Shown: positions 1 through 64,000 of the stretch, piece by piece
Layout of the letters: each line of letters starts with the position of its first letter
Position numbering within the stretch: the first letter of the stretch is position 1
Notes under the pieces: model-generated
The model's database searches: none
What the model saw: only the letters and a program-made list of their open reading frames with translations
What the model was told of the DNA's origin: nothing
Program-made: the position numbers and the translations under genes
Origin: Acuticoccus sp. I52.16.1
Lineage (GTDB): Bacteria > Pseudomonadota > Alphaproteobacteria > Rhizobiales > Amorphaceae
Assembly (NCBI RefSeq): GCF_022865125.1
Contig: NZ_CP094828.1
Location: 3,651,219 to 3,715,218 of the forward strand
Direction: 5' to 3'
DNA length: 64,000 nucleotides

Positions 1-351
1 TTTCGCACCCGATTGTGAAAAAGCGCCAGAATGTGCGGATTTGCTAAACAAATCGGCCGAATCTGCTTCGCCTTGGCGCTTGCCCTCGGTAGCCCGGCGT
101 GCGAAGGGTTAATCGTTGATCGGGGTAACGAACCGTTCACACAATAGACAAGCCCAGCTCGTTCGCGAAGCCGGGCGGTTTCCGTCGAAGAGGGTCATGG
201 CATGTCGGTGATTGCAATTTCAGGTTGCTCGATCGCATCTGCTTTTTGCGTCACCGCTCCGGCTTAGTCACGGTTCGCAGAACCCTGCGACCCCGTTAAT
301 AGAGGCTACCGGAAACCAAGGCCGGGCAATCGATCGCCCGGAGGAGGGATA
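1..351. other. Intergenic region upstream of the rhodanese gene
   Basis: I see no convincing protein-coding frame here on either strand, and no tRNA. The stretch is less GC-rich than the genes around it and ends in a strong purine-rich ribosome binding site at 340-348 that serves the rhodanese gene. I looked for a cluster of DnaA boxes (TTATCCACA-like) because the replication genes follow. None matched well, so I do not call an origin. Confidence 0.5.
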
Positions 352-357
352 TTGTCC

Positions 358-792
358 ATGATGCAAACCGGCAATCCACCCATTTCAGAGGTCACGCCCG
401 ACGAGGCCTACAACGAGCTGATGAACGACCCGTCCGCTCGCCTCGTCGATGTGCGCACCAAAGCCGAGTGGGCCTACGTAGGCCTGCCCGATCTCACCGC
501 GGCTCCGTCCGGCGAGCCTGTCCTCCTCGAGTGGCAGGTGTTCCCGACGATGGCCGTCGCCGACGACTTTGGCCAGTCGCTCCAGAGCGCCTGCCCGGAT
601 CCGTCGACAGCGCTCTATTTCATCTGCCGCAGCGGGGCCCGCAGCCTCGCCGCCGCAAGGTTGATGGGCGCTCTCGGCTACGAGAGGTGCTTCAACGTCA
701 CCGACGGCTTCGAAGGGCCGCCGGACGGCGCAGGGCACCGTGGCACTGTCGCCGGGTGGAAAGCATCCGGTCTCCCCTGGCGGCAGACTTAG
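358..792 (+). CDS. Rhodanese-like domain protein (single domain)
   Basis: This small cytoplasmic protein of 144 residues has one rhodanese domain. Rhodaneses carry sulfur as a persulfide on an active-site cysteine and pass it to an acceptor; the acceptor here is unknown. The active-site loop CRSGARS is visible near residue 90, and the CH2A-like segment LVDVRTKAEW lies near the start. The ATG at 358 sits nine bases after the GGAGGAGGG site at 340-348. The TTG at 352 is in frame but too close to that site. It lies 136 bp upstream of dnaA on the same strand, so the two could share transcripts. That would be an unusual neighbour for dnaA, and its role there is unknown. Confidence 0.85.
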   Translation: MMQTGNPPISEVTPDEAYNELMNDPSARLVDVRTKAEWAYVGLPDLTAAPSGEPVLLEWQVFPTMAVADDFGQSLQSACPDPSTALYFICRSGARSLAAARLMGALGYERCFNVTDGFEGPPDGAGHRGTVAGWKASGLPWRQT

Positions 793-928
793 CGAACCGA
801 GACCCACGCGTATTTCGTCGAATCCCATCGGGTGCACCCGGGCGCCCGATCGGGAGGGTTTGTGCCAAGTGCATCGCTATCCGGGCAATGACAATTCAAA
901 CACGGGACCTTCAGGAGTAGTGCGAACG

Positions 929-2386
929 ATGGAGCCAACCCAAGCATCGGCCGGAACGACTGAAAGCAAAGATAGCGAAACCTGGTCTCAGATTAAGTTA
1001 GAACTTCGCTCTGCCCACGGCGAGGATATCTATACGTCGTGGTTCGAGCGCATCGAGTTCGAATCCGTTTCGAATACCGTCGTCGACCTGTCCACGCCGA
1101 CGTCGTTTATCCGGCACTGGGTGCAGACCCACTACGCGACCGACATCGTCCAGCGCTGGCGCGCTGTGCGCCCCGATATCGGCGAGGTGCGCTTCAAGGT
1201 GCGTTCCTCGCTCCGTCCCAAGACCCGGCCCGTCCGCAGCGGTCCCGCCGCGGGTGCCCCCAACACCGTCGATCAGACCAACGGGTCGGCCGCCCCGCGC
1301 CGTCAGATCGACGGCCCTCCCGTTCCGCCGAATTCGGCCGGCGGCCTCGAGGGATCGGCATTGGATGCACGCCACTCGTTCGCGAGCCTCGTAGAAGGCC
1401 CGTCGAACCAGCTCGCGGTCGCGGTCGCCAAGAAGGTGGCCTTCGCCCAACCCGGTGAGCGGGCGGCGTACAACCCGCTGTTCGTCACCGGGGCCGTCGG
1501 CCTCGGCAAGACGCACCTGCTGCAGGCCATCGCCGGCGCCGCCAACCCAGCCCGCCGCACGCTCTACCTGACGGCGGAGCACTTCATGTACCGGTTCGTC
1601 TCCGCGGTGATGAACCGCACGACGATCTCGTTCAAAGACATCCTGCGTGACATCGACGTCCTGCTCATCGACGACATCCAGTTCCTGAATGGCGCCAAGG
1701 TGCAGGAGGAGTTCGGGCATACCCTGACGACCCTCGTCGACAGCCAGCGCCAGGTGGTGATCGCCGCCGATCGTGCTCCTGCCGATCTGGAAGGCCTCGA
1801 TGCGCGGGTCCGCTCGCGCCTCAGCGGCGGTCTCCTCGTGGAACTGACGCCGCCGGACTACGCCATGCGCAAGGCGATCCTCGAGCAGCGCATCTCGGTC
1901 CAGCACGAGATGTTCGAGGATCTCGTCTTCCCCGAGGAAGTGGTCGACTTCGTGGCCCGGTCGATCACCACCAACGGGCGCGACCTCGACGGTGCGGTCA
2001 ACCGCCTCGTCGCCCACAACCAGCTGACCTCCGCGCCGATCGACCTGAAAATGGCCGAGAACGCGCTGCGCGATCTGCTTCGCGCTCGCGAGAGCAAGAA
2101 GCCGAAGATCGAGGACATCCAGCGGGTCACGTCGCAGCACTTCAACGTGTCGCGCCAGGACCTGGTCTCCGCCCGCCGCACCAAGGTGATCGTGCGTCCG
2201 CGGCAGATCGCGATGTACCTGTCCAAGACGCTGACGCCGCGCTCGCTCCCCGAGATCGGCCGCCGGTTCGGCAACCGCGACCACACCACCGTCCTGCACG
2301 CGGTGCGAAAGGTCGAGGACCTGATCACCAAGGACACGCAGATGGCAGAGGACATCGAGACGCTGAAGCGCCTCCTCGACCAATAA
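929..2386 (+). CDS. dnaA: Chromosomal replication initiator protein DnaA
   Basis: DnaA binds DnaA boxes at the origin, oligomerises with ATP and opens the duplex for helicase loading. The 485-residue protein shows the four expected parts: an N-terminal helicase-interaction domain, a variable Pro/Ala/Gly-rich linker (about 95-140), an AAA+ domain and a C-terminal DNA-binding domain. Walker A is GAVGLGKT with Lys194, Walker B is LLIDDIQF with Asp248-Asp249, and the C-terminal signature RDHTTVLHA is intact. I chose the ATG at 929 because AGGAG at 913-917 is 11 bases upstream. The frame stays open to 740, but that extension would overlap the rhodanese gene. The gene is followed by a strong intrinsic terminator and then dnaN. 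Confidence 0.98.
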   Translation: MEPTQASAGTTESKDSETWSQIKLELRSAHGEDIYTSWFERIEFESVSNTVVDLSTPTSFIRHWVQTHYATDIVQRWRAVRPDIGEVRFKVRSSLRPKTRPVRSGPAAGAPNTVDQTNGSAAPRRQIDGPPVPPNSAGGLEGSALDARHSFASLVEGPSNQLAVAVAKKVAFAQPGERAAYNPLFVTGAVGLGKTHLLQAIAGAANPARRTLYLTAEHFMYRFVSAVMNRTTISFKDILRDIDVLLIDDIQFLNGAKVQEEFGHTLTTLVDSQRQVVIAADRAPADLEGLDARVRSRLSGGLLVELTPPDYAMRKAILEQRISVQHEMFEDLVFPEEVVDFVARSITTNGRDLDGAVNRLVAHNQLTSAPIDLKMAENALRDLLRARESKKPKIEDIQRVTSQHFNVSRQDLVSARRTKVIVRPRQIAMYLSKTLTPRSLPEIGRRFGNRDHTTVLHAVRKVEDLITKDTQMAEDIETLKRLLDQ

Positions 2387-2411
2387 CGGCCACCTGCGAC
2401 ACGACGCGATC

Positions 2412-2437
2412 GGCCCGGGGCGACCCGGGCCTTTTTT
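2412..2437 (+). terminator. Intrinsic terminator after dnaA
   Basis: A perfect 8-bp stem (GGCCCGGG at 2412-2419 pairing with CCCGGGCC at 2424-2431) closes a GCGA tetraloop and is followed directly by six T residues. It starts 25 bases after the dnaA stop codon, so dnaA and dnaN are probably transcribed separately. Confidence 0.9.
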
Positions 2438-2636
2438 GTGCCCGCATCCCCGCGCACGGGCCCGGCGCGGACGGCCGTTGCGCCGTCCGGGCAAAAAATG
2501 GCCGGAAACGGCCGGCAATATGTGGACGTATGGCGCGGCACGCGCGTTGCTTGCTTCCAGATCTTGAATCCACGGCTACCATCTGTTCAACGTAGCCTCC
2601 CAGCGGTACCCCCGCGCCTTTCGGACGGACTCCCGT

Positions 2637-3755
2637 ATGCGTGCGACCCTCGAACGGGCCCATCTCCTGAAGCCCCTCAGTCACGTCCAGCGGGTCGTTG
2701 AACGCCGCAATACGATCCCGATTCTGTCGAACGTGCTGATCCGGGCCGACGGGGCGAGCCTCACCCTCAAGGCGACCGACCTCGACCTCGAGCTGATCGA
2801 GACCGTCGAGGCCGGTGTCGAGCAGCCCGGCGCGATCACGGTGCCGGCCCACATGCTGCACGACATCGTCCGCAAGATTCCCGAGGGCGCCCGCATCGCG
2901 CTGGAGACCAACCCCGACGGGTCGACCATGACGCTGACCGCCGGCCGGTCGCGCTTCGCCCTGCAGATGCTGCCCGAGAGCGACTATCCGGACATCACCG
3001 GCGGCGAGTTCACCCACGCGTTCAAGCTTAAGGCCGCCGACTTCAAGTGGCTGATCGACCGGACGCAGTTCGCGATCTCCACCGAGGAGACCCGCTACTA
3101 CCTCAACGGCATCTACTTCCACGCCGTCGACGCGCCGGGCGGGGCCATGTTCCGCGCCGTGGCGACCGACGGCCACCGCCTCGCCCAGGCGCAGGTGGAG
3201 GCGCCGGAGGGCGCGGCCGGGATGCCCGGCATCATCGTGCCGCGCAAGACCGTCGGCGAATTGCAGCGTCTGATGGAGAACCCCGAGGCCGAACTCACCA
3301 TCGAGCTCAGCGACACGAAGATCCGCGTCACCTTCGCCAACGTGGTGCTGACGTCCAAGCTGATCGACGGCACCTTCCCCGACTACGACCGCGTGATCCC
3401 GAAGAACAACACCAAGATCATGCACGTCGACCGGATCGACTTCGCCGCCGCCGTCGACCGCGTCTCCACGGTCTCGTCCGAGCGCGGCCGTGCGGTGAAA
3501 CTCTCCCTGACCGACGGGTCGCTGACCCTCTCCGTCATCAACCCGGACTCCGGCACCGCCACCGACGAGCTGGTCGTCGACTTCGACTCCGAGCCGCTCG
3601 ACATCGGCTTCAACTCAAAATACCTGCTCGACATCACCAGCCAGCTCGGCTCCGAGAACGCCACATTCGCCCTCGCCGACCCCGGCTCGCCCACCCTCAT
3701 CCACGACGGCGACGCGGAGAAGACGCTCTACGTCCTCATGCCGATGCGCGTGTGA
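2637..3755 (+). CDS. dnaN: DNA polymerase III beta sliding clamp
   Basis: The beta clamp is a homodimeric ring that tethers DNA polymerase III to DNA and recruits repair and replication-control proteins. The 372-residue length is standard for three clamp domains. The N-terminus MRATLERAHLL and the following VVERRNTIPILSNVLI block are diagnostic for DnaN, and the protein ends in the expected C-terminal P-M-R-V-like tail. The start at 2637 matches the family N-terminus. About 200 bp separate it from the dnaA terminator, where its own promoter should lie; I could not pick the promoter out with confidence. recF begins 16 bases after the stop. Confidence 0.98.
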   Translation: MRATLERAHLLKPLSHVQRVVERRNTIPILSNVLIRADGASLTLKATDLDLELIETVEAGVEQPGAITVPAHMLHDIVRKIPEGARIALETNPDGSTMTLTAGRSRFALQMLPESDYPDITGGEFTHAFKLKAADFKWLIDRTQFAISTEETRYYLNGIYFHAVDAPGGAMFRAVATDGHRLAQAQVEAPEGAAGMPGIIVPRKTVGELQRLMENPEAELTIELSDTKIRVTFANVVLTSKLIDGTFPDYDRVIPKNNTKIMHVDRIDFAAAVDRVSTVSSERGRAVKLSLTDGSLTLSVINPDSGTATDELVVDFDSEPLDIGFNSKYLLDITSQLGSENATFALADPGSPTLIHDGDAEKTLYVLMPMRV

Positions 3756-3771
3756 CCGCGGGCATGCCCGC

Positions 3772-4893
3772 GTGCCGCCCTCCGAGCCAGCGCCCACGCG
3801 CGTCCGCCTGACGCGTCTCGGCCTCTCCCAGTTCCGCAACTATACCGAGGCGCGCCTCTGCGCGGCGCGTGATCACGTCGTGCTCGCCGGCCCCAACGGC
3901 TCGGGCAAGACCAACGTGCTGGAGGCGATCTCGCTGCTGTCGCCCGGTCGGGGCCTGCGGCGCGCGACCTATGCCGAGATGATCCGGCAGGGGGCCCCGG
4001 CCGAAACCGGCTGGGCGGTCTCGGCGCGGGTGGACAAGGGGGGCGAGGAAAGCGCGGTCGGCACCGGCCTGCAAGGCGAGGGGAGCCGCATCGTGCGTGT
4101 CGACGGCGCCGACGCGCGGCCCGACGACCTGACCCGCGTCGCTCGCGTCCTCTGGCTCACACCGGCGATGGACGGGCTCTTCACCGGCGGCACATCCGAC
4201 CGGCGCCGCTTTCTGGACCGGCTGGCGCTGGCGTTGTTCCCGCAGCACGGCCGCCGCGCCAACGCCTACGAGCGTGCGATGCGCCAGCGCAACAAGATGT
4301 TCGAAGACGGCGTGTCCGACGCGCGCTGGTACGAGGCGGTCGAGCGCGAGATGGCCGAGCACGGCGCCGCGATGGCGGCTGCCCGCGTCGAGCTGATCGT
4401 GAAGCTGAACGCCGCCCAGGCCGTGCGTGCGCTGGACGGGGGGGACTTCCCGCAAGCCGTGCTCGCCCTCGCCGGCGACGAGGGCGACGCCGACGGACCC
4501 GGTTTTGCCCGCCGCCTGCGCGAAGGGCGCGGGCGCGACCGCGCGGCGGGGCGGGCGCTCGGCGGGCCGCACCGCGTCGACCTCAAGGTGACGCACGTGG
4601 AGAAGGACATGCCCGCCGGCCTCGCCTCCACCGGCGAGCAGAAGGCCCTCCTCATCGGCATCGTCCTCGGCCACGCGGCGCTGGTCGCCCGTGTCACCGG
4701 CGAGACGCCGATCCTCCTTCTCGACGAGGTCGCCGCCCACCTCGACCCGGCGCGCCGCGCCGCGCTCTACGACACCCTCGACGCCCTCGGCGCTCAGACC
4801 TTCATGACGGGAACCGACGAGAGCCTCTTCACCGCGTTGGGCGAGCGTGCCGACCGCTTCCGCGTCGAGGCCGGGACCATCACCCCGCAATAG
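3772..4893 (+). CDS. recF: DNA replication and repair protein RecF
   Basis: RecF is an SMC-like ATPase that works with RecO and RecR to load RecA at single-stranded gaps. The 373-residue protein has Walker A GPNGSGKT (Lys46), an ABC-type signature STGEQKALL near residue 285, and Walker B ILLLDEVAAHLD (Asp318, Glu319). The start is GTG at 3772, 16 bases after the dnaN stop; the nearby ATG at 3764 is out of frame. dnaN and recF are in the same orientation and probably co-transcribed. The gene converges on crtB, with a hairpin at 4923-4945 between the two ends. Confidence 0.97.
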   Translation: MPPSEPAPTRVRLTRLGLSQFRNYTEARLCAARDHVVLAGPNGSGKTNVLEAISLLSPGRGLRRATYAEMIRQGAPAETGWAVSARVDKGGEESAVGTGLQGEGSRIVRVDGADARPDDLTRVARVLWLTPAMDGLFTGGTSDRRRFLDRLALALFPQHGRRANAYERAMRQRNKMFEDGVSDARWYEAVEREMAEHGAAMAAARVELIVKLNAAQAVRALDGGDFPQAVLALAGDEGDADGPGFARRLREGRGRDRAAGRALGGPHRVDLKVTHVEKDMPAGLASTGEQKALLIGIVLGHAALVARVTGETPILLLDEVAAHLDPARRAALYDTLDALGAQTFMTGTDESLFTALGERADRFRVEAGTITPQ

Positions 4894-4922
4894 ACGCCCG
4901 CTCGCGGTGGTGGCGGCGTGTG

Positions 4923-4945
4923 GGGACGCGCTACGGTCGCGTCCC
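4923..4945. terminator. Hairpin between the convergent recF and crtB ends
   Basis: An 8-bp perfect stem (GGGACGCG at 4923-4930 with CGCGTCCC at 4938-4945) closes a 7-base loop and overlaps the last codons of crtB. No T tract follows on either strand. It could be a Rho-assisted terminator or simply a stable 3' end for both transcripts. Confidence 0.35.
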
Positions 4946-5872
4946 GTCCCCGGCATGGCGCGGCCGCGTCCAGAGGCCGCCGCGCGAGGGCGTGGCGCGC
5001 GGGCGGGAGAGGGTGGGGCCGAGGGCGCCGGCGATGAGGCGCAACTTCTCCGCCTTGGTGGTGCCGACCCGCTCGGCCAGGCCCGCCGGCCCCGCGGCCT
5101 GCCGACGCACGCCGATCTCCCGGTACACCGCGCTCGCCGAGGCGACCGCCCATCGCGCCCGCAGCGGCAAGCGCGCCAGACCCACACGCGCCGAGCGGTA
5201 GTAGGGCTCGGCCTCATGCACCAGGCGCACCGCGACCGTGTGCACGGCAGGGGCGTGCGCCGGGGCGCGGACGGCGTCGGGATATGGGGGGACGCCGGCT
5301 TCGGCGAGCCACGTCGTGGGGAGGTACAGGCGGCCGACCGCCGCGTCCGCCACCACGTCGCGCGCGATGTTGGTCATCTGGAAGGCGAGGCCGAGGTCGC
5401 AGGCGCGGTCCAGCGTGTCCGCCTCCTCCGGCGCGACACCCATCACGAGCGCCATCATCACGCCCACCGCGCCGGCGACGCCGTAGCAGTAGGCCGCCAG
5501 CTCGTCGATCGTGGCGTAGGTGCGACCGTCGACGTCCATCGCGAACCCGTCCAGGTGGTCGTGCGCCAGCGACCGGGAGATCCCGTGTCGCCGCGCCACC
5601 GCCGCGAACCCGGCGAACACCGGCGCCACTGACGCCCCCGCGAGGGCCGTGTCGGTCTGGCGGCGCAGCTCGGCGAGCCGGGCGGCCGGGTCCGGCACCA
5701 CGCGCTCCCCGTGGCCGAGATCCTGCCCGTCGATCACGTCGTCCGCGTGCCGGCACCAGGCATAGAGGCGGGCGACGTCGTCGCGCAGCGCCGGCGGCAG
5801 CAGCGTCGAGGCGGCCGCGAAACTCTTCGAACCGCGGGCGAGCGTGGCGCGGGCGGCCGCCGCCTCGTTCAT
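4931..5872 (-). CDS. crtB: Phytoene synthase (squalene/phytoene synthase family)
   Basis: The enzyme condenses two geranylgeranyl diphosphates to phytoene, the first committed step of C40 carotenoid synthesis. The 313-residue protein has both aspartate-rich motifs that bind the magnesium-diphosphate: DDVID at 44-48 and DVVAD at 172-176, the latter inside the family block FQMTNIARD. Its ATG lies within the stop of crtI (ATGA overlap at 5869-5872), so the two are translationally coupled. Squalene synthase family members involved in hopanoid synthesis share these motifs, but the neighbouring CrtI-type desaturase argues for phytoene. The C-terminal 20 or so residues are basic and low in complexity. 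Confidence 0.9.
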   Translation of the reverse strand: MNEAAAARATLARGSKSFAAASTLLPPALRDDVARLYAWCRHADDVIDGQDLGHGERVVPDPAARLAELRRQTDTALAGASVAPVFAGFAAVARRHGISRSLAHDHLDGFAMDVDGRTYATIDELAAYCYGVAGAVGVMMALVMGVAPEEADTLDRACDLGLAFQMTNIARDVVADAAVGRLYLPTTWLAEAGVPPYPDAVRAPAHAPAVHTVAVRLVHEAEPYYRSARVGLARLPLRARWAVASASAVYREIGVRRQAAGPAGLAERVGTTKAEKLRLIAGALGPTLSRPRATPSRGGLWTRPRHAGDGTRP

Positions 5873-7371
5873 CGGTCCGTCGGCGACGGGGCCACCCGCT
5901 CGCCCACGATGAGCTGCGCCGTCGCCTTCGCCGAGCCGACCACCCCCGGCACCCCCGCGCCCGGATGCGTGCCCGCACCGACGAAGTAGAGGTTGGCGAT
6001 GGTGTCGTCCCGGTTGTGACAGCGGAAGAAGGCCGACTGCGTCAGGATCGGCTCCAGCGAGAACGCCGAGCCGAGGTGCGCGTTCAGCTCGCGCGAGAAG
6101 TCGGCCGGGGTGAAGGTGCGGCAGGTGACCAGCGTCTCGCGCAGCCGCGGGATCGCGCGGCGCTCCAGCTCGGCGAGGATGAGGTCGCGGTAGGCCGGTC
6201 CGGCCGCATCCCAGTCGATCGACGCGGCACCCAGGTGCGGCACCGGGGCGAGCACGTAGTAGGCGCTCCGCCCCTCCGGTGCCATCGACGGGTCCGTCTT
6301 CGACGGTGCGTGCAGGTAGAGCGAGAAGTCCTCCGGCAGCTCCGGCCCGGCGAAGATCTCGCCGATCAGCTCGCGGTACCGCGGTCCGAAGAGCACGGTG
6401 TGATGCTCCAGGTCGCCCGGCACGTCCCGGTCGAGGCCGAAGTAGACGACGAAGAGGGAGTTCGAATAGCGCTTCTTCGCCAGTCGCCGCGCCTGCGCCT
6501 CGCCGCGCGCGGTACCGCCGAGGAGCGAGGCGTAGGTGTGCATCACGTCCGCGTTGGAGGCGACGATGTCGGCCGCCAGCCGCTCGCCCGTGGCGAGGCG
6601 GACGCCCGTCGCACGGTCGCCGTCCGTCTCGATCGCCGCGACGGGGGAGGCGAGGCGCACCTGCCCGCCCAGCTCCTCGAAGAGGCGGACCATGCCGGCC
6701 ACCAGCGCCCCGGTGCCGCCCTGCGCGAACCACACGCCCCAGCGGCGTTCCAGCGCGTGGATCAGCCCGTAGATCGCGCTGGTGGCGAACGGGTTGCCGC
6801 CGACCAGCAGCGTGTGGAACGAGAACGCCTGGCGCAGATGCTCGTCCTCGATGAAGCTCGCGACCTTGGCGTAGAGGGTGCGGTAGCTCTGCAGGCGCAC
6901 CAGCTGCGGCGCCACGCGCAACATCGAACCGACCGACAGGAACGGCGCGGTGCCCAGCTTGACGTAACCTTCCTCCAGCAGCGCCTTGGAGTAGGCGAGG
7001 AAGCGGGCATAGCCGTCGACGTCGCGGGGGTTGATCGCGTCGATCTGCCGGTCGAGCTCGGCCTGGTCGTTGACGTAGTCGAACACCGTCCCGTCGTCCC
7101 AGCGCAATTGGTAGAAGGGCGAGACCGGCAGCAGCGTCACGTAGTCGTCCAGCGTGCGGCCGGCGAGTGTGAACAGCTCCTCCAGGCACGTCGGATCGGT
7201 GATGACGGTGGGGCCGGCATCGAACACGAAGCCGTCGTCCTCGTAGACGTAGGCGCGCCCGCCGGGCTTGTCGCGCCCCTCGACGATCGTGGTCGCGATC
7301 CCGGCGGACTGGAGCCGGATGGCGAGCGCGATTCCCCCGAATCCGGCTCCGATTACGATCGCCCGCTGCAT
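5869..7371 (-). CDS. crtI: Phytoene desaturase (CrtI family)
   Basis: CrtI is a membrane-associated FAD enzyme that introduces double bonds into phytoene; depending on the enzyme, the product is neurosporene, lycopene or didehydrolycopene, which I cannot tell from sequence. The 500-residue protein opens with the dinucleotide-binding fold AIVIGAGFGG, then KPGGRAYVYEDDGF and FDAGPTVITDP, all typical of CrtI. The C-terminal FAD block GAGTHPGAGVPGV is present. I chose the ATG at 7371 because GAGGAGG lies about eight bases upstream on the minus strand and the fold starts directly after. It is the first gene of a crtI-crtB pair. No crtE, crtY or other carotenoid gene is in the window. Confidence 0.93.
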   Translation of the reverse strand: MQRAIVIGAGFGGIALAIRLQSAGIATTIVEGRDKPGGRAYVYEDDGFVFDAGPTVITDPTCLEELFTLAGRTLDDYVTLLPVSPFYQLRWDDGTVFDYVNDQAELDRQIDAINPRDVDGYARFLAYSKALLEEGYVKLGTAPFLSVGSMLRVAPQLVRLQSYRTLYAKVASFIEDEHLRQAFSFHTLLVGGNPFATSAIYGLIHALERRWGVWFAQGGTGALVAGMVRLFEELGGQVRLASPVAAIETDGDRATGVRLATGERLAADIVASNADVMHTYASLLGGTARGEAQARRLAKKRYSNSLFVVYFGLDRDVPGDLEHHTVLFGPRYRELIGEIFAGPELPEDFSLYLHAPSKTDPSMAPEGRSAYYVLAPVPHLGAASIDWDAAGPAYRDLILAELERRAIPRLRETLVTCRTFTPADFSRELNAHLGSAFSLEPILTQSAFFRCHNRDDTIANLYFVGAGTHPGAGVPGVVGSAKATAQLIVGERVAPSPTDR

Positions 7372-7457
7372 TGTGCCGTCCTCCTCGAGGTCAAAGGAGT
7401 TAGGGGAGGACCGCGCCGCCGCCACCGCCCGAGCGGGCAAGTGCTGCCTTTCGCCGC

Positions 7458-8417
7458 TCAGCCGGCGTCGAGCGCGGCGGCGAAGGCGGCGAGGTCGGCG
7501 GGGAGGGGCGCGTCGAACGCCATCACTTCGCCGGTGATGGGGTGCTCGAACGTGAGGTGTGCGGCGTGCAGTGCTTGGCGGCCGAGGGTCTTGGCGGCAT
7601 CCTTGGCGGCGGGCGGCAGCAGGTTGGCCTTGGTGGCGAAGCCCGTGCCGTAGACCGGGTCGCCCACCAGCGGCGTGCCGATGGCGGTCAGGTGCACGCG
7701 GATCTGGTGGGTGCGTCCAGTCTCCAGCTCCAGCGCGATCTCGGAAACGGGGCCGACGCGCCGCACCAGGCGGTAATGCGTGATGGCCTGCCTGCCGTCG
7801 GCGCGCACGGCGAAGCGTTGGCGGTCCGTCGGGTGGCGGCCGAGCGGCTTGTCGATCACGCCCTTCTGCGGCTCGGGCGCGCCCCAGGCGAAGGCGTGAT
7901 AGCGCCGGCGCAATGGCCCGGTGCGGCCATGGTCGGCGAACTGCGCCGCCAGCGACTGGTGCGCCGCATCCGACTTGGCGACGACCATCACGCCGGACGT
8001 GTCCTTGTCGAGCCGGTGGACGATGCCCGGCCGCAGCACTCCGCCGATGCCCGACAACGACCCCGCGCAGTGCGCCAGCAGCGCGTTGACGAGCGTTCCG
8101 GACGCATGGCCGGCCGCCGGGTGGACCACCATGCCGGCCGGTTTGTCGAGCACCAGCACGGCGTCGTCCTCGTAGAGGACGTCGAGGGGGATCGCTTCGG
8201 CGGCGGGCTCGGCGGGCTCGGGCGGGGGGACCACCAGGGTCACCGCGTCGTCCACCGTGAGGCGTGCGGCGGGATCGCTCAGCGGTTCACCGTTGAGTTT
8301 TGTGGCGCCGGACCGTATCAGCGCCTGGACGCGGGTGCGGCTGAGACCGGAGGCGGCGGCGAGGAGCGCATCGGCGCGCCCGGCGCGTGTCATCACGAAG
8401 GTCTCGCCCGACCCCAT
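7458..8417 (-). CDS. Ribosomal large subunit pseudouridine synthase, RluA/RluD family
   Basis: The enzyme isomerises uridines in 23S rRNA (RluD makes the helix 69 pseudouridines; RluA and RluC modify other sites). The protein has an N-terminal S4 RNA-binding domain (about residues 10-75) followed by the synthase domain. The catalytic block HRLDKDTSGVMVVAKS is intact, as are GRTHQIRVH and QALHAAHL. Length with the start at 8417 is 319 residues, normal for the family. The start is uncertain: the frame is open further upstream but would then overlap the divergent DUF6476 gene, and an internal ATG at 8393 is possible. An S4 domain fits RluC or RluD better than RluA. Confidence 0.9.
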   Translation of the reverse strand: MGSGETFVMTRAGRADALLAAASGLSRTRVQALIRSGATKLNGEPLSDPAARLTVDDAVTLVVPPPEPAEPAAEAIPLDVLYEDDAVLVLDKPAGMVVHPAAGHASGTLVNALLAHCAGSLSGIGGVLRPGIVHRLDKDTSGVMVVAKSDAAHQSLAAQFADHGRTGPLRRRYHAFAWGAPEPQKGVIDKPLGRHPTDRQRFAVRADGRQAITHYRLVRRVGPVSEIALELETGRTHQIRVHLTAIGTPLVGDPVYGTGFATKANLLPPAAKDAAKTLGRQALHAAHLTFEHPITGEVMAFDAPLPADLAAFAAALDAG

Positions 8418-8448
8418 CTCGCAATCGCCCGACGTGGCAGGAGGCTCG

Positions 8449-8802
8449 GTGTCCTCATCAGAGGTCCAGGAAGAGGAAGAACCGCTCGATCCGGCGGTGG
8501 AGCGGGTTCGTCGCAAGCTGGTGCGTCTCCTGTTGGTGTCGTCCAGCGTGATGCTGCTGGGCTTCGCGGCGGTGGCGATCGCGGTGTTCTATCGCATTTC
8601 CGAGAGCGGCGCGCGGCCGGACGGCACCCCTGTCGCGTTAGACGTCGCCGCAGAGGAAGTGCGTGCGGTGACGGCCGACGACGGGATGCTGGTGATCACC
8701 ATCGGCGGCGCCACACCGCGGATCGAGGTTCGCCGGATGGACGACGGCGTGCTGATGCGTCGCTTCGATCTCACCGGGGCGCCGGCGGCGGCCCCCGAGT
8801 AG
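8449..8802 (+). CDS. Small single-pass membrane protein, DUF6476-like
   Basis: This 117-residue protein of unknown function has an acidic N-terminus, a basic patch VRRKLVRLL, one hydrophobic helix (about 28-48, VSSSVMLLGFAAVAIAVFY), and a short C-terminal domain of predicted beta strands. I recognise it as the DUF6476 type that sits beside RluA-family genes in many Hyphomicrobiales. I chose the GTG at 8449 because AGGAGG ends four bases upstream; the frame is open earlier, but that stretch overlaps the divergent pseudouridine synthase gene. The two genes share a region of only about 30 bp between starts, so their promoters must lie within each other's coding sequence. Confidence 0.75.
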   Translation: MSSSEVQEEEEPLDPAVERVRRKLVRLLLVSSSVMLLGFAAVAIAVFYRISESGARPDGTPVALDVAAEEVRAVTADDGMLVITIGGATPRIEVRRMDDGVLMRRFDLTGAPAAAPE

Positions 8803-8838
8803 GGGCGCCCCGCGGCACCCCTCAGGCGGTGGGACGGC

Positions 8839-9516
8839 TCAGACTTGGGCCGTCGCGTTCTGGACGACCACCACCGGGGTGCCGATCTTGACGCGCTCGT
8901 AGAGGTCGATCGAGTCGACGTTCAGCATACGGATGCAGCCCGACGACATCGCCTTGCCGATCGAGGACGGATCGTTGGTGCCGTGCAGGCGGTAGAGCGT
9001 GTCGCGGCCGCCTTTGTAGAGGTACATGGCGCGCGCGCCGAGCGGATTGGCCGGGCCGCCGGGCATGCCGCTGGCCCATTTGCGCAGCTCGGGCTGGCGC
9101 TTGATCATGTTGGACGGCGGCGTCCACGTCGGCCACTGCGCCTTGCGGCCGATTTTGGCGCTGCCCCCCCACGAGAAGCCGTCGCGGCCGACGCCGATGC
9201 CGTAGCGGATCGCGGTCGTTCCGTCCTCGATCAGGTAGAGGTGGCGGCTGGAGGTGTCGACCACCACCGTTCCGGGCTTGTAGCGACCCGAGTGGGACAC
9301 ATATTGCCGGCGGAACTCGACAGGGATCGTGTTGTAGTCGACCCGCGGCAGCGGGAAGGCCTCGCGCTCGGGCGTGCCGAGCTGCGGAACCGGACGATAG
9401 CCGAGTGTCGCACTCTGGAAGGTGCCACCGTTGACGCAGCCCGAGAGCGTCGCGGCCGCACTGGTCGCCCCCAGGATGCAGAACGTCCTGCGGTTCATGA
9501 AGTTACTCGGCATCAT
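8839..9516 (-). CDS. L,D-transpeptidase (YkuD domain) lipoprotein
   Basis: L,D-transpeptidases of this family make 3-3 peptidoglycan crosslinks or attach proteins to peptidoglycan in the periplasm. The N-terminus carries an export signal that includes a paired arginine (NRRTFC) and ends in the lipobox LSGC with Cys27, so the protein is probably lipid-anchored. The YkuD catalytic motif is present: His178 in YRLHGTNDP and Cys194 in SSGCIRML. The start at 9516 follows AAGGAA on the minus strand; the adjacent ATG at 9513 is equally possible. The gene stands alone, converging on the DUF6476 gene, with a strong hairpin in its leader (9536-9563). Confidence 0.9.
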   Translation of the reverse strand: MMPSNFMNRRTFCILGATSAAATLSGCVNGGTFQSATLGYRPVPQLGTPEREAFPLPRVDYNTIPVEFRRQYVSHSGRYKPGTVVVDTSSRHLYLIEDGTTAIRYGIGVGRDGFSWGGSAKIGRKAQWPTWTPPSNMIKRQPELRKWASGMPGGPANPLGARAMYLYKGGRDTLYRLHGTNDPSSIGKAMSSGCIRMLNVDSIDLYERVKIGTPVVVVQNATAQV

Positions 9517-9535
9517 CCGTTTCCTTTTGCGGGGA

Positions 9536-9563
9536 GCCGGCATGCGCGGCATCGCACGCCGGC
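9536..9563 (-). other. Strong hairpin in the leader of the L,D-transpeptidase gene
   Basis: Read on the minus strand, two 11-base arms pair around a 6-base loop; ten pairs are Watson-Crick and one is G-U. The hairpin ends about 20 bases before the start codon, just upstream of the ribosome binding site. No T tract follows, so it does not look like an intrinsic terminator. It could stabilise the message or tune translation. Confidence 0.5.
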
Positions 9564-9721
9564 CAACATCCTGTTGATGCGGAATTAACGCCCGATCTCA
9601 AGGCTCGGTCGCCGGACCTCAAGTTCTCGTGAGCGCTCGGAGAGCACTCCGGTCCGGCTGTGTGGTGTGGTTGCAACGGTGCACGCAATCACGCGTACAC
9701 CATGTCGCAGCCGCGGCGGCG

Positions 9722-10870
9722 TCAGGCGAGCGTGTCGCGGGCGATGATCAGCCGCTGGATCTCGCTGGTGCCTTCGTAGATCGTGGTGATTCGCACGTCG
9801 CGGGCATACCGTTCGACCGGGTGGTCGCGGATATAGCCCGCCCCGCCGAAGAGCTGCAGCGCCGTGTAAGTGGCCCGCTGCGCCGCCTCGCTCGCATAGA
9901 GCTTGGCCATCGACGCCGCCTTGCCGAAGGGGCGCCCCGCCTCCTTCAGCGCCGCCGCCTGGAGGATGAGGAGCCGCGCGGCCTCGAGTTCGGTCTCGGT
10001 GTCGGCGATCATCCACTGCGGGCCCTGCATCGCGGCGATCGGCCGGCCGAACTGCTCGCGCTCCTTGATGTGCGCGATCGCCGCGTCCACGGCCGCCCGC
10101 GCGATGCCCAGCGCCAGTGCCGCGATGCCGATGCGCCCGCCCGCCAGTTCGCCCGCGGCGATGCGGAAGCCGCCGTGCAGCGGCCCCAGCAGCGCGTCCG
10201 CCGGGATGCGGCAATCCTCGAAGTGCACCGCGTTGGTGGCCGAGCCGCGCTGGCCGAGCTTGTCCTCCTCGCGCCCGACGACGAGCCCGGGCGTCCCAGC
10301 CTCGACGAGGAAGGCGGAGATGCCCTTGCCCTTGGGCGCGTCCGGGTCGGTCACCGCCCACACCACGAAGAGGCCCGCGTAGGCGGCGGAGGTGATGTAG
10401 AGCTTCGAGCCGTTCAGCACCCACTCGTTGCCGGACATGACCGCGCGCGTCGTCAGTGCCGCGGGGTCGGAGCCGGCGGACGCCTCGGTGAGGCAGAAGG
10501 CGCCGGCCTTGTAGGTGCCGTCGGCGAGGCGGGGGAGGTGGGTGCGCTTCTGCTCCTCACTTCCCACCGAGGCGATCACCTCGCCCACCATGTTGGTGAC
10601 CGAGACGGTCACGCCCGTCGCCGCGCAGGCGTTGCCGACCGCCTCGACGGTGAGCGCGAAGGCGGTCGTTCCGGCCTCCGTGCCGCCGTATTCGGCCGGT
10701 GCATCGACCGCCATGAAGCCGTTGGCGGCGAGCCGCTCGAGGTTGGCGAGGAAGGCCTCGCGAGCGGCCGGCTCGCCACGGTCGAGCGCCGCGGCGTTGG
10801 GCGCCAGGTGCTCCTGCGCGATCCGCCGCGCGGCGTCCGCGATCAACTCCTGATCCTCGGTGAGCAGCAT
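9722..10870 (-). CDS. Acyl-CoA dehydrogenase
   Basis: This FAD flavoenzyme makes the alpha,beta-double bond in an acyl-CoA and passes electrons to electron-transfer flavoprotein. The 382 residues show the normal three-part fold. The FAD/substrate segment FCLTEASAGSDPAAL, the GGRIGIAALALGIA helix and the C-terminal block IYEGTSEIQRL with the expected catalytic base Glu366 are all present, as is LQLFGGAGYIRD. The sequence resembles short- or branched-chain enzymes, but chain length cannot be assigned. A clear GGGGGAGGA site precedes the ATG. It lies 50 bp downstream of an SDR dehydrogenase, suggesting a two-gene beta-oxidation or branched-chain catabolic unit. Confidence 0.93.
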   Translation of the reverse strand: MLLTEDQELIADAARRIAQEHLAPNAAALDRGEPAAREAFLANLERLAANGFMAVDAPAEYGGTEAGTTAFALTVEAVGNACAATGVTVSVTNMVGEVIASVGSEEQKRTHLPRLADGTYKAGAFCLTEASAGSDPAALTTRAVMSGNEWVLNGSKLYITSAAYAGLFVVWAVTDPDAPKGKGISAFLVEAGTPGLVVGREEDKLGQRGSATNAVHFEDCRIPADALLGPLHGGFRIAAGELAGGRIGIAALALGIARAAVDAAIAHIKEREQFGRPIAAMQGPQWMIADTETELEAARLLILQAAALKEAGRPFGKAASMAKLYASEAAQRATYTALQLFGGAGYIRDHPVERYARDVRITTIYEGTSEIQRLIIARDTLA

Positions 10871-10920
10871 CGTGCGTCCTCCCCCTATCCGTCCATCCGT
10901 CGTCGCGCCCGTCCGTCGTC

Positions 10921-11682
10921 CTATCGTGGGGCCATGCGGATCGCGCCGTCGAGGCGGATCACCTCGCCGTTCAGGATGGGGCTCTCGACGATATATTTGG
11001 CGAGGTCGGCGTACTCGTCGGGCTTGCCGAGGCGCTTGGGGAAGGGGACCTGCTCGCCGAGCGAGGCCTGCGCCTTCTCCGGCAGCCCCGCCAGCATCGG
11101 CGTCTCGAAGATGCCGGGCGCGATGGTCGCGACGCGGATGCCGAACTGGCTCATCTCGCGCGCCAGCGGCAGCGTCAGCGCCGCGACGCCGCCTTTGGAC
11201 GCGGCGTAGGCGACCTGTCCGATCTGCCCGTCATAGGCCGCGACGGAGGCGGTCATGATGATGACCCCGCGCTCGCCGTCGGCGGTGATCGGGTCCAACT
11301 CGCTCATCCCGAGCGCGGCCATCGCCGAGGCGCGGAAGGTGCCGATCAGGTTGATGTCGATCGTCTTGGCATAGAGCGCGAAGGAGTGCAGCTCGCCGCG
11401 CGAGATGGTCTTCGCGGCGGGGGCGATCCCGGCGCAATTGACGAGGATGCGCTCCTGCCCGTGGGCGGCACGGGCCGCGGCGAAGGCGGCGCGCAGGCTG
11501 TCCTCGGAGGTGACGTCGGCCTCGACCCAGATCCCGCCGATCTCCTCGGCGACGGCGGTCCCGTCGGCGAGGTCGAAGAGCGCGACCTTGGCGCCCTCGG
11601 CCGCGAGGCGGCGCGCGGTCGCCGCGCCCAATCCGGAGGCGCCGCCGGTGACGATCGCCGCGGGGGCTTCAGTGAGCTTCAT
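10921..11682 (-). CDS. SDR family oxidoreductase, 3-hydroxyacyl-CoA dehydrogenase type II-like
   Basis: The 253-residue short-chain dehydrogenase has the NAD-binding TGGASGLG at 12-19, the NCAG motif near 82-85, and the catalytic set Ser146, Tyr159, Lys163 (YAASK). The pattern SRGELHSFALYAKTIDINLIGTF and the tail APGIFETPMLAGLPEK resemble the HSD17B10 / 3-hydroxy-2-methylbutyryl-CoA dehydrogenase group, which oxidises 3-hydroxyacyl-CoAs. Its position immediately upstream of an acyl-CoA dehydrogenase supports a fatty-acid or isoleucine-degradation role, but the substrate is inferred. Confidence 0.88.
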   Translation of the reverse strand: MKLTEAPAAIVTGGASGLGAATARRLAAEGAKVALFDLADGTAVAEEIGGIWVEADVTSEDSLRAAFAAARAAHGQERILVNCAGIAPAAKTISRGELHSFALYAKTIDINLIGTFRASAMAALGMSELDPITADGERGVIIMTASVAAYDGQIGQVAYAASKGGVAALTLPLAREMSQFGIRVATIAPGIFETPMLAGLPEKAQASLGEQVPFPKRLGKPDEYADLAKYIVESPILNGEVIRLDGAIRMAPR

Positions 11683-11788
11683 GGAACGCTCCTTCCCGTT
11701 GTCTCATGCGCCCGTGTGTGCCCGACCTCGCGGGTCCGCCGCAAGCGTTCGTCTGACGATCTTGTCGGATGAGGAGGCTGACGGAGCG

Positions 11789-12664
11789 TCAGGCGGCGCG
11801 GCTGGTGCCGATCTCGATCTCGCCGTTGGTGAGATGGATGGTCTGCCCCTCCTTGGCGATCATCGCGCCGGGGAGCTGGCTGTTCACCTCGCGGGCGAGG
11901 GTGTCGAGCGCATCGTCGCCGCGGGAGGGGTCGTGGTGGAAGATCATCGGGATGGAGACGCCGGAGCGGGCCGCGAGATCCAGCGCCTGGGTCGGTGTCG
12001 AGTGGCCCCAGCCGACGTACTTGGGGTACTCGTCCTCCAGGTACATCGCGTCGTAGATCATCAGGTCGGCGCCGGTGACGAACTCGGCGATGGCGTCGTC
12101 CAGCATGTCGTCGCCATGCTCATGGTCGGTGATGATGGCGATCGAGGATCCGGCCCACTCGATCCGGTAGCCGCAGCCGTTGCCGGGGTGGTTGAGCCGT
12201 GTCGAGGAGACGGTGAGGCCCGAATCGAGCTTGAAGGTGTCGCGCGCCTTGAAGGAGCGGAATTCGGTGTTGCGCAGCGCGGAAGTCGCCACCGGGAAGA
12301 TCGGCGGGCTCATCATCCGCTCGACGATCTCTTCCAGGGTGCCGCCGGGCGGGATGTGGCCGGCCCACAAGCTCACCGCGACCCTCGGATCGTAGGCCGA
12401 GCAGAAGAAGGGCAGGCCGCACAGGTGATCCATGTGCGTGTGGGTGAAGAGGACGTCGAGCTGTTCGATGCCCTCCTCGGCGAAGGCGGCGCCGCAGCGG
12501 CGGGCGCCCGAGCCGCAGTCGATCAGGAGGAGGTGCGGGCCGGCTCGGATCTCCAGGCAGGTCGTTTCTCCGCCGTAGCGGAGCGTGTGGGGGCCGGGCG
12601 CCGGGATCGAGCCGCGTGCGCCCCAAATGGTGAGAGACAGTGTGTCGGGATGGCGGATCGTCAC
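11789..12664 (-). CDS. MBL-fold metallohydrolase, cyclic-nucleotide phosphodiesterase-like
   Basis: The 291-residue protein has a metallo-beta-lactamase fold with the metal motif HTHMDH (His75, His77, Asp79, His80), a downstream HPGNGCGYRI block, an ITDHEH metal site and a C-terminal FHHDPS. This layout matches MBL hydrolases of the RNase Z / PDE class, and the opening LTIWGARGSIPAPG is typical of proteins annotated as 3',5'-cyclic-nucleotide phosphodiesterases. The substrate is not proven. Its ATG overlaps the stop of the upstream cyclic-nucleotide-binding gene by 4 bases, making it the last gene of a three-gene operon. It has no signal peptide. Together with the sensor gene it suggests that a cyclic nucleotide, or a related phosphodiester, is both sensed and hydrolysed by this operon. 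Confidence 0.85.
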   Translation of the reverse strand: MTIRHPDTLSLTIWGARGSIPAPGPHTLRYGGETTCLEIRAGPHLLLIDCGSGARRCGAAFAEEGIEQLDVLFTHTHMDHLCGLPFFCSAYDPRVAVSLWAGHIPPGGTLEEIVERMMSPPIFPVATSALRNTEFRSFKARDTFKLDSGLTVSSTRLNHPGNGCGYRIEWAGSSIAIITDHEHGDDMLDDAIAEFVTGADLMIYDAMYLEDEYPKYVGWGHSTPTQALDLAARSGVSIPMIFHHDPSRGDDALDTLAREVNSQLPGAMIAKEGQTIHLTNGEIEIGTSRAA

Positions 12665-13119
12665 GTGTTGGCAACCGCGGCCCGCAGTCGGCCGAATTCA
12701 CGGGTCGTCCGTTCGAGGCGGTGGGCGAGGGCCCGCATGACCTCGAGCGCCATGTCGGGGAAGTTGCCCAGGAGCTTGAAGAAGTGCTCCTTGGTGACCG
12801 CCAGCGCCATGATCTCGGACGTGGCGCGGACGGTGGCGGTCCGCGGCACGTCGATCAGCAGCGCGATCTCGCCGACGAAGTCGTTTTCCTTGACGGTGGC
12901 GACGAGCTGCTCACCGCTGGGGGAGGCGACCAGGACGTCGGCCTCGCCCGAGAGGATGATGTAGGCGACGTCGCCGAAGTCGCCTTCCTCGACGAGGTTC
13001 TCGCCCGCCTCGAACCGGACGCGCTCGGACATGAAGGCCAGGAGGCGCAGCTTCTGGTCTTCGATCCCGCGGAACAGCGGGATCTTGCGGAGCGCGGCGG
13101 CGTCCGTGTCGATGCTCAT
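12661..13119 (-). CDS. Cyclic nucleotide-binding domain protein (no output domain)
   Basis: The 152-residue protein is almost entirely one cNMP-binding beta-roll, with the phosphate-binding cassette reading GEIALLIDVPRTATV; the Arg in PRTA is the residue that contacts the cyclic phosphate in CAP/PKA-type domains. No helix-turn-helix, kinase or channel segment follows; only a C-terminal helix rich in Arg and Glu remains. It is therefore a stand-alone sensor module rather than a CRP-type regulator. Both ends overlap neighbours by 4 bases (ABC protein upstream, MBL hydrolase downstream), which points to production in fixed proportion and probable physical partnership. Which cyclic nucleotide it binds is unknown. 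Confidence 0.88.
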   Translation of the reverse strand: MSIDTDAAALRKIPLFRGIEDQKLRLLAFMSERVRFEAGENLVEEGDFGDVAYIILSGEADVLVASPSGEQLVATVKENDFVGEIALLIDVPRTATVRATSEIMALAVTKEHFFKLLGNFPDMALEVMRALAHRLERTTREFGRLRAAVANT

Positions 13120-15737
13120 GACGCCTCCTTCTCCCGAGCTTCGTCATCCTCGCCATATACAGCGATATTCTTCACGCTATCCCATCCACCCCGTGCAACC
13201 AACCTGCCATCACGCATGACCGCGACCGATTCCATCGCCTCGGCGACCTTCGGATCGGTGGTTCCGACCACCATCGTGCTTGATTTGCACGTCTCCATAA
13301 CGCGTGCCAGAAGCTGCCGGTCCCCATCGAAAATACCGTCGATGACGAGGACCTGCGGCTGCTTGACCAGGGCGCGAATGAGTCCCACGCGTCGCCGTTG
13401 CCCCGCCGACAGCCGGCCACCGGCGATCCCGACGTTGAAGTTCAGCCCCGCGCGGGCGATCGGCTCGCGCAGGCCCAGTGCCCGCGTCGTATCGCGCAAT
13501 AGCGCATCGATCTTGTCCGAGGCGCCTCGCCGGTCCACTCGCGGCTTGCCGAAGAGGATATTCTCCTCGATGGACAGCGGCGCGATCACGCGGTCGGCTT
13601 CGAACAGGGCATAGCTCGGGTCGTCCTTCAACGCGTCGTGGACCACGCGCCGCGCGGCGACCAGCTCGGCCTCATCCTTCTCGGAAAGGGTGACGATGCG
13701 GTGACGGCCGGGGATCAGGCGGAAGGCGAGGCCGACGAAGGCGGCGCGGTCGGCCTTGGAGAGGTCGGCGCCGGACTTGTGCTGGCGCAGCCGGTCGGCG
13801 AACTGCGGGATCTCCTCGGTCGACAGGAACGAGTAGTCGCCGATCAGCGAGGCGTCGGCGCCGGTGTCGGAGAAGAGCTCGATCATCGTCTCGGCGACTT
13901 CGGCGCCCATCGCGACCAGCCGGTCGGCGACGCCCGCGGTGACGAGCGCGCCCATCACCGCCGGGTCCGAGGCGGCCGACCAGACCGGCGTCCCGACCGT
14001 GCTGGGGACGCCGTAGAGGACGTTCTCGCCGATCGTCGCCGAGTGATTGAAGCGCTCGTTCTCCCACAGCGCGACGAGGCCCTTCCAGCTCTTGTCCTCG
14101 TGCACCTGGCGCACGACGTCGGCGCGCGCCTTGAGGATCTTCTCGTCGAAGTCCGGGTCGCGATGCTCGAACGAGTAGGAGGCGAGGCCGAGGCGGTAGA
14201 GGTCGCCCTCCAAGCCGACGAGCTGGACGAGGTCGATCAGCATGTCGTCCAGCTTCTCGGCCGCGTCGACGCCGGCGCGGGTGTGGTCCTCCCACGTGGC
14301 GGTGACGTCGTGCAGCGAGTTGCCGGTGAGGCTCGCCTCCACGTGGCGCAGGTCCGAGAGGTGGTCGCTGTCCTCGTCCACCGGGTCGGTCTTGAGGCCG
14401 TAGACGATGTTGGCGCGGATCGTCTCGTTGAAGAGGTAGGGATCGGAGCCGACGTACGAGATGCGCCGCGCGATCGACTGGTGGGGCAGCTCGTCGAACC
14501 GGCGGCCGCCGATGGTGCTGCGGCCGGCGACGGGGCTGAGGAGACCGGCCGCGGTCATCACCAGCTCGGTCCGGCCCGAGCCGTCGGCGCCGTAGATGGC
14601 GAGGCGGTCGCCCTCGTTGATCTCCAGCGTGACGTCCAGGACCTCCTGGCCGCTGCCGCCGCCGCTCGCGGTGACCGAATGCAGCGCGACGCAGGCGTTC
14701 GGCAGCTCGATCTCGCCGTTGGCCTCGCCGGCGATCCGCTCCGGCGGCATCGCGTCGTCGACGTCGAAGTTCTCGACGACGGTCTCGTACTTCACCTTCA
14801 CGCCGGCCAGCGTCTGGTACCAGTCGAGCAGCTCCTTCCAGGGCGAGGCGAGGTCCTTGTAGGCGGCCAGCACCGCGACGAGCGCACCGAAGGAGAGGTT
14901 GCCGCGAATGACGAGGTAACCGCCGACCGAATAGAAGAAGAAGGGCGGCAATTGGTTCATGAAGTTATTGAGGAACTTGATCATGAACTTGCGCCGGAAG
15001 ATCGCCAGGCGGATCCGGTAGTTCAGGAACAGCCGATCTGACAGATCCGCCATGTGGTAGCGTGAGGTATCGTTGGCGTGGATGTCGGCCGCGGCGCTGA
15101 CGGTCTCGTTGATCCGCTCGGAGATGGAGCGGATGTTGATGATCCGCTCGCGCGAGAGGCGGATGACCTTCTTCTGCAGCTTCGGGATGATGTACGCCTG
15201 CAGCGGGTAGAGCGACACCGCCGCCGCGCCGAGGAACGGGTCCTGCGCGAAGATGAAGACGATGTAGACCAGCAGCGTTCCCCCCTGGAAGGCGGGCGTG
15301 GCGATCGCCTCGCCGATGAAGACGCCGACGTCCTCGACCTCGGCGGTGATCATCGGGATCAGCTCGCCGCCCGACACGCGGCGAAAGCGTGGCAGGCGGA
15401 ACCGCAGGATCGAGTTGTAGAGCATGTAGCGCAGGCGGCGCAGCATGCGCTCGCCCGCGACGCCCTTATAGATGTTCAGGACATACTTGACGCCGTTGTT
15501 GGCCACGACGAGCGCCAGAAAGCCGGTACACAGCGCCACCAGATACTGGATCTGGTTCAGCTCGACCCCTAGGATATCCTTCGGGAAATCTGTCCCCGAG
15601 ATCGCCTCGTTGACGATCCACTTGGGAAGCTCGAGCGTCATGTAGAGGATGGGGAACGAGCATACCGTCAGCGCGAGGATGACGATCTGCTGGCGCTTGG
15701 AGTAGCGCCAAATAAAGCCGAAGAGATCTCGTTCCAT
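13116..15737 (-). CDS. Exporter-type ABC protein with degenerate, interrupted ATPase domain
   Basis: The 873-residue protein has an N-terminal transmembrane region of the ABC exporter type (about six helices within residues 15-320), then an ATPase domain (about 350-860). That domain is atypical. Walker A reads GADGSGRT, with Arg389 replacing the lysine. The Q-loop reads YVGSDPYLF with Ser in place of Gln. The signature is LSAGQ at 776-780. Walker B is VLVID with Asp800 followed by Gly801 where the catalytic Glu should be. The switch histidine position is Thr826. About 387 residues separate Walker A from the signature, against roughly 100-110 normally, so about 280 residues are inserted. It is the first gene of an operon with a cNMP sensor and an MBL hydrolase, divergent from a glycosyltransferase operon. 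It may be a regulated, weakly active or non-hydrolytic transporter. Confidence 0.85.
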   Translation of the reverse strand: MERDLFGFIWRYSKRQQIVILALTVCSFPILYMTLELPKWIVNEAISGTDFPKDILGVELNQIQYLVALCTGFLALVVANNGVKYVLNIYKGVAGERMLRRLRYMLYNSILRFRLPRFRRVSGGELIPMITAEVEDVGVFIGEAIATPAFQGGTLLVYIVFIFAQDPFLGAAAVSLYPLQAYIIPKLQKKVIRLSRERIINIRSISERINETVSAAADIHANDTSRYHMADLSDRLFLNYRIRLAIFRRKFMIKFLNNFMNQLPPFFFYSVGGYLVIRGNLSFGALVAVLAAYKDLASPWKELLDWYQTLAGVKVKYETVVENFDVDDAMPPERIAGEANGEIELPNACVALHSVTASGGGSGQEVLDVTLEINEGDRLAIYGADGSGRTELVMTAAGLLSPVAGRSTIGGRRFDELPHQSIARRISYVGSDPYLFNETIRANIVYGLKTDPVDEDSDHLSDLRHVEASLTGNSLHDVTATWEDHTRAGVDAAEKLDDMLIDLVQLVGLEGDLYRLGLASYSFEHRDPDFDEKILKARADVVRQVHEDKSWKGLVALWENERFNHSATIGENVLYGVPSTVGTPVWSAASDPAVMGALVTAGVADRLVAMGAEVAETMIELFSDTGADASLIGDYSFLSTEEIPQFADRLRQHKSGADLSKADRAAFVGLAFRLIPGRHRIVTLSEKDEAELVAARRVVHDALKDDPSYALFEADRVIAPLSIEENILFGKPRVDRRGASDKIDALLRDTTRALGLREPIARAGLNFNVGIAGGRLSAGQRRRVGLIRALVKQPQVLVIDGIFDGDRQLLARVMETCKSSTMVVGTTDPKVAEAMESVAVMRDGRLVARGGWDSVKNIAVYGEDDEAREKEAS

Positions 15738-15944
15738 TATGCCCTTTAGATTACCATTGTCCCCAACTGCCGCAATCGCAAAAAGGCCTCGATTGCACAG
15801 CGATCCAACCGCCCGCGGCGCGCGAGCCCGCGCGCGAGTGGCACCATCCTTGTACCGCGATATTGCGTCCTTGCGTCTGCTGACGCATAGCTTCCTTAAT
15901 CAGACGGTTGCCGACCATCGGCCGCGGTCCGGGTCGAGGGTCCC

Positions 15945-17165
15945 ATGCCGAACGATCATCCCCGCATTCTGATCTACTCGCACGACTCCTTCGGGTTGGG
16001 GCACCTGCGTCGCTGCCGTGCGATCGCCCACTCCATGGTGGGTGCCATGGACCGACTCTCCGTCATCATCCTATCCGGCTCGCCGATTATCGGCAGCTTC
16101 GATTTTCGCCCGCGCGTCGATTTCGTGCGCGTGCCGGGCGTCATCAAGCTGCGCGACGGGGCCTACTCGTCGCACTCGCTCTCCATCGGCATCGAGGAGA
16201 TGCTGCGGCTGCGCGCTTCGATCATCGAGCACACGGCCGACGTCTTCGATCCGGACGTGATGATCGTCGACAAGGAGCCGCTCGGCCTCAGGGGCGAGGT
16301 GCAACCGACGCTGGAAATGCTGAAGGAGCGGGGCACGCGCCTGGTGCTGGGCCTGCGCGACGTGATGGACGACCCCGCCAGCCTCGCCGACGAATGGGAG
16401 CGCAAGCACGCCGTCAGCGCGCTGGAGGACCTCTACGACGAGATCTGGGTGTACGGCAAAGCCGAGGTGCACGACCCGCTGGAGGGCATCGGCGTCTCCA
16501 CCAACGTCTACGAGAAGATCCTCTATACCGGCTACCTGAAGCGGGACGTGCCCAACGGCGACGGTACCGCCGAGCTGAACCCGTTCGACGACGAGCCCTT
16601 CATCCTCGTCACCCCCGGCGGCGGTGGCGATGGGATGGAACTGGTCGACTGGGTGTTGCGGGCCTACGAGGCGCGCGAGCGGCCGTTGTTCCCGGCGCTC
16701 ATCGTCCTCGGCCCCTTCATGCCGGCCGAGAAGCAGGCCGAGTTCAAGGCCCGCTCCGAAACCCTGCGCGACGTCCACATCATCCGCTTCACCCCGGTGA
16801 TCGAGCGGCTGATGATGGAGGCGACCGCGATCGTCGGCATGGGCGGCTACAACATCTTCTGCGAGATCCTGTCGTTCGACAAACCGACGCTGCTGGTCCC
16901 CCGCGTCGTGCCGCGCCGCGAGCAGGCGATCCGTGCGGCCAAGGCCGAGAGCGCCGGTCTCGTCACCTGCCTGCCGATCGACGACTATCCGAACGTCGAG
17001 ATGATGGTCGACGCGCTGGCCGAGTTGCCGGAGCGTGCGCCGCCGTCCGCCGCCGGCTTCGAGGAGCTGCTGTGCGGCCTCGAGACGATCAATGCGCGCA
17101 CCGAGACGATCCTGTCGGGGCGGGTGCGGCGCCCGGCGTACGGCCGTCTCACCGTCGTGCGCTGA
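15945..17165 (+). CDS. Glycosyltransferase family 28/MurG-like protein (first of cluster)
   Basis: The 406-residue protein begins with ILIYSHDSFGLGHLRRC, the glycine/histidine loop typical of GT-B enzymes of the MurG type. It continues with LSGSPIIGSF and RVDFVRVPGVIKLRDG, and has the C-terminal nucleotide-sugar site VTPGGGGDG and GMGGYNIFCEIL. Such proteins transfer a sugar from a UDP-linked donor; donor and acceptor are not known. No signal peptide is seen. It opens an operon of five overlapping glycan genes and is divergent from the degenerate ABC gene, with 207 bp between starts. Its stop overlaps the next start by one base. Confidence 0.8.
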   Translation: MPNDHPRILIYSHDSFGLGHLRRCRAIAHSMVGAMDRLSVIILSGSPIIGSFDFRPRVDFVRVPGVIKLRDGAYSSHSLSIGIEEMLRLRASIIEHTADVFDPDVMIVDKEPLGLRGEVQPTLEMLKERGTRLVLGLRDVMDDPASLADEWERKHAVSALEDLYDEIWVYGKAEVHDPLEGIGVSTNVYEKILYTGYLKRDVPNGDGTAELNPFDDEPFILVTPGGGGDGMELVDWVLRAYEARERPLFPALIVLGPFMPAEKQAEFKARSETLRDVHIIRFTPVIERLMMEATAIVGMGGYNIFCEILSFDKPTLLVPRVVPRREQAIRAAKAESAGLVTCLPIDDYPNVEMMVDALAELPERAPPSAAGFEELLCGLETINARTETILSGRVRRPAYGRLTVVR

Positions 17166-18406
17166 TGCCGCGATGGGGAGGGAGCGGGCGGCCGGGCGGT
17201 CGCGTCGCGGTCGTGGTGAAAGGCTATCCGCGCCTGTCGGAGACGTTTGTCGCGCAGGAGATCCTCGGCCTGCAACGGCGCGGGCTCGACCTGACGATCG
17301 TCTCGCTGCGCCATCCGACCGAGCGCGTCGTTCACGACGTCCACCGCGAGATCGACGCCCCGGTGCTCTATCTTCCCGAGTACCTGAAGGACGACCCGAA
17401 GCGGGTCGCCGCCGCCCGCGGCGTGGCTGCGAACCTGCCCGGATACGCCGCCGCTGAGGCCGCCTACCGCGCCGACCTGAAGCGCGAGCCCAATGCCAGC
17501 CGGCGCCGCCGTTGGGGCCAGGCCGCGGTGCTGGCGGCCGAGATGCCGGCCGACGTCGGCATGATCTACGTGCACTTCCTGCACACGCCCGCATCGGTGG
17601 CGCGCTACGCCTCGATCATGACGGGGCTGCCCTTCGCCTTCTCGGCGCACGCCAAGGACATCTACACGACGCCCGAGTGGGACCTCTCCCAAAAGCTCGC
17701 CGAGGCCGCCTGGGGTACCACCTGCACCGCCACCAATCGCGACGTTCTCAACGCGCTGGTGCCGGGGCGCCGTCCGGTCGATCTCGTCTACCACGGGCTG
17801 GACCTGTCGCCGTTCGCACCGGTCGCCGGCAAGGGGGAGGGGCCGTTGCGGCTCCTGTCGGTCTGCCGCGCGGTGGAGAAGAAGGGCCTCGACGACGTGC
17901 TGCGCGCGCTCGCCAAACTCCCCGGTGACTGGCGGTTCGAGCACATCGGCGGCGGCGCCCTGGTGCCGAAGTTGAAGGCGCAGGCGGAGCGGCTGGGGAT
18001 CGCCGAGCGCGTCGCCTTCCTCGGCGCCGCGCCGCGGGGCGAGGTGGTCGAGGCCTACCGCCGTGCCGACGTCTTCGTCTTGGCGAGCCGCATCGCCCGC
18101 AACGGCGACCGCGACGGTCTCCCCAACGTCATCATGGAGGCGATGGCGATGGGGCTGCCGGTGGTCTCGACCGAGGTGTCGGCCGTTCCGGAGATCGTCA
18201 CCGAGGAGACCGGCATCCTGGTGCCGCCGCGCGACCCCGCCGCTCTGGCCGCCGCACTGTCGCGTCTCGCCGAGGCGCCGGGGGACCGGGTGCGCCTCGG
18301 CCGTGCGGGGGCGGCACGGGTCGCGGCGCACTTCTCGCCCGACCCCGGGATCGACCACATCGCCGCCCGCCTCACCGAGACGATGTCGTCGCGCCAGGCG
18401 GCGTGA
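17165..18406 (+). CDS. Glycosyltransferase family 4 protein
   Basis: The 413-residue GT-B protein starts with VAVVVKGYPRLSETFVAQE, a phrase common to colanic-acid-type GT4 enzymes. It has an acceptor-side segment FAFSAHAKDIY and a donor-side block RAVEKKGLDDVLRAL...GGGALVPKLKAQAERLG. The EX7E-like sequence DGLPNVIMEAMAMGLPVVSTEVSAVPEI follows near residue 320-345. It would add a sugar to a lipid- or polymer-linked acceptor on the cytoplasmic side of the inner membrane; specificity is unknown. ATG overlaps the previous stop (TGATG), and the same arrangement recurs at its own 3' end. Confidence 0.85.
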   Translation: MPRWGGSGRPGGRVAVVVKGYPRLSETFVAQEILGLQRRGLDLTIVSLRHPTERVVHDVHREIDAPVLYLPEYLKDDPKRVAAARGVAANLPGYAAAEAAYRADLKREPNASRRRRWGQAAVLAAEMPADVGMIYVHFLHTPASVARYASIMTGLPFAFSAHAKDIYTTPEWDLSQKLAEAAWGTTCTATNRDVLNALVPGRRPVDLVYHGLDLSPFAPVAGKGEGPLRLLSVCRAVEKKGLDDVLRALAKLPGDWRFEHIGGGALVPKLKAQAERLGIAERVAFLGAAPRGEVVEAYRRADVFVLASRIARNGDRDGLPNVIMEAMAMGLPVVSTEVSAVPEIVTEETGILVPPRDPAALAAALSRLAEAPGDRVRLGRAGAARVAAHFSPDPGIDHIAARLTETMSSRQAA

Positions 18407-19473
18407 TGCGGATCGCTCTGCTGACGCCGATGAAACCGCCGGACCACCCGGTGCCGTCCGGGGACCGCACCTTCGCCCGCCTCATCCGCGCCGCGCTGGT
18501 CTCGGGCGGACACGAGGTGACGCTCCCCTCCGCCCTGCGCACGTGGTGCCGCACCCCGCACGATCTGCCCGCCGTCGAGGCCGAGGCCGCGCTCGAGGTC
18601 GAGCGGATCGCCACCGCGTGGCGGGCCGGCGGTGCGCCCGGCGCGATCCTCACCTACCACAACTACCACAAGGCCCCTGATCTCCTGGGGCCGCCGCTGG
18701 CGCGCCGCTTCGCCCGGCCGTACGCGATCGTCGAGCCCAGCCGGGCGCCGCGCCGGGCGACGGGCGAATGGGCGCGCGGCTTCGCGCTGGCCGATGCGGC
18801 GCTCGACGCCGCCGGCGCGCTCGGGGCCGTCACCGCGAACGACCGCGCCGCGCTCGTCGACCACGCGTCCGGCAAGGTCGTCCCGCTCGCGCCCTTCGTC
18901 GACGTCGCGCCGTTTTGCCGGACGGCGGCCCGCGACCCGCGGGCGCTGGTGTGTGCGGCGATGCTGCGCCCGGGCCGCAAGGCGCACAGTGTGCGCGTCC
19001 TCGCCGACGCGTTCCGCCGCGTGCGCGCCGCGCGGCCGGACGTGACGCTGACCCTCGCCGGCGACGGTCCCGAGCGGGACGCGCTGGCCGCGCTCTTTCC
19101 CGCCGGCACGTTCGCCGGCCTCCTCACGCACGACGCCCTCGCCGAACTCTACGCCCGCGCCGCGCTCTTCGTCTGGCCGGCGATCGACGAGCCGTTCGGC
19201 TTTACCTTCCTCGAAGCGCAGGCGGCGGGGCTGCCGGTGGTCGGCGGCCGCGCGCGCGGGGTGATCGACGTGGTGCGCGACGGGGAGACCGGGCTCCTCG
19301 TCCCGCCGGGCGACCCCGCCGCCTTCGCCCACGCCGTCCTCACCCTCCTCGACGACCCGGAGCGCCTCGCCGCCATGTCCGCCAACGCCACGGCTTTCGC
19401 GGCGGCCAACGACCTCATCGCCGGCCGCGCCCGCCTCGACGCGCTGCTGGCCCACGCGGGTGCGCCGGCGTGA
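18406..19473 (+). CDS. Glycosyltransferase family 4 protein (second)
   Basis: The 355-residue GT-B protein starts MRIALLTPMKPPDHPVPSGDRTFARLI. The donor-binding half has LRPGRKAHSVRVLADAF, LAGDGPERDAL and the EX7E-type sequence DEPFGFTFLEAQAAGLPVV. The N-terminal half includes a TYHNYHKAPDLLGP segment. It is distinct in sequence from the GT4 enzyme just upstream, so the two probably make different linkages. I use the ATG at 18406, which shares one base with the previous stop; the GTG just before it is an alternative. The 3' end overlaps the next start by four bases (GTGA). Confidence 0.83.
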   Translation: MRIALLTPMKPPDHPVPSGDRTFARLIRAALVSGGHEVTLPSALRTWCRTPHDLPAVEAEAALEVERIATAWRAGGAPGAILTYHNYHKAPDLLGPPLARRFARPYAIVEPSRAPRRATGEWARGFALADAALDAAGALGAVTANDRAALVDHASGKVVPLAPFVDVAPFCRTAARDPRALVCAAMLRPGRKAHSVRVLADAFRRVRAARPDVTLTLAGDGPERDALAALFPAGTFAGLLTHDALAELYARAALFVWPAIDEPFGFTFLEAQAAGLPVVGGRARGVIDVVRDGETGLLVPPGDPAAFAHAVLTLLDDPERLAAMSANATAFAAANDLIAGRARLDALLAHAGAPA

Positions 19474-20606
19474 CCCGCGTCGTCATCTGGGTGCAGCACC
19501 TCCTGGGGACCGGACACACGGTGCGGGCCGCCGCCATCGGCCGTGCCCTCGCCGCGCGCGGTGCGGAGGTGACGCTGGTCCTCGGGGCCGTGCCACCGCC
19601 GACCCTGACGCTCGACGGCCTTCGGACGGTGCAGCTCGAACCGGTGCTCGCCACCGACGCGACGTTCACCACTCTGCGCACCGCGGACGGGCGCAGCTAC
19701 GCCGACGTTGCCGGCGAACGCGCCGCGGCCTTCGCCGCCGCCGTGGCGCGGGCGGCGCCTGACGTGCTGCTCCTGGAGACCTTCCCCCTCGGTCGCCGGG
19801 CCTTCCGCGCCGAGATCGACCCCGTGCTGCGAGCCCTCCCTGCGCCGCGCCCGGTCGTCGCCACCTCGGTTCGCGACGTGCTGGTGCGCAAATCGCCGGT
19901 GAAGGCCGCCGAGATGGCGGAGCTGGCGCGGAGGACGGCCGACCTGGTGCTCGTCCACGCCGACCCGCGCTTCGTCACCCTTGCGGACAGTTTCCCGGCG
20001 GCGAACCTGATCGAGGACCGGATCCGCTACACCGGCTTCGTCCACGGCGCCGCCGCGGCGCCGAGCGCGGACGCGGGGCCGGGTGAGGGGACGGGCGAGA
20101 CGATCGTCTCTTGCGGTGGCGGCGCGGTGGGGCAGGCTCTGGTGGAGGCCGCGATCGGCGCCGCCGCGTACGACACGGCGACGGCGTGGCGCATCCTCGT
20201 GCCCCAGGGCCTCGCGGCGCACCTTCCCGCGTGGCGGGCGGCGGCGGGGGGGAACGTATTGCTGGAGCCGAACCGGCCCGACTTTCGCGTGTTGCTGGGC
20301 CGGGCTGCGCTCTCGGTCAGCCAGGCCGGCTACAATACGGCGCTCGACGTGCTGGCGGCCGGCGTGCGGGCGATTTTCGTGCCCTTCGCCGCGCATGACG
20401 AGACCGAGCAGACCGACCGCGCCCGCGCTCTCGCCGCGCGGGACCTCGCCGCGGTGATCGCCGAGGCGGACCTGACGCCGGGGCGCCTCGCCGCGATGGT
20501 CGCCGCCGCCAAGGCCGCACCGCCGCCCGACCGCCCCGATATCGACCTCGACGGTGCAGACCATGCCGCCGCGATCCTCATGGAGGTTGCCCGATGCAGG
20601 CGCTGA
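19470..20606 (+). CDS. Glycosyltransferase family 28/MurG-like protein (second of cluster)
   Basis: The 378-residue protein starts at a GTG that overlaps the previous stop by 4 bases. It reads VVIWVQHLLGTGHTVRAAAIGRALAARGAEVTL, the GT-B N-terminal loop, and later IVSCGGGAVGQALVEA and SQAGYNTALDVLAAG, the UDP-sugar site, followed by FAAHDETEQTDRARAL. It is related in layout to the first gene of the cluster but differs clearly in sequence. Together the operon would encode four cytoplasmic transferases. The last 13 bases overlap the deacetylase gene. Confidence 0.8.
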   Translation: MTRVVIWVQHLLGTGHTVRAAAIGRALAARGAEVTLVLGAVPPPTLTLDGLRTVQLEPVLATDATFTTLRTADGRSYADVAGERAAAFAAAVARAAPDVLLLETFPLGRRAFRAEIDPVLRALPAPRPVVATSVRDVLVRKSPVKAAEMAELARRTADLVLVHADPRFVTLADSFPAANLIEDRIRYTGFVHGAAAAPSADAGPGEGTGETIVSCGGGAVGQALVEAAIGAAAYDTATAWRILVPQGLAAHLPAWRAAAGGNVLLEPNRPDFRVLLGRAALSVSQAGYNTALDVLAAGVRAIFVPFAAHDETEQTDRARALAARDLAAVIAEADLTPGRLAAMVAAAKAAPPPDRPDIDLDGADHAAAILMEVARCRR

Positions 20607-21304
20607 CGCTCCTCGAACAGGCCTTCGACGCCGCGGCCGAGGCGGGCCGGCGGGTCGAGGTCTGGTGGCGCGACGACGACGCCGTCGCCATCGGTCCGCG
20701 TCTCGAGCGGACGGTGGGGCTGGCGGAGCGGTGCGGCGCGTCGGTGGCGCTGGCGGTGATCCCGGCGATGGTCGACGTGCGCCTGCTCGCCTGGTGCGAC
20801 GGGCGCACCCACGTCCTCCAGCACGGCGCCGCGCACGACAACCACCAGACCAGCGGCAAGAGCGCCGAACTGGGCGACGCGCGCGGCGTCGGCGAGATCA
20901 TCGACGAGCTGGTCCTCCTGCGGGGCCGTCTCGCGGTGCCCGGGTTCGTGCCGGTGATGGTGCCGCCGTGGAACCGCATGCGGCCCGACCTCGCCGCGGC
21001 GCTGGAGGATGCCGGCTACCGCGGCGTCTCGCAGTTCGGCGCCGGCGCGGCGGATACGCCGATCCGGCGGGTCGACACGCACATCGATCCGGTCGCCTGG
21101 CGCGGCGATCGCGGCCTCGCCTCGGATGAGGCGTTGACGCGGATGGTGCGGCGGGGTCTTGCTGCGGGCGGGCCGATCGGCCTGTTGACGCACCATGCGG
21201 TGGAGACGGATACGGTGAGTGAGTTCGTGAGACGGTTCGCGGTCCTGGTGGCCCGCCACCCCGGCGCGACGTGGACCGACGCCGCACGGCTCTTTCCGCA
21301 ATGA
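20594..21304 (+). CDS. Polysaccharide deacetylase (NodB-like) family protein
   Basis: The 236-residue protein looks like a divergent carbohydrate-esterase family 4 enzyme. The first motif appears as WWRDDDA (Asp27-Asp29), and the metal histidines as HGAAHDNH (His77, His81, His84). A later VPPWNRM matches motif 3 (PPWN / RPPY). It has no signal peptide, so it would act in the cytoplasm, unlike secreted chitin or peptidoglycan deacetylases. A role in removing N- or O-acetyl groups from the product of the four adjacent glycosyltransferases is an inference from the overlap with them (13 bases upstream, 4 bases with ruvX downstream). Confidence 0.78.
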
Positions 21305-21780
21305 CCGGCCCGTTCCTGCCGATCGAGGAGATGGGCCACCTCGAGGGCGCGCTGTTCGGCCTCGATTTCGGCACCAAGACCATCGGCATCGCGGTGTCGG
21401 ACGAAGGGTGGCGCATCGCGACGCCGCTGCAGACGATCCGTCGCACCAAGTTCAAGGCCGATTCGGAGGCGCTGCTGGCGCTGGCGACGCGCTACAACGT
21501 GGCCGCCTTCGTGGTCGGCCTGCCGCTCAACATGGACGGAACGTCCGGCCCGCGGGCGCAGTCGACGCGCGATTTCGCGCGCAACATGGCCAAGCTCTCC
21601 GAACGCCCGATGATCGCCTGGGACGAGCGCTGGTCCACCGTCGCCGCCGAGCGCGCCCTGATCGAGACCGACACCTCGCGCGCCAAGCGCCGCGAGAGCA
21701 TCGACAAGATGGCCGCGACGATCATCCTGCAAGGCGCCCTGGACCGCCTGCGAGCGCTGGACTACCCGCTCAAGGGCTGA
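21301..21780 (+). CDS. ruvX: Putative pre-16S rRNA nuclease / Holliday junction resolvase YqgF
   Basis: YqgF/RuvX is an RNase H-fold nuclease that takes part in 16S rRNA 5'-end maturation and was first proposed as a Holliday junction resolvase. The 159-residue protein has [15 protein letters not shown] with the catalytic Asp, [16 protein letters not shown], and [11 protein letters not shown] near the third acidic site, all family hallmarks. The start at 21301 overlaps the deacetylase stop (ATGA), so this housekeeping gene is the last member of the glycan operon. It converges on ychF with 43 bp between. Confidence 0.95.
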
Positions 21781-21823
21781 GCCGGTCCGGCGAGGGTGAC
21801 GGCGCCGCCACGGCGGGGGCCGC

Positions 21824-22921
21824 TCAGCGGTTGAACTTGAAGAGGATCACGTCGCCGTCGTGGACGCGGTAGTCCTTGCCTTCGTCGCGGGCCTTGCCGG
21901 CGTCCTTGGCCGCGTTCTCGCCGCCGAGAGTGACGTAGTCGTCGAACCCGATCGTCTGGGCGCGGATGAAGCCCTTCTCGAAGTCGGTGTGGATCACACC
22001 GGCGGCCTGCGGGGCGAGGGTGCCGTCGCGGATCGTCCAGGCGCGGGCCTCCTTGGGGCCGGCGGTGAAGTAGGTGATGAGGTCGAGGAGGCCGTAGCCG
22101 GCGCGGATCAGCCGGTCGAGCCCCGGCTCCTCGAGCCCGAGCGTCTCCAGGAACTCGGCCTGCTCCTCCGGGGCGAGCTGGGCCACCTCGGCCTCGATCG
22201 CCGCCGAGATGACGACGGAGGCGGCACCCTGGGACTTCGCCATCGCCTCGGCGCGGGCCGAGATGGCGTTGCCGCTCGCCGCGGACGCCTCCTCCACGTT
22301 GAGGACGTAGAGGAGCGGCTTGCCGGTCAGGAGGTTCAGCATCTTGAACGGGCGGCGCTCTTCGGGCGTCAGCTCCAGCTCGCGCGCCGGACGGCCGTCC
22401 TGCAGCAGCGCGATGGCGCGGTCCATCAGCTCCACCTCGGCCTTGGCGTCCTTGTCGCCGCCGGTCGCGCGCTTGCGCAGGTTGGTGGCGCGGCGCTCCA
22501 GGCTCTCGAGGTCGGCCAGCATCAGCTCGGTCTCGACCGTCTCCGCGTCGGCGACGGGGTCGATGGCGCCGGCGACGTGGGTGATGTCGTCGTCCTCGAA
22601 GCAGCGCAGAACGTGGGCAATGGCGTCCACCTCGCGGATGTTGGCGAGGAACTGGTTGCCGAGGCCCTCGCCTTTGGAGGCACCGCGCACGAGGCCGGCG
22701 ATGTCGACGAAGGTCAGCCGCGTCGGCACGATGCTGGCGGACTTGGCGATGGCGGCGAGCTTGGTCAGGCGCGGATCGGGGACGGCGACGTCACCGGTGT
22801 TCGGCTCGATGGTGCAGAACGGATAGTTGGCCGCCTGCGCCGCCGCGGTCTTCGTCAACGCGTTGAACAGCGTCGACTTGCCGACGTTCGGCAGGCCGAC
22901 GATGCCGCATTTGAAACCCAT
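21824..22921 (-). CDS. ychF: Redox-regulated ATPase YchF (Obg-family P-loop NTPase)
   Basis: YchF is a ribosome-associated P-loop NTPase that prefers ATP and affects stress responses. The 365-residue protein opens MGFKCGIVGLPNVGKSTLFNAL with the P-loop at 9-16, has DIAGLVRGASKGEGLGN as switch/G3 region, and ends in a TGS domain (YFTAGPKEARAWTI, GDVILFKFNR). All family landmarks and length are normal. A good AGGA site precedes the ATG. The gene starts three bases after pth, forming the chain rplY-pth-ychF, a common arrangement in this group. Confidence 0.97.
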   Translation of the reverse strand: MGFKCGIVGLPNVGKSTLFNALTKTAAAQAANYPFCTIEPNTGDVAVPDPRLTKLAAIAKSASIVPTRLTFVDIAGLVRGASKGEGLGNQFLANIREVDAIAHVLRCFEDDDITHVAGAIDPVADAETVETELMLADLESLERRATNLRKRATGGDKDAKAEVELMDRAIALLQDGRPARELELTPEERRPFKMLNLLTGKPLLYVLNVEEASAASGNAISARAEAMAKSQGAASVVISAAIEAEVAQLAPEEQAEFLETLGLEEPGLDRLIRAGYGLLDLITYFTAGPKEARAWTIRDGTLAPQAAGVIHTDFEKGFIRAQTIGFDDYVTLGGENAAKDAGKARDEGKDYRVHDGDVILFKFNR

Positions 22922-22924
22922 GGC

Positions 22925-23713
22925 TTACTTCCTGAGGAGGTTTGCGAGCGCGGCGAAGGGGCCGGACGCGGATGTGTCTTTCCGCTCGGGCGCGAGGGGC
23001 GCGAGCTTGATGGTCTTCGGTTCCGCCGGTCGCGGCGTCGGATCGGAGGCACCGGCACCGGAGTTGGCCTCGGGGTTGGCCTCGGCCTCGGCGCGGGCGG
23101 CGGAGCGCGCCGCGCGGCGGGCCGCCCCGGTCGACTTGGCCCCGTCGCCCAGGCGCAGGTGCACCTTCGAGGCGAACTTGGCGTCGTCGCCCTTGGCGAG
23201 CAGCCCCGCCTCCTCGGCGATCGCGGTCAGTAGCGGGTCCAGCCACTCGCCGTCGGCCTTGGGGAAGTCCTTCAGGACGTAGCCGGGGACCAGCTCCTTA
23301 CGGCCCGGATGGCCGACACCGACGCGCAGCCGCCGATAGCCGTCCTTCATGAGGCCGGAGATGGACTTGAGGCCGTTGTGGCCGCCGGTGCCGCCACCGG
23401 TCTTCATCTTGAACTTGCCGGGGGGCAGGTCGATCTCGTCGTGGACGACGATAATGTCGTCGAGGTCGACTTTATAGAAGCGCGCCGCCTCGGCGACGGC
23501 GTGGCCGGAGACGTTCATGAACGTCATCGGCTTCACGAGGAGGACGCGGGTGCCGTCGATGGTGGCCTCCGCGATCTCGCTCTGGAACTTGGTCCGCCAG
23601 GGCGTGCCGCTCCAGCGGTCGTGCAGGCGGTCGAGCGCCATGAACCCCACATTGTGGCGGTTCATGGCGTACTCCTTGCCGGGGTTCCCGAGGCCGACGA
23701 TGAGCTTCAGCAT
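22925..23713 (-). CDS. pth: Peptidyl-tRNA hydrolase with C-terminal extension
   Basis: Pth cleaves the ester bond of peptidyl-tRNAs released prematurely from ribosomes, recycling tRNA. The catalytic core is clear: [21 protein letters not shown] with His20, [12 protein letters not shown], and [28 protein letters not shown]. Core length is near 190 residues, but this protein has 262, because about 70 residues follow. The tail is rich in Ala, Arg, Glu and Pro ([21 protein letters not shown]) and looks disordered. Tails of this type are seen in other alphaproteobacterial Pth proteins, with no known function. It sits between rplY and ychF. Confidence 0.95.
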
Positions 23714-23731
23714 GGGGGGACCCCGGGTCGG

Positions 23732-24412
23732 TTACTGGTTCTCGCCGTCGGACTCGGTGGTGTCCGCGCCGTCTTCGCCGGCCTCGGCGTCGTCACCGGT
23801 GGTCGGAACCTCGGTGTGCTCCTCGGCCTCGTCCTCGACGACCTCTTCCACCGGGGCGGTGATCGTGGCGATCGTGAACGCCTCCTCGTGCGTGAAGGTC
23901 ACGCCGGAGGGGAGGGTGACCTGGTCGGACATGATGGTCGCGCCGATCTCGAGCCCGGCGAGGGAGACCTCGATGTGCTCGGGGATCGTGGTGGCGCCGG
24001 CCTCAACGGAGACCGAGTGCGCGACGACGTTGAGGACGCCGTCCTGCTGCGAGATGCCGGGGCACTCGTCCTCGCTGACGAACGACACGGGGACGTCCAC
24101 GGTGACGCGCGAGCGGGCGGTGACGCGCAGGAAGTCGACGTGGAGCAGGCGCTCCTTGACCGGGTCGCGCTGGTAGTCGCGGGCCAGGGCCTGAATCGTC
24201 TTGCCGCCGACGTCGATGCTCCAGACGTGGGTCTTGAAGCCACCGGCGTAGAGCGCCAGCGTGGTCTGCTTCCACGGGATCGCGATCGCGAGCGGGGGCT
24301 CGTTGTTGCCGTAGATCACGGCGGGAATCATTTCGGTTCGCCTCAGTGCGCGCGCGGCCCCCTTGCCCGTCCGTTCGCGCACGTCGGCCTTCAGCTCGAA
24401 GCCTTCAGCCAT
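23732..24412 (-). CDS. rplY: 50S ribosomal protein L25/general stress protein Ctc
   Basis: L25 binds 5S rRNA in the large subunit. The 226-residue form is the long Ctc type, with an N-terminal L25 domain (ELKADVRERTGKGAARALRRTEMIPAVIYG), a C-terminal TL5 domain (about 95-185) and an acidic tail rich in Glu and Asp. AAGGAGAG precedes the ATG by about five bases. It is the first gene of rplY-pth-ychF. A candidate promoter lies at 24511-24539. Confidence 0.96.
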   Translation of the reverse strand: MAEGFELKADVRERTGKGAARALRRTEMIPAVIYGNNEPPLAIAIPWKQTTLALYAGGFKTHVWSIDVGGKTIQALARDYQRDPVKERLLHVDFLRVTARSRVTVDVPVSFVSEDECPGISQQDGVLNVVAHSVSVEAGATTIPEHIEVSLAGLEIGATIMSDQVTLPSGVTFTHEEAFTIATITAPVEEVVEDEAEEHTEVPTTGDDAEAGEDGADTTESDGENQ

Positions 24413-24510
24413 CGTACTCTCCTTCGGTGTAAAACTGATGCCGGAGGCCTCGTGGGCGCCGGCATCCGCGCACAGCGGCGCGTCCCGCCTCCAGGGGTGC
24501 GGGCGAGGGT

Positions 24511-24539
24511 GCTATAAGGGTCCGAGGGAACGAGCGCAA
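24511..24539 (-). promoter_or_regulatory. Candidate promoter for rplY-pth-ychF
   Basis: On the minus strand TTGCGC (24534-24539) and TATAGC (24511-24516) are separated by exactly 17 bases. TTG is the best-conserved part of alphaproteobacterial -35 boxes. Transcription would begin about 90 bases before the rplY ATG. This is by-eye matching only. Confidence 0.4.
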
Positions 24540-24620
24540 GGGGTGACGGGCGGGCCCGCCCGGCGTCCGCGCGCCGATGCGGGCGGGTCGGCGTGCGCGG
24601 CCCGGCGAGGAGGCGAGGCG

Positions 24621-26063
24621 TCAGGCGATGGCGGCACGACGGACCGAGAGGTCGATCGGCCGGTCGGGGATCGTGATTTCGAAGCTGGCGCCGGCCGGCG
24701 CGTCGATCAGGACGAGGCTGCCGCCGTGCGCGCGCACCAGCTCGGCCGAGATGGCGAGGCCGAGGCCCGTGCCGCCGCGCCGGCCGTTGCCCTTGAACGG
24801 CTGGAAGAGGTTCTGCCGCACTTTCGCCGGGATGCCGGGGCCGGTGTCGGACACGACGATCCGCACCACCGAGCCGGTGCGCTCCGCCGCGATGGCGAGA
24901 CGCCGCACCACGCTGTCGTGCGTGTTGGATTCCAACGCCTCCAGGGCGTTGCGGCACAGGTTCATCAGCACGCGATAGAGCTGGTCCGGGTCCGCGTCGA
25001 TCTCGATCTCGTCCTCGATGATGATGCGGAAATCGATGTGGGGGTGCGTGTCGAGGCCGAGGATCTCGCCCACGTCCGCGGCGAGGTGGTGAAGGTCCAC
25101 CAGGCGGCGGCTGGGCGGGGCCTCGCCGGCGCGGCCGTAGGCGAGCACGCCCGACGTGTAGCCGACCGCCCGGTCGAGCGCGCGCACCAGCTTCGGCACG
25201 AAGCGCTGCACGGTCGGATCCTGCACCATGGCGAGGCGATCCGAGAAGAGCTGCGCCGAGGCGAGGAGGTTTCTGAGGTCGTGGTTGATCTTGGAGACCG
25301 CGAGGCCGAGCTCGGCGAGCCGTCGCCGCTCGGTCATCGTGTCGGCGAGTTGGTGCTGCATGGCGGCCAGGCTGCGCTCGGCCTCGCCCAGTTCGTCGGT
25401 CCGGCCGGAGGGTATGATCGTGCGGCTGGCGTCCTCGGGATCCTGCGCGAAGTCAATCATCGCGTCCGCCAGCCGCCGCACCGGGCGCACGAAGAGCCAC
25501 CGCAGCGACATGTAGACGAGGATCGCCGTCACGATCGAGATCATCAGCGACAACGCCAGGATGTTCCACGAATAGGCGAGCATGGCCTGACGCAGCGGCG
25601 TTTCGGAGAGGATGATGTCGACCTCTTCGTCGAGGCCCTCCGGCATCGCGGTGACGCGGATGATCCGTCCATTGGGCGCGAACAGCGTGTCGAACGCGGA
25701 GACGATGGATTGCAGGATCGTCTCGTTGCCGAGCTCGATGTGCCGATCGACGCTGGTGGGCGGCATCGCCATCGCCAGCAGGCGCCGCCGGTTGCCCTCG
25801 CGGTGCGAGATGGCGATGGTGTTCGTCGCCGTCAGCAGGCGCAGCTTCAGACCTTCGGGCACGTTCGGAGTTTCGGCGATGATCGCCGCGGCGACGGAGG
25901 CGTTGCGATGCGCATCGTTCAGCCAATTGTCGCGGTAGTTGGCGATCGACGGCACGAAGATGAAAATTTCCGACACCATGACGAACACGATCGTCAGGAC
26001 GAGCAGCTTCGTCCCGAGCGATGCGCGTGCCGACACACGCTCCGTTTGCGTCACGATCGCCAT
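24621..26063 (-). CDS. Membrane-bound sensor histidine kinase (orphan)
   Basis: The 480-residue protein has two membrane helices (about 17-38 and 168-190) flanking a roughly 130-residue periplasmic sensor region. A HAMP-like linker (about 190-245), a dimerisation helix with H-box KINHDLRNLLASAQ, and an HATPase domain follow. N-box NLCRNALEAL, G1 box DTGPGIP and G2 box GGTGLGLAI are intact, so kinase activity is expected. The signal is unknown. No response regulator is adjacent; it lies between the FAD oxidoreductase gene and rplY on the same strand. Its partner must be encoded elsewhere. Confidence 0.9.
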   Translation of the reverse strand: MAIVTQTERVSARASLGTKLLVLTIVFVMVSEIFIFVPSIANYRDNWLNDAHRNASVAAAIIAETPNVPEGLKLRLLTATNTIAISHREGNRRRLLAMAMPPTSVDRHIELGNETILQSIVSAFDTLFAPNGRIIRVTAMPEGLDEEVDIILSETPLRQAMLAYSWNILALSLMISIVTAILVYMSLRWLFVRPVRRLADAMIDFAQDPEDASRTIIPSGRTDELGEAERSLAAMQHQLADTMTERRRLAELGLAVSKINHDLRNLLASAQLFSDRLAMVQDPTVQRFVPKLVRALDRAVGYTSGVLAYGRAGEAPPSRRLVDLHHLAADVGEILGLDTHPHIDFRIIIEDEIEIDADPDQLYRVLMNLCRNALEALESNTHDSVVRRLAIAAERTGSVVRIVVSDTGPGIPAKVRQNLFQPFKGNGRRGGTGLGLAISAELVRAHGGSLVLIDAPAGASFEITIPDRPIDLSVRRAAIA

Positions 26064-26178
26064 GATGTTCGCACCTTAGCCCACGACGGGCGAAGGCGGC
26101 ACAAGAGAGTTGGCGATTCGTAAACGCCGCCCCCGAGCGTGGCGGGGAGGTCGCACCATGGCGGGAAGGCGGCCCCGT

Positions 26179-27582
26179 TCAGAGGCGTTTGAGGACGCCC
26201 AGCACCTTGCGCACCCAGGGTTTGTCCAGCTTCTCGCCGAAGTAGCTGGTCGCGGCGCGCTTGCCCGCCTCGGAGAGCGTCGGATAGGCGGGCGTGAAGG
26301 AGGCGATGGTCGCCGGCTTCACCTTGGCCGCCAGCGCCAGCGCGTAGGTGGCGATGATGTCGCCCGCCGTCGGCGCCACCACCGTCGCGCCCATCAACTT
26401 GCCGCGGCCCGACAGGACGAGTTTGACGAAGCCGGCCGTCGCGCCCTCGGCCCGCGCGCGGTCGTTGCCGGACAGGGGGGCGGTCCAGACGCTCGCCTTC
26501 GGGTCCGCGGCCCGCGCCTCCGCCTCGGTGAGGCCGACCTGGGCGACCTCGGGGCTGGTGTAGGTGCAGCGCGGCATCAGCGCCGGGTCGTAGGTGACGG
26601 GGAGGCGGAAGACGATCGCCTTCACCGCGAGGCTCGCCTGGTGACCCGCGACGTGGGTGAACTGCAACCCGCCGGTGACGTCGCCGATGGCGAAGATGCG
26701 CCGGTTGCTTGTGGTGAGGCGCTTGTCGACCGTGATGCCCTTCGCCGTCGCCGCGACGCCCGCCGCCTCGAGGCCGAGATCGAGGTTCGGCCGGCGGCCG
26801 ACGGCGACGAGGACGGCATCCGCCGTCACGGTTCGCCCGTCGGCGAGGTGGAGGGTCTTCTCCTCGCCCTCGCGACTGGCACGCGCGACCCCGGTGCCCT
26901 CGATGAGGCGGACGCCCTCCGCGCTCAGCGCCTCGCGCACGACGGCGGCGGCGTCCGGATCCTCGCGGCCGAGCAGGGCGGCGCCTTCCACCACCGTCAC
27001 CGCCGCGCCCAGCCGCTGCAGCGCCTGCGCCATCTCGCAGCCGATCGGCCCGCCGCCGATGATCGCCAGACGCGCCGGCAGGGCGGTGAGATCGAACAGG
27101 GTCTCGTTGGTGAGCGGGTCGCAGGCGGCGAGCCCCTCGATCGGCGGCACCACGGGGCTCGACCCGGTCGCGATGACGAAGCGACGCGCACGGATGGTGC
27201 GTCCGCCCGCCTCCAACACGTCAGGCCCGGTAAAGCGCGCGTCCGCCTGGATCACGGTGACGCCCAGCCCCTCGAACCGCTCCACCGAATCGTGCGGCGC
27301 GATGCCGGCGATGACGCCGTGCACGTGGGCATGGACGGCCGCATAGTCGACCTGCGGCGTGGCGTGGACGCCGAACGGGGCGCCGGCGCGGGCGGCGTGC
27401 GCGTGCGCGGCCGCCGCGATCAGCGCCTTGGAGGGGACGCAGCCGTAGTTGAGGCAGTCGCCCCCCATCTTGCCGCGCTCCACCAGGACCACGCGCTGGC
27501 CGAAGGTCGCCGCCGCGGCCGCGACGGTGAGCCCCGCCGAGCCGGCGCCGACGACGCAGATATCATAGAGTGTGTCGGACAT
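26179..27582 (-). CDS. FAD-dependent pyridine nucleotide-disulfide oxidoreductase, MerA/Lpd-like
   Basis: The 467-residue flavoprotein has the FAD fold CVVGAGSAGL, a redox-active disulfide GGDCLNYGCVPSKAL (Cys43, Cys48), an NAD(P) fold IGGGPIGCEMAQ, a second FAD motif FAIGDV, and a C-terminal dimerisation domain. In lipoamide dehydrogenase or glutathione reductase the C-terminal dyad is His-Pro-Thr...Glu. Here the histidine position is Tyr433 (PAYPTLSE), as in mercuric reductase. There is no N-terminal metal-binding domain and no C-terminal vicinal cysteine pair, so mercury reduction is not supported. The start overlaps the stop of the VTT membrane gene by one base, so a membrane-linked redox role is likely but unspecified. 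Confidence 0.85.
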   Translation of the reverse strand: MSDTLYDICVVGAGSAGLTVAAAAATFGQRVVLVERGKMGGDCLNYGCVPSKALIAAAAHAHAARAGAPFGVHATPQVDYAAVHAHVHGVIAGIAPHDSVERFEGLGVTVIQADARFTGPDVLEAGGRTIRARRFVIATGSSPVVPPIEGLAACDPLTNETLFDLTALPARLAIIGGGPIGCEMAQALQRLGAAVTVVEGAALLGREDPDAAAVVREALSAEGVRLIEGTGVARASREGEEKTLHLADGRTVTADAVLVAVGRRPNLDLGLEAAGVAATAKGITVDKRLTTSNRRIFAIGDVTGGLQFTHVAGHQASLAVKAIVFRLPVTYDPALMPRCTYTSPEVAQVGLTEAEARAADPKASVWTAPLSGNDRARAEGATAGFVKLVLSGRGKLMGATVVAPTAGDIIATYALALAAKVKPATIASFTPAYPTLSEAGKRAATSYFGEKLDKPWVRKVLGVLKRL

Positions 27583-28424
27583 CAGGCGGCCGCCTTCGCT
27601 CGGCGCCAGCGCTTCACCGCCACCGGGATCAGCGCCGCGGCCGACAGCGCGACGATCGCCGCCAGCAGGCCGGGGGTGAGGAGGGCGCTCAGCTCGATCC
27701 GGCAGGTGCCGGCCTCGACGCAGCCGGGGTTGGCGCGCTCCTGCGCCGCGATCAACCCGCCCAGGCCGTTGCCGACCAGCGTGTAGGCCAGGGTGCCGGG
27801 GATGATGCCGATCGCGGTCGCCAGCACGTAGGTCCGCACCGGCACCTCGAACAGCGCCGGCGCGACGTTGACGAGCCAGAACGGGAAGAGCGGCACGAGG
27901 CGCAGGAATAACAGGTAGTGAAACGCGTTCTCGGTGAAGCCGTCGGCGAAGCGCTTGGCGAGCGGGCCGGCCTTCTCGCGCAGCACGCCGCCCAGCGAGG
28001 AGCGCGCGGCGATGAAGATCGCCACCGCCCCCGCCGTCGCCGCGACGACGGTGAGCGACGTGCCGAGCACCGCGCCGAAGAGAAAGCCGCCGACGATGGT
28101 GATCAGGCTCGCCCCCGGAAAGGATACCGCCACCGCGAACGCATAGAGGGCGAGATAGGCCCCCATGGTCGCGACGAAGTGGGCGTCGACGACGTCGCGC
28201 AGCCGCTCGTTGTGGCGGATGATGCTCTCCAACGACAGGCGGTCCTGGAGGCCGAGCGCATAGAACAGCACCATCGCCGCCGCGATCACCGCCAACGGCC
28301 ACAGCCGCCGCAGCGACAGCCGGCGCCGCGGCGCCCCGTCGTCCGCGGCGAGGGGGGCGGGGTTCCGGCTTGGGGGCGAGGCCCCGAGGGGAACATGCCG
28401 GTCTCGCTGCTCGGTGCGCGCCAT
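27582..28424 (-). CDS. TVP38/TMEM64 (VTT, DedA-like) family membrane protein
   Basis: The 280-residue inner-membrane protein has about five or six hydrophobic segments (for example 44-60, 86-112, 118-140, 170-200, 240-262). It carries the VTT-domain blocks FPGASLITIVGGFLFG and LFLRLVPLFPFWLVNVAPALF, with the conserved R-P pair region. Proteins of this family are linked to lipid or ion movement across the bilayer, but most bacterial members lack a proven substrate. It is directly upstream of, and translationally coupled to, the FAD disulfide reductase, a pairing I know from other proteobacteria. AAGGA lies 11 bases before the ATG. Confidence 0.85.
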   Translation of the reverse strand: MARTEQRDRHVPLGASPPSRNPAPLAADDGAPRRRLSLRRLWPLAVIAAAMVLFYALGLQDRLSLESIIRHNERLRDVVDAHFVATMGAYLALYAFAVAVSFPGASLITIVGGFLFGAVLGTSLTVVAATAGAVAIFIAARSSLGGVLREKAGPLAKRFADGFTENAFHYLLFLRLVPLFPFWLVNVAPALFEVPVRTYVLATAIGIIPGTLAYTLVGNGLGGLIAAQERANPGCVEAGTCRIELSALLTPGLLAAIVALSAAALIPVAVKRWRRAKAAA

Positions 28425-28551
28425 CAGCGTTCCGATCCTTTCACGCCTGGAAGATAGGAAGACGTAGCAATCGCGCTCCTCCGTTGCGAGATCGCGCGGT
28501 CCTCAAGGTTGCGTGACCGCGCTTTGGTCCCCGTTCTCGAACGGCGGCGCG

Positions 28552-28580
28552 TTGACACTGGCGGTGCGCATTCATATAGA
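28552..28580 (+). promoter_or_regulatory. Sigma-70-type promoter for rpmH-rnpA-yidC
   Basis: A perfect -35 hexamer TTGACA (28552-28557) is followed after exactly 17 bases by TATAGA (28575-28580). The predicted start site is near 28587, giving a leader of about 105 bases before rpmH. This is the best promoter match I see in the window, as expected for a highly expressed ribosomal protein operon. The leader contains GGGAG and CTCCC segments followed by five T residues, which could be a weak attenuator, but the stem is short. Confidence 0.75.
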
Positions 28581-28691
28581 AACGGGAGTCAGGGGGCCGA
28601 GCGCTCCCTTTTTCATTGTTCCGACGGGAGGGATGCGGCCGCGCTTCAGAGCGCGCGATGCGCGGGCCACCGTCGTTCAGGCGAGGCGGTC

Positions 28692-28829
28692 ATGACGAAA
28701 CGCACCTATCAACCCTCCAAGCTCGTGCGCAAGCGTCGCCACGGGTTCCGCTCCCGCATGGCCACCAAGGGTGGCCGCCTGGTGATCAACGCCCGCCGCG
28801 CCAAGGGCCGCAAGAAGCTGTCGGCCTGA
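28692..28829 (+). CDS. rpmH: 50S ribosomal protein L34
   Basis: The 45-residue, very basic protein [20 protein letters not shown]... is a complete L34 of normal length with the conserved RTYQPS and [19 protein letters not shown] segments. L34 is part of the large subunit core. It is followed at once by rnpA, the arrangement found across bacteria. Longer upstream starts in this frame (for example at 28509) are ruled out by the family N-terminus and by the promoter at 28552-28580. Confidence 0.98.
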
Positions 28830-28843
28830 CCGGTCCAGCGAGA

Positions 28844-29200
28844 TTGAAGCGGCGGTCCGAGTTCAAGGCCGTCGCTAAAGGCATTCGTGTACATAGGCCG
28901 GAATTCACGCTCCAGGCGCGCCGCCGCGAGGTGGGCGAGCCGGTGATTCCCGGTCCGCGTGTCGGCTTCACGGTGACGAAGAAGGTCGGCAATGCGGTGG
29001 TGCGCAACCGTATCAAACGGCGCCTGCGTGCAATTGCGTCCGAATTTCAGCGTGAATTCGACGGCGCCACGGATTATGTGATCGTGGCCCGCCGGGAGAC
29101 GCTCGGCGCGCCGTATGCCCGTCTCGGCGACGAGCTACGACAGGCGCTCGGCGCAGCGGGCGCGAAACTCGACCGACCAGTGGTCCGAAAGAGAGCGTAA
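28844..29200 (+). CDS. rnpA: Ribonuclease P protein component
   Basis: RnpA is the small protein subunit of RNase P, which trims the 5' ends of tRNA precursors with the catalytic RNA. The 118-residue protein has LKRRSEFKAVAKG, RVGFTVTKKVGNAV and the RNR motif VRNRIKRRLRAIA, all signature elements. No ATG or GTG is suitably placed; the TTG at 28844 (TTGAAGCGG, giving M-K-R-R) fits the family N-terminus and lies 14 bases after rpmH stops. The ribosome binding site is weak, so translation may depend on rpmH. Its stop shares one base with the yidC start; the small yidD gene often found here is absent. Confidence 0.93.
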   Translation: MKRRSEFKAVAKGIRVHRPEFTLQARRREVGEPVIPGPRVGFTVTKKVGNAVVRNRIKRRLRAIASEFQREFDGATDYVIVARRETLGAPYARLGDELRQALGAAGAKLDRPVVRKRA

Positions 29201-31047
29201 TGGGCGACAATCGCAACATGTTCCTCGCCATCGGCCTGTCGCTGGCGGTGATTGTCCTATGGCAGTTCTTCTTCATCGAGCCGCAGCTGGATGCGCAGCG
29301 GCAGGTGGAGCAGCAACAGCAGGTCCTCAATCAGCAGACCGATGCGGTCGACGCGGCGAGCCCCAACGCCGCCGCGCCGGGGAGCGACATTCCGTCCGCC
29401 CCCCGCGCCGAGGGCAGCGACACTCCGCAGGCACAGACCCCCGGTGGCGACCTGACCGCCGCCACCACCGCCCCGCGCGTCCCGATCGAGACCCCCAGCG
29501 TGGACGGGTCGATCAACCTCGCCGGCGGCCGGCTCGACGATCTGAAGCTCAAGAATTACCACGTCACGCCCGACAAATCGTCCGACGAGGTCGTGCTGCT
29601 GGCCCCCGCCGGCACCGCCGAGCCCTATTTCGTCGAGACCGGCTGGGTCCCCGCCACCGGCCAGGACATCGCCGTGCCGACGTCCGCGACCGTGTGGGAG
29701 CTGACCACCGGCGAGCGGCTCACGCCCGACACGCCGATCACCCTGTCGTGGGACAACGGCGCCGGCGTCGTCTTCAACCGGACCATCTCGGTCGACGACC
29801 ACTACATGTTCACCGTCGAGCAGACGGTCACCAACAACACCGAAGAGCCGATCGCGCTGCACCCCTACAGCCGCGTGCGCCGCGAGGGGCAGATCGAGAC
29901 GCTCGGCTACTTCATCCTGCACGAGGGTTTCATCGGCGTCCTGGGTGAAGAAGGCCTCGTCCAGGAGAGCTACAAGAACGTCGCCGAGGACGGCACGCAG
30001 GCGCTCGCCCACTCCGGATCCGGCTGGCTCGGCATCACGGACAAGTACTGGGCGACGACGGTCATCCCGGACCCGGGCACGACCTTCACGCCGCGCTTCC
30101 TCTACCGCACGCCCAACGGCGTCCCCGCCTACCAGGCCGACTATCTGGCCGACGCGCTGACCATCGCGCCGGGCGAGTCGACCGCCGTCAACAACCGTGT
30201 GTTCGCCGGGGCGAAGAAGACCAAGCTGATCCAGTCCTACGAGGACTCCCTCAGCATCGATCGCTTCAACCTGCTGATCGACTGGGGTTGGTTCTACTTC
30301 ATCACCAAGCCGATGTTCTATCTCCTGGACTTCATCCAGGGCATCGTCGGCAACTTCGGCGTCGCCATTCTGATCGCGACGGTCCTCGTCAAGCTCCTGT
30401 TCTTCCCGCTCGCCCAGCGTGCCTACACGTCGATGGCGAAGATGAAGGCTCTGCAACCCAAGATCAAGCAGATGCAGGAGCGGTACAAAGACGACCGCGT
30501 GAAGCAGCAACAGGCGATGATGGAGCTGTACAAGAAGGAGAAGGTGAACCCGCTCGCCGGTTGTATCCCGATCGTCATCCAGATCCCGGTCTTCTTCTCG
30601 CTGTACAAGACGCTGTTCGTCTCCATCGAGATGCGGCACGCGCCGTTCTTCGGCTGGATCCACGACCTCTCCGCACCGGATCCGACCACGGTCTTCAACC
30701 TGTTCGGCCTGCTGCCGTTCGACCCGATGGCGGTGCCGATGATCGGCAGCTTCCTGCACATCGGCGTGTGGCCGCTCATCATGGGCGTGACCATGTGGCT
30801 GCAGATGAAGATGAACCCGTCGCCGCCCGATCCGACGCAGGCCATGATCTTCAACATCATGCCCATCTTCTTCACCTTCCTCCTCGCCTCCTTCCCGGCG
30901 GGTCTGGTGATCTACTGGGCGTGGAACAACTCGCTGTCGGTGTTGCAGCAGTACGTCATCATGCGCCGGCACGGCGTGAAGGTGGAGCTGTGGGGCAACA
31001 TTTCGGGCCTGTTCAAACGCGGCGACAAGAAAAAGAGCGCCACCTGA
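29200..31047 (+). CDS. yidC: Membrane protein insertase YidC
   Basis: YidC inserts and folds inner-membrane proteins, alone or with SecYEG. The 615-residue Gram-negative form has an N-terminal helix (about 7-25, MFLAIGLSLAVIVLWQFFF) and a Pro/Ala/Gln-rich linker. A large periplasmic beta domain (about 85-345) is followed by the conserved five-helix insertase core. The core includes GNFGVAILIATVLVKLLFFPL, the cytoplasmic helical hairpin AYTSMAKMKALQPKIKQMQE, and NPLAGCIPIVIQIPVFFSLYK. The C-terminus is basic. ATG at 29200 overlaps the rnpA stop by one base. Confidence 0.98.
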   Translation: MGDNRNMFLAIGLSLAVIVLWQFFFIEPQLDAQRQVEQQQQVLNQQTDAVDAASPNAAAPGSDIPSAPRAEGSDTPQAQTPGGDLTAATTAPRVPIETPSVDGSINLAGGRLDDLKLKNYHVTPDKSSDEVVLLAPAGTAEPYFVETGWVPATGQDIAVPTSATVWELTTGERLTPDTPITLSWDNGAGVVFNRTISVDDHYMFTVEQTVTNNTEEPIALHPYSRVRREGQIETLGYFILHEGFIGVLGEEGLVQESYKNVAEDGTQALAHSGSGWLGITDKYWATTVIPDPGTTFTPRFLYRTPNGVPAYQADYLADALTIAPGESTAVNNRVFAGAKKTKLIQSYEDSLSIDRFNLLIDWGWFYFITKPMFYLLDFIQGIVGNFGVAILIATVLVKLLFFPLAQRAYTSMAKMKALQPKIKQMQERYKDDRVKQQQAMMELYKKEKVNPLAGCIPIVIQIPVFFSLYKTLFVSIEMRHAPFFGWIHDLSAPDPTTVFNLFGLLPFDPMAVPMIGSFLHIGVWPLIMGVTMWLQMKMNPSPPDPTQAMIFNIMPIFFTFLLASFPAGLVIYWAWNNSLSVLQQYVIMRRHGVKVELWGNISGLFKRGDKKKSAT

Positions 31048-31133
31048 CCGGCGCATCCAATCCCAAGCGGGGCGGGCCGACCGCCCCGTCGGAGCCCGGT
31101 GCCTCCGCGCCGGGTTCCGGCGCGTCCGGCGCC

Positions 31134-31832
31134 ATGACCGCGGACGCTGCGGCCGTTCCGTCCGGCGGGCCGTCTCACGACGCAGCGGGCGAGGCCGAGG
31201 CCGACGCCGCGCTCGAGGCCGGCCGCATGCTGTTCGCCGGCGAATGGGTATTCACCCGCGCCTGCCACGCCATCAACCAGCTGCCCGATTCGGGGCCGGT
31301 GGAGGTCGCGTTCGCCGGCCGCTCGAATGTCGGCAAGTCGTCGCTCCTCAACGCGCTGGTGGGGCAGAAGCAGCTCGCCCGGTCGTCCAACACTCCCGGC
31401 CGGACGCGCGCGCTCAACCTCTTCGCCCGGTCCGACGGGGTCGGCCCCGTCGTGGTGGACATGCCCGGCTACGGCTACGCCAAGGCCCCCAAGGTCGAGG
31501 TCGCGGCATGGACGGCCCTGGTGTTCGACTACCTGCGAGGTCGCCCGAACCTCGCCCGCGTCTATCTCCTGATCGACGCGCGACACGGCCCCAAGCCGGT
31601 CGACGTCGAGGCGATGGGGGTGATGGACGAGGCGGCCATCTCCTACCAGGCCGTATTGACGAAGTGCGACAAGGCCGGCTCGGCCCAAGCCGCCGCGATC
31701 GCCGCCACCGAAGAGGCGCTGCGCCGGCGCCCGGCCGCGCACCCGCAGGTGCTCATGACCTCCGCGGCCAAGGGCGAGGGCATCGCCGAGCTGCGCGCCG
31801 CCATCGCCACCCTCGCAGCCCAACGCGGCTGA
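31134..31832 (+). CDS. yihA: Ribosome biogenesis GTP-binding protein YihA/YsxC
   Basis: This essential-type GTPase (also called EngB) takes part in late 50S assembly. The 232-residue protein has G1 GRSNVGKSS (Lys68), switch/G2 NTPGRTRALN, G3 DMPGYGYA, G4 TKCDK and G5 SAAKGEG. The first 35 or so residues are low-complexity Ala/Gly/Glu and not conserved. The ATG at 31134 is the first usable start after yidC; the frame upstream lacks start codons and is Pro/Gly/Ser-rich. It closes the rpmH-rnpA-yidC-yihA unit. In many Hyphomicrobiales argB follows; here it does not. Confidence 0.95.
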   Translation: MTADAAAVPSGGPSHDAAGEAEADAALEAGRMLFAGEWVFTRACHAINQLPDSGPVEVAFAGRSNVGKSSLLNALVGQKQLARSSNTPGRTRALNLFARSDGVGPVVVDMPGYGYAKAPKVEVAAWTALVFDYLRGRPNLARVYLLIDARHGPKPVDVEAMGVMDEAAISYQAVLTKCDKAGSAQAAAIAATEEALRRRPAAHPQVLMTSAAKGEGIAELRAAIATLAAQRG

Positions 31833-31902
31833 GCCCGGCCGGGCCGCGGTTGACGCTGGGCGGCGATGGCGTCGGCCTGCCGCCCTCGCGGAGGACCCCG
31901 CC

Positions 31903-32316
31903 ATGCGCATCGCCATCGCCGCCCGCCCCTCGGCCCTAATTGCCCCGGCCCTCGTGACGTTGACCTCGATCGCCGTGGCGCTGATCGGCGTATCTCCGGC
32001 CGCCGCGACGTCCGGCTGGGGCTGCTACCGCGCCAACGCCGGTCCCGGCGATCCGCTCAACGTGCGGGCCGAGCCCTCGTCCGCCGCCCCCGTCGTCGCC
32101 ACGATCGATTGGGACAGCCCCTACATCATCGCGATCGACGCGCAGGGCCTCGCCCAGGCCGACCTCTTCGAGGTGCACCGCGAGGAACTGGCGACCTGCA
32201 CTCCCGGCGACGTGCCGCTCGGAGCGCGCTGGTGCCCCGTGCGCCTCTACGGTGGCGACCAGACGATCGCCGGCTGGCTGAAACGCCGCTGGGTCGACCA
32301 CAGCGAGTGTCCCTGA
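31903..32316 (+). CDS. Secreted SH3-like domain protein
   Basis: The 137-residue protein has a signal peptide (cleavage expected after ...VSPAAA near residue 35) and then a bacterial SH3-like segment: DPLNVRAEPSSAAPVVATID with the N-V-R-x-x-P core and a final GWLKRRWVDHSEC. Such domains often bind peptidoglycan or other cell-wall ligands in the periplasm. Four cysteines in the mature part (including CYRANAG, ATCTPGD, RWCPVRL and the C-terminal SEC) may form disulfides. Function is unknown. It lies 70 bp after yihA, so co-transcription is possible. Confidence 0.75.
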   Translation: MRIAIAARPSALIAPALVTLTSIAVALIGVSPAAATSGWGCYRANAGPGDPLNVRAEPSSAAPVVATIDWDSPYIIAIDAQGLAQADLFEVHREELATCTPGDVPLGARWCPVRLYGGDQTIAGWLKRRWVDHSECP

Positions 32317-32517
32317 CGGCCGCAGCGGCGAGGCGAGCGGCGCGCAGGACCGCCCCACCGCCCGGCGGTGGGCAGGGCATATGACGCCGAAGTCGTGACC
32401 GAACCGTCACAACCCGCGTTCCGGCGGTGGCCTAGGGGGAAGTGCGCCGCAGTCTTCGGTTGTGTTTGCTGGCGCTTCATTTCAATCTAACGACGAATGA
32501 GCGCTCGGTGAGAAGCC

Positions 32518-32970
32518 ATGCTGAGTCTTCGCGTCTTCGTCTCGGCGGCCGCGGCCCTTTCGGCCGCGGCATGCAGCGCCAACCTCGACGTCTTCAAGAC
32601 GAAGGCGCCCGAGATCGTCGACGTCGAGGTGCCGGTCATCGTGGAGGGGCCGCCGGCGGCTTGGCAGAAGGACGCCATCGTCGGCTACGTCCGCGGCGCG
32701 TTTCGCGACCCCTACTCGATCCGGGACGCGGAAATCTCCTCCTCCGCGGTCCAGGCGGACGGCGCGTCGCCGGCGCGCACCATCGTCTGCGTCCAGCTCA
32801 ACGCGCGGAACGGATTCGGCGGATATGTCGGCCGGCGCATCGTGCAGTTCGATCTCGGAGGCCGCAGCGTCCGATCGGCGTCCGAGGCCCACCCGCAATG
32901 CACCGAGATGCACGGCAAAGGCGCCGTTTATCAGCCGTTTCCCGAGCTGGAAGCGCTGTCTCGGCTCTGA
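32518..32970 (+). CDS. Putative lipoprotein of unknown function
   Basis: The 150-residue protein starts with a typical lipoprotein signal ending in LSAAACSA (lipid-modified Cys near residue 19). The mature part contains VVEGPPAAWQKDAIVGYVRGAFRDPYSIRDAEIS, then ARTIVCVQLNARNGFGGYVGRRIVQF. I know similar small secreted proteins from Hyphomicrobiales with the F-x-D-P-x-S-x-R-D-A pattern, but they have no assigned role. Two cysteines in the mature part may pair. About 200 bp separate it from the SH3 protein; I saw no clear terminator or promoter in that gap. Confidence 0.7.
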   Translation: MLSLRVFVSAAAALSAAACSANLDVFKTKAPEIVDVEVPVIVEGPPAAWQKDAIVGYVRGAFRDPYSIRDAEISSSAVQADGASPARTIVCVQLNARNGFGGYVGRRIVQFDLGGRSVRSASEAHPQCTEMHGKGAVYQPFPELEALSRL

Positions 32971-33029
32971 GCCGGCTGCGGCAAGGCGCTCGCTTGATCC
33001 CGCGGCCCCCTTCGCCCGACATTGCGCGC

Positions 33030-34037
33030 ATGCGCCAATGTTTCCTCTTCGCCGCCGCTCTCCTCGTGCTGAGCACACCCGTCGCCGCCGACCTCGCCGC
33101 CGACGGCGACTGGCACGAGGCGGCCGTCGCCCCGGTCGACGCGCCGGTGATGAGCACCAGTCCGTTCGGCCTCGCCGACGCCGCGCGCGGCGATGCCCCG
33201 GCGCAGGCCGCCTCGGTGCGGTATTTCCCCGCCATCGGTGCCAGCGCCGCGATGCCCGCGCCCGCTGTGATCCTGCTGCACGGCGCCGGCGGGGTGAGCC
33301 GCAGCCGGGAGGGCCGCTACGCGCGCGAGCTGGCCGGGCAGGGGGTCGCCGTCGCCGTGGTCGACGTGTTCGGCCCGCGCGACACCGGCGATTTCATCGA
33401 GCGCCTGATGACGACGACGGAGGCGATGGCCCTCGCCGACGCCTTCGCGACCCTCGCCTGGCTCGACGCCCGGCCCGAGGTCGATGCCGCACGCACGGCG
33501 CTGATCGGCTTCTCCTACGGGGCGATGTCGTCGGTCTACGCGTCCTATCGCCAGGTGGCCGAAACCTACGATCCGCCGCTGGCCTTCGCCGCGCATGTCG
33601 CCTTCTACGGCCCCTGCATCGCCCGGTTCGAGGACGTCACCACCACGGGCGCCCCGGTCCTCATGCTGTGGGGCGACCGCGACGCCATCGTCGACCCCGC
33701 CCAGTGTCGCCTCCTGGCGGACGACCTGCGGCGCGGCGGTTCCGCGGTGACCGTGCGCCACTACGATGCGCGTCATCGCTGGGACGGGTCGCAGCGGCAA
33801 TGGAAGGCGCCGGTGCACATCGCCGGCTGCCGCTTCACCGTCGACGCCGACAACACCGTGCGCGACACATACTCGACGCTGACGATGACCGACGCTGCGA
33901 CCCGCGCGACGATCCTCTCGCTGTGCGCCAGCCGCGACGGCTACCTGATCGGCGGCGACGAGGCGGTGCGCCGGCGCTCCAACGCCGACCTCGCGGCCTT
34001 CCTCAACCCGGTCCTGTTCCCGCACGCGCCGGACTGA
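33030..34037 (+). CDS. Secreted dienelactone hydrolase-like alpha/beta hydrolase
   Basis: The 335-residue protein has a signal peptide (MRQCFLFAAALLVLSTPVAA) and an alpha/beta-hydrolase fold. The oxyanion region is HGAGG, the nucleophile elbow is GFSYG with Ser162, the acid is in WGDRDAIVDP, and the histidine in ARHRWDG. True dienelactone hydrolase uses Cys, so this is a serine hydrolase of the wider DLH family. The substrate is unknown; being exported, it may act on an ester in the periplasm. The ATG at 33030 gives a clean signal peptide. It is followed by a hairpin whose T tract serves the convergent gene. Confidence 0.78.
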   Translation: MRQCFLFAAALLVLSTPVAADLAADGDWHEAAVAPVDAPVMSTSPFGLADAARGDAPAQAASVRYFPAIGASAAMPAPAVILLHGAGGVSRSREGRYARELAGQGVAVAVVDVFGPRDTGDFIERLMTTTEAMALADAFATLAWLDARPEVDAARTALIGFSYGAMSSVYASYRQVAETYDPPLAFAAHVAFYGPCIARFEDVTTTGAPVLMLWGDRDAIVDPAQCRLLADDLRRGGSAVTVRHYDARHRWDGSQRQWKAPVHIAGCRFTVDADNTVRDTYSTLTMTDAATRATILSLCASRDGYLIGGDEAVRRRSNADLAAFLNPVLFPHAPD

Positions 34038-34050
34038 CGGCACCCCGACG

Positions 34051-34082
34051 AAAAACGCCCGCGAGGGTCTTCCCGCGGGCGT
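34051..34082 (-). terminator. Intrinsic terminator for the minus-strand secreted protein gene
   Basis: A 9-bp perfect stem (ACGCCCGCG at 34055-34063 with CGCGGGCGT at 34074-34082) closes a 10-base loop. The five A residues at 34051-34054/34055 become a T tract on the minus strand, so termination is of transcription coming from the gene at 34146-34646. The stem may also end the convergent hydrolase transcript. Confidence 0.8.
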
Positions 34083-34145
34083 GATGTCGGTGGGGGGAGC
34101 GAGGCGGGGAGTCCGGCGTCATCGATGGGTGCCGGGTGCCGCCGG

Positions 34146-34646
34146 TCAGCGCGGCGGGGCGGGGATCGCCACGCGGCAGCGCCCGTCGTAGACGCGCCAG
34201 CGGTCGTACCCGTCGATGCAGACGTAGACGTTCCAGGAGATGCCGACGAAACCGGAGTCTTCCTCGACGAAATAGTAGGCGCGGGCATGGTCGCCGTTGT
34301 CGAGCTGGACTGAGCCCTCGCAGTAGCGCCGCACCAGCGGGCTGGGATTGTAGACGCTCTGGGGAAGCTCGCCGATGGCGGTGAACGTCTTCACGCGCGG
34401 GACGCGGTAGGCGGGGCTGGCGCGGTTGCTGAAGCGCAGCGCCGCGCTCACGACCGTCTTCGACGTGCAGGCCGGAACGTCTTCGTCATTCGGGCAATCA
34501 GTCGGGTCGCCCCAAATGAAGTAGTTGTTGAAGATGTTGCAACGCTTGGCCTTTTGCACCGGCTCGGCGGCGAGATCGGCGGCCTGGACCACCGGCGCCT
34601 GGCACACCAGGACGGCGGCTATAAGCGCCGCGGCGAATCGAACCAT
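34146..34646 (-). CDS. Secreted protein of unknown function, cysteine-rich
   Basis: The protein of 166 residues has a signal peptide (MVRFAAALIAAVLVCQAPVVQAA). The mature part has six cysteines (for example RCNIF, DCPND, ACTSK, RYCEGS, VCIDG, GRCRV), suggesting disulfide bonds in the periplasm. I do not recognise a catalytic motif. I prefer the ATG at 34646, which is seven bases after AGGGG; the ATG six bases upstream lies too close to that site. It has its own terminator (34051-34082) and is divergent from the ABC exporter genes. Confidence 0.7.
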   Translation of the reverse strand: MVRFAAALIAAVLVCQAPVVQAADLAAEPVQKAKRCNIFNNYFIWGDPTDCPNDEDVPACTSKTVVSAALRFSNRASPAYRVPRVKTFTAIGELPQSVYNPSPLVRRYCEGSVQLDNGDHARAYYFVEEDSGFVGISWNVYVCIDGYDRWRVYDGRCRVAIPAPPR

Positions 34647-34984
34647 GGCCATTCCCCTTCACACACTTCGATGTGTCTGACCGAGCGCACGCCGTTTTTC
34701 AACACGCGCGAAAGAATCACGGGGGCCAGACGCGCGCTCGGGCGGGAGGCGTGTCTGGTGCGCCACAGCATCGCCCCGCCTGCCCCATATCCCGGCTCGA
34801 TCCCGGCGTCGGGCGCCCGCCGTGAGGGCACCCGCGGACAGGCGCGCACAGGGGCGGGCGCCGCGCGGGGCCGGACTGCGTCGCTTTTGTCGCCGCGGAG
34901 TGCTGCCGTCGGCATTTGCCTTGCGCCATCTGCATCATACCTAAGTCCGAGACCGCTGCCGCCACGATCGCGAAAGGATGCTCC
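34647..34984. other. Intergenic region between the secreted protein and ABC exporter genes
   Basis: This stretch of about 340 bp separates divergent genes and should hold promoters for both. I see no convincing coding frame. The right end carries a candidate promoter (34916-34943) and an AAGGA ribosome binding site at 34974-34978. In other proteobacteria a GDSL esterase gene (tesA) often lies divergent from this type of ABC pair; it is not here. Confidence 0.45.
34916..34943 (+). promoter_or_regulatory. Candidate promoter for the ABC/FtsX exporter genes
   Basis: TTGCCT (34916-34921) and TACCTA (34938-34943) are 16 bases apart, about 40 bp before the start codon. The match to sigma-70 consensus is moderate and the call is by eye. 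Confidence 0.3.
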
Positions 34985-35686
34985 ATGTCTTCCCATGCCG
35001 TGATCGAGGCGCGAGACGTCGCGTTGACGCTGGGCCGCGGCACGTCCGCGGTCGAGGTCCTGCGCGGCGTCGAACTGACGGTGGCGACGGGCCAGTCGCT
35101 CGCCATCGTCGGCCCGTCCGGCTCGGGCAAGTCGACCCTGTTGATGATCCTCGCCGGGCTGGAGCGCCCGGACCGTGGCACCGTGAGCGTGAGCGGCCGC
35201 GAGCTGACGGCCCTGTCGGAGGATGAGCTGACGGTGTTCCGGGGCCGCGAGATCGGCATCGTGTTCCAGTCCTTCCACCTGATACCGACCATGACCGCGT
35301 GGGAGAACGTCGCCGTGCCGCTGGAGCTGAGTGGGGTGGTGGATGCGCGGGACCGGGCGCTGGCCGAGCTGCGTCGCGTCGGGCTGGCGGAGCGGGCGCA
35401 GCACTACCCGGCGGAGCTTTCCGGCGGCGAGCAGCAGCGTGTGGCGGTCGCGCGGGCGCTGGCGCCGTCGCCTGCCGTCCTCCTCGCCGACGAGCCCACC
35501 GGCAACCTCGACGAGGCCACCGGGCAGGGCATCATCGACCTCATGTTCGCCGCCCAGGCCGACCGCGGGCAGACGCTGATCCTCGTCACCCACGACGCCC
35601 GCCTCGCGCAGCGCTGCGACCGGACGGTCCGCGTACACCTCGGCCGGCTCGAACCCGCCGCGCCGGCGCTCGAGGTCGGCGCGTGA
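34985..35686 (+). CDS. ABC transporter ATP-binding protein, LolD/YbbA type
   Basis: The 233-residue ATPase belongs to the MacB/LolD/YbbA group that drives FtsX-type permeases. Walker A GPSGSGKST (Lys49), Q-loop VFQSFHLIPT, signature LSGGEQQRVAVARAL, Walker B LLADEPTGNLD and switch H VTHD are intact. The start is ATG at 34985, six bases after AAGGA. The 3' end overlaps the permease GTG start by 4 bases. The pair resembles YbbA-YbbP, whose substrate is not firmly known. Confidence 0.93.
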   Translation: MSSHAVIEARDVALTLGRGTSAVEVLRGVELTVATGQSLAIVGPSGSGKSTLLMILAGLERPDRGTVSVSGRELTALSEDELTVFRGREIGIVFQSFHLIPTMTAWENVAVPLELSGVVDARDRALAELRRVGLAERAQHYPAELSGGEQQRVAVARALAPSPAVLLADEPTGNLDEATGQGIIDLMFAAQADRGQTLILVTHDARLAQRCDRTVRVHLGRLEPAAPALEVGA

Positions 35687-38265
35687 GCGAGGCCGCCTTG
35701 TCGCTCCCGGCGCGACGTGCGGGCGGGCGGTTGCCGGTTCACCTCGCCTGGCGTTACGCGCTGCGGGAAATGCGGGGCGGCCTGCGGGGGTTCTACGTCT
35801 TCCTCGCCTGCATCGCGCTCGGCACGGCGACGATCGCGGCCGTCAATTCGCTGTCGCACGGGCTGGTCCAGGGTATCACGGCGGAGGGGCAGTCGCTGCT
35901 GGGCGGCGACGTCAGCTTTTCGCTGATGCATCGCCAGGCGCGACCGGAGGAGGCGGCCTTCTTCGCCGAGAACGGCCGGCTGTCGACCGTGGCGACGCTG
36001 CGCGCGATGGCCCGTCCGGCGAGCGGCCGGCAGATGCTGGTCGAGTTGAAGGCGGTCGACGGCGCCTATCCGCTCTACGGCGACCTGCGGCTCGATGACG
36101 GCCGCACCGCCGCCGAGGCGTTCGCGGCGGCGCCGCCGGGCCGGGTGCCGATCCTCGTCGACGCGACGCTGCTGACCACGGCCGACGTCGCCGTCGGCGA
36201 AGACGTCGAGATCGGGCGGGCGACGGCGCGCATCGTGGGCGTGATCGAGCGCGAGCCGGACCGCCTGTCGGGCGGGTTGGCGTTCGGCCCTCGCGTGATC
36301 ATGCCGCTCGCGGGGCTGGAGACGACCGGGCTGGTGACCACCGGCAGCCTGGTCCGCTGGCACTATCGGATCCGTGGCGAGGACGCGCCGTTCTCCGACA
36401 AGACCCTCGACCGCCTCGTCGAGAGCGCGCGGGCGGACTTCCCCCTTGCCGGGTGGCGGGTCGAGACCCGTCTCGACGCGGCGCCGCGCCTGCGCGAATC
36501 GATCGAGCGGTTCGCGCAATTCCTGACGATCGTCGGGCTCACGTCGCTGGCCGTGGGTGGGGTCGGCGTGGCGAATTCGGTGCGCGCCTATCTGGGCCGC
36601 AAGCGGATGCAGATCGCCACCTTCCGCGCGCTGGGCGCCACGCGGCGGTTCGTCACGACGCTCTATCTGCTGCAGATCGCCATCCTGGCGGCGATCGGGA
36701 TCGCGATCGGCGTCCTCCTGGGAGCCGCGGCGCCGCCGATCGCGGCGATTTTCCTCGCCGGCATCCTGCCCGTGTCGGCGTTGAACACCGTGTTTCCGGG
36801 CGCGCTGGCGCTGGCGGCCCTGTTCGGCGCGCTGACGGCGCTGACCTTCGCACTGCTGCCGCTGGCGCGGGCCGACCGCATCCGGCCGATCGTGCTCTTG
36901 CGCGGCGATGCCGACCACGCCGTCGGCACCCCGGCGGGGTTCGCGGTGGCCGCGCTCGGCTCCGGCGTGCTGTTGGCGGCCCTCGTCATCCTCACCGCCT
37001 ACGACCGCTGGCTCGCGCTCTACTACGTGGTCGGCGCGATCGCGGTCTTCGGCATGTTCCGCGGCGTGTCCGTGGTCATCATGGCGATCGCGGCACGGGT
37101 GCCGCGCAGCCGGCGCACCACCGTTCGCATGGCGATCGCCAACATGCACCGGCGCGGGGCGCTGACGCCGACGGTCACGCTCTCGCTCGGCCTCAGCCTG
37201 ACGCTGCTGGTGGCGCTGTCGCAGATCGACGGCAACCTGCGCCAGACCCTGACCTCGACCCTCCCGGACCAGGCGCCGAGCTTCTTCTTCGTCGACATTC
37301 AGAGCGGCCAGCGCGACGCCTTCCTGGCCGAGCTGGACGCGATCGCGCCGGAGGCGACGGTCCGGGCGCAGCCGATGCTGCGGGGGCGGATCGTCTCGAT
37401 CGACGGCGTCTCATCCGAGGACTGGCCGGAGACGGAGGCGGCCTGGGTGCTGAAGGGCGACCGCGGGATCACCTATGCCGCGCAACTGCCCGAGGGCAGC
37501 GAACTGGTGGACGGGCGGTGGTGGGACGCCGACACCACGCGCAAGGAGGTCTCCTTCGCGGCGAACCTTGCCGAGGAGCTGGGTGTGGGCGTCGGCGATA
37601 CGTTGCGGGTCAACGTGCTCGGCCGGGAAATGGACGCCGAGATCACCAACCTGCGCACGGTGGATTGGGATTCGCTGACCATCAACTTCGTGATGATCTT
37701 CTCGCCGAACGTGTTCGCCGGCGCGCCGCACGCGCATCTCGCGACCCTCGCATTGCCCGGCGGCGGAGACGAGACCACCGAGCTCGACATCCTGCGCCGG
37801 ATCACCGATGCCTTTCCGACGGTCACCAGCATTCGCGTGAAGGATGCGTTGGCGGCGGTGAACGGGATCGTCGCCGACCTCGTCCTGGCGGTGCGCGTCG
37901 CCGCGTCGATCACCTTGTTCTCGTCGATCCTGGTGCTGGCGGGGACGCTGGCTGCGAGCCACCGAAGCCGGATCTACGATGCCGTGATCCTCAAGACGCT
38001 GGGCGCACGGCGGCGGACGCTGCTGCTGGCCTACGGGCTCGAATATGTGCTTCTGGGCGCGGCGGCGGCGGTGTTCTCGGTCGTCGCCGGCTCGCTCGCG
38101 GGCTGGTTCATCGTGGCCGACCTCATGGAGATCGACTTCGTCTTCATGCCCGGCGCGGCGCTGGCGGCCGTCTTGCTGGCGATCGTGGTGACGGTCGGCC
38201 TCGGCCTCCTGGGCACGTGGCGGGCGCTGGGCGAGCGGCCCGCCACCGTGCTGCGCACCCTGTAG
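35683..38265 (+). CDS. ABC transporter permease, FtsX/YbbP type (two FtsX domains)
   Basis: The 860-residue membrane protein has a helix near 30-50, a periplasmic domain, three helices near 285-400, and a further set (about 420-480) before a second periplasmic part. It ends in three C-terminal helices (about 740-850). This is the fused double-FtsX layout of YbbP-like permeases. IATFRALGATRRFVTTLYL and AVILKTLGARRRTLLLAY are the two coupling segments that contact the ATPase. Such proteins act in mechanotransmission or lipid/lipoprotein handling rather than classical transport; the cargo is unknown. Start is GTG at 35683, overlapping the ATPase stop. Confidence 0.9.
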   Translation: MSEAALSLPARRAGGRLPVHLAWRYALREMRGGLRGFYVFLACIALGTATIAAVNSLSHGLVQGITAEGQSLLGGDVSFSLMHRQARPEEAAFFAENGRLSTVATLRAMARPASGRQMLVELKAVDGAYPLYGDLRLDDGRTAAEAFAAAPPGRVPILVDATLLTTADVAVGEDVEIGRATARIVGVIEREPDRLSGGLAFGPRVIMPLAGLETTGLVTTGSLVRWHYRIRGEDAPFSDKTLDRLVESARADFPLAGWRVETRLDAAPRLRESIERFAQFLTIVGLTSLAVGGVGVANSVRAYLGRKRMQIATFRALGATRRFVTTLYLLQIAILAAIGIAIGVLLGAAAPPIAAIFLAGILPVSALNTVFPGALALAALFGALTALTFALLPLARADRIRPIVLLRGDADHAVGTPAGFAVAALGSGVLLAALVILTAYDRWLALYYVVGAIAVFGMFRGVSVVIMAIAARVPRSRRTTVRMAIANMHRRGALTPTVTLSLGLSLTLLVALSQIDGNLRQTLTSTLPDQAPSFFFVDIQSGQRDAFLAELDAIAPEATVRAQPMLRGRIVSIDGVSSEDWPETEAAWVLKGDRGITYAAQLPEGSELVDGRWWDADTTRKEVSFAANLAEELGVGVGDTLRVNVLGREMDAEITNLRTVDWDSLTINFVMIFSPNVFAGAPHAHLATLALPGGGDETTELDILRRITDAFPTVTSIRVKDALAAVNGIVADLVLAVRVAASITLFSSILVLAGTLAASHRSRIYDAVILKTLGARRRTLLLAYGLEYVLLGAAAAVFSVVAGSLAGWFIVADLMEIDFVFMPGAALAAVLLAIVVTVGLGLLGTWRALGERPATVLRTL

Positions 38266-38314
38266 CGCGCCGGCCGGGGGAGGTTGGGAGCGCCGTGGGC
38301 TGCGCTCCCGGCGC

Positions 38315-40477
38315 TCAGTCGGCGAGGTGCGGGACCGACCAGAAGAAGGTCTCGCCCGAGGAATCGTCCACGCCGTCGTTGTCGGTGACGAGGTAGCCGG
38401 TGCCGTCGGCACCGATCGCGAGGCCCTCCACCTTGTCGACGATGTAGCCGTGGAAGGCTGCCATGTCGGGCAGGAGGTCACGCACGAGGGTCTTGTCGAC
38501 CTCCGGCAGCTCGCCTTCCAGGGACGCCGGCTTCAGCGCGGCGAGCGGCACCGAGTAGATGCGCTTCACCTCGGCGGCCGAGCCGATCTGGTTGTCGCGC
38601 TCCAGGATGTAGGCGAGGTCGCCGTGGACGGCGATGTCGGAGAGGCCCATCCAGCCGGTCTCGGCGTCGTCGAGCGGGTAGTGGACGCCGCCCCATGCGC
38701 CGGTCGCCGGCGTATAGGCGACGAGCTTGACCATGCCCTTCGGGTCGTCGCCCCACTCGCGCTGGATCGTCACCCACAGCGTGCCGTCGACCATCGCGAC
38801 ACCCTCGGCGCCGAAGCGCTTCTCGCCTTCGAGGAGCACCGGCGGGAACGGCACCGCCGCGACGATGGCGCCGCCGGCGTCCACGTGGAGGAGCTGGTGC
38901 GGCACGTCCTTGTCGGTGTTGCCCTCGGAGGCGAGCCAGAAGCCGCCCTCGCCGTCGAGCGTGATGCCCTCGAGGTCGAGCTTCTCGGCCGGCGCGCCGT
39001 CGCGGGTGACGGGGAGCGCGTCGGTGATGATCGCGGGGGTCTGCGTCGCGTCGATGGTGAAGATCGTCGGCTGCGTGGCGTAGAAGGAATCGTTCACCGC
39101 GTAGAGCGTGCCCGGCGCGTCCGGGTCGGTGGCGAGGCCGGAGAGGGCGCCCCAGCCGATCGGCGGCGTCGCCTCGGCGTCCGACATGATCGTCGGGTAG
39201 GTCGGCGCGGCGTCCTCGAGGCGGTAGATCATGACGTGCGAGCGCGCGCCGCCGTCCTCGCCGAGGTCCGCCTCGTTGGCCGTGACGAGAAGGCCGCGGG
39301 CCGGGATCGCCACCGCGCCCTCCGGCGCGATGCCCGAGGGGAGCAGGCCGACGAGGGTCGGCGTGTCGGCCGAAAGGTCGAACACCGCGACCGCCGAGCC
39401 GCGCTCGGAGAGGGCGAAGAGGTAGGCCGTCTCGTCGAACACGGCGAACGCGAGGCCCTCCGGCTCGCCGCCTTTGTTCTCGGAGCGCTTCTCCGGGTAG
39501 TGGCCGGTGCGGGCGAGCGCATACTCGATCTCGGTGCCCGAATCCCAGACGACGTTGCCCTCGCGGTCGAAGATGGAGACCGTGCGGCTGCCCCCCTCGT
39601 AGTCGCCCTCGTTGGCGACGGCGATGTGGTTCTCGTCGATCCACACCACCGCGTCCGGCTCGCGCTTGGCGCTGATCGACCCGGTGAAGGAAAGCGCGCC
39701 CTCTTCGGCGACGTCCACCCCGTCGAGCCTGACCGACCCGGCGGAGAAGTGCGACAGGATCGTCCCGTCGGCGCCGACGATGACGATGTGGTTGTTCTCC
39801 TGAAGCGTCACCGCGATGTCGCCGGCGGCGTTGATGGAGACGAACTCCGGTTCCGGGTCCTCCGGCGCGATCTCCGCGAGGCCGGTCATGTCGACCGTCT
39901 TCAGTCCGGCACAGTCGGGCCCCGCGTTGGCGAGCGGAACGATGACGAGACTGCCGGCGGGCATCTGCGGGATGACGCCGTCATCGAGGTCCTCGTCGCG
40001 CTCGTTCTCGATGGCGACGGCGAGGAAGCGGCCGTCCGGCGCGACGGCGATGGAATCGGGCTGCCCGCCGAGAGCGCAGGACGCGGTGACCTCCTTGGTG
40101 GCGAGGTCGATCACCTTGAGGAGGCCGGACGGGGCCGTGTAGCTCTCTGACGTGTTGACCGCGGCAATCGCCTTGCCGCCGACGACCGCGACCGACGTCG
40201 GCTCGCCGCCGAGGTCGACCGAGCCGCCCGGCGCCGGGTTCGCGGGGTCGGTGATGTCGACGATGCCGAGGGCGCCGAGGGGGCTGTCGGAATAGACCAC
40301 CGTCATCCCGTCGGCGGTGGCGGCGATGATCTCGGCCGAGGTCTCGGTCGCCGGGTCGGCGCCCTCGGGCAGGTTCAGCGGCACCTCGAAGGCGGCGATG
40401 CGATTGAACGCCTCCGCCTGCGCCTGACCCGCCACGGCGCACAACAGCGCCGCAGTCACAAGAGACGTCGTCTTCAT
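38315..40477 (-). CDS. Secreted phytase-like / esterase-like beta-propeller protein
   Basis: The 720-residue protein has a signal peptide (MKTTSLVTAALLCAVAGQAQA) and a repeated six- or seven-blade pattern of short strands (for example GGQPDSIAVAPDGRFLAVA, EPDAVVWIDENHIAVANEGD, PEGLAFAVFDETAYLFALSERGS). The last 300 residues match the esterase-like phytase domain (KLDLEGITLDGEGGFWLASEGN, EKRFGAEGVAMVDGTLWV, DKVEGLAIGADGTGYLVTDNDG). Acidic loops could bind calcium, as in beta-propeller phytases. A phosphate-scavenging or phosphoesterase role is likely but the substrate is not shown. It is monocistronic, with AAGGGG before the ATG, and sits between the ABC exporter and mutM. Confidence 0.82.
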   Translation of the reverse strand: MKTTSLVTAALLCAVAGQAQAEAFNRIAAFEVPLNLPEGADPATETSAEIIAATADGMTVVYSDSPLGALGIVDITDPANPAPGGSVDLGGEPTSVAVVGGKAIAAVNTSESYTAPSGLLKVIDLATKEVTASCALGGQPDSIAVAPDGRFLAVAIENERDEDLDDGVIPQMPAGSLVIVPLANAGPDCAGLKTVDMTGLAEIAPEDPEPEFVSINAAGDIAVTLQENNHIVIVGADGTILSHFSAGSVRLDGVDVAEEGALSFTGSISAKREPDAVVWIDENHIAVANEGDYEGGSRTVSIFDREGNVVWDSGTEIEYALARTGHYPEKRSENKGGEPEGLAFAVFDETAYLFALSERGSAVAVFDLSADTPTLVGLLPSGIAPEGAVAIPARGLLVTANEADLGEDGGARSHVMIYRLEDAAPTYPTIMSDAEATPPIGWGALSGLATDPDAPGTLYAVNDSFYATQPTIFTIDATQTPAIITDALPVTRDGAPAEKLDLEGITLDGEGGFWLASEGNTDKDVPHQLLHVDAGGAIVAAVPFPPVLLEGEKRFGAEGVAMVDGTLWVTIQREWGDDPKGMVKLVAYTPATGAWGGVHYPLDDAETGWMGLSDIAVHGDLAYILERDNQIGSAAEVKRIYSVPLAALKPASLEGELPEVDKTLVRDLLPDMAAFHGYIVDKVEGLAIGADGTGYLVTDNDGVDDSSGETFFWSVPHLAD

Positions 40478-40577
40478 CGCGATCCCCTTATTTCGTCTGC
40501 GCGACGTGTTAGGGCCGATTGGTGATACGTTTATGACGGTCCTGTGTCGTCACGCGAAACGACCGGGCGCGGCCCGC

Positions 40578-41447
40578 TCAGCGTTGGCATTGCGGGCAGA
40601 AGAAGGTGGAGCGGCCGCCCTGGACGATGCGCGCCACCGTGCCGTCGCAGGCGGGGCGCGGGCAGGGGTCCTCCTCGCGCCCGTAGACGGCGAACGTGTG
40701 CTGGAAGCGCCCCAGCGAGCCGTCCGCCGCCACATAGTCCCGCAGCGACGAGCCGCCGGCGGCGATCGCCTCCTCGATGACGGTGACGATCGCCGCCGTC
40801 AGGCGCACCAGCGCCGCGCCCGGCCGCCCGTCCTGGCGGACCAGCGTTCCCGCCAGCCTGCGCGGCGACAGCTTCGCGCGCCACAGCGCCTCGCAGACGT
40901 AGATGTTGCCGAGGCCGGCGATCACCCGCTGGTCCAGCAGCGCGGCCTTCAGCGGCGTCTTCTTGCCCGCCAGCGCCTTGGCGAGGCTCCCGGCGGTGAC
41001 GCCCCCCGCCACCGGCTCGGCCCCGAGGTGGGCGAAGTAGGGGTGCTGGTCGAGGAGGGCGGTGTCGGCCAGCGTCATGAAGCCGAAACGGCGCGGGTCG
41101 TTGTAGATGATCGTCGCCCCGTCGAGTTCGAGCGTCACGTGATCGTGCGCGGCGATCTTGCCCTTGGGGTAGACGAATTGCCCCGGCGGCAGCAGCCCCT
41201 CCACACGGAAGGCGCCCGACATGCCGAGATGGGCGATCAGGGTCGTCCCGTCGTCGAGCCCGGCGAGCAGGTACTTGGCCCGCCGGCCCAGCCGCTCGAC
41301 GCGCCGACCGGTGAGCCGTGCCGCGAAGCCGGGCGGAAAGGGGAAGCGCAGATCCGCCCGCGCCAGGCGGACCGCCTCGATCCGCCGGCCCTCCATCACC
41401 GGCGCCAGACCGCGGCGAACCGTCTCCACCTCGGGAAGCTCAGGCAT
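40578..41447 (-). CDS. mutM: Formamidopyrimidine-DNA glycosylase (Fpg)
   Basis: MutM excises 8-oxoguanine and formamidopyrimidines and cleaves the abasic site. The N-terminus [14 protein letters not shown] gives the catalytic Pro2 and Glu3; Lys in [24 protein letters not shown] and [12 protein letters not shown] follow. The C-terminal zinc finger is complete, with the first pair spaced CX4C (CPRPAC) instead of the common CX2C, and the second CX2C (CPQC). This CX4C form occurs in other alphaproteobacteria. It has 289 residues and is divergent from ubiE, with 75 bp between starts. Confidence 0.97.
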
Positions 41448-41522
41448 TCGTTGCACCTTTCCATGGCCCCGCGGGGCCGAGGCCGCTATGTGTTCCGCCG
41501 ACTGATTGGAAAGGCGACCCAC

Positions 41523-42275
41523 ATGGAAACGTCCTTCGGCTTCCGCACCGTCCCGGTCGAGGAGAAGCAGGGACTCGTCAACCGCGTATTCGACACCGTC
41601 GCAAGCCGCTACGACGTGATGAACGACGCGATGTCGGGCGGGCTCCACAGGGTGTGGAAAGACGCCATGGTCTCCTGGCTCGGCGCGCCCCGCCGTCCGG
41701 CCCGGCCGTTCAACGTGGTCGACGTCGCCGGCGGTACGGGCGACATCGCCTTCCGTATCGCCCGCGGGATCGAGCAGAACGGCGCCATCACCGTGTGCGA
41801 CATCAACACCGAGATGCTGATCGAGGGCACCAAGCGCGACGCCAAGCGCATCCGGCCGACGACGCCGTGCCGCTTCGTCACCGCCAATGCCGAGGAGATG
41901 CCGCTGCCGACCGGCTCGCAGGACGTCTACACCATCGCCTTCGGCATCCGGAACGTGACGCGCCGGCAGAAGGCGCTGGACGAGGCGTTCCGGGTTCTGA
42001 AGCGTGGCGGGCGCTTCATGTGCCTGGAGTTCAGCCATGTCGACATTCCGGTGATGGACAAGATCTACGATCGCTACTCCTTCGCCATGATCCCCCGCAT
42101 GGGCCAGCTCATCGCCGGCGACGGCGAGCCCTACCGCTATCTCGTGGAATCGATCCGCACCTTCCCCAATCCGGGGCGCTTCGCGGCGGAGATCGAGAAG
42201 GCGGGCTTCTCGCAGGTGCAGGTGCGCAAGTTCACCGGCGGCGTCGCGGCGATCCACTCGGCGTTCAAGATCTGA
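41523..42275 (+). CDS. ubiE: Demethylmenaquinone/ubiquinone C-methyltransferase UbiE
   Basis: UbiE is an SAM-dependent C-methyltransferase of ubiquinone (and, where present, menaquinone) synthesis. The 250-residue protein has [31 protein letters not shown], the SAM loop [17 protein letters not shown], the acidic motif VCDINTEML and the family block [32 protein letters not shown] is nine bases before the ATG. The stop shares one base with ubiB, the classical ubiE-ubiB pairing. In a strict respirer with no men genes in view, the ubiquinone role is the likely one. Confidence 0.97.
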
Positions 42276-43846
42276 TGGCACTGCTGCCCTACTGGCGCTT
42301 CCTGAGGGCCGGCTTCGTCCTGGCGCGCGAGGGCGTGTTCGCCATCGTGCCGCTGGACGACGCGCCCGCCTCGGCGAAGTTCGCCATCCGGCTGATCCGC
42401 ATCATCGAGCGCCCGTCCGCCCGCCGGCGCGACATGGCCGCCCGCCTCAGCCAGGCGTTCGACCGGCTGGGGCCGTCCTACATCAAGCTGGGCCAGTTCC
42501 TCGCCACCCGCGCCGACGTCGTCGGCGAGGAGGTCGCCGGCGAGCTGGCGCTCCTGCAGGATCAGGTGCCGCCGGTGCCCGACGAAGCGGCGCGTGCCGC
42601 GATCGAGTCCGGCCTCGGCGCGCCGATCGACACCATCTTCTCCGAGTTCGGCGAGTGCATCGCCGCGGCGTCGATCGCCCAGGTCTACCGCGCCAAGCTG
42701 ACGGACGTGCGGGGCGAGCGCGAGGTGGCGGTGAAGGTGCTGCGGCCGGGCGTGGCGCGCCGCTTCGAGAAGGACCTCGAGGCCTACTATACCGCCGCCC
42801 GCTTCGTGGAGCGCTTCATGCCGAGCGCGCGGCGGCTGCGGCCCGTCGCCGTCGTCGACACGCTGGCCGCCTCCGTCCGGTTCGAGATGGACCTGCGCCT
42901 GGAAGCGGCCGCCATGTCCGAGATGGCGGAGAACATCGTCGAGGACGAGCTCTTCCGCGTGCCGCGCGTCGAGTGGGCCCGCACCGCCCGCACCGTGCTG
43001 ACGATGGAGTGGATCGACGGCATCAAGCTGTCGCGCGTCGGCGAGTTGCGCGAGGCGGGACACGACCTGCCGGACCTCGGCCGCAACGTGTTGCAGACCT
43101 TCCTGCGCCACGCCGTGCGCGACGGCTTCTTTCACGCCGACATGCACCAGGGGAACCTCTTCGCCGAGGCGGACGGGACGCTCGTCGCGGTCGACCTCGG
43201 CATCACCGGCCGCCTCACACGCGAGGAGCGGGGCTTCCTGGCCGAGATCCTCTACGGCTTCATCGAGCGGGACTATCACCGCGTCGCCGAGGTTCACTTC
43301 CGCGCCGGCTACGTGCCGATGACGCAGGACGTCGACCTCTTCGCCCAGGCCCTGCGCGCGGTGGGCGAGCCGATCCGCGACGCCACCGCCGCCGAGCTTT
43401 CGATGAGCCGCCTGCTGGCCCAGCTCTTCGAGACGACCGAACTCTTCCAGATGACCACCCAGCCGCAGCTCATCATGCTGCAGAAGACGATGGTGGTGGT
43501 CGAAGGTGTCGCCCGCTCGCTCGACCCGCAACTCAACATCTGGCACACCGCCGAGCCCGTCGTGCGCGACTGGATGGTCGCCGAGCTGGGGCCGGGCGCC
43601 ACGGTGCGCAAGGCGCAGGATTCGTTCTCGGCGATCACCCGCGCGGCGCTCGCCGCCCCCCAGCTCGCCGAGCGGATGGAGCGTCTGTCGAAGGACTTCG
43701 AGGTGGCGCTGGAGAAGGGCCTGCCGATCTCCGATCGCTCCATCGAAGAGCTGGGCCGTTACGCCTTCGCCCGCTCCTTCGTGCGCGTCGGTGCCCTGTG
43801 GCTCGGCGCCGTCAGCCTCGCGGTGCTGGCCTGGAACTCGTTCTGA
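42275..43846 (+). CDS. ubiB: Ubiquinone biosynthesis regulatory kinase/ATPase UbiB
   Basis: UbiB (ABC1/COQ8 family) is an atypical protein kinase-like ATPase needed for ubiquinone synthesis, anchored to the inner membrane. The 523-residue protein has the KxGQ motif ([13 protein letters not shown]), the alanine-rich loop [11 protein letters not shown] that replaces the glycine-rich loop, VAVKVLRPG with the VAIK-type lysine, the HADMHQGNL catalytic loop and VDLGITG in place of DFG. A C-terminal hydrophobic helix ([13 protein letters not shown]) anchors it. It overlaps ubiE by one base. A hairpin separates it from mmsA. Confidence 0.96.
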
Positions 43847-43867
43847 CCGCGCCGCGCCGCGTCGGCC

Positions 43868-43896
43868 GGGCGCGCGCCGTGGTGCGACGCGCGCCC
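43868..43896. terminator. Hairpin between the convergent ubiB and mmsA ends
   Basis: A 9-bp perfect GC stem (GGGCGCGCG at 43868-43876 with CGCGCGCCC at 43888-43896) closes an 11-base loop, in the 74-bp gap between two convergent stop codons. No T tract is present on either side. It could form the 3' end of both messages. Confidence 0.45.
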
Positions 43897-43920
43897 GTGC
43901 CTTCGAGGGTGTGGTAGGCG

Positions 43921-45420
43921 TCAGCCCAGCGTCGGCATCGAGAACTGGGCGTCGGCGCGCATGCCGGTGGGCCAGCGCATCGTCGTCGTCTTGATGCGGG
44001 TGTAGAACCGCACACCCTCCATGCCGTGCATCGCATGGTCGCCGAAGATGGAGTCCTTCCAGCCGCCGAACGAGTGGAAGGCCATCGGCACCGGGATCGG
44101 CACGTTGATGCCCACCATGCCGACCTCGATGTCCTGCGCGAACGACCGCGCCACGTCGCCGTCGCGCGTGAACACCGCCGTCCCGTTGGCGAAGTGGTGG
44201 CCGTGGATGAGGTCGACCGCGTCCTGATACGAATTGCGCCGCACCACGGAGAGGACCGGGCCGAAGATCTCCTCCTGCCAGATCGTCATGTCGGGGGTGA
44301 CGCCGTCGATCAGCGTCGGGCCGACATAGTAGCCGTTCTCGTAGCCCTGCGGCGGGGTGAAGGTGCGGCCGTCGACGACGATCTTGGCCCCTTCCGCCTC
44401 GCCCTTCTCGATGTAGCCGAGGATCTTCTCCTGCGCGGCCTTGGTGACGACCGGGCCCATCTCGGACGTCTTGTCGCTCGCCGGGCCGACCTTCAGCGCC
44501 TCGATCTTCGGCACCAGCTTCTCGATCAGCGCGTCGGCCACCTGGTCCGTCACCGGGACCGCGACCGAGACCGCCATGCAGCGCTCGCCGGCGGAGCCGT
44601 AGGCCGCGCCCATCAGCGCGCCGACCGCCATGTCGAGGTCGGCGTCGGGCATCACCACCATGTGGTTCTTCGCCCCGCCCAGCGCCTGGCAGCGCTTGCC
44701 GTTCGCCGTCGCGGTCTTGTGGATGTAGGAGGCGATCGGCGTCGAGCCGACGAACGAGACGGCCTTCACGTCCGGGCTCTCTAGGATGGCGTCCACCGCC
44801 TCCTTGTCACCCTGCACGACGTTGAAGACGCCGGCGGGGAGGCCGGCCTCGGTCAGCCATTCGGCGATCAGGAGCGAGGCGGAGGGGTCGCGTTCGGACG
44901 GCTTCAGGATGAAGCAGTTGCCGCAGGCGAGGGCCACCGGGAACATCCACATCGGCACCATCGCCGGGAAGTTGAACGGGGTGATGCCGGCGACGACGCC
45001 GAGCGGCTGGCGCACAGAGAACGAGTCGACGCCCGTGCCGACGTTGGCCGAGAAGTCGCCCTGCAGGTGGGTCGGGATGCCGACCGCGAACTCGACCACC
45101 TCGAGGCCGCGGGTGACTTCGCCCAGCGCGTCCTCGTGCGTCTTGCCGTGCTCGGCGGAGATCGCCTCGGCGAGCTGGTCGCCGCGGTCCCACAGGATGG
45201 ACTTGAAGCGGTCGAGGATGCGCGCGCGGCGCAGCGGCGGCGTCGCGGCCCAGGCCGGCCACGCCGCCTTGGCGTCGGCGATCACGGCGCCCACCTCGGC
45301 CGTCGAGGCGAGCGCCACCGTCTTCTCGCTCTCGCCCGTGGCGGGGTTCCAGACCGGCTGGCTGCGGCCCGAGGTGCCGGCGACGCGGCTGCCGCCGATA
45401 TAGTGTGCGATCTCGCTCAT
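43921..45420 (-). CDS. mmsA: CoA-acylating methylmalonate-semialdehyde dehydrogenase
   Basis: MmsA oxidises methylmalonate semialdehyde to propionyl-CoA (or malonate semialdehyde to acetyl-CoA) with NAD and CoA, in valine, inositol or beta-alanine catabolism. The 499-residue aldehyde dehydrogenase has [16 protein letters not shown], the NAD site, the signature [11 protein letters not shown] and the catalytic Cys281 in [11 protein letters not shown]. The pattern is that of MmsA rather than general ALDHs. GGAGG lies before the ATG. It is divergent from a LysR regulator, which is the natural candidate to control it. Confidence 0.93.
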
Positions 45421-45479
45421 CAGAATCCTCCGAGGGTGTTTCCGCCTCTTATTGGGACGCTCAAAACTGAATATAAAGG

Positions 45480-45491
45480 GCCAGATCTGGC
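45480..45491. promoter_or_regulatory. 12-bp palindrome between mmsA and the LysR gene
   Basis: GCCAGATCTGGC is a perfect inverted repeat in the 113-bp region between divergent starts. LysR-type regulators usually bind dyads with a T-N11-A core between their own gene and the target. This dyad does not itself fit T-N11-A well but is in the right place. Function is inferred from position only. Confidence 0.4.
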
Positions 45492-45533
45492 GCTCCGTTA
45501 TACGTAGATTGCCATAAGTGGGGAGGGCGCGCG

Positions 45534-46424
45534 ATGGACTGGAACGATGCCAAGCACTTCCTCGCCGTGGCGCGCGAGGGGCAGGTGCTCGCCGCGGCCG
45601 GCCGACTCGGCATCAGTCAGGCGACGCTGTCGCGCCGCATCGCCGCGCTCGAGGAGGCGGTCGGCGCGCGCCTCTTCGCGCGGTCCACCCGCGGCGCCGC
45701 GCTGACCGACGCGGGCCGTCTCTTCCTGGAGACGGCCGAGCGGGTCGAGGCGGAGATGCTGGCTGCCGCCGAGCGGCTGAAGGCGGTCGAGGCGGCGCCG
45801 GGCGGGACCGTGCGGATCGGCGCGCCGGACGGGCTGGGTAGCGCCTACCTGGCGCCGCGGCTGGGGCTCCTCGGGGCGCGCTATCCGGCGCTCAGGGTGC
45901 AACTCGTGCCGCTGACGCGCAGCTTCTCGCTGTCGCAGCGCGAGGCGGACGTCGCCATCATGATCGGCCGGCCGCAGAAGGGCCGGCTGCGGGCGCGGCG
46001 CCTGGCGGACTACACGCTGGGCCTCTACGCGACACGCGACTACCTCGCCGCACACGGGACGCCGCAGCGGGTCGAGGACCTCGCCCGCCACCGCCTCGTC
46101 GGCTATGTCGACGACCTGATTCCGACGGCCGAGCTGAATTATGCCGAGGAGGTGTGGCGCGGCTGGACCTCGGCGTTCGAGGTGGCGACCGCGATCGGCC
46201 AGCGCGAGGTGGTCGCCTCGGGCGCCGCCATCGGCCTGTTGCACGACTTCATGGTGGCGGCGGATCCGCGCTTCGTGCCGCTGCTGGCGGACCGCAAGCC
46301 GGTGCGCAGCTACGTCGCCGTCTGGCACGAGAACCTCGCCGGCTCGCGGCGTCTGTCGGCGGTGGTCGACTTTCTCGCCGAGCAGATGAAGCGCGAGCGG
46401 GCGCTCTTCAGTCCGGGATCGTGA
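45534..46424 (+). CDS. LysR family transcriptional regulator
   Basis: The 296-residue protein has an N-terminal winged helix-turn-helix (about 1-60; [31 protein letters not shown]) and a two-lobe effector-binding domain (about 90-290). The ligand is unknown. GGGGAGGG lies before the ATG. It is divergent from mmsA, so it may activate or repress mmsA in response to a valine- or inositol-degradation intermediate. Its 3' end overlaps the end of the convergent solute-binding-like gene by 17 bases. Confidence 0.88.
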
Positions 46425-47136
46425 GGCCGCGGGCGCCGCTCGCCGCGATCGCCTGATGGATGAAGCCATCGACGCGGGCGCGCGTGAGGAACCCGTCGAG
46501 GTCCGGGACGATCTCGGCGAGGGCGGCGGGGACGGCCATCGCCTGGTGGGCACTCGCCAGAGCCTCGGCGAGGACGACGGCGTCCTCGGAGCCGCCGAAG
46601 CGGGCCGTCAGCGTTGCGCGCACGCCCGCGACCGCGTCGCCCTCGCCGGCGGCGAAGCGGTCCATCGAGGCGCCGGGGCTGTCGGCCCGCACCACGGTGG
46701 CATGGCGGATCGTCTTGTCGAGGTGGAGGTCGTAGGCCGACCCGGCGGCCGACAGGATCGTCATCCCTGGCGCGTCGACGAAGGCGGGCGTCGCCGGGCC
46801 GCCGGGCCGCACGGCGTAGGTGGTGTCGATCGTCACGTACGGGCGGGAGAAGGCGACGCGGTCGGCACGCGCCGGGTCGACCGCGAGGAATGCGACCGAC
46901 CACGCGCCGCCGGCGGCGGCGTCCACCACCTTGCCGGCGCCGGGGTAGAGGACCGGCTCCAGCGGCACGCCGATCTCCTCCGCGAGCCGACCGGCGAGCG
47001 CCGGGCCGACGCCGCGGAGGCGCCCGCCGTCCTCCTGCACCAGCGCCTTGTTGCCGGTATTGATCGCCGCGCGCAGGCGGCCGGACGGCGCGAGCACGCC
47101 CCGAAGATCTCTCATGCGCGAGCGCCCGTTCGGCAC
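46408..47136 (-). CDS. Cytoplasmic solute-binding-protein-like protein (SBP family 3)
   Basis: The 242-residue protein has the two-lobe fold of family-3 solute-binding proteins (LAPSGRLRAAINTGN, GVPLEPVLYPGAGKVVDA, FSRPYVTIDTTYAV, GSAYDLHLDKTI, DAVAGVRATL), but has no signal peptide and no lipobox. It therefore cannot be a normal periplasmic transport receptor. Similar leaderless proteins occur in many proteobacteria without known function. Cyclohexadienyl dehydratase shares the fold, so a cytoplasmic enzyme or ligand-binding role is possible. It is the last gene of the catabolic operon, starting (GTG) four bases after the aldolase stop; an ATG at 47115 is the alternative start. Confidence 0.72.
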   Translation of the reverse strand: MPNGRSRMRDLRGVLAPSGRLRAAINTGNKALVQEDGGRLRGVGPALAGRLAEEIGVPLEPVLYPGAGKVVDAAAGGAWSVAFLAVDPARADRVAFSRPYVTIDTTYAVRPGGPATPAFVDAPGMTILSAAGSAYDLHLDKTIRHATVVRADSPGASMDRFAAGEGDAVAGVRATLTARFGGSEDAVVLAEALASAHQAMAVPAALAEIVPDLDGFLTRARVDGFIHQAIAASGARGLTIPD

Positions 47137-47140
47137 CGGC

Positions 47141-47908
47141 TCACGCGCCCTTCCACTCCTTGGCGCGGGCGAGGGCCCCCTGGCGCAGGATCGCGATGTC
47201 GACGTCGACGGCGGTGAACAGGCTGCCGGCCTCGTCGATCTCGCGGTTCCATTCCTGGCTGAGCGACAGGAAGCCGGCGGGCTTGCCGGCGGCCTTGATG
47301 CGCTTCACCGCGTCCAACACGGCGGCCTTCACCTCGGGATGCTGCGGGTTCTCGGGGTGTCCGAGGCTGGCGGCGAGGTCGGCCGGGCCGATGAAGATGC
47401 CGTCGACACCGTCCACCGCGCAGATCGCGTCCAGCTCGTCGAGGGCGCTCTTGGTCTCGACCTGGAGGAGGAGGCAGATGTCGTCACGGGCGGCCGCCGC
47501 GTAGCCCTCGATCGCGCCGAAGCCGGTGGCGCGGGTGAGACCGGCGACGCCGCGGATACCGTGCGGCGGGTAGGCGACGGAGGCGGCGGCGAGCTTGGCC
47601 TCTTCGGCGTTCTGGATCTGCGGCACCAGCAGGGTCTGCGCCCCGCAGTCGAGCAGCTTCTTGATCTCGGCGACGTTGAGCGAGGTCGGCCGCACGATCG
47701 GCGTCACCGGATAGGAGGCGACCGCCTGGAGGAGCGGCAGCACCGAGATCGGGTCGAGCGCGGCGTGTTCGGTGTCGAACAGGAGCCAGTCGTAGCCGCA
47801 GCCGGCCAGCATCTCGGCGACGCTGGAGTCGGACATCGAGCACCACAGGCCGATCTGCCGCTCGCCGCGTTGGATGGCGGCTTTGAACTTGTTTCTGCGC
47901 AGGTCCAT
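47141..47908 (-). CDS. HpcH/HpaI family aldolase (2-oxo-acid class II aldolase)
   Basis: These metal-dependent aldolases cleave 4-hydroxy-2-oxo acids to pyruvate and an aldehyde. The 255-residue protein has the catalytic His48 in FDTEHAALD, Arg73 in PIVRPT, the metal ligands Glu151 (QVETKSALDEL) and Asp177 (GPADLAASLG), and GIRGVAGLTRATGF, all as in HpaI and related enzymes. The true substrate is not known. Within the aroQ-Gfo-aroE operon it would be a late cleavage step, or it may act on a compound unrelated to quinate. GAGGA precedes the ATG closely. Confidence 0.88.
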   Translation of the reverse strand: MDLRRNKFKAAIQRGERQIGLWCSMSDSSVAEMLAGCGYDWLLFDTEHAALDPISVLPLLQAVASYPVTPIVRPTSLNVAEIKKLLDCGAQTLLVPQIQNAEEAKLAAASVAYPPHGIRGVAGLTRATGFGAIEGYAAAARDDICLLLQVETKSALDELDAICAVDGVDGIFIGPADLAASLGHPENPQHPEVKAAVLDAVKRIKAAGKPAGFLSLSQEWNREIDEAGSLFTAVDVDIAILRQGALARAKEWKGA

Positions 47909-47916
47909 GGGGTTCC

Positions 47917-48759
47917 TCAGTATTTTATCTTGGCGAGCCGGCGCAGGTCGTCGGGCGTCGTCGAGGGGAGGTCGAAGAATTCGAGATAGGCCGGTATTTG
48001 TTCGAACAACATATCCGTGCCGATCTGCGTGGAGCAGCCCTTCGCCCGCGCGGCGGCGAGGAAGGGCGTCTCCTCCGCTTTCATAACCACTTCGCCGATG
48101 AATGTGGAGCGATCGACGTGGGTCAGATCCATCGGCAACGGGTCGCCGGGGGTCATGCCCATCGGGGTGGCGTTGACGGCGATGTCGAACCCGGCCGGGT
48201 CGCGGGTTTCGGTCTCGACGGTGAGGGTGGGGTAGTGCGCCTTGAGGTTGGTCGCCAGCCGCTCGGCGGAGGCGGCGCGCGCGTCGGTGACGGCGAGGCG
48301 GGTGGCTCCGGCCTTGGCGGCCGAGGCGGCGATCGCCGAGCCGACCCCGCCGGCGCCGACGACGATCACCGACGCACCGGCGAACGAGCGGCCCTTGTGC
48401 TCTACCCCGCGCACGAAGCCCTCGCCGTCGAACATGTCGCCGATCAGGCGGCCCCCGGCGTCCCGCTTCACCGCGTTGCAGGCACCGCAGACTTTGACGG
48501 TGGTCGACACCTCGTCGAGGAGGTCCACCACGCTCACCTTGTGGGGCATGGTGATCAGCGCGCCGGCGATGTTGGTGAGGCGGAAGACGAGCGGCAGGAA
48601 GGCGGGGAAATCCGCCGCCTCGCACCCCATCGGCATGACGCAGACGTCGATGTCGCGGTCGGCGAAGTAGGGGTTGTAGATCATCGGCGCCTTGAAGCTC
48701 TCGGTCGGCACGCCGAGGTGCGCGATCAGCTTGGTGTGGCCCGAGATCAGCCGCGTCAT
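47917..48759 (-). CDS. Shikimate dehydrogenase family protein (AroE/quinate dehydrogenase-like)
   Basis: The 280-residue protein has the AroE layout: a substrate domain, the catalytic lysine in TMPHKV (Lys74), GDMFDGEGF near 108-116, and a nucleotide fold VVGAGGVGSAIA (about 133-144) with NATPMGM later. The usual shikimate-binding pair Ser-x-Ser is here Ser21-Phe-Lys-Ala24, so the second serine is missing, which suggests a substrate other than, or in addition to, shikimate. It lies in a catabolic-looking operon with aroQ, so quinate or shikimate oxidation is more likely than the biosynthetic role. Its ATG overlaps the oxidoreductase stop by 4 bases. Confidence 0.82.
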   Translation of the reverse strand: MTRLISGHTKLIAHLGVPTESFKAPMIYNPYFADRDIDVCVMPMGCEAADFPAFLPLVFRLTNIAGALITMPHKVSVVDLLDEVSTTVKVCGACNAVKRDAGGRLIGDMFDGEGFVRGVEHKGRSFAGASVIVVGAGGVGSAIAASAAKAGATRLAVTDARAASAERLATNLKAHYPTLTVETETRDPAGFDIAVNATPMGMTPGDPLPMDLTHVDRSTFIGEVVMKAEETPFLAAARAKGCSTQIGTDMLFEQIPAYLEFFDLPSTTPDDLRRLAKIKY

Positions 48760-49802
48760 CCCCGTCCCTCCAGGTGGACCGGCGCGCCGGTCGCGGCCGA
48801 TGTCTTGACGGCTTCGATGACCTCGAGCGCCGCGAGGCCGTCGCGCCCCGTCACCTTCGGCGGCGCCTCGCCGCGCACCACGGCGCCGAACTGCTCCATC
48901 TGGACCACCAGCGGGTCGGCGAAGGGGTAGGGGAAGCGGGTCGCGGCGATCGGCTCCCACCAGGAGCGCTTCGCCGGGTTGGTCCAGAGCGAGAGGCTGG
49001 GGATCGCCAGGGAGGCGTGGGTGCCGGCGAGCCAGTAGCAATCCTCGGAGGTCGCCGGGTAGACCGGGTTCTCGCTCGCGGTCAGCTCCCACGACCACGG
49101 GGTGACGGCGGTGTCGCAGATGTTGACGGTGCCGAGGGTGCCGGAGGCGAACTTGAGGAGGACGACCGCGGTCTCCTCCACCTCGTTGCCGCGCACCGCG
49201 TTGGATTCCATCGCCATGACGCTGACCACCGGGCCGACCAGCATGTGCAACAGGTCGATGTCGTGGGCGAGGTTGAGGTAGACCGGCCCGGCGCCCTTCA
49301 TGCGGCGCCAGGGCGTCTCGAAATAGTCGTCCGGCTTCATGAACCAGGTGGTCGCCTGGACGCTGGCGATGGTGCCGAGGCGGCCCTCGTCGACCAGCTC
49401 TTTCGCCTTGTCCATCAGCGGGTTGTGGCGGCGGTGGTGGCCGGCGGCGAGCGGCACGCCCGCCGCCTCCGCCGTCTCCACCAGGCGCCGCGCCTCGGAA
49501 AGGTCGCTCGCCAGCGGCTTCTCGACCAGCACCGGCTTGCCCGCCGCTATGCACGCCAGCCCACCCTCGACATGGACCTGGTTGGGGGTGGCGAGGACGA
49601 TCCCGTCGACGTCGTCGCGCGCGATCAGCTCGCCGAGCGATGCCGTCCAGGGAACGCCGTGCTTGTCGGCGACCGGGCGGCCGATCGCCTCGGCCGGGTC
49701 GGCGATCGCCGTCAGCACCACGCCTTCGGCGATGGCGATCGCGTCGGCATGGCGCGAGCCGATGAGGCCCGCCCCCGCGACACCGAGGCGAGCCGGCGTC
49801 AC
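48756..49802 (-). CDS. Gfo/Idh/MocA family oxidoreductase
   Basis: The 348-residue NAD(P) enzyme has the N-terminal Rossmann motif [16 protein letters not shown], the EKP motif ([11 protein letters not shown]) of the Gfo/Idh family, and the catalytic-helix region [17 protein letters not shown]-like (here [17 protein letters not shown]) with the conserved D-x-x-x-H. These enzymes oxidise or epimerise sugars, inositols and cyclic polyols. A cyclitol-like compound such as quinate would fit, but this is inferred. GTG start at 49802 overlaps the aroQ stop by 4 bases; the stop overlaps aroE-like by 4 bases. Confidence 0.85.
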
Positions 49803-50251
49803 GCCGACGCCTCTGCCGCGGCGGCGAGGTTGGCGATGCGGCGCACCGCGGCCTCGTAGCCCTCGATCCCGAAGCCGACGATCACGCCGTCGGCCCGCAG
49901 CGAGATGTAGGAGTGATGGCGGAAGCTCTCGCGCTTGTGGACGTTGGAGATGTGAACCTCGATGACGGTGCCCTCGAAGGTGTTGAGCGCATCGAGGATC
50001 GCGACGGAGGTGTGCGTGTAGGCGCCGGCGTTGATGGCGATGCCGCACGAGGTGCCGCGCGCCTCGTGGATCCAGTCGACGAGCTGTCCCTCGTGGTTGG
50101 ATTGCAGGAGGCGGACCTCGAACCCCGCGGGGCAGGCGGCGCGGCAGTTGGCCTCCACGGTCTCGAGCGTGTCGTGCCCGTAGATGTGCGGCTGGCGCTT
50201 GCCGAGTAGGTTGAGGTTGGGGCCGTTCAGGATGGTGATCAGGCGGCTCAT
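49799..50251 (-). CDS. aroQ: Type II 3-dehydroquinate dehydratase
   Basis: AroQ interconverts 3-dehydroquinate and 3-dehydroshikimate. The 150-residue protein has [18 protein letters not shown] with the lid Arg19 and catalytic Tyr24, the [12 protein letters not shown] block, and [14 protein letters not shown] with the catalytic His region. Biosynthetic aroQ in alphaproteobacteria is usually near accB/accC. Here it heads a catabolic operon next to a GntR regulator and a TRAP transporter, suggesting a catabolic paralogue acting in quinate or dehydroquinate use. No 3-dehydroshikimate dehydratase was seen in the window, so a full route to protocatechuate is not present here. Confidence 0.93.
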
Positions 50252-50297
50252 GGCAGGCTCGGGTGGCGTGAGGGGTCGGTCGTGGTCGGGTGACGGG

Positions 50298-51005
50298 TCA
50301 TCGCAGGGCCGCCGGCAGGGTGTCCGCGAGGCGTTGGCGCAGGGCCTGCCCGGTCCGCTCGATGTGGGCGGCGAGGAGGGCGCTGGCGGCCTCGGCGTCG
50401 CGCGAGGTGGCGGCGGCGGCGATCGCGGCGTGTTCGGCCGAGACGTCGCGCTGATCCTGCGCGCTCGCCAGGAAGAGGCGGCGGTAGCGGTCGTTCATAT
50501 TCATCAAGGTGCGGTGGAAGCTGAGGAGGAGCGGCATGTCGCACCGGTCGATCAGCGCCTTGTGGAAGGCGTTGTGCGCCACCTCCCAGGCCTCCACGCT
50601 CGCCTCGTCGCCCGGCACGCGGATGGTGTGGTTGAGGCGGTAGAGCGCGGCGGTCACGTCTGTCTCCCAGTCGAGCCCGCCGTTGGCGATGGCGCCGCGC
50701 AGGGCCAGCGGCTCCAGCTCCATACGCAGGCGCGTCACCTCGTCGAGATTGGCGAGCGAGATCGGCGCGACGGTGTACCCCTTCTGCTCCTCGGCGACCA
50801 GCAGGCCGTCGGCGACGAGGCGGGTGACGGCCTCGCGCAGGGACGAGACGCTGATGCCGTACTCGTCGCGCAGGCGGTCGAGCTTGAGTTTGGTGGACGG
50901 GGCGAGGCGGCCGAGCAGGATCGCCTCGCGCAGCTCGTCGGCGACGCGTCCGGCGACGGTCGCTTTGCTCTTTCCGCTGCCTGCCGCGCTGCGCATCGGT
51001 CTCAT
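50298..51005 (-). CDS. GntR family transcriptional regulator, FCD (FadR) subfamily
   Basis: The protein of about 235 residues has an N-terminal winged helix ([43 protein letters not shown]) and an all-helical FCD effector domain with [13 protein letters not shown], an [11 protein letters not shown]-like metal/ligand region (here [11 protein letters not shown]) and [24 protein letters not shown] regulators usually repress a neighbouring carboxylic-acid uptake and degradation locus until the substrate binds. The start is uncertain (51005 or 50996). It lies between the aroQ operon and the divergent TRAP genes, with matching palindromes at 51030 and 51068. Confidence 0.9.
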
Positions 51006-51029
51006 CCCCAGGTCGGGGGAGGGTCTAAC

Positions 51030-51042
51030 ACCGACTGTCGAT
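51030..51042. promoter_or_regulatory. Candidate GntR operator, imperfect copy
   Basis: ACCGACTGTCGAT is a near-perfect 6+1+6 palindrome (one mismatch), sharing 12 of 13 bases with the copy centred 38 bp away. It lies just upstream of the GntR start codon. Confidence 0.6.
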
Positions 51043-51067
51043 CTTCTGCAATAAAATCGTTTTCTTA

Positions 51068-51080
51068 ATCGACTGTCGAT
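51068..51080. promoter_or_regulatory. Candidate GntR operator, perfect copy
   Basis: ATCGACTGTCGAT is a perfect 6+1+6 palindrome in the 180-bp divergent region between the GntR and TRAP genes. With the copy at 51030-51042 it makes a pair of operator-like sites flanking an AT-rich stretch that should contain the promoters. Binding by the adjacent GntR protein is an inference from position and repetition. Confidence 0.65.
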
Positions 51081-51185
51081 ATGGTCTGGACATTGCGGAT
51101 GATCGTTGGCAGAAGCGGTGGTGCGCGGCATCGCCTGAATATGCCGACGCCAAAGTCATGTGCGAAGGCATCTGGGAGGAGACCA

Positions 51186-52193
51186 ATGACCATTTCGCTC
51201 AAGCGCGGGCTGCTTGCCGGCGCCGCCACCGCCCTACTGTCCGCGACGCTCGCCACCGGCGCCCTCGCCCAGGACAAGGTGCAGATCCGCCTGTCAGCGG
51301 TCAGCTCGGAGACCGACCAGCGCGCCGTCGCGCTCTCCGAGAAGTTCGGCCCCGCCGTGTCGGACTTCGCCAGCTACGAGCCGCACTACAACGCCACCCT
51401 CTTCGCCCAGGGCGCCGAGCTGGAAGCGATCGCCACCGGCGACCTCGAGATGTCGATCACCTCCGCGCAGGAGCTGGCGACCTTCTTCCCCGAATTCTCG
51501 ATCTTCACCGCCGGCTACGTCCTGCAGGACGCGCAGCACCAGGTGGACGTCTTCAACGACGCGCTGTTCGACGATTTCAAGCAGAAGGCCGAGGACGAGC
51601 TGGGCGTGATCCTGCTGGCGCCGATGTATCTCGGCCGCCGCCAGGTGAACCTGCGCCAGTGCCCGGACGAGCTGAAGGTCACGACGCCGGCCGACCTCGC
51701 GGGCGTCAACCTGCGCATGCCGGGCACCGACGCGTGGCAGTTCCTGGGCCGCGCGCTGGGCGCCAATCCGACGCCGATGTCCTTCACCGAGGTGTACACC
51801 GCCCTGTCCTCCGGCGCGGTCGACGGGCAGGACAACCCGCTGCCGACGGTCGTCGACGCCAAGTTCTACGAGGTCACCTGCCAGGTGGCGCTCACCTCGC
51901 ACCTGGTGGACTGGAACTTCATCGCCTTCTCCAAGGCGGTGTTCGAGAGCCTGACCGAGGAGCAGCAGCAGGCGGTGCGGGACGCGGCCTGGGCCGCGGC
52001 GGACTTCGGCCGCGAGAACCAGCTCCAGAAGGAGGAGGAACTCGTCTCCTTCCTGGAGGAGAACGGCCTGACGATCTACGAGCCGGACGTCGCCGCCTTC
52101 CGCAAGCACGTCCAGGAGGAGTACCTCAGCTCCGACTTCGCCTCGAGCTGGCCGGAGGGTCTCCTCGAGAAGATCAACGCGCTCGGCCACTGA
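51186..52193 (+). CDS. dctP: TRAP transporter solute-binding protein, DctP family
   Basis: DctP captures the substrate in the periplasm and delivers it to the DctQM membrane pair. The 335-residue protein has a signal peptide (cleavage expected near ALAQ at 29-32) and the family pattern: LDMSITSAQELATFFPEF-like (here LEMSITSAQELATFFP), TPADLAGVNLRMPGT with the ligand-carboxylate Arg, and PMSFTEVYTALSSGAVDGQDNPLPTV. The substrate is unknown, but a carboxylic acid is usual; quinate or shikimate would match the neighbouring enzymes. GGGAGGAG lies four bases before the ATG at 51186. Confidence 0.93.
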   Translation: MTISLKRGLLAGAATALLSATLATGALAQDKVQIRLSAVSSETDQRAVALSEKFGPAVSDFASYEPHYNATLFAQGAELEAIATGDLEMSITSAQELATFFPEFSIFTAGYVLQDAQHQVDVFNDALFDDFKQKAEDELGVILLAPMYLGRRQVNLRQCPDELKVTTPADLAGVNLRMPGTDAWQFLGRALGANPTPMSFTEVYTALSSGAVDGQDNPLPTVVDAKFYEVTCQVALTSHLVDWNFIAFSKAVFESLTEEQQQAVRDAAWAAADFGRENQLQKEEELVSFLEENGLTIYEPDVAAFRKHVQEEYLSSDFASSWPEGLLEKINALGH

Positions 52194-52221
52194 TGCCGGC
52201 GCCGGGAGGGCGAGGGTACCC

Positions 52222-52767
52222 ATGCGGCTGATCGCGCGGATCTTCTCCCACCTGACGGAGGGGGTGGCGGCCTTGATGATGGCCGCCATCTTCGTCACGT
52301 TCGTCCTGCAGATCGCGGTGCGCTACATCGTCGGCTCGGCGTGGTTCTCCGGGACCTTCGGCCATGTGGTCGACGCCGCGTCCTTCGGCTGGACGCTCGA
52401 ACTCATCATGGTGCTGTGGCTGTGGACGATCTTCTTCGGCAACAGCTTCATCGTGCGCGAGCGTGACCACGTCACGTTCGAAATCATCTACTTTGCCGTC
52501 GGCCCGCAGGTGCGGCGCGTCTTCGTCATCGTCGGCGCCCTCACCATCATGGCCGCGCTGTGGCTGTCGATCGAGCCGACCTACGGCAAGATGCGGATCC
52601 TGCGGATCAAGTCTTCGGCCACGCTGCCGGTGAAGATGCTGCCGATCTACTCGATCTACTTCCTGTTCCTGGCCGTCGTCGGGCTGCGCTACGGCTGGCG
52701 CCTCGTCGAGGTGATCCGCCACGGCGTCGGCCGCGAGCCGCACCACCATCTCGAGACCACGGACTGA
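52222..52767 (+). CDS. dctQ: TRAP transporter small permease, DctQ family
   Basis: The 181-residue membrane protein has four hydrophobic segments (about 12-34, 50-75, 92-112, 138-158), as expected for DctQ. The conserved TLELIMVLWLWTIFFGNSFIVRERDHVTFEII region includes the R-x-x-x-H-V motif. It works with DctM in sodium-driven uptake. The stop shares one base with dctM (TGATG). Confidence 0.92.
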   Translation: MRLIARIFSHLTEGVAALMMAAIFVTFVLQIAVRYIVGSAWFSGTFGHVVDAASFGWTLELIMVLWLWTIFFGNSFIVRERDHVTFEIIYFAVGPQVRRVFVIVGALTIMAALWLSIEPTYGKMRILRIKSSATLPVKMLPIYSIYFLFLAVVGLRYGWRLVEVIRHGVGREPHHHLETTD

Positions 52768-54062
52768 TGAGCGTCGAGCTACTCATCCTCGTCGGCACGC
52801 TGTTCCTGCTGGCGGGCATCGGCGTGCCGATCGCCTACGCGATCATGGTCGCCTCGATGGCCTACGTGGCCGCGGCCGGGCAGTCGATCGGCATCGTCGG
52901 CAAGACGCTGGTGGACGGGATCTACCAGTCGTTCCTGCTGCTGGCGGTGCCGCTCTTCATCGTCGCCGCCAACATCATGAACGCCGGGACCATCTCGGAC
53001 CGGCTGCTGGGGTTCTGCGTCGCCGTCGTCGGGCGCTTCAAGGGCGGGCTGGGGCACGTCAACGTGGTCGCCTCGCTGATCTTCTCGGGCATGTCGGGCT
53101 CGGCGGTGGCGGACGCGTCGGGGATCGGCAAGGTCATCATCGACATGATGGTCCGCTCGGGCCACTACACGCGCGGCTATGCGGCGGCGATCACCGCCGC
53201 CTCGGCGACCATCGGGCCGATCATCCCGCCGTCGATCCCGATGGTGCTCTACGCGCTCGTCTCCAACGCCTCCATCGGCTACCTCTTCCTGGGCGGCATC
53301 GTGCCGGGGCTCTTCATGGGGCTGGTGCTGATGGCGATGAACTCGCTGATCGCCGCCCGCCGCGGGTTCGAGACCGACGAGGTCGTCCCCCTGCGCGAGC
53401 TTCCGAAGAAGACGCTCAACGCCTTCCCCGCGCTCCTGATGCCGGTGATTCTGCTCTACGGCATCTACGGCGGCGTCACCACGCCGACGGAGGCGGCCGC
53501 GGTCGCGGCGGCGTACGCGCTGGTGCTGGCGGCGGTGTTCTACCGCGCGCTCAGCCTTCGGGCGCTCTACTCGATCCTGGTGGAGAGCGCGCGCTCCTCG
53601 GCGGCGGTCGGAATCGTCATCGGCGGGGCGCTGATCCTCAACTACGTGGTCGCCTCGGAGAACATCCCGAGCCAGATGGCCGCCGCGATGGTCGGCCTCG
53701 ACGTGTCGCCGATTGCCTTCCTGCTCGGCGTGAACCTCTTGCTCCTGGTGCTCGGCTGCCTGCTGGACGCGACGACGATCATCCTCGTCATCATCCCGCT
53801 CTTCATTCCGACCTGCCGCGAACTGGGGATCGACCTCGTCCACTTCGGGGTGGTGGCGGTGGTCAACTGCATGATCGGGCTGATCACGCCGCCCTACGGC
53901 ATCCTGCTCTTCGTCATCAACGCGGTGACACGGATCCCGCTGGCGGAAATCATCCGCGAGATCTGGGCCTTTCTGGCCGTTCTGATCGCAGCGTTGCTGG
54001 CGCTCATCTTCCTGCCGGGGATCACTCTCTGGCTGCCGCGAATGTTCGGCTACCAGGGCTGA
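52767..54062 (+). CDS. dctM: TRAP transporter large permease, DctM family
   Basis: The 431-residue protein has about 12 membrane helices and the DctM hallmarks: GVPIAYAIM, FSGMSGSAVADASGIGKV, ASATIGPIIPPSIPMVLYA and GLITPPYGILLFV. It is the sodium-coupled transport subunit. The start overlaps dctQ by one base. Two hairpins follow the stop (54064-54102), and no further gene is on this strand for 361 bp, so the TRAP operon ends here. Confidence 0.95.
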   Translation: MSVELLILVGTLFLLAGIGVPIAYAIMVASMAYVAAAGQSIGIVGKTLVDGIYQSFLLLAVPLFIVAANIMNAGTISDRLLGFCVAVVGRFKGGLGHVNVVASLIFSGMSGSAVADASGIGKVIIDMMVRSGHYTRGYAAAITAASATIGPIIPPSIPMVLYALVSNASIGYLFLGGIVPGLFMGLVLMAMNSLIAARRGFETDEVVPLRELPKKTLNAFPALLMPVILLYGIYGGVTTPTEAAAVAAAYALVLAAVFYRALSLRALYSILVESARSSAAVGIVIGGALILNYVVASENIPSQMAAAMVGLDVSPIAFLLGVNLLLLVLGCLLDATTIILVIIPLFIPTCRELGIDLVHFGVVAVVNCMIGLITPPYGILLFVINAVTRIPLAEIIREIWAFLAVLIAALLALIFLPGITLWLPRMFGYQG

Positions 54063-54063
54063 A

Positions 54064-54102
54064 CGGTCACCGGCCGGTGACCGCGCCCTCCACGAGGGCG
54101 CG
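54064..54102. terminator. Two tandem inverted repeats after dctM
   Basis: A perfect 20-bp palindrome (54064-54083) is followed, with two bases shared, by a 9-bp stem with a 3-base loop (54082-54090 pairing with 54094-54102). They start two bases after the dctM stop. No T tract follows. They probably form the 3' end of the TRAP message, perhaps with Rho. Confidence 0.5.
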
Positions 54103-54150
54103 GCGCACGAACCTCGGACATCGCGACGCTATACCGCATTCATCACGGCT

Positions 54151-54167
54151 TGCACGAACTTCGTGCA
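54151..54167. promoter_or_regulatory. Perfect 8+1+8 palindrome upstream of the sulfatase gene
   Basis: TGCACGAA and TTCGTGCA flank a single C. It is about 260 bp from the sulfatase start and about 190 bp upstream of the candidate promoter. Possible operator for a regulator encoded elsewhere; no regulator gene is adjacent. Confidence 0.35.
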
Positions 54168-54339
54168 GTCGGCGCGTGTGCTGAGTGTTTGGGCGTATGT
54201 CTAAATGCAGCCCACATTGTCGCAACCGGGCCATACTTCTGTGCGCGGCGCGGAGATACGGAAGAACACTTCTACAATATTCGCGAATTCGCGGGTCAAT
54301 TTCTTGTGATGCGCTGTGTTGTTGCCGTGTTATGCAAAA

Positions 54340-54368
54340 TTGCGAAGCTTGCAACAGGGAGCTATTCT
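54340..54368 (+). promoter_or_regulatory. Candidate promoter for the sulfatase gene
   Basis: TTGCGA (54340-54345) and TATTCT (54363-54368) are separated by 17 bases, about 55 bp before the ATG. Spacing is ideal and both hexamers keep the best-conserved bases. Confidence 0.5.
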
Positions 54369-54423
54369 GAGTGTCGGAGCCAACCGACGCTGGGCTCCCA
54401 CTCAATAGGGCTTAGGAGGGGTC

Positions 54424-56019
54424 ATGCGTTCGTTATTCATCCGCGTCATGCCGACACTGCTGCTCGCCGCGACCGCGGGCACGGCGATGGCGCAGAACGA
54501 GGGCGGGGCCGACAAGCCCAACATCCTCGTCATCTGGGGCGACGACATCGGTCAATCGAACATCTCGGCCTACACCTTCGGCCTGATGGGCTACGAGACG
54601 CCGAACATCGACCGGATCGCCGCAGAAGGCATGATGTTCACCGACTATTATGGTGAGCAGTCGTGCACTGCGGGGCGGTCGTCGTTCATCATGGGCCAGT
54701 CGGTGTTCCGGACGGGGCTGTCCAAGGTGGGCCTTCCGGGCGCCGACCTCGGGATGCGCGTCGAGGATCCGACCATCGCCGGCCTCCTGAAAGACGAGGG
54801 CTACGCGACCGGGCAGTTCGGCAAGAACCACCTGGGCGACAAGGACGAGATGCTGCCGACGAACCACGGGTTCGACGAGTTCCTCGGTAACCTCTACCAC
54901 CTCAACGCCGAAGAAGAGCCGGAGCTGGAAGACTATCCGGGCGATATGGTCCTGAAGGACGGGCGCACCTTCCGTGAAGCCTACGGTCCGCGCGGCGTGA
55001 TCAAGTCCTCCGCCGACGGCGAGATCGAAGACACCGGCCCGCTGACCAAGAAGCGCATGGAGACGGTCGACGACGAGACGGTCGCCGCCGCACTCGACTT
55101 CATCGACCGCAAGACCGCCGAGGGCGTGCCCTGGTTCGTGTGGTGGAACGGCACGCGCATGCACTTCCGCACCCACGTCGCGCAGGAGATGCGTGATCGG
55201 GCGGACGAGCTGGCCGGCCGGCACCTCAACGAATACCAGGCCGGCATGGTCCAGCACGACCTGCATATCGGCCAGTTCCTGGACAAGATCGACGAGCTGG
55301 GCATCGCCGACAACACGTTCGTCTTCTACTCCACCGACAACGGCCCGCACATGAACACGTGGCCGGACGCGGGCATGACACCGTTCTGGAGCGAAAAGAA
55401 CACCAACTGGGAAGGCGGCTGGCGCGTCCCGGCGATGGTCCGCTGGCCGGGCAAGGTGGAGGCCGGCTCGATCACCAACGAGATCGTCCACCACATGGAC
55501 TGGCTGCCGACCTTGCTCGCCATGGCCGGCAACGAGACGGTGAAGGACGACCTCCTCGAGGGCGTGCACAACGAAACGCTGAACCGCGACTACAAGGTCC
55601 ATCTCGACGGCTACAACATCCTGCCGATGCTGACCGGCGAGACCGACGCCAGCCCGCGCGAGGAGATCATCTACTTCTCCGACGAAGGCGACGTGATGGC
55701 GCTGCGCTGGCGCGACTGGAAGCTCGTCTTCATGGAGCAGAAGGCGTGGGGCACCCTGCGCGCCTGGGCCGAGCCGTTCACCGTGCTGCGCGTTCCGCTG
55801 ATCTTCAACATGCGCAGCGATCCCTACGAGCGGTCCTACCGCACGTCGAACACCTACTACGACTGGCTGATGGACCACATCTTCTTCCTGGTCCCGGCCC
55901 AGGCCTACGTGGGGAACTTCCTGGACACGTTCCGGGACTACCCGCCGCGCCAGAAGGCGGCGAGCTTCAGCCTCGAGCAGGTGCTCGAGCGGCTGCAGAC
56001 GCCGGCCGGCGCACAGTAA
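54424..56019 (+). CDS. Secreted arylsulfatase (type I, formylglycine-dependent)
   Basis: The 531-residue alkaline-phosphatase-fold enzyme would hydrolyse a sulfate ester. It has a signal peptide ending near AMAQ (22-24), NILVIWGDDIGQSNISAY with metal aspartates, and the formylglycine site SCTAGRSSF with Cys81 (C-x-A-G-R instead of C-x-P-S-R, a form known in this family). It also has GQFGKNHLGD, a DNGPHMNTWPDAG metal site, and KNTNWEGGWRVPAMVRWPG. The target could be an aryl or sugar sulfate. No formylglycine-generating enzyme is in the window. The 3' end is 112 bp from ppk2 on the same strand. Confidence 0.92.
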   Translation: MRSLFIRVMPTLLLAATAGTAMAQNEGGADKPNILVIWGDDIGQSNISAYTFGLMGYETPNIDRIAAEGMMFTDYYGEQSCTAGRSSFIMGQSVFRTGLSKVGLPGADLGMRVEDPTIAGLLKDEGYATGQFGKNHLGDKDEMLPTNHGFDEFLGNLYHLNAEEEPELEDYPGDMVLKDGRTFREAYGPRGVIKSSADGEIEDTGPLTKKRMETVDDETVAAALDFIDRKTAEGVPWFVWWNGTRMHFRTHVAQEMRDRADELAGRHLNEYQAGMVQHDLHIGQFLDKIDELGIADNTFVFYSTDNGPHMNTWPDAGMTPFWSEKNTNWEGGWRVPAMVRWPGKVEAGSITNEIVHHMDWLPTLLAMAGNETVKDDLLEGVHNETLNRDYKVHLDGYNILPMLTGETDASPREEIIYFSDEGDVMALRWRDWKLVFMEQKAWGTLRAWAEPFTVLRVPLIFNMRSDPYERSYRTSNTYYDWLMDHIFFLVPAQAYVGNFLDTFRDYPPRQKAASFSLEQVLERLQTPAGAQ

Positions 56020-56131
56020 CGGCGTCGCGCGCCGTGTCCTCGCGGCACGGCGCGCACGCCTGCCGGTCCCGCCCGTGCGGTGCCGGCTCTCGTCCCAGCG
56101 GCGGTCACGGGCCGCGGGAAGCGGAGTGGGA

Positions 56132-57034
56132 ATGGACGTCGCCAAGCTTGCAGCACGCCACAGGGTCGAGGACGGCAAGAGCTTCCGCCTCGACACCGTC
56201 GACCCTTACGACCACGACGGCATCGACATCGAGAAGGACGAGGCCAAGGACCTCCTGGCGGCCAACGTCTCCGACCTGAGCGACCTGCAGGAGCGGCTCT
56301 ACGCCGAGCGCAAGACCTCGCTCCTCGTCATCCTCCAGGCGATGGACACCGCCGGCAAGGACAGTGCGATCGAGCACGTCATGTCCGGCATGAACCCGCA
56401 AGGCTTCCAGGTCCGCTCGTTCAAGTCGCCCAGCGCGCGCGAGCTCGACCACGATTTCCTGTGGCGCCACGCGGTGGCCCTGCCGGCGCGCGGCCATATC
56501 GGCATCTTCAATCGCTCGCACTACGAGGAGGTGCTGGCGGTGCGCGTCCACCCCGAGTACCTGGCGAACCAGCGCATCGCGTTCGAGCCGTCGATCTGGA
56601 AGAAGCGCTTCAAGAGTATCCGCAACTTCGAGCGGCACCTGTCGCGCAACGGGACGGTGGTGCTGAAGTTCTTCCTGCACATCACCCCGGACGAGCAGGC
56701 GCGCCGGCTGCTGGACCGGATCGAGACGCCGGCGAAGAACTGGAAGTTCGCCTTCTCCGATCTCGAGGAGCGGGCGCTGTGGGGCGACTATATGGCCGCC
56801 TACGACGACATGATCCGCAACACCGCACGCGACTATGCGCCGTGGCACGTCGTGCCTTCCAACAACAAGTGGTACTCGCGGTTGGTGATCTCGTGCGCCA
56901 TCCTGGAGGCGCTGCGGCGGATCGATCCGCATTTCCCCGATTCCGACCTCGACGAGCTGGAGCGCATGCACCATGCGCGCGAGACGCTGATGCGCGAACT
57001 CGACGAGGCGCAACCGCAAGTGATCACGCCATGA
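56132..57034 (+). CDS. ppk2: Polyphosphate kinase 2 (class III-like)
   Basis: PPK2 transfers phosphate between polyphosphate and nucleotides. The 300-residue protein has Walker A QAMDTAGKDSAI (Asp72, Lys76), a lid region, and GIFNRSHYEEVLAVRVHPEYL. The FNRS-x-YE-x-VL pattern is typical of class III enzymes, which phosphorylate both AMP and ADP, but class is an inference. The ATG at 56132 follows GGAGTGGGA. The end overlaps the moxR gene by 4 bases, so ppk2 is the first gene of, or feeds into, the MoxR/VWA operon. That is an unusual link. Confidence 0.9.
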   Translation: MDVAKLAARHRVEDGKSFRLDTVDPYDHDGIDIEKDEAKDLLAANVSDLSDLQERLYAERKTSLLVILQAMDTAGKDSAIEHVMSGMNPQGFQVRSFKSPSARELDHDFLWRHAVALPARGHIGIFNRSHYEEVLAVRVHPEYLANQRIAFEPSIWKKRFKSIRNFERHLSRNGTVVLKFFLHITPDEQARRLLDRIETPAKNWKFAFSDLEERALWGDYMAAYDDMIRNTARDYAPWHVVPSNNKWYSRLVISCAILEALRRIDPHFPDSDLDELERMHHARETLMRELDEAQPQVITP

Positions 57035-58065
57035 GCACCGAGGCCCAGCCCGCCACGCCCCAGAGCGACACCCGCGCCGCGATCGAGGCGCTGCGAGGGC
57101 GGATGGGCGAAGCGATCGTCGGCCAGCGCGAGGTGATCGAGCGGCTGCTGATCGGGTTGCTGGCCAACGGCAACCTCCTGGTGGAGGGGCTGCCGGGCCT
57201 GGCCAAGACCCGTGCCATCAAGGCGCTGGCGAAGAACCTCGAGTGCGACTTCAGCCGCATCCAGTTCACGCCCGACCTCCTGCCGTCCGACGTGACCGGC
57301 ACCGAGGTCTACTATCAGGCCGACGGCGGCGGCTCGTTCCGCTTCGAGGCGGGGCCGATCTTCGCCAACATCGTGCTCGCCGACGAGATCAACCGCGCGC
57401 CTGCGAAGGTGCAGGCGGCCCTCCTGGAGGCGATGGAAGAGCGGCAGGTCACGGTCGCCGGCAAGACGCACACGATGCCGCCGCTCTTCATGGTGATGGC
57501 GACGCAGAACCCCATCGAGCAGGAGGGCACCTACCCGCTGCCCGAGGCGCAGATGGACCGCTTCCTGATGCACGTGATGATCACCTACCCGCCCGTCGAA
57601 GACGAGGTGGAAGTGATCCGCATGGTCCGCCGCGAGGAGATCGCCGCCGGTGCGCAGGCCGACGGGGCCGGCGCGGCCGCCGTCGGCGCGCCGGCTGCGG
57701 CGCCCATCGCGCAGTCCGCCGTGTTCGCCGCGCGGCGCGAGATCGGCGCGATCCACGTGGCCGAGGCGATGGAGCGGTACATGGCCGACCTCGTCAACGC
57801 GACGCGTGCGCCGGACGCCCTCGGCGACGACCTCGGGCGGTGGATCGAGGTGGGGGCCAGCCCGCGTGCCTCGCTCGCGCTCGACCGCTGCGGGCGCACC
57901 CATGCCTGGCTCGCCGGGCGCGACTACGTGGACCCGGAGGACGTGCGGGCGATCGCGCCGGACGTGCTGCGCCACCGTCTCGGTCTCAGCTACGAGGCGC
58001 AGGGCGAGGGCGTCACCCCCGACGCGGTGGTCGCCGAGATCGTGCGCCAGGTGGCGTTGCCGTAA
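57031..58065 (+). CDS. MoxR family AAA+ ATPase
   Basis: MoxR ATPases act as chaperones with VWA-domain partners in maturing or activating protein complexes. The 344-residue protein has Walker A GLPGLAKT, Walker B VLADEINRAP, sensor 1 VMATQNPIEQEGTYPLPEAQMDRF and a C-terminal lid domain. An alanine-rich insert (about 205-235) interrupts the ATPase and lid. It overlaps ppk2 by 4 bases and is followed by DUF58 and VWA genes, the standard MoxR operon. A strong AAAGGAGG follows its stop. Confidence 0.93.
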   Translation: MSTEAQPATPQSDTRAAIEALRGRMGEAIVGQREVIERLLIGLLANGNLLVEGLPGLAKTRAIKALAKNLECDFSRIQFTPDLLPSDVTGTEVYYQADGGGSFRFEAGPIFANIVLADEINRAPAKVQAALLEAMEERQVTVAGKTHTMPPLFMVMATQNPIEQEGTYPLPEAQMDRFLMHVMITYPPVEDEVEVIRMVRREEIAAGAQADGAGAAAVGAPAAAPIAQSAVFAARREIGAIHVAEAMERYMADLVNATRAPDALGDDLGRWIEVGASPRASLALDRCGRTHAWLAGRDYVDPEDVRAIAPDVLRHRLGLSYEAQGEGVTPDAVVAEIVRQVALP

Positions 58066-58075
58066 AGGAGGGCCG

Positions 58076-59053
58076 ATGCGCGACCGGGCCGCACGGATCC
58101 GAACCGGCACCCTGGCGCCGATACCGCGGGGTGAGGCCGACCCGCGCGTGCATGTGACTCTCGCTCACCTGCGCGCGCTGGAAGGGCGGGCACGCGCGCT
58201 CACCTTCCTGCCGCGCCAGCCGGCCCGCTCGGTGCTCAACGGGCGCCACGCCTCCCGCCTGCGCGGCCGCGGCCTCGACTTCGAGGAGCTGCGCGACTAC
58301 CTCCCCGGCGACGACGTGCGCTCGATCGACTGGAAGGTCACCGCCCGCACCGGCATCCCGCACGTGCGCGTGATGACCGAGGAGCGCGACCGACCGGCGC
58401 TCCTCGTCGTCGACCAGCGCATGTCGATGTTCTTCGGCTCCGTGCTCAACATGAAGGCGGTGACGGCGGCGGAGGCGGCCGCGCTCGCCGCCTTCCGCAT
58501 CCTCGACCAGGGCGACCGTGTCGGCGGGATCGTCTTCGGCGACACGGCGATCGCCGAGATCCGGCCGCAGCGCACCCGCCGCGCGCTCGACCGGCTGCTG
58601 ACGGCGCTCGCCGACGCCAACGGGCTGCTGGCCGCGGACGCGCCGCCAGCCGAACCGATGCCGCTGACGCGCGTGCTGCGCAGCGTCGCCGCGCTCGCCC
58701 CGCGCGACCACCTCGTCATCGTCCTGAGCGACTTCGACGTCGTCGACGACGAGACGCGCCGGCTGGTCTCCGGCCTCGCGCGCCGCAACGACCTGGTGCT
58801 CGGCCTCGTCAGCGATCCGTTCGCGGGCGACCTGCCGAAGGGCCTGCGCCTCGTCGTCTCCGACGGTGAGCTGCAGGCCGAGATCGACATGGGCGACCAC
58901 GCCACCCACGAGAGCCTGAAAGACATGGCGACCGGCCGGCTCGCCGCGATCCTCGATTGGCAGCGCACGCTGGGCGTCGCCGTGCTGCCGCTCTCGGCCG
59001 CCGAGGAGACGCTGCCGCAGATGCGCCGGCTGATGGGGCTCGGTCCGCGATGA
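58076..59053 (+). CDS. DUF58 domain-containing protein
   Basis: The 325-residue protein has the DUF58 signature RGRGLDFEELRDYLPGDDVRSIDWK and a VWA-like fold further on (ALLVVDQRMSMFF, VIVLSDFDVVDDET). No membrane helix is clear. DUF58 proteins are constant partners of MoxR and are thought to be its VWA-type substrate or adaptor. AAAGGAGG is three bases before the ATG. The stop overlaps the DUF4381 start by 4 bases. Confidence 0.92.
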   Translation: MRDRAARIRTGTLAPIPRGEADPRVHVTLAHLRALEGRARALTFLPRQPARSVLNGRHASRLRGRGLDFEELRDYLPGDDVRSIDWKVTARTGIPHVRVMTEERDRPALLVVDQRMSMFFGSVLNMKAVTAAEAAALAAFRILDQGDRVGGIVFGDTAIAEIRPQRTRRALDRLLTALADANGLLAADAPPAEPMPLTRVLRSVAALAPRDHLVIVLSDFDVVDDETRRLVSGLARRNDLVLGLVSDPFAGDLPKGLRLVVSDGELQAEIDMGDHATHESLKDMATGRLAAILDWQRTLGVAVLPLSAAEETLPQMRRLMGLGPR

Positions 59054-59535
59054 ACGAGGAGACCGCGACCGCCCCGCCAAGCCTCGTCGACCTGCTGGAC
59101 CAGCTCGTCGAGCCGCAGCCGCCTGCGCCCGTCTCGATGATGCCGGAGACAGCCGGCTGGGCGGTGCTGGCGGCGCTCGTCCTGGTGGCGGCGGCCTTCG
59201 GGGCCTGGCGCTGGTGGCGGCATTGGCGGGCCGACGCCTACCGCCGCGCGGCGTTGGCCGAGCTCGCCGCCGCGGGCGACGATGCCGCCCGCATCGCCAC
59301 GGTGCTGCGGCGCACGGCGCTGGCGGCGTGGCCGCGCGAGCGCGTGGCGGCACTGTCGGGCGAGGCGTGGCTCGCCTTCCTGGACGAGACCGGTGGCGAC
59401 GGCGGCTTCGGCGGCGGTCCCGGCCGCGCGCTGATCGCCGCACCCTACCGCGGTGACGGCGGTGCCTCGCCCGAGGTCGCGGCACTGGCGGCACGCTGGG
59501 TGCGGCGCCACCGCGTGCGGGAGGCGGCGGCGTGA
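59050..59535 (+). CDS. DUF4381-like single-pass membrane protein
   Basis: The 161-residue protein has a membrane helix (about 36-54, GWAVLAALVLVAAAFGAW), then a basic, helical cytoplasmic part with RRTALAAWPRERVAALSGEAWLAFLD, which is the DUF4381 pattern. Such proteins are regularly found between DUF58 and BatA in MoxR operons and may anchor the complex to the membrane. Overlaps both neighbours by 4 bases. Function unknown. Confidence 0.82.
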   Translation: MNEETATAPPSLVDLLDQLVEPQPPAPVSMMPETAGWAVLAALVLVAAAFGAWRWWRHWRADAYRRAALAELAAAGDDAARIATVLRRTALAAWPRERVAALSGEAWLAFLDETGGDGGFGGGPGRALIAAPYRGDGGASPEVAALAARWVRRHRVREAAA

Positions 59536-60515
59536 TCGTCCTCGGTTGGCCCTGGGCGCTGCTGTTGCTGCCGCTGCCGCTGCTGGCGTGGCGCCTGTTG
59601 CCGCCGCATCGCGAGCGGGTGCCGGCGCTGCGCTTTCCGTTCTTCCGCCAGATCGTCGCCACCGCCGGCTCCGACCCGCGTCCCGGCGCGGTGATCCTGT
59701 CGCGCTCGCGCTGGCAGATGCTGGCGGCGACCTTGGTCTGGGCGCTCGTCGTCCTGGCGCTCGCCCGACCCGAGCGCGTCGGTGAGCCGGTCGAGATCAC
59801 GAAGGCCGCCCGCGACGTGGTGCTGGCGATCGACATCTCCGGTTCCATGGACACACGCGACTTCGCCGGCCCCGACGGGCAGCCGCAGCAGCGCCTCGCG
59901 GCCGTGAAGGACGTCGTGCGAACCTTCGTCGCGGGGCGCGAGGGTGACCGGATGGCGCTGATCGTCTTCGGCTCCAAGGCCTACGTGCAGGCGCCGCTCA
60001 CGGAGGATCTCTCCACCGTGCTGGATCTGCTGGATCGCACCGAGGTCGGCATGGCGGGGCCGCACACGGCGCTGGGCGACGCCATCGGCCTCGCGATCCG
60101 CACCTTCGAGGCGAGCGACATCGAGCAGCGCCTCCTCATCCTCCTGTCGGACGGCAGCGATACCGCGAGCCGCATGAGCCCCGTCAACGCCGCCGAGATC
60201 GCACGCGGCAAGGACGTCGCCATCTTCACCATCGGCGTGGGCGATCCGAACGCCACCGGTGAGGACCGGGTCGACATCGCGACGTTGCAGGAGATCGCCG
60301 GGCGCACCGACGGGTCCTACGATTTCGCCGCCGACGAGGATGCGCTGAGCGCGGTCTACGAGCGGATCGACGCCGCGGCGCCGCGGGAGGTGGAGACGCT
60401 CTCCTATCGCCCGCGCCAGTCGCTCGCCTTCGTGCCGATGCTGCTGGCGGCGCTGATCGGGATCGCCGCGGTGGCGGGCCTGCAGCTCACCGCGCGTCGC
60501 CGGGTGGCGGCATGA
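59532..60515 (+). CDS. VWA domain membrane protein, BatA type
   Basis: The 327-residue protein has two N-terminal membrane helices (about 5-21 and 64-78), a VWA domain, and a C-terminal helix (about 300-318). The metal-ion-dependent adhesion site is intact: DISGS at 101-105 (Asp101, Ser103, Ser105), with a threonine later and a D-G-S-D segment (LLSDGSDTASRM). It probably binds a partner through a divalent metal, under control of the MoxR ATPase. GTG start overlaps the DUF4381 stop by 4 bases. Confidence 0.9.
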   Translation: MIVLGWPWALLLLPLPLLAWRLLPPHRERVPALRFPFFRQIVATAGSDPRPGAVILSRSRWQMLAATLVWALVVLALARPERVGEPVEITKAARDVVLAIDISGSMDTRDFAGPDGQPQQRLAAVKDVVRTFVAGREGDRMALIVFGSKAYVQAPLTEDLSTVLDLLDRTEVGMAGPHTALGDAIGLAIRTFEASDIEQRLLILLSDGSDTASRMSPVNAAEIARGKDVAIFTIGVGDPNATGEDRVDIATLQEIAGRTDGSYDFAADEDALSAVYERIDAAAPREVETLSYRPRQSLAFVPMLLAALIGIAAVAGLQLTARRRVAA

Positions 60516-62116
60516 GCGAGCTGCGGCTGATCCTCGAGGCGTTTCACTTCATCCGCCCGGTGGTGCTGCTGCTGGTGCCGCTGGTGGTCGCGCTGTGGTG
60601 GTGGGTGCGTGCCACGCGCACGCGCCGCGACGTGCCGGGCGAGGGGATCGCCCCGCACTTGCGCGCCGCGCTGACGGTCGGTGCCCACGGCGGCGGCCGC
60701 GTCACCGCGATCGACACGGTGGCGGCCATGCTGCTGCTGGTCGTGGTCGGGGCGGCGGGGCCGACGTGGTCGCGCATGCCGGACCCGTTCGTGGCGCAGT
60801 CGGCACCGATGGTGGTGGTCCTCAAGGTGGCGCCCTCGATGGAGGAGGCGGACGTGGCGCCCTCGCGGCTGGAGCGCGCCAAGCAGAAGATCCGCGACCT
60901 GTTGGACCTGCGGGCCGGCGCGCGGACGGCACTGGTCGCCTACGCCGGTACCGCGCACGTGGTGGTGCCGATGACCGAGGATCCCGGCGTGATGGTCCCG
61001 TACCTGGAAGGCCTGACGCCGGAGGTGATGCCGGTGGAGGGGGAGCGCGCGGGCGACGGGCTGGCGCTGGCCGAGCGGCTGTTGGGCGGCGAAACCGGCC
61101 CCGGCGGCGTGCTCGTCGTCGCCGACACGATCGACCCGGCAGATGCCGCGACCCTCGCCGGGAACGCGCCTGCGCCGCCGCCCGCCGCGCCGCAGCCGGC
61201 GGGGGGTGAGGCGGACGCTCCGCCGGCGGCGCCCGCCCGTCCCGCCGCGGTGGCGGTGCTCGCCATGCTGCCGCCGGGGACCGACGACCGGGGCCTCGAC
61301 GCCCTATCCGTCCCGGTGGTGCGCCAGACGCCCGACGACGGCGACGTGCGCCAGATCGACCGTACCCTCAACGCGGCCTACCGCCAGGCGATGCTCGCCG
61401 ATGGTGACCAGCCCTGGCAGGACCAGGGCCATTGGCTGGCGATCCCGGCGGCGCTGATCTTGCTCTTCTGGTTCCGGCGCGGGTGGACCACGCGGTGGGC
61501 CCTGGCGCTCGCCGCGGGGCTGGTCCTCGCCGCGCCGCCGCCGGCCTCGGCCGGCGTGGTCGACTGGTTCCTCACTCCGGACCAGCAGGGCCGCCACGCC
61601 TTCGAGGCGCGCCGGTACCGCCGCGCGGCCGAACTCTTCGTCGATCCGCTGTGGCGCGGCTACGCCCTCTATCGCGACGGGCAATATGCCGAGGCGATGA
61701 CGGTTCTGGCGCGGGTGGAGACGGCGCAGGCGGCCTTCATCAGCGGCATGGCGGCGCTGAAGGGGCAGAAATATCGCGACGGCGTGCGCGCTTTCCAGAC
61801 GGCGCTGGAGCGCGACCCGGACTATCCGGGCGCGGCGCAGAACCTTTCTACCGCCGAGGCGATCGTCGCCTACGTCGAGGCGGCGCGCGAGGCATCGGAC
61901 ACCGGCGAGGACCGTGGCATCGGCGCCGACGAGGTGGTGTACGACAACGAGGCCGACCGCGGCGTCGAGACCGAGATGAAGGCGCCGCAGGAGGAAGGGG
62001 CCGGCCTGATGACCACCGAGCAGTGGATGAACACGGTCGACACCCGCACCGGCGACTTCCTGCGCCAGCGCTTCCAGCTCGAAGCCGCGCAGCGCGATCC
62101 CGGTGCGGCGCGGTGA
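60512..62116 (+). CDS. VWA/TPR membrane protein, BatB/BatC-like, with altered MIDAS
   Basis: The 534-residue protein fuses a BatB-like VWA domain (about 95-270) to membrane helices near 14-32, 68-84, 310-325 and 332-350, and a C-terminal TPR-like region (about 370-455; RRAAELFVDPLWRGYALYRDGQYAEAM, YRDGVRAFQTALERDPDYPGAAQNL). The MIDAS segment, normally D-x-S-x-S, is here Lys105-Val-Ala-Pro-Ser109, so the first metal aspartate and serine are gone. An insert rich in Pro, Ala and Gly (about 215-255) is in the VWA domain. It may be a non-metal-binding partner of the intact BatA-type protein. GTG/ATG overlaps with both neighbours show tight coupling. Confidence 0.85.
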   Translation: MSELRLILEAFHFIRPVVLLLVPLVVALWWWVRATRTRRDVPGEGIAPHLRAALTVGAHGGGRVTAIDTVAAMLLLVVVGAAGPTWSRMPDPFVAQSAPMVVVLKVAPSMEEADVAPSRLERAKQKIRDLLDLRAGARTALVAYAGTAHVVVPMTEDPGVMVPYLEGLTPEVMPVEGERAGDGLALAERLLGGETGPGGVLVVADTIDPADAATLAGNAPAPPPAAPQPAGGEADAPPAAPARPAAVAVLAMLPPGTDDRGLDALSVPVVRQTPDDGDVRQIDRTLNAAYRQAMLADGDQPWQDQGHWLAIPAALILLFWFRRGWTTRWALALAAGLVLAAPPPASAGVVDWFLTPDQQGRHAFEARRYRRAAELFVDPLWRGYALYRDGQYAEAMTVLARVETAQAAFISGMAALKGQKYRDGVRAFQTALERDPDYPGAAQNLSTAEAIVAYVEAAREASDTGEDRGIGADEVVYDNEADRGVETEMKAPQEEGAGLMTTEQWMNTVDTRTGDFLRQRFQLEAAQRDPGAAR

Positions 62117-63414
62117 GGTGGCGCGCCGCGCTGGCGGCACTTCTGCTGCTGGTCGCCCCGGCCCTCGCCCAGAATGACGCAGGGCAGGATACGGGCGCCG
62201 CGGACGCGGCGGCGCCGCGGATCGAGGCGGAGCTGAGCGCGGACGAGGCGATCCCCGGCCAGGCCGTCTCCCTGCGCGTCACCGTGCTGGTGCCGACGTT
62301 CATGCCGAAGCCGCCGGTCTGGCCCAGTCTCGAGGCGCCTAACCTTTGGGTGCGCGTCGCTTCCACCGGCCCCACCAGCAAGAGCATCGGCGGGGAGACG
62401 TGGTCGGGCGTGTCGCGCCGCTATCTGCTGTCGCCGATGGTGCCCGGCCCGATCCGGCTGCCGCCGGGGGAGGTGGGCGTCACCTACGCCGACCCGGACG
62501 ACAACACCCCCCGCACCGTGCCGCTGGCGCTGGACGCGATCACGCTGACCGGGACCGTGCCGGAGGGGGCGGAGGGCCTCGACCCGTTCATCGCCGCCCA
62601 GGCGCTGACTTTGACGCAGGACGTCTCCGGCAGTGCGGATGCGATGAAGCCGGGCGACAGCGTGGCGCGCACGGTGAAGGCGAAGATCTCCGGCACCTCG
62701 CCGATGTTCCTGCCGCGCCTCCTGCCGGCGACCGAGATCGCCGGCGTGCGCGCCTATCCCGACGAGCCTGTCCTGGAGGAGGCGACCGACCGCGGCACCA
62801 TCTCCGGCACGCGCACCGAGCGGGTGACGCTGGTGGCCGAAGGCGGCGGCGCCGGCGCGGCGCCCGCGATCTCGCTCGACTGGTACAACCTCGCCAGGAA
62901 GGCGGTGGAGACCGCGACGGTGGACGGGTTCGCGGTCCAGGTCGACGGGCCGCCGGCGACGCGCCGGGAGCCGCGGGACTGGCGCCTCATCGGCCTCGTC
63001 GCCGCGGCGGGTGTGCTGGGACTTTCGCTGCTCTTGCTGGTGCTGCGGCGGGCCGGCCCGCCGCTGGTCCGCGCGATCGCGGCACGGCGGGCGGCGCGGC
63101 GCGCGTCCGAGGCCTACGCCTTTCATGCGCTGGTGCGGACGGTGCGCGCGCAGGACGATGCCGGCCTGCGCCCCGCGCTCGACACCTGGGCCGCGCGCTC
63201 ACCCACCGACCCCCGCCGCGACGCCGATCTCGTCGCTGCGCTCACCGCGCTCGGCGAAATGCACTATCGTGACCATCCTGGTGGCGCGACGGCGGACGGC
63301 GCCGTCTGGCAGCGTCTCGCCGCGGCGCTGCGGGCGGTGCGTCACCGCACGCTGGCGCACCGTCGTCCGGCCGCGCTGCCGCCTCTCAACCCCGGCGCCC
63401 CGGCACGGACCTGA
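62113..63414 (+). CDS. BatD-like protein
   Basis: The 433-residue protein has a signal peptide (MRWRAALAALLLLVAPALA), a beta-rich periplasmic part (about 30-290) with ELSADEAIPGQAVSLRVTVLVP and EAPNLWVRVASTGPTSKSIGGETWSGVSRRYLLSP, and one helix (about 298-316), then a cytoplasmic tail. This is the layout of BatD, the oxygen-tolerance partner of BatA/B. GTG at 62113 overlaps the previous stop by 4 bases. The stop shares one base with the cytochrome gene. Confidence 0.82.
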   Translation: MRWRAALAALLLLVAPALAQNDAGQDTGAADAAAPRIEAELSADEAIPGQAVSLRVTVLVPTFMPKPPVWPSLEAPNLWVRVASTGPTSKSIGGETWSGVSRRYLLSPMVPGPIRLPPGEVGVTYADPDDNTPRTVPLALDAITLTGTVPEGAEGLDPFIAAQALTLTQDVSGSADAMKPGDSVARTVKAKISGTSPMFLPRLLPATEIAGVRAYPDEPVLEEATDRGTISGTRTERVTLVAEGGGAGAAPAISLDWYNLARKAVETATVDGFAVQVDGPPATRREPRDWRLIGLVAAAGVLGLSLLLLVLRRAGPPLVRAIAARRAARRASEAYAFHALVRTVRAQDDAGLRPALDTWAARSPTDPRRDADLVAALTALGEMHYRDHPGGATADGAVWQRLAAALRAVRHRTLAHRRPAALPPLNPGAPART

Positions 63415-64000
63415 TGCTCAAATGGATCGCTCTCACGTGGCTCCTCCTGGCCGCGCCCGCGCTCGCGCAATCGGGAGGGGCGGCGGCCGACGACGGCACG
63501 CCGGCCTACGTCGGCAGCCCCGCCTGCACCGCCTGCCACCAGGACGCGGCGGCCGCGTGGTCCGGCTCGCACCACGCCCTCGCCTGGACCGAGCCCGGTC
63601 CCGACACCATCGTCGCCGACTTCGACGGCACGCAGTTCGAGCATGACGGCATGACCGCGCGCTTTCGTGTCGACCCGGACGGCAGCTACCACGTCGACGT
63701 CACCGAGACGGACGGCGTGACGACGGACTACCGCGTGCACTCCGTGATCGGCGTGGAGCCGTTGCAGCAGTACGTCCTGGAGACCGAGCCGGGGCGGCTC
63801 CAGAGCTTCGACGTCGTGTGGGACAGCGAGGGTGGGACGGGGTGGTTCCACCTCTACCCCGACCAGGACCTGCCGCCGGACGACGGGCTGCACTGGACCG
63901 GCCCGTACAAGAACTGGAACGGCCGCTGCGCCGTGTGCCACGCCACCGGGTTCGAGAAGAACTACGACCCCGCGGCGCACACCTTCGCCTCCCGGCAGGT
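63414..64000 (+). CDS. Multihaem cytochrome c (partial, runs off the window)
   Basis: The first 195 codons are present. A signal peptide (MLKWIALTWLLLAAPALAQ) is followed by AYVGSPACTACHQDAAAAWSGSHHALAW with a haem-binding CxxCH (Cys38, Cys41, His42), and later CAVCHATGFEKNYD with a second CxxCH (Cys172, Cys175, His176). The spacing and the SHH motif match the TPR-containing multihaem cytochromes related to c554; more haem sites and TPR repeats would be expected beyond the edge. Its ATG shares one base with the batD stop, so it belongs to the MoxR/Bat operon. Electron partner unknown. Confidence 0.82.
   Translation, partial: MLKWIALTWLLLAAPALAQSGGAAADDGTPAYVGSPACTACHQDAAAAWSGSHHALAWTEPGPDTIVADFDGTQFEHDGMTARFRVDPDGSYHVDVTETDGVTTDYRVHSVIGVEPLQQYVLETEPGRLQSFDVVWDSEGGTGWFHLYPDQDLPPDDGLHWTGPYKNWNGRCAVCHATGFEKNYDPAAHTFASRQ

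Follow-up and report, generated by a model that had tools for sequence, protein, structure and literature searches.

A degenerate ABC exporter-like protein and a stand-alone cyclic-nucleotide-binding domain protein encoded beside a putative glycan-building operon in alphaproteobacteria

Background

Lipid-linked glycan export or flipping is the job of some families of type IV ABC exporters, and heterodimeric exporters with one degenerate site, such as TM287/288 and TmrAB, are known as well. The ABC protein studied here shares the membrane-domain fold and the domain order with type IV exporters (MsbA, HepA, PglK, Sav1866, TmrAB), but differs from them in that ATPase residues are lost across its family, that it has an insertion of about 250 residues with repeated Q-loop modules, and that it has relatives without the nucleotide-binding domain (NBD). 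Its neighbour CNB has the near-invariant cassette, with GE and PRTA, in common with PKG/PKA regulatory parts, the SthK channel and CRP; unlike them it is not joined to a kinase, channel or helix-turn-helix, and its gene shares an operon with that of an ABC protein. Exopolysaccharide clusters contain MJ1255/MurG-like (GT28) and GT4 enzymes (EpsE) with the same GT-B domains as the glycosyltransferases of this locus, whereas the latter all score under the equivalog cut-offs and no polymerase or capsule-export gene is found among the typed genes of this cluster. The GPMC system (NCBIfam, Geobacter/Pelobacter) likewise includes an MBL hydrolase and a GT4 enzyme among its members, but the window matches its models with only 21 and 36-39 bits against cut-offs of 360 and 400, and we know of no pseudo-ABC or CNB in that system. 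Among titles and abstract openings listed from an open-access library, we found no account of a module combining ABC and CNB with glycan genes.

Results and discussion

Organization of the locus

The window is the whole stretch of DNA analysed here, 64,000 nucleotides from Acuticoccus sp. I52.16.1, and positions below refer to it. The preliminary description had reported eight genes with tight overlaps, parted by a gap of 207 bp. The frame check of the window sequence bears this out, with all eight frames open and the coordinates matching. The features are as follows.

11789-12664, minus strand: MBL, MBL-fold hydrolase of the RNase Z / phosphodiesterase type; GTG start; Pfam Lactamase_B_2; motifs HTHMDH, GHS and HH
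12661-13119, minus strand: CNB, stand-alone cyclic-nucleotide-binding domain protein, 152 aa; Pfam cNMP_binding
13116-15737, minus strand: ABC, ABC-exporter-like protein, 873 aa; Pfam ABC_membrane and ABC_tran; split NCBIfam match
15738-15944, no strand: divergent intergenic region between the operons, 207 bp
15945-17165, plus strand: GT28a, GT-B glycosyltransferase, MJ1255/MurG-like; Pfam Glyco_tran_28_C; MJ1255 family model below cut-off
17165-18406, plus strand: GT4a, glycosyltransferase; ATG at 17165; nearest model EpsE, below its cut-off
18403-19473, plus strand: GT4b, glycosyltransferase (Pfam and NCBIfam)
19470-20606, plus strand: GT28b, MurG-like glycosyltransferase (Pfam and NCBIfam)
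20594-21304, plus strand: PDA, CE4/NodB-type polysaccharide deacetylase, 236 aa (motifs and predicted fold)
21301-21780, plus strand: RuvX, Holliday junction resolvase; ATG at 21301; overlaps PDA by 4 bases

The minus operon ABC-CNB-MBL has two 4-base overlaps, while those of the plus operon are 1 (GT28a/GT4a), 4 (GT4a/GT4b), 4 (GT4b/GT28b) and 13 bases (GT28b/PDA). Because RuvX overlaps PDA by 4 bases, the plus operon continues past PDA; RuvX lies beside PDA only in A. yangtzensis among 54 named loci, and is not thought to belong to the glycan/ABC system. A promoter scan of the 207-bp gap yields one weak site.

Co-occurrence and linkage of the two operons

Among 385 alphaproteobacterial genomes, ABC is found in 131, GT28a in 127 and both in 125, that is, in 125 of the 133 genomes having either. 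Their co-occurrence has a phi of 0.954, against 0.259 for a flagellin control in the same genomes, and PDA co-occurs too (113/117, phi 0.87). ABC and GT28a are divergent neighbours in 86 genomes from 40 families, with a median gap of 250 bp between the matches. The two operons had been proposed to form one system, a proposal that would suffer if they were rarely found together elsewhere; the gene-neighbourhood check shows the opposite, and a shared function of the two operons is strongly supported. That nothing beyond chance or common ancestry makes them neighbours is highly improbable: gene order is indeed common among related genomes and the sampled genomes are not independent, but the phi values differ widely, ABC and GT28a co-occur without linkage in five single-contig genomes (0.18-1.3 Mb apart), and in genome G443 all eight families stand together in a rearranged cluster. 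As a point against one module, only GT28a is unlinked in G168, the remaining genes of its operon being beside ABC; as a point for it, CNB in G301 is at the glycosyltransferase operon with the ABC gene elsewhere.

ABC is matched in 130 genomes besides the window's, and 120 of these were fetched as loci of 20 kb, leaving out those with matches split, partial or at contig ends (G042, G124, G139, G178, G196, G210, G267, G292, G324 and G378). Gene counts in these class loci score one family per reading frame and are thus lower bounds. On this basis, CNB accompanies the ABC gene in at least 102 of the 120, and CNB with all five genes of the glycosyltransferase operon surrounds ABC in at least 53 of the 97 loci having 8 kb or more on that side. 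In families f107 and f25, with four and three ABC loci respectively, none of these loci has an adjacent CNB. Around ABC, all seven partners are found in 45 of the 54 named loci; since most of these bear Stappiaceae genus names, the sample drawn from the whole class tests the linkage more strongly.

The MBL hydrolase

In the Acuticoccus and Stappiaceae loci, L238 and L244, CNB and MBL are neighbours. None of the 120 class loci, all from outside the window's order, has MBL beside CNB, and a single one contains it, 8.4 kb off. As far as seen, it is a local addition confined to the window's order. The two-operon system put forward earlier keeps its co-occurrence and, with four glycosyltransferases and a CE4 enzyme, its probable glycan role, but loses MBL as a core member. 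Like RNase Z and the MBL phosphodiesterases, the protein has the HxHxDH and GHS motifs and matches RNase Z models, yet it falls far under every listed cut-off: it scores 62 bits against 293 (TIGR02651) and 70 against 252 (NF000801) as RNase Z, and 40 against 400 as cyclic-nucleotide phosphodiesterase (NF041851), so that both assignments are rejected.

The putative glycan operon

PDA gives no Pfam match even at E 1. It carries RDDD, HGxxH, PPWNR, HxDxxxW and LxHH in alignment A2, the five CE4 motifs, and its AlphaFold2 model (pLDDT 94.3) is matched by Foldseek to CE4 esterases with TMt up to 0.71. It thus has the NodB fold, the Asp-His-His metal site and motifs 1-5. Fold and motifs are common to PDA and the CE4/NodB deacetylases; PDA differs from them in the missing Pfam match, in having no signal peptide evident by eye, and in its GT-B neighbours. 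No PDB sequence matches GT28a up to E 0.01. Taken together, a predicted shared role in glycan building is well supported by the four glycosyltransferases and the CE4 deacetylase.

In other genomes, further genes stand in the cluster. An ABC ATPase match lies in an importer's position after the glycosyltransferase operon in at least 59 of the 97 loci that extend far enough, and is accompanied by SBP and permease genes, a feature common to several regions and typed in L236. The two such ATPases that were typed are Opp/Gsi-like importer ATPases, and the match is not taken as a second canonical exporter. In the window's genome, relatives of OppDF and SBP are side by side about 1 Mb away (58% and 50% identity). 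A histidine phosphatase is in the cluster at all three loci checked elsewhere. The ATPase matches in at least 59 of the 97 loci, and the side-by-side relatives elsewhere in the window's genome, might mean that the product is a small secreted sugar compound, re-imported by the linked Opp-type importer in a scavenging or signalling loop. This is very doubtful, as the imported compound may instead be a precursor and the importer is unlinked in the window's genome.

Fold and degenerate ATPase of the ABC protein

In the ABC protein, the transmembrane domain occupies residues about 1-325 and the NBD about 345-855, the latter split by an insertion at about 470-715. The AlphaFold2 model, of a single chain, has pLDDT 77.8 with parts of the membrane domain under 50, and its Foldseek matches are type IV exporters, including TM287/288 and TmrAB. 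Pfam, AlphaFold2 and Foldseek agree on an exporter membrane domain of six helices with an NBD after it. As for the ATPase, the window's protein retains the Walker A Thr and the Walker B Asp and has changed K to R, E to G and H to T, and so lacks the set of a working ATPase (Walker A Lys with Ser/Thr, Walker B Asp-Glu, H-loop His). The preliminary description had called it a degenerate exporter, rightly, and the degeneracy proves to be family-wide: Lys, Asp, Glu and His are all retained in only 3 of the 120 class loci, with an H-loop test that accepts any His within a four-residue stretch (two of the 120 sequences are under 750 residues). The Walker A Lys is present in 76 and the Glu after Walker B in 67 of the 120, and nucleotide binding by the NBD may therefore persist. 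The Walker B Asp is found in 15, and the residue after the Walker A Lys is Ser/Thr in 5 and Glu/Asp in 96.

These counts bear on whether ABC is still an ATP-driven exporter, either because its unusual motifs still work or because it pairs with a canonical ABC half, encoded elsewhere in the genome, to form a heterodimer. Some members may indeed transport with ATP, given that three loci appear to have a complete catalytic set, and both one-degenerate-site heterodimers named above are among the fold matches; the frequent Walker A Lys points the same way. For the family we regard this as unlikely, because both Mg-coordinating positions are altered in most members, the second ABC gene after the glycosyltransferase operon, typed in two loci, encodes in both the ATPase of an Opp-type importer and not an exporter half, and NBD-less members exist.

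The insertion, about 250 residues long, adds extra Q-loop-like modules. By hhalign, M2 and M3 match firmly (score 79 against 15 shuffled), and for M1 and M2 the score is 40, where shuffled sequences reach at most 24. M1 (420-560) shares residues with M2 (545-705), and the match of M1 to M3 falls in the shared part and is that of M2-M3 over again, so the third copy rests on the M1-M2 score and on an Asn near-invariant in all three modules.

NBD-less relatives

In the phylum search with ABC (E up to 1e-60), 31 of 398 genomes matched; in three (G283, G506, G513) the match is confined to residues about 499-841, and the sole match outside the class (G490) covers the membrane domain only. The class search gives about a dozen membrane-domain-only matches. 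Six such genes were read, one of them from a separate search, and all six stop right after the membrane domain. One is at a canonical locus, divergent from GT28a in G324, with no CNB within 2.2 kb beyond. Of the remaining five, three belong to copper or metal islands and two have LysR regulators nearby; none of the stretches fetched there shows a glycan-family match. Carrying a glycan is therefore not a necessary role of the membrane domain. In G139, separate membrane-domain and NBD genes both end at contig ends and are taken as an assembly break. Mean pairwise identity is 53% for the membrane domain against 42% for the NBD. This higher conservation, together with the existence of NBD-less members, suggests that the membrane domain has a function of its own.

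The cyclic-nucleotide-binding domain protein

The phosphate-binding cassette of CNB, GEIALL..VPRTATV, is intact, including the Gly-Glu and Arg that define it, and is conserved in the family (G 155/155, E 150/155, R93 155/155, T94 150/155). The closest PDB sequences are PKG/PKA regulatory domains. A Thr after the cassette Arg fits PKG, CNG and HCN types alike, and thus does not name the ligand. The cNMP domain is the sole Pfam match over the 152 aa and no DNA-binding domain is matched, so that CNB, without a C-terminal helix-turn-helix, is not a Crp/Fnr-type regulator. Nor is it taken as a Pycsar-type defence effector, in which a CNB domain is fused to TIR or some other effector domain and a cyclase is encoded alongside: the PADLOC TIR-effector models match only the CNB stretch of this 152-aa protein, whose neighbours are glycosyltransferases. 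From the intact pocket, gating by a cyclic nucleotide is plausible.

ABC and CNB might instead form a membrane sensor/regulator and not a transporter, in which a cyclic nucleotide alters a pseudo-transporter that activates or anchors the glycosyltransferases. The family-wide loss of hydrolysis residues, the NBD enlarged by repeated modules and the intact CNB pocket agree with this, but the best conserved part is the membrane domain and not the NBD, and NBD-less members exist; we consider it rather improbable.

A proposed model

We hold it about evenly balanced that the two operons form a single cell-envelope module, conserved in alphaproteobacteria, whose translocator or scaffold works independently of ATP and under the control of a cyclic nucleotide. 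From what was computed (families, linkage, co-occurrence, motif loss, repeat, intact pocket and NBD-less relatives) we infer all its steps. At the cytoplasmic face, GT28a, GT4a, GT4b and GT28b would build a short glycan or glycolipid, from which the CE4 enzyme would strip acetyl groups so that free amino sugars remain. The exporter-type membrane domain of a dimeric ABC would then pass or flip the product, or scaffold the enzymes, without an ATP-hydrolysis cycle, its NBD having possibly turned into a regulatory or docking domain through which CNB, on binding a cyclic nucleotide, would control it. In the window's order, the MBL phosphodiesterase would be an addition, perhaps to remove the signal or trim the product.

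Going further, and only tentatively, ABC-exporter folds without ATP hydrolysis may serve across the class as energy-independent or gradient-driven flippases or channels for envelope glycans. The NBD would have been rebuilt by a duplicated Q-loop/coupling module into a regulatory domain, with the CNB partner opening and closing the path, and some relatives would have lost the NBD and been recruited by other loci, including copper-resistance islands.

On the whole, roughly one in three of the alphaproteobacterial genomes sampled contains the module (ABC in 131 and both operon markers in 125 of 385). With it one can ask directly whether an ABC exporter fold functions without its ATPase, and it may link cyclic-nucleotide signalling to the synthesis of bacterial envelope glycans.

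Gene organization and annotation

The preliminary description gave the reading frames and overlaps of two tightly packed operons, and both prove exact on re-check. A gap of 207 bp separates the two operons, which are composed as follows.

Minus strand, 4-base overlaps: ABC (873 aa, exporter-like protein with a degenerate nucleotide-binding domain, NBD), CNB (152 aa, stand-alone cyclic-nucleotide-binding domain), MBL (291 aa, MBL-fold hydrolase)
Plus strand, overlaps of 1, 4, 4 and 13 bases: the glycosyltransferases GT28a, GT4a, GT4b and GT28b, then PDA (CE4/NodB-type polysaccharide deacetylase)

The closest named relative found, Acuticoccus yangtzensis (order Hyphomicrobiales), has an identical layout with an ABC protein 83% identical. 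A RuvX gene (window 21301-21780) is joined to the glycan operon by a 4-base overlap; RuvX adjoins PDA in A. yangtzensis as well, and no RuvX match occurs in the other 53 named loci discussed below. At the NCBIfam cut-offs no model is assigned to ABC, CNB, MBL or the four glycosyltransferases, and PDA is without any match. PDA has both the CE4 motifs and the CE4 fold. The gene set is not described in the titles and abstract openings of the open-access literature searched, a scope outside which most subscription journals fall.

Co-occurrence and linkage of the two operons

Among named genome contigs, 54 loci match the ABC protein; 45 of them hold all seven partner genes within the fetched stretch, the remaining nine being short contigs or more distant relatives. 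Since most of the 54 carry Stappiaceae genus names, an evenly spread sample of 385 alphaproteobacterial genomes is the fairer test. With matches at E up to 1e-30 for ABC and GT28a, 131 of these genomes have ABC and 127 have GT28a, with the two together in 125; PDA is found in 117, of which 113 also have ABC. The phi coefficients are 0.954 for ABC-GT28a and 0.872 for ABC-PDA, with 0.259 for an ABC-flagellin control over the identical genomes; as the sampled genomes are not independent, the Fisher value for ABC-GT28a cannot be read as a probability. The discordant cases are six genomes with ABC lacking GT28a (G044, G071, G169, G210, G255, G266) and two with GT28a lacking ABC (G025, and G070, whose GT28a match is at 36%), together with 18 ABC genomes missing a PDA match and four having PDA without ABC. 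In a phylum-wide search (E up to 1e-60), 31 of 398 genomes match ABC, 30 of them within the class, and the one outside matches in the membrane domain only.

ABC and GT28a are divergent neighbours less than 2 kb apart in 86 genomes of 40 families, and the median distance separating the two matches is 250 bp. In five genomes recorded as single contigs the two lie 0.18 to 1.3 Mb apart (G131, G154, G168, G301, G379); the other glycan-operon genes still adjoin ABC in G168. In G443 one rearranged cluster holds all eight families. In G301 the CNB gene (L234 8425-8940) lies divergent from GT28a with the ABC gene 1.3 Mb off, which ties CNB to the glycan operon as well.

The ABC protein and CNB

By its sequence and predicted model, the ABC protein has a type IV exporter fold. 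The window copy has Walker A GADGSGRTE, signature LSAGQ and Walker B VLVIDG, with Thr replacing the H-loop His. Among 20-kb loci taken for 120 of the 130 other class genomes with ABC, the Walker A Lys is kept in 76, and the next position is Ser/Thr in 5 and Glu/Asp in 96; the Walker B Asp is present in 15 and the following Glu in 67, and Lys, Asp, Glu and His are all retained in three. In contrast, the Opp ATPase of locus L048 reads GESGSGKS, LSGG and ADEP. The NBD is interrupted by about 250 residues, and the T-I-x-x-N-x-x-x-G segment after the Q-loop has two further copies in the NBD, the repeat Asn at 443, 572 and 726 being kept in 119, 119 and 118 of 120 sequences. Compared by hhalign, copies 2 and 3 give a probability of 98% and a score of 79 (maximum 15 in 30 column shuffles), and copies 1 and 2 a score of 40 against a shuffle maximum of 24. 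Mean identity over 2000 random pairs is higher in the membrane domain (53%) than in the NBD (42%), and 68 of 87 invariant alignment columns fall in the former.

Six relatives end directly after the membrane domain (L245-L249, L252). One of them, in G324 (L249 2197-3276), is divergent from GT28a, and the 2.2 kb fetched past it contain no NBD or CNB match. In the window's own genome, another (L252 1378-2430, on the 124-kb contig C2) comes directly after cupredoxin and CusF genes. PCuAC and multicopper oxidase genes flank the relative in L246, the one in L245 has genes for a MerR regulator and for cation efflux at its side, and LysR regulators are near those in L247 and L248. The settings of L252, L246 and L245 are thus copper or metal islands.

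The CNB cassette is nearly invariant in 155 sequences (Gly 155, Glu 150, Arg 155, next Thr 150), with PKG and PKA regulatory domains as the closest PDB sequences.

The wider cluster and the position of MBL

Of the 120 class loci, 102 have CNB together with ABC, and 97 extend for 8 kb or more on the glycosyltransferase side. Of these 97, 53 have CNB and all five glycan-operon genes, and 49 also have an ABC ATPase beyond PDA, typed in two loci as a fused OppDF-like importer subunit. Further regions show common genes after this ATPase, which in L236 encode a large SBP_bac_5 protein along with two permeases. In all three loci examined for it, GT4b and GT28b are separated by a histidine-phosphatase gene. 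The window's genome has a single weaker relative of this phosphatase (38% identity) and OppDF and SBP relatives (58% and 50%), which stand side by side about 1 Mb from the window cluster (C1:4660192-4663985). Between PDA and the Opp ATPase, L048 has a small gene (3073-3948, minus strand, true start probably internal) whose product seems by eye to be a membrane protein; the L234 gene at the matching position has no Pfam match.

MBL adjoins CNB in Acuticoccus and Stappiaceae loci, both of Hyphomicrobiales, and in G620 and G443 of the same order, and is present in only one of the 120 class loci; a distant MBL (32%) lies ahead of the glycosyltransferase genes in the MAG locus L055. Of 20 further regions, six (L219, L220, L224, L225, L228, L231) carry an MBL relative a few kb past the Opp importer. 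It is adjoined by a Methyltransf_24 gene in L220, the one checked for a partner there, and likewise in L089. This relative is perhaps the source of the window's MBL gene.

Proposed mechanism

The enzymes of the module, their linkage, the loss of ATPase motifs and the intact CNB pocket are computed here; we infer the product, its transport, the ligand and the control. The module would build a deacetylated glycan or glycolipid at the inner face of the membrane, and the ABC membrane domain would relay this product, or act as a scaffold for the enzymes, in a role independent of ATP hydrolysis. This domain may in turn be controlled by the binding of a cyclic nucleotide to CNB.
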